Below are positions 1 to 5,570 of a DNA stretch of 5,570 nucleotides, one piece after another. The position numbers were made by a program, and so were the translations under genes. The number at the start of each line of letters is the position of its first letter. The first letter of the stretch is position 1. The notes under the pieces are model-generated. The model saw only the letters and a program-made list of their open reading frames with translations, ran no database searches and was not told the DNA's origin. Source of the stretch: Acidobacteriota bacterium (GTDB lineage Bacteria; Acidobacteriota; Terriglobia; Terriglobales; Acidobacteriaceae); the NCBI GenBank assembly GCA_021805955.1, contig JAJZDO010000363.1:1-5570 (forward strand), written 5' to 3'.

Positions 1-48
1 CAGTTCGAGTTGCAAGCAAAGGCTCGAACACTAGCCCGCGCAGCCTGA
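1..48 (+). other. possible 3' end of an unidentified ORF at the window edge
   Basis: Frame 1 is open from the first base to a TGA at 46-48 and would encode 15 residues (QFELQAKARTLARAA). This could be the tail of a gene lying to the left, or chance. Too little is visible to name a family. Bases 49-127, up to the start of the LacI-like homology, show no coding sense or recognised signal in any frame. Confidence 0.15.
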
Positions 49-127
49 CCGCGATGGCTCAACCGCAATCAGACGAAAGTCCAAAACCAGTACGACTATG
101 AGCGACGCGTTCTGAGGGCAAGGTCAG

Positions 128-697
128 ATTGCAGGAGCAAAGCTCAACTTTGTGGGCACGGATGACTATGCTGCTGGACGCATGGCGACCGAACATTTGA
201 TTACTCAGGGATGTCTCAGGATTGCCCACATCCGTGGGCCGGAGGTCGCGACTGCCCAGGAGCGTTTGCGTGGCTATGCCGATGCGCTCGAGTCCAACGG
301 ACTGGAGTATCGCGCCGATTGGGTGGTGGCAGCCGATAGGGTAGACAGCGGCGCGACTCAACATGGGGCTGAAGCGATGAAGCGACTGCTGGAAAGCTCG
401 GAGCGTCCTGATGCCGTCTTTGCTTTCAATGATCCATTGGCTATTGGAGCGATGCACGCGGCGCTGAACGCGGGGTTGCGCATTCCCGAGGATATGGCTT
501 TTATCGGTTGCGGAAATCTGCATTTTGACGATTTACTTCGAGTGCCGCTTTCTTCCGTGGACCAGCAGAGCGCGGAGATTGGCCGACGCACAGCCCAGAT
601 TCTGCTCGATTTGATCGAGACAAAAGAAAAGCCAGCTTCCAGGTCTGTGATTCTGGAGCCTCATCTGATCCCACGTGCCTCATCCCTTCGCCGATGA
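128..697 (+). pseudogene. LacI/GalR-family regulator remnant (effector-binding C-terminal half only)
   Basis: The product resembles the periplasmic-binding-protein-like effector domain of LacI/GalR repressors, which normally bind a sugar or nucleoside and control DNA through an N-terminal helix-turn-helix. Family signs, counted from the GTG at 152, are FVGTDDYAAGRMATEHL at the start, QERLRGY (36-42), PDAVFAFNDPLAIGA (86-100), the GLRIPEDMAFIGCGN stretch (108-122) and PLSSVDQ (132-138). A full member has about 330-350 residues; here only about 190 remain, and the whole DNA-binding domain and first half of the sensor are missing. Likeness begins near 128 (IAGAKLNF), upstream of any usable start codon, and the frame is closed by TGA at 113-115. 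This favours a truncated, decayed gene over a designed small protein. If translated, GTG 152 or ATG 182 would be the start; the AGGAG at 133-137 lies rather far from 152. A free-standing effector-domain protein is the alternative. Confidence 0.75.
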
Positions 698-817
698 CGG
701 AAGACAGAAGCATAAAAGGATAGAGTTTCCTGGAAGCTGTCGCATTGTGAAATCCTTTTTCTTGAATTCGTTTTGCAACAGGCCGATGCCGTTCACACTT
801 TGGTTACACTGAAGCAG

Positions 818-1894
818 ATGAAAAAACCTCTTCCGCGTCGCTGTGGGCTTGCTTTCGTAGCCCTTGCCTTTCTCACACTTTTGGTCGCTCCAAGCGCGGC
901 GACAGGGCAGGCGATGGCTACAACTGGCCACAACGTCGACTCCGCCACCAGTGCTACGGGGGCATCTTCGTCATCGACGGACGTGACGGATCCATTCAGC
1001 TCTGGTTTGACCACGCTATCCGTAGGCTCCGACGCAGGATCAGACGCGCGCATTCCACTCCGTTCCGCCGCCACGGCAAACTCTGGCCCTGCTCAGCCTG
1101 CCGCGGGCACCGTGATCTGCGGCATCACCCATCTGGTGCGATGCATTGAAGACCTGGGCCAGGATGATGCTGGCATCTTCACCAGTCCTGCGCGTCTGCA
1201 GCGTCGTGACCTGCGCTGGATGCTGCCCGTCGGCACTGCGTTTGGACTCGCGATGGCCTACGACGCACAGGCGCAGCAAACCTTCGGGACGCATCCCAAT
1301 CTGCAAAGCAATATGAACACCTTCTCGGAATTCGGTTCCTTTTACGCCTCCGGAGCGGAAGGCGCAGGGTTTTATTTTGCAGGTCTTGCAACGAAGAATC
1401 CCAAGCTGGCAGAGACCGGCCGGCTCGGCGCTGAGGCGGTCATTGACTCGGGTACGGTGACGCTTTTGATCAAACTGGCTTCCAACCGCCATCGCCCCTT
1501 GCAGGGAAACGGGCAGGGACACTTCTGGGCCGACGGCAGCAGCCACTGGGAGTGGGATTCTTCCTTTCCCTCCGACCATGCCACGGCGTCCATGTCCCTG
1601 GCACGCATCATAGCCAGCGAATATCCGCGCTGGTATGTTCAGACCGCAGCATACGGCTTTGCTGAAAGCATCAGCCTGGGACGCGTCCTTGCCAAAGAGC
1701 ATTTTCCGTCGGATGTGATTCTGGGGCAGACGATCGGTTTTCTTACGGGAACCTATCTGCTCCATCATCGCGCGCTCTACGCAGGAAACGGGCATCGTAA
1801 TCTCGTCTCGCGCATGATCGACCAAGTGCAGCCAGAGATCAATCCAGCTACCAAGACGATGGGTGTGGGTCTACGCATCGCCTTTGGCCAGTAG
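818..1894 (+). CDS. exported PAP2-superfamily phosphatase
   Basis: This 358-residue protein belongs to the PAP2/type 2 phosphatidic acid phosphatase superfamily, which removes phosphate from lipid or small-molecule phosphomonoesters and diphosphates through a phospho-histidine intermediate. The three-part signature is complete: K219-x6-R226-P227, P251-S-D-H254 and R289-x5-H295-x3-D299. The usual PSGH is PSDH, and the usual Ser before the third-motif Arg is Gly. Residues 1-32 form a classical Sec signal (MKKPLPRR, a hydrophobic core, then AATGQA). Residues 33-95 are a Ser/Thr/Ala/Gly-rich, probably disordered linker, and the catalytic domain covers about 125-335. The C-terminus ends in an amphipathic GVGLRIAF stretch, a possible beta strand. 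ATG 818 is preferred over TTG 773 because the signal peptide begins exactly there, although only a weak GAAG precedes it. The substrate cannot be read from sequence; undecaprenyl diphosphate, lipid A or phosphatidate enzymes all share these motifs. The gene stands alone on its strand and converges with the PP2C gene. Confidence 0.88.
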   Translation: MKKPLPRRCGLAFVALAFLTLLVAPSAATGQAMATTGHNVDSATSATGASSSSTDVTDPFSSGLTTLSVGSDAGSDARIPLRSAATANSGPAQPAAGTVICGITHLVRCIEDLGQDDAGIFTSPARLQRRDLRWMLPVGTAFGLAMAYDAQAQQTFGTHPNLQSNMNTFSEFGSFYASGAEGAGFYFAGLATKNPKLAETGRLGAEAVIDSGTVTLLIKLASNRHRPLQGNGQGHFWADGSSHWEWDSSFPSDHATASMSLARIIASEYPRWYVQTAAYGFAESISLGRVLAKEHFPSDVILGQTIGFLTGTYLLHHRALYAGNGHRNLVSRMIDQVQPEINPATKTMGVGLRIAFGQ

Positions 1895-1921
1895 TAACGA
1901 TTCCATGCGTTAAAGTAACCA
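1895..1921. terminator. weak inverted repeat in the 27-base convergent gap
   Basis: The two convergent stop codons are separated by 27 bases. TAACG (1895-1899) and CGTTA (1908-1912) form a 5-bp inverted repeat with an 8-base loop. It could serve as a bidirectional transcription stop or collision zone, but the stem is short, AT-rich and lacks a U-run on either strand, so an intrinsic terminator is doubtful. Confidence 0.25.
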
Positions 1922-3973
1922 CTATAGCTGCGTAGTTCTCTCCTCCGCAGCAACTCGCTCAATCCGCAGAACGGTAATATCGTCCGTCTGCCCCATGCGG
2001 ATGGCGGCGTCGGAGATCTGCTGCGCCGATAATCTAGAGAGCTGTGCCACAGCCTCGAAGCCCAAGAGATTGCCTCGGCCATCCTGTGCCTCCGGCACGC
2101 CATCGGAGACTACAACAAGCGAATCGCTGACATCCAGCCACAGGGTCTTATTTTCATACTCCGCCTGTTCAGTGATTCCAAGCGGCAAAGCTCCCCTCAT
2201 CTCCATCTCCTGCCCGTTCCAATACGGCGCCGGGTGTCCAGCGCCAGCAAAGGTAGTCGTGCCGTCCGCAGCAATGTGGCACACGATGCAGGTGGCAAAA
2301 TGACCAGACTGATGCACCAGCAGAACAGTATTCAAAGCGCAGAGAATCGAAACCGGATCCGATGTGATGGCCACCTGCGCGCGCGCGGCTCCGACCAGCG
2401 TTGCAACCAGCATGGAGGCTGGCAGACCCTTGCCCGAGACATCGCCCACGATCACGATCAAGCCTCGTCGTTCCGTGGGTACGACGAGGAAAAAATCGCC
2501 TCCCACCATCTCCGCTGGCCGATAGGCGCAGTCGATGCGAAGGCCCGCAACCTGCGGCATCGCCTCGGGCAGTAGCAAGCGCTGCACCTGCCGCGCAGCT
2601 TCAAGCGAAGCAACCATCCGCTCTTCACGCCGTCTCGCGCGCGTGAAGCGATCCGTCAGAAACCCCATCATGGCAATCAGAAAAAGGGTCTGCGCCAGAA
2701 TCGTGGGATGCATCCGAAAGCCGACGATGGAGATCGGGTGTTCAAACGGTTCCGGGTCGTGCAGCAGGTGAAACTGGTTCAGCGTCAGCGTAATGTCGTC
2801 CAGCAAAGAAAGACCAGTCATCAGCACCACGGGCAGCAGCATCAGACGCGCAGGGGTGTTTTGGTGTACGCTCTCCACCAGCAGCTTCCACAGCACCCAA
2901 AGCATGGCTGGCAGCAGCATCATAATGCCGATCCATCCTGCCACCGGTGCGGGCACTAATTCTGTCCAATACAAAGGAACCGTGAGGATCGACAGCACTC
3001 CCAGTACGAGGATTGCCTGTCTCAGCATGGAGAGCGGCTTCCCCAGCACGCGGCTGATAAACATCAAAAGAGACAGTTGGTAGGCGATCTGCAGAGCCGA
3101 ATGAATCAGGTCCCAGAGCGGCAGCGCCTGCAATCGGATGATAAAGATAATCTGTAGCAGGGCGTCGATGCCAAGCGTGATCGGCATCAGCGCAAACCAT
3201 AAATATTCGGTATCATCGCGACGAAACCAGAAAAGCCCCAGCGAAAAAATCGCGATCACGCAGGCTAGCAAGGCAAAGGCAAAGTTATCCGTATAGTAGC
3301 CAAGCAGCTGTGTATGGCGGCGCTCCAGCATCTCGCTTAGCCTGTCAACATCACCCACCATTCCGCCGCCATGCGCCGGCCCTGCAAAATAGTATTGGGC
3401 GATGGATGCCTGCGCCCACACGCGCAAAGCTATCAGATAGGTGTGACTTTGCGCCGCGCCGCCTCGTGGCTGGTTGATTGCGGGCAGCAGATACATCTGG
3501 CTTCTCACCACGGCTACTCGAAGCAGGGGAATTGGCGTATCGTGATAACTGCCTGTCGAGCCAATGCGGATTCCGTCGGCAAAAATCTCATAGCCCATCG
3601 AAACGGGTGGCAACAGAATCGCCCATCGCTGCTGCCCATTGGGAACGGTAACCCGGAAGCGATACCAGCCATATCCAGTCAATTGTTCCAGGCCCGGATG
3701 CACCTGCCCCTGATCGCTCCACGGAGCATCGCTACGCAGCAGACTCCAGTCGGAGTCGTTGTAAGACGGCTGCGCCCACTGCCGTGTGCTGCTCGGGTCA
3801 TCGCCCGGATGAAAGCGCCACTGGCCGTCGAGAGAGGTCAAAGGAACCCCATTGCCTTGTGGGCTGAAGATTCCCGCGGTCGCAACGCCAGACTGTTGCG
3901 CCCTTGACGCCGCATCTGCCATCAGCCACACAAGCAGCAGCCAAACAACCAGTGAAATTCTTCGCAGATTCAT
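1922..3973 (-). CDS. membrane sensor with SpoIIE/RsbU-like PP2C serine phosphatase domain
   Basis: The 683-residue product joins an extracytoplasmic sensor to a cytoplasmic PP2C-type Ser/Thr phosphatase. In order: Sec signal (1-25); a jelly-roll, galactose-binding-like domain (about 40-195, with LDGQWRF, DSDW and GYGWYRFRV as in GH2 N-domains and 7TMR-DISM receptors); about seven membrane helices (about 227-440); a basic coiled-coil linker (441-470, ending RQVQRLLLPE); and the SpoIIE/PP2C domain (475-671). Metal-site motifs are all present: GGDFF (491-495), GDVSGKG (510-516), AGH (578-580), SDG (623-625) and TDD (663-665), so it should be active. Family knowledge says such phosphatases dephosphorylate anti-sigma-factor antagonists (RsbV/SpoIIAA-like) in partner switching; no partner is in this window. 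The start at 3973 is chosen because an AGGA (complement of 3982-3985) lies 8 bases upstream and the signal peptide begins there; the reading frame stays open to 4087, but that extension would hide the signal. The ligand is unknown; a carbohydrate is an inference from the fold. Confidence 0.9.
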   Translation of the reverse strand: MNLRRISLVVWLLLVWLMADAASRAQQSGVATAGIFSPQGNGVPLTSLDGQWRFHPGDDPSSTRQWAQPSYNDSDWSLLRSDAPWSDQGQVHPGLEQLTGYGWYRFRVTVPNGQQRWAILLPPVSMGYEIFADGIRIGSTGSYHDTPIPLLRVAVVRSQMYLLPAINQPRGGAAQSHTYLIALRVWAQASIAQYYFAGPAHGGGMVGDVDRLSEMLERRHTQLLGYYTDNFAFALLACVIAIFSLGLFWFRRDDTEYLWFALMPITLGIDALLQIIFIIRLQALPLWDLIHSALQIAYQLSLLMFISRVLGKPLSMLRQAILVLGVLSILTVPLYWTELVPAPVAGWIGIMMLLPAMLWVLWKLLVESVHQNTPARLMLLPVVLMTGLSLLDDITLTLNQFHLLHDPEPFEHPISIVGFRMHPTILAQTLFLIAMMGFLTDRFTRARRREERMVASLEAARQVQRLLLPEAMPQVAGLRIDCAYRPAEMVGGDFFLVVPTERRGLIVIVGDVSGKGLPASMLVATLVGAARAQVAITSDPVSILCALNTVLLVHQSGHFATCIVCHIAADGTTTFAGAGHPAPYWNGQEMEMRGALPLGITEQAEYENKTLWLDVSDSLVVVSDGVPEAQDGRGNLLGFEAVAQLSRLSAQQISDAAIRMGQTDDITVLRIERVAAEERTTQL

Positions 3974-3980
3974 GAAGGTT

Positions 3981-3993
3981 ATCCTGCTAGGAT
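3981..3993 (-). promoter_or_regulatory. ribosome-binding site of the PP2C gene inside a small inverted repeat
   Basis: On the minus strand the leader reads ATCCT-AGC-AGGAT. The second arm contains the AGGA that serves as ribosome-binding site, 8 bases before the ATG at 3973. In mRNA the two 5-base arms could pair around a 3-base loop and hide the site; in DNA the same element could be an operator. The stem is short, so the regulatory role is an inference. Confidence 0.4.
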
Positions 3994-4001
3994 TGCAGTT
4001 C

Positions 4002-4007
4002 GAGGAG
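4002..4007 (+). promoter_or_regulatory. Shine-Dalgarno site deciding the nucleoside hydrolase start
   Basis: GAGGAG lies 6 bases before ATG 4014, the strongest ribosome-binding site in this stretch. It favours 4014 over the in-frame ATGs at 3972 and 4080, neither of which has a comparable site. Confidence 0.7.
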
Positions 4008-4013
4008 ACTGGC

Positions 4014-5111
4014 ATGATCCTAACGCACAAAGTGAAATTTGTCGTCTGGATTGCACCATCGCGTAAGTTTTTGAACCGAATGCCCATATGGGTTGGAATC
4101 GTACTTCTGTCGCTGGCTGCCGCCGCATCGAGTCTTGCCCAGGCTCCCAGGTTCCGTCTGCACGTCGGTACAAACGTCGCGCCTGGAGCAACCCGACCGG
4201 CAAAACAGCAGAGCGTTGCTCATCCTCGCCTGGTCTGGGTAGATACCGATATTGGCGATGATCTCGACGATGCTTTCGCACTCGCGCTTCTGCTGCGCAG
4301 TCCTGAGGTGCGGATCATCGGCATCTCCACCACCTTTGGCGACACGGAACTTCGTGCGCGCCTGCTGGATCGCTTTCTCGCCTCGTCTCATCTCCACGGC
4401 ATTCCGGTCTATGCCGGTGTCCCAACGGCAACCTCCAATCTTTTCACTCAGCGCGAGTATGCCCAGCAGTCGCCTGCTCGCACCCATCCAGACGCAATCA
4501 CGGCTCTACTGGCCGCGGTGCATCAGTACGGTAGTCAACTCACCCTGCTGGCGATTGGACCATTGTTCAATGTGGCCCAGGCCATGGATCGCGACCCAGC
4601 CACCATGCATCAACTAGGGCAGATCGTCCTCATGGGAGGATCCATCCGGCAGGGGTACCGCACCGCGCCAGGTCATCGAACGCCGCCCGCTGCCGAATGG
4701 AACATCGCGCAGGATCCACCTGGGGCGAAGACCGTCTTCGCCTCCGGCATCCCTCTTGCCGTCTTTCCGCTCGACTCCACCCAGATCGCCCTGGATCGAT
4801 CCGACCGAGAGAGAATCTTTGCTGCTCACGCGGCTCTCACAAACCAACTCCATACCCTCTATCGGGAATGGCGACCACACTCCTGGAATCACTCCCCCTC
4901 GCCGATCCTCTTCGATGCAGTGGCAGCTTCCTCGATTCTTGCGCCTCAACTCTGCCCCACACAGCCCATGCGCATCGCAATCACCCCGGACGGATTCACC
5001 GAGGTTGTGCCGGGCGCAGCCAATGCTCAGGTCTGTCTGCACTCAAGCCACGATGCATTTCTTCGCCTTCTGGAGGAGCGACTGGATCCTGACACGGCCC
5101 CGGCTGGATAA
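4014..5111 (+). CDS. exported nucleoside hydrolase (inosine/uridine-preferring family)
   Basis: The 365-residue product belongs to the IunH-type nucleoside hydrolases, which split the N-glycosidic bond of ribonucleosides into base and ribose. The calcium-binding signature is DTDIGDDLDDAFAL (from residue 77), with two extra residues compared with the common DxDxGxDD form. Other family blocks are AIGPLFN (180-186; usually GPLTN), MGGS (207-210), EWNIAQDP (228-235), PLD (252-254) and ILFDAVAAS (from 298), whose D301 matches the last metal-binding Asp. The catalytic His that often precedes this Asp is Phe300. Residues 1-44 form an unusually long export signal: a 22-residue basic n-region containing RKFLNR, then a hydrophobic core and ASSLAQA, so the enzyme probably works in the periplasm or outside. 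A start at ATG 4080 would give a shorter signal without positive charge and lacks a ribosome-binding site. The gene is divergent from the PP2C gene, 40 bases away. A nucleoside-scavenging role is likely; the exact substrate is not readable. Confidence 0.88.
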   Translation: MILTHKVKFVVWIAPSRKFLNRMPIWVGIVLLSLAAAASSLAQAPRFRLHVGTNVAPGATRPAKQQSVAHPRLVWVDTDIGDDLDDAFALALLLRSPEVRIIGISTTFGDTELRARLLDRFLASSHLHGIPVYAGVPTATSNLFTQREYAQQSPARTHPDAITALLAAVHQYGSQLTLLAIGPLFNVAQAMDRDPATMHQLGQIVLMGGSIRQGYRTAPGHRTPPAAEWNIAQDPPGAKTVFASGIPLAVFPLDSTQIALDRSDRERIFAAHAALTNQLHTLYREWRPHSWNHSPSPILFDAVAASSILAPQLCPTQPMRIAITPDGFTEVVPGAANAQVCLHSSHDAFLRLLEERLDPDTAPAG

Positions 5112-5197
5112 TCCGATTGACCCGTCAAGTTGCATGTTATGAATCACATCAGCCTTTTAGTTCCGTCTGGGGCAAGCCAAAGTCAGGAAGTGGGGTG

Positions 5198-5226
5198 TTG
5201 ACCAATTCGACGCTTCTTGATAGATT
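5198..5226 (+). promoter_or_regulatory. sigma70-type promoter before the hairpin region
   Basis: TTGACC (5198-5203, five of six matches to the -35 consensus) and TAGATT (5221-5226, four of six to the -10) are separated by exactly 17 bases. Transcription would begin near 5233, about 54 bases before the first strong hairpin. No convincing protein start follows, so the natural product is the structured RNA described next. Confidence 0.45.
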
Positions 5227-5232
5227 AAGAAG

Positions 5233-5523
5233 GTTCGTCGAGAATGCGTCTTCGGGCATTTTGGAAGTTGTAACAATCTGAAGCGCGGCCACCTCAAAGG
5301 GTGGCCACATAAGCCGGTTAGGTTCATCAACCGGCGTCATTCCAGAAGCGCCAGTTTGGCTGGATTGGAATGACAGAAATTTTCGCTACGGTGCCTGCGA
5401 CACCCTTCACCTAGAAGGACTATGCAGGCCAAAACTCAGGAAACGGAATCGGTTATTCCGGCATTCAGGAATACACGCGGTCACCGTCCGGGTTTTCGTC
5501 TGAGATTGGGTAAGTGGCAGACG
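5233..5523 (+). ncRNA. probable structured non-coding RNA with serial hairpins (candidate HEARO/omega-RNA-like)
   Basis: Near-perfect inverted repeats follow one another without a convincing reading frame. They are: GGCCACC 5287-5293 with GGTGGCC 5300-5306; GCCGGTT 5313-5319 with AACCGGC 5329-5335; GTCATTCCA 5336-5344 with TGGAATGAC 5366-5374, with a smaller GCCA/TGGC stem inside; GCCTGC 5393-5398 with GCAGGC 5424-5429, enclosing CCTTC 5404-5408 and GAAGG 5414-5418 across a symmetric 5x5 internal loop; CGGAAT 5444-5449 with ATTCCG 5455-5460; and CGTCTG 5497-5502 with CAGACG 5518-5523. A small CTTCGG-loop hairpin (AATGC 5243-5247, GCATT 5256-5260) precedes them. The strand is taken from the promoter at 5198. 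Hairpins arranged this densely recall guide-scaffold RNAs upstream of IscB-type nucleases (HEARO/omega RNA), but I cannot match a conserved core with certainty. An mRNA leader for a gene beyond 5570 or a mobile-element end are alternatives. The outer limits are approximate. Confidence 0.5.
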
Positions 5524-5570
5524 CGAGCAGCAGCTATTCCTTGTGCCATGTGCGCAGGGTTTCGCTTCAC
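5524..5570. other. right edge, no recognised feature
   Basis: All that can be said of the last 47 bases is that two plus-strand frames stay open to the window end without a start preceded by a ribosome-binding site. A gene could begin just outside. Likewise, 5112-5197 after the hydrolase stop shows no clear terminator or gene. Confidence 0.3.

Follow-up and report, generated by a model that had tools for sequence, protein, structure and literature searches.

The window, i.e. the whole stretch of 5,570 nucleotides that was analysed, corresponds to G000:C58:3328-8897 (minus strand) of a 3.1 Mb assembly comprising 107 contigs. A gene at 3852-5111, encoding a nucleoside hydrolase according to Pfam, is followed by a train of hairpins at 5287-5523, and beyond the window end we found, on the same strand as this element, a gene with a TTG start after AAGGAG, two further genes and the first codons of a fourth. 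The first three encode S12 (rpsL), S7 (rpsG) and EF-G (fusA), each above the cut-off of the curated NCBIfam models, while the fourth begins like EF-Tu (tuf) as read by eye from the DNA. Judged from the sequence, the genes past the window end form the str operon, rpsL-rpsG-fusA-tuf, and the TTG start of rpsL would fall at 5617 if the numbering of the window were continued. At the other side, close to the contig end at which the window starts, positions 152-697 (+) encode a LacI-type sugar-binding domain with no DNA-binding part in view.

Upstream of the hairpins, a consensus scan (9/12) identified a candidate sigma-70-type promoter for the str operon, TTGACC-17-TAGATT with an extended -10, at 5198-5226 (+); promoter-like sites numbered 2 in the stretch scanned vs 0.5 in shuffles. 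An AGGTTC start motif (5231-5236, +) is conserved just past the -10 in relatives and is seen also in two genomes that lack the leader (see below). We infer that transcription starts near 5230-5234, and with a start near 5232 the leader would be about 385 nt long. A TTGAC...TAnnnT-like promoter followed by GGTTC was present in 79 of the 105 leaders with enough upstream sequence (the regular expression used missed the other 26), compared with 8 of 2100 single-letter shuffled sequences, and a stricter pattern combining promoter and start motif occurs once in the genome of origin, at the 5198-5242 locus. The start motif before rpsL often reads GGTTCNGCGAG, and the extended -10 together with AGGTTC is retained where the leader has been lost. 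That the promoter is kept in both leaderless genomes examined indicates that promoter and leader evolve separately. With the rpsL operon downstream and this promoter upstream, the hairpins belong to the leader at the 5' end of the str operon transcript; the hairpin train is thus, as read from its genomic setting, a structured 5' leader of the rpsL-rpsG-fusA-tuf mRNA of Acidobacteriaceae.

The initial annotation had described 5287-5523 as a dense series of hairpins, probably a structured RNA. The arms are indeed present, with perfect pairing at 5287-5293/5300-5306 (7 bp), 5313-5319/5329-5335 (7 bp) and 5336-5344/5366-5374 (9 bp), further arms at 5393-5398/5424-5429 (6 bp, plus an upper tier) and 5497-5502/5518-5523 (6 bp), and two overlapping 6-bp pairs inside 5444-5473. 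When this interval and 23 tiles of 237 bases were folded on both strands, each against its own 40 shuffles, 5287-5523 (+) was the most stable, and no other tile of the window is as strongly structured (z -5.1, rank 1/48). The fold of 5270-5570 has a predicted energy of -121.7 kcal/mol (z -5.14 on the plus strand, 0/100 shuffles equally stable), and since the minus strand scores nearly the same (z -5.11, 0/100 shuffles equally stable) the strand of the hairpin element had to come from its context. The six head-to-tail repeats of the initial annotation stand as far as their arms are concerned, but in the fifth hairpin the pairing that is conserved is a longer one, 5431-5451/5478-5496, and not the local 5444-5449/5455-5460. 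Likewise, the interval 5287-5523 is structured as proposed, but the conserved core reaches 5526 and the leader runs beyond the window end to the rpsL start. Moreover, coding sequence does not account for the element, in agreement with what had been claimed, as the reading frames that overlap it are all short, with 63 aa (5149-5340, minus strand), 57 aa (5157-5330, minus strand) and, in an open frame, 53 aa (5407-5568, minus strand). A protein gene was rejected given that these short frames are all there is and that relatives diverge by compensatory changes, and a repeat was rejected given that the element is single copy in its own genome and that the window is without tandem repeats.

The leader can be divided into faster-evolving upstream hairpins and a conserved core, all on the plus strand. 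Hairpins a (5287-5306), b (5313-5335) and c (5336-5374), which carry the three perfect arms given above (7, 7 and 9 bp, respectively) and are part of the minimum-energy fold, have counterparts, by eye, solely in the two closest relatives, where the counterparts of hairpin a differ in letters; positions 5287-5374 evolve faster than the core P0-P3. The core (5383-5526; alignment of 40 leaders) is laid out as a junction of three hairpins, P1, P2 and P3, the middle one with an internal-loop motif, and is closed by P0 (5383-5386 with 5523-5526). Hairpin P1 (5393-5429) is composed of 5393-5398/5424-5429, an internal loop and 5404-5408/5414-5418, and covaries in both alignments described below. Hairpin P2 (5431-5496) has an outer part, 5431-5437/5490-5496, and covarying flanks around a near-invariant motif made up of G5440, the bulge A5441-A5442, the pairs 5443-5446/5484-5487, A5447 opposite C5482-A5483, and the pairs 5448-5451/5478-5481. 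Hairpin P3 (5498-5522) is formed by 5498-5502/5518-5522 and is mostly invariant, with 97.5% of pair cells formed in the 40 leaders. The remaining leader inside the window covers 5527-5570; the window ends before the ribosome-binding site and the TTG start of rpsL are reached.

Alignments of relatives provide support for this structure. Alignment A1 holds 83 of 107 non-redundant cores, and for its 22 named pairs, which like those of the second alignment belong to structures derived from the same sequences, 93.5% of the cells were formed vs 80.5% in shuffled alignments, 15 pairs had changed on both sides vs 11.2 (244 such cells vs 82.9) and the covariation score was 0.424 vs 0.188; none of these measures was reached by any of the 500 shuffles, while sliding the pairing by one base left 40-45% paired. 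Alignment A2 was built from 40 of the 52 window-type leaders; the other 12, which are more divergent, were left out by hand, and P0 and P3 are consequently less general than P1 and P2. In A2, 97.6% of pair cells were formed vs 92.0% in shuffles, 15 of 36 pairs had changed on both sides vs 8.6 (95 such cells vs 27.7) and the covariation score was 0.266 vs 0.165; as in A1, each of these four measures was reached by 0/500 shuffles, and a fifth measure, further pair types (39 vs 34.5), by 5/500. For P0 and P3, which hardly vary, the support is conservation. RNAalifold predicted 42 consensus pairs for the window-type leaders, 21 of them with compensatory changes, which backs the reading of the element as a structured RNA. 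In the 83 leaders of A1 the P2 motif letters G-AA-ACGG-A with CA-CCGU-C are invariant or nearly so, and the pairs flanking them covary with up to six standard pair types; near-invariant letters within a covarying helix are as expected of a recognition site, and P2 is a candidate for holding one.

We sorted the leaders into two types that have P1 and P2 in common and differ in their flanks. The window-type leaders have a longer P2, then the third hairpin P3, and a junction closed by the four-pair P0. In the second type (55/107), the region downstream of P2 has conserved blocks around AUGG and CCAGCC, the ATG being invariant and followed by G in most rows (e.g. L128 and L136), which suggests a further folded domain. 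RNAalifold on alignment A3, which comprises 44 of the 55 second-type leaders, gave no pairs in these downstream blocks, and a helix scan was ambiguous.

A DNA search with 5110-5570 of the window gave matches at E up to 0.1 in 63/200 related genomes, those beyond the family being weak, and the conserved part was mainly 5380-5555. Among the loci fetched by this search 28/29 hold rpsL, which is downstream of the match in 28/28 cases, while L006 ends earlier. The rpsL upstream regions that were collected yielded 124 distinct cores with the motif; the motif search missed six loci, five from other families (L044, L048, L049, L057 and L060) and one from the same family (L105), where the covariance model recovers a copy that carries a long insertion. 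This model (R1), at E up to 0.01, detected 29 of the 31 same-family genomes in a phylum-wide sample of 297 genomes, with one match each, and 0 of the 266 genomes outside the family; a comparison of coordinates placed all 29 matches upstream of rpsL. A class-wide sample of 250 genomes, which overlaps the phylum-wide one, gave 54 strong matches with E values up to 7.5e-14, which all fall within the family and many of which are training sequences. Nine further rows were weak, with E values of 0.016-0.086; two of them belong to the family and seven do not, and we took all nine as noise. Of the 17 same-family genomes drawn after the model had been built, 16 match, with E values no worse than 7.4e-17.

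Scanning 84,980 species genomes for a pattern gave at least 117 loci. Among the matches listed, 111/117 are followed by rpsL, on the same strand and no more than 700 nt away, three loci (L204, L206 and L277) are too short to tell, and we judge L243, L279 and L290 to be chance pattern matches; 79 of the 80 named loci carry acidobacterial names (Edaphobacter, Granulicella, Candidatus Sulfotelmatobacter, Acidobacteriaceae and Terriglobia, among others), the other being L243, and the family is accordingly referred to as Acidobacteriaceae. The position 5' of rpsL in 29/29 model matches and in 111/117 of the pattern matches listed is the behaviour of a cis-regulatory element and not of a mobile guide RNA. 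Three genomes of one genus in the same family, G045, G108 and G586, gave no R1 match. The upstream DNA of the first two (L294 and L295, respectively) is leaderless with the promoter kept, and G586 is leaderless by the model, while G427 and G465, which belong to the same genus, keep the leader. Its loss in the two same-family genomes examined indicates that the leader is dispensable. One genome, G502, has two rpsL loci (L103 and L104), each with the leader motif, reflecting either a duplication or a mixed assembly.

How the str operon, which encodes S12, S7, EF-G and EF-Tu, is controlled has been worked out in E. coli. We consider it likely that the acidobacterial element is a ribosomal-protein autoregulatory leader of this operon, with uS7 as the most likely ligand and uS12 as a less likely one, and that through this leader the cell probably keeps its production of ribosomal proteins in check. 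We infer the regulation, its ligand and its output step, which could be translation, transcript elongation or mRNA stability. After transcription has started near 5232, the RNA would fold into the P1, P2 and P3 junction closed by P0, with the faster-evolving hairpins in front; under a shortage of 16S rRNA, one of the operon's ribosomal proteins, left free, would bind the near-invariant P2 internal-loop motif, and the bound protein would lower str operon expression, giving a negative feedback loop. Ranking uS7 ahead of uS12 is due to the E. coli precedent alone. By analogy, a long structured cis-linked leader with near-invariant internal-loop nucleotides has the look of ribosomal-protein leaders, and we find the place 5' of rpsL, the covarying structure and the consistent gene association across species that characterize these leaders. 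The named operon genes, the constant place, the covariation, the leader's own conserved promoter, the model matches in 16 of the 17 later-drawn genomes and the uS7 precedent argue for autoregulation, and the lack of a match in G045, G108 and G586, the different location of the E. coli uS7 site and the fact that neither a convincing rRNA mimic in 16S nor an output device was found argue against it.

Many ribosomal-protein leaders mimic rRNA, which is common and not required. Looking up the P2 motif in one 16S gene (L296) returned only short shared words, and when three rRNA loci (16S and flanking DNA) were searched with the model, no hit had an E value below 1.7; neither result was convincing. 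The longest shared word noticed in the look-up output, the ten-letter CTGACGAAAC at about 1107-1116 of the L296 16S, is common to the P2 5' strand in some second-type leaders, possibly by chance. As to the output step, terminator-like hairpins were in mild excess in window-type leaders (16/52 vs 8.5 expected) and showed no excess in the second type (2/55 vs 2.2), and the accessibility of the ribosome-binding site did not differ from that in shuffles for the two types (0.54 vs 0.51 and 0.49 vs 0.45, respectively). Downstream of the core, the genome of origin has a weak site resembling a terminator, at about 5539-5559.

Among the alternatives, a smaller though appreciable probability is assigned to a new RNA family whose P2 motif is recognised by uS12 or by a ligand other than uS7; this would be a control circuit of the str operon different from that of E. 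coli, with two architectures, the second having additional conserved blocks downstream, and lost in part of one genus. A riboswitch or attenuator in the str operon leader that senses a small molecule (e.g. an alarmone or a nucleotide) or an RNA-binding protein from outside the operon is unlikely: the near-invariant P2 bulge and internal loop and the conserved P1 internal loop could be a ligand pocket, and no rRNA mimic was found in the one 16S gene and three rRNA loci, but the samples searched associate the element with one ribosomal operon only, where ribosomal-protein leaders are a common solution. We regard it as improbable that the leader is passive, has no specific ligand and only determines the basal level of translation or the stability of the mRNA. 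Its loss in a few genomes of one genus and the variable upstream hairpins would fit, whereas the near-invariant unpaired nucleotides in covarying helices point to specific recognition. An independent small RNA made from the same promoter and acting elsewhere is very improbable; the weak terminator-like site and the mild terminator excess in one leader type speak for it, and the constant place 5' of rpsL and the other leader type, without such an excess, against it.

The autoregulatory leader proposed here can be compared with known systems. In E. coli, uS7 represses the str operon via the rpsL-rpsG spacer (PMC10931766). The acidobacterial system would be similar in that the operon is the same, the RNA structure is in its mRNA and an operon product is the presumed ligand, but unlike the E. 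coli site the element precedes rpsL and is part of its 5' leader. The spacer between rpsL and rpsG measures 43 nt in the genome of origin and 0-438 nt (median 89) in 161 distinct loci. The rpsL motif of 'Candidatus Pelagibacter ubique', located between rpoC and rpsL, has a bulged P1 that leads to a three-stem junction (PMC2704228). Compared by text descriptions, both are structured RNAs 5' of rpsL with covariation and a restricted lineage, and they differ in that the element described here has a nucleoside hydrolase gene upstream and a P0-P1-P2-P3 junction. The rpsL-leader attenuators of Listeria, Xanthomonas, Pseudomonas and Rickettsia are multiform with a terminator near the start codon (PMC2965389); these are also upstream of rpsL, but no consistent terminator was found in our 52 + 55 leaders. 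As far as the terms used reach into them, neither a paper on 20 leaders (PMC7247131) nor one on 50 genomes (PMC11109978) describes a leader from acidobacteria or one that responds to uS12 or uS7. Within the mainly open-access papers that our literature search covered, we found no acidobacterial rpsL leader.

A search of Rfam 15 gave no family for the element, whether in the window (E up to 5), in the contig (gathering threshold) or in 20 relatives (E up to 1), which leaves the class suggested in the initial annotation without a match in the Rfam search it had called for. We rate the element as an RNA family absent from Rfam, probably belonging to the ribosomal-protein leaders and set apart from the Pelagibacter motif by text description. 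The family would be new, and would add to the instances in which distinct RNAs have evolved to control one and the same operon. The RNA has clear limits and a candidate binding site, it comes from a major phylum of soil bacteria, and with leaderless relatives as natural controls the question of str operon control becomes directly testable.

The suggested class, a HEARO/omega-type guide RNA of a transposon nuclease, resembles the element in having several stems in a row, but we give it next to no credence and consider it refuted as far as these tools reach: besides the lack of an Rfam match, no IscB/TnpB-like or other nuclease gene is among the four window proteins tested (Pfam) or the three operon proteins (NCBIfam), the element is single copy in its own genome, and its place 5' of rpsL is fixed in relatives, i.e. 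it is not mobile. A tRNA or tmRNA identity was rejected as there was no match at the element. The one Rfam hit in the window, at 640-736 and thus outside the element, is to a human lncRNA model and does not reach the cut-off of that model, and a MEG3_2 match on the other strand in L033 that touches the edge of the element (28.5 bits vs a cut-off of 60) was taken as chance. Finally, the locus of one relative (L045, 3011-3080, minus strand) carries a fluoride riboswitch above the cut-off, unrelated to the leader.
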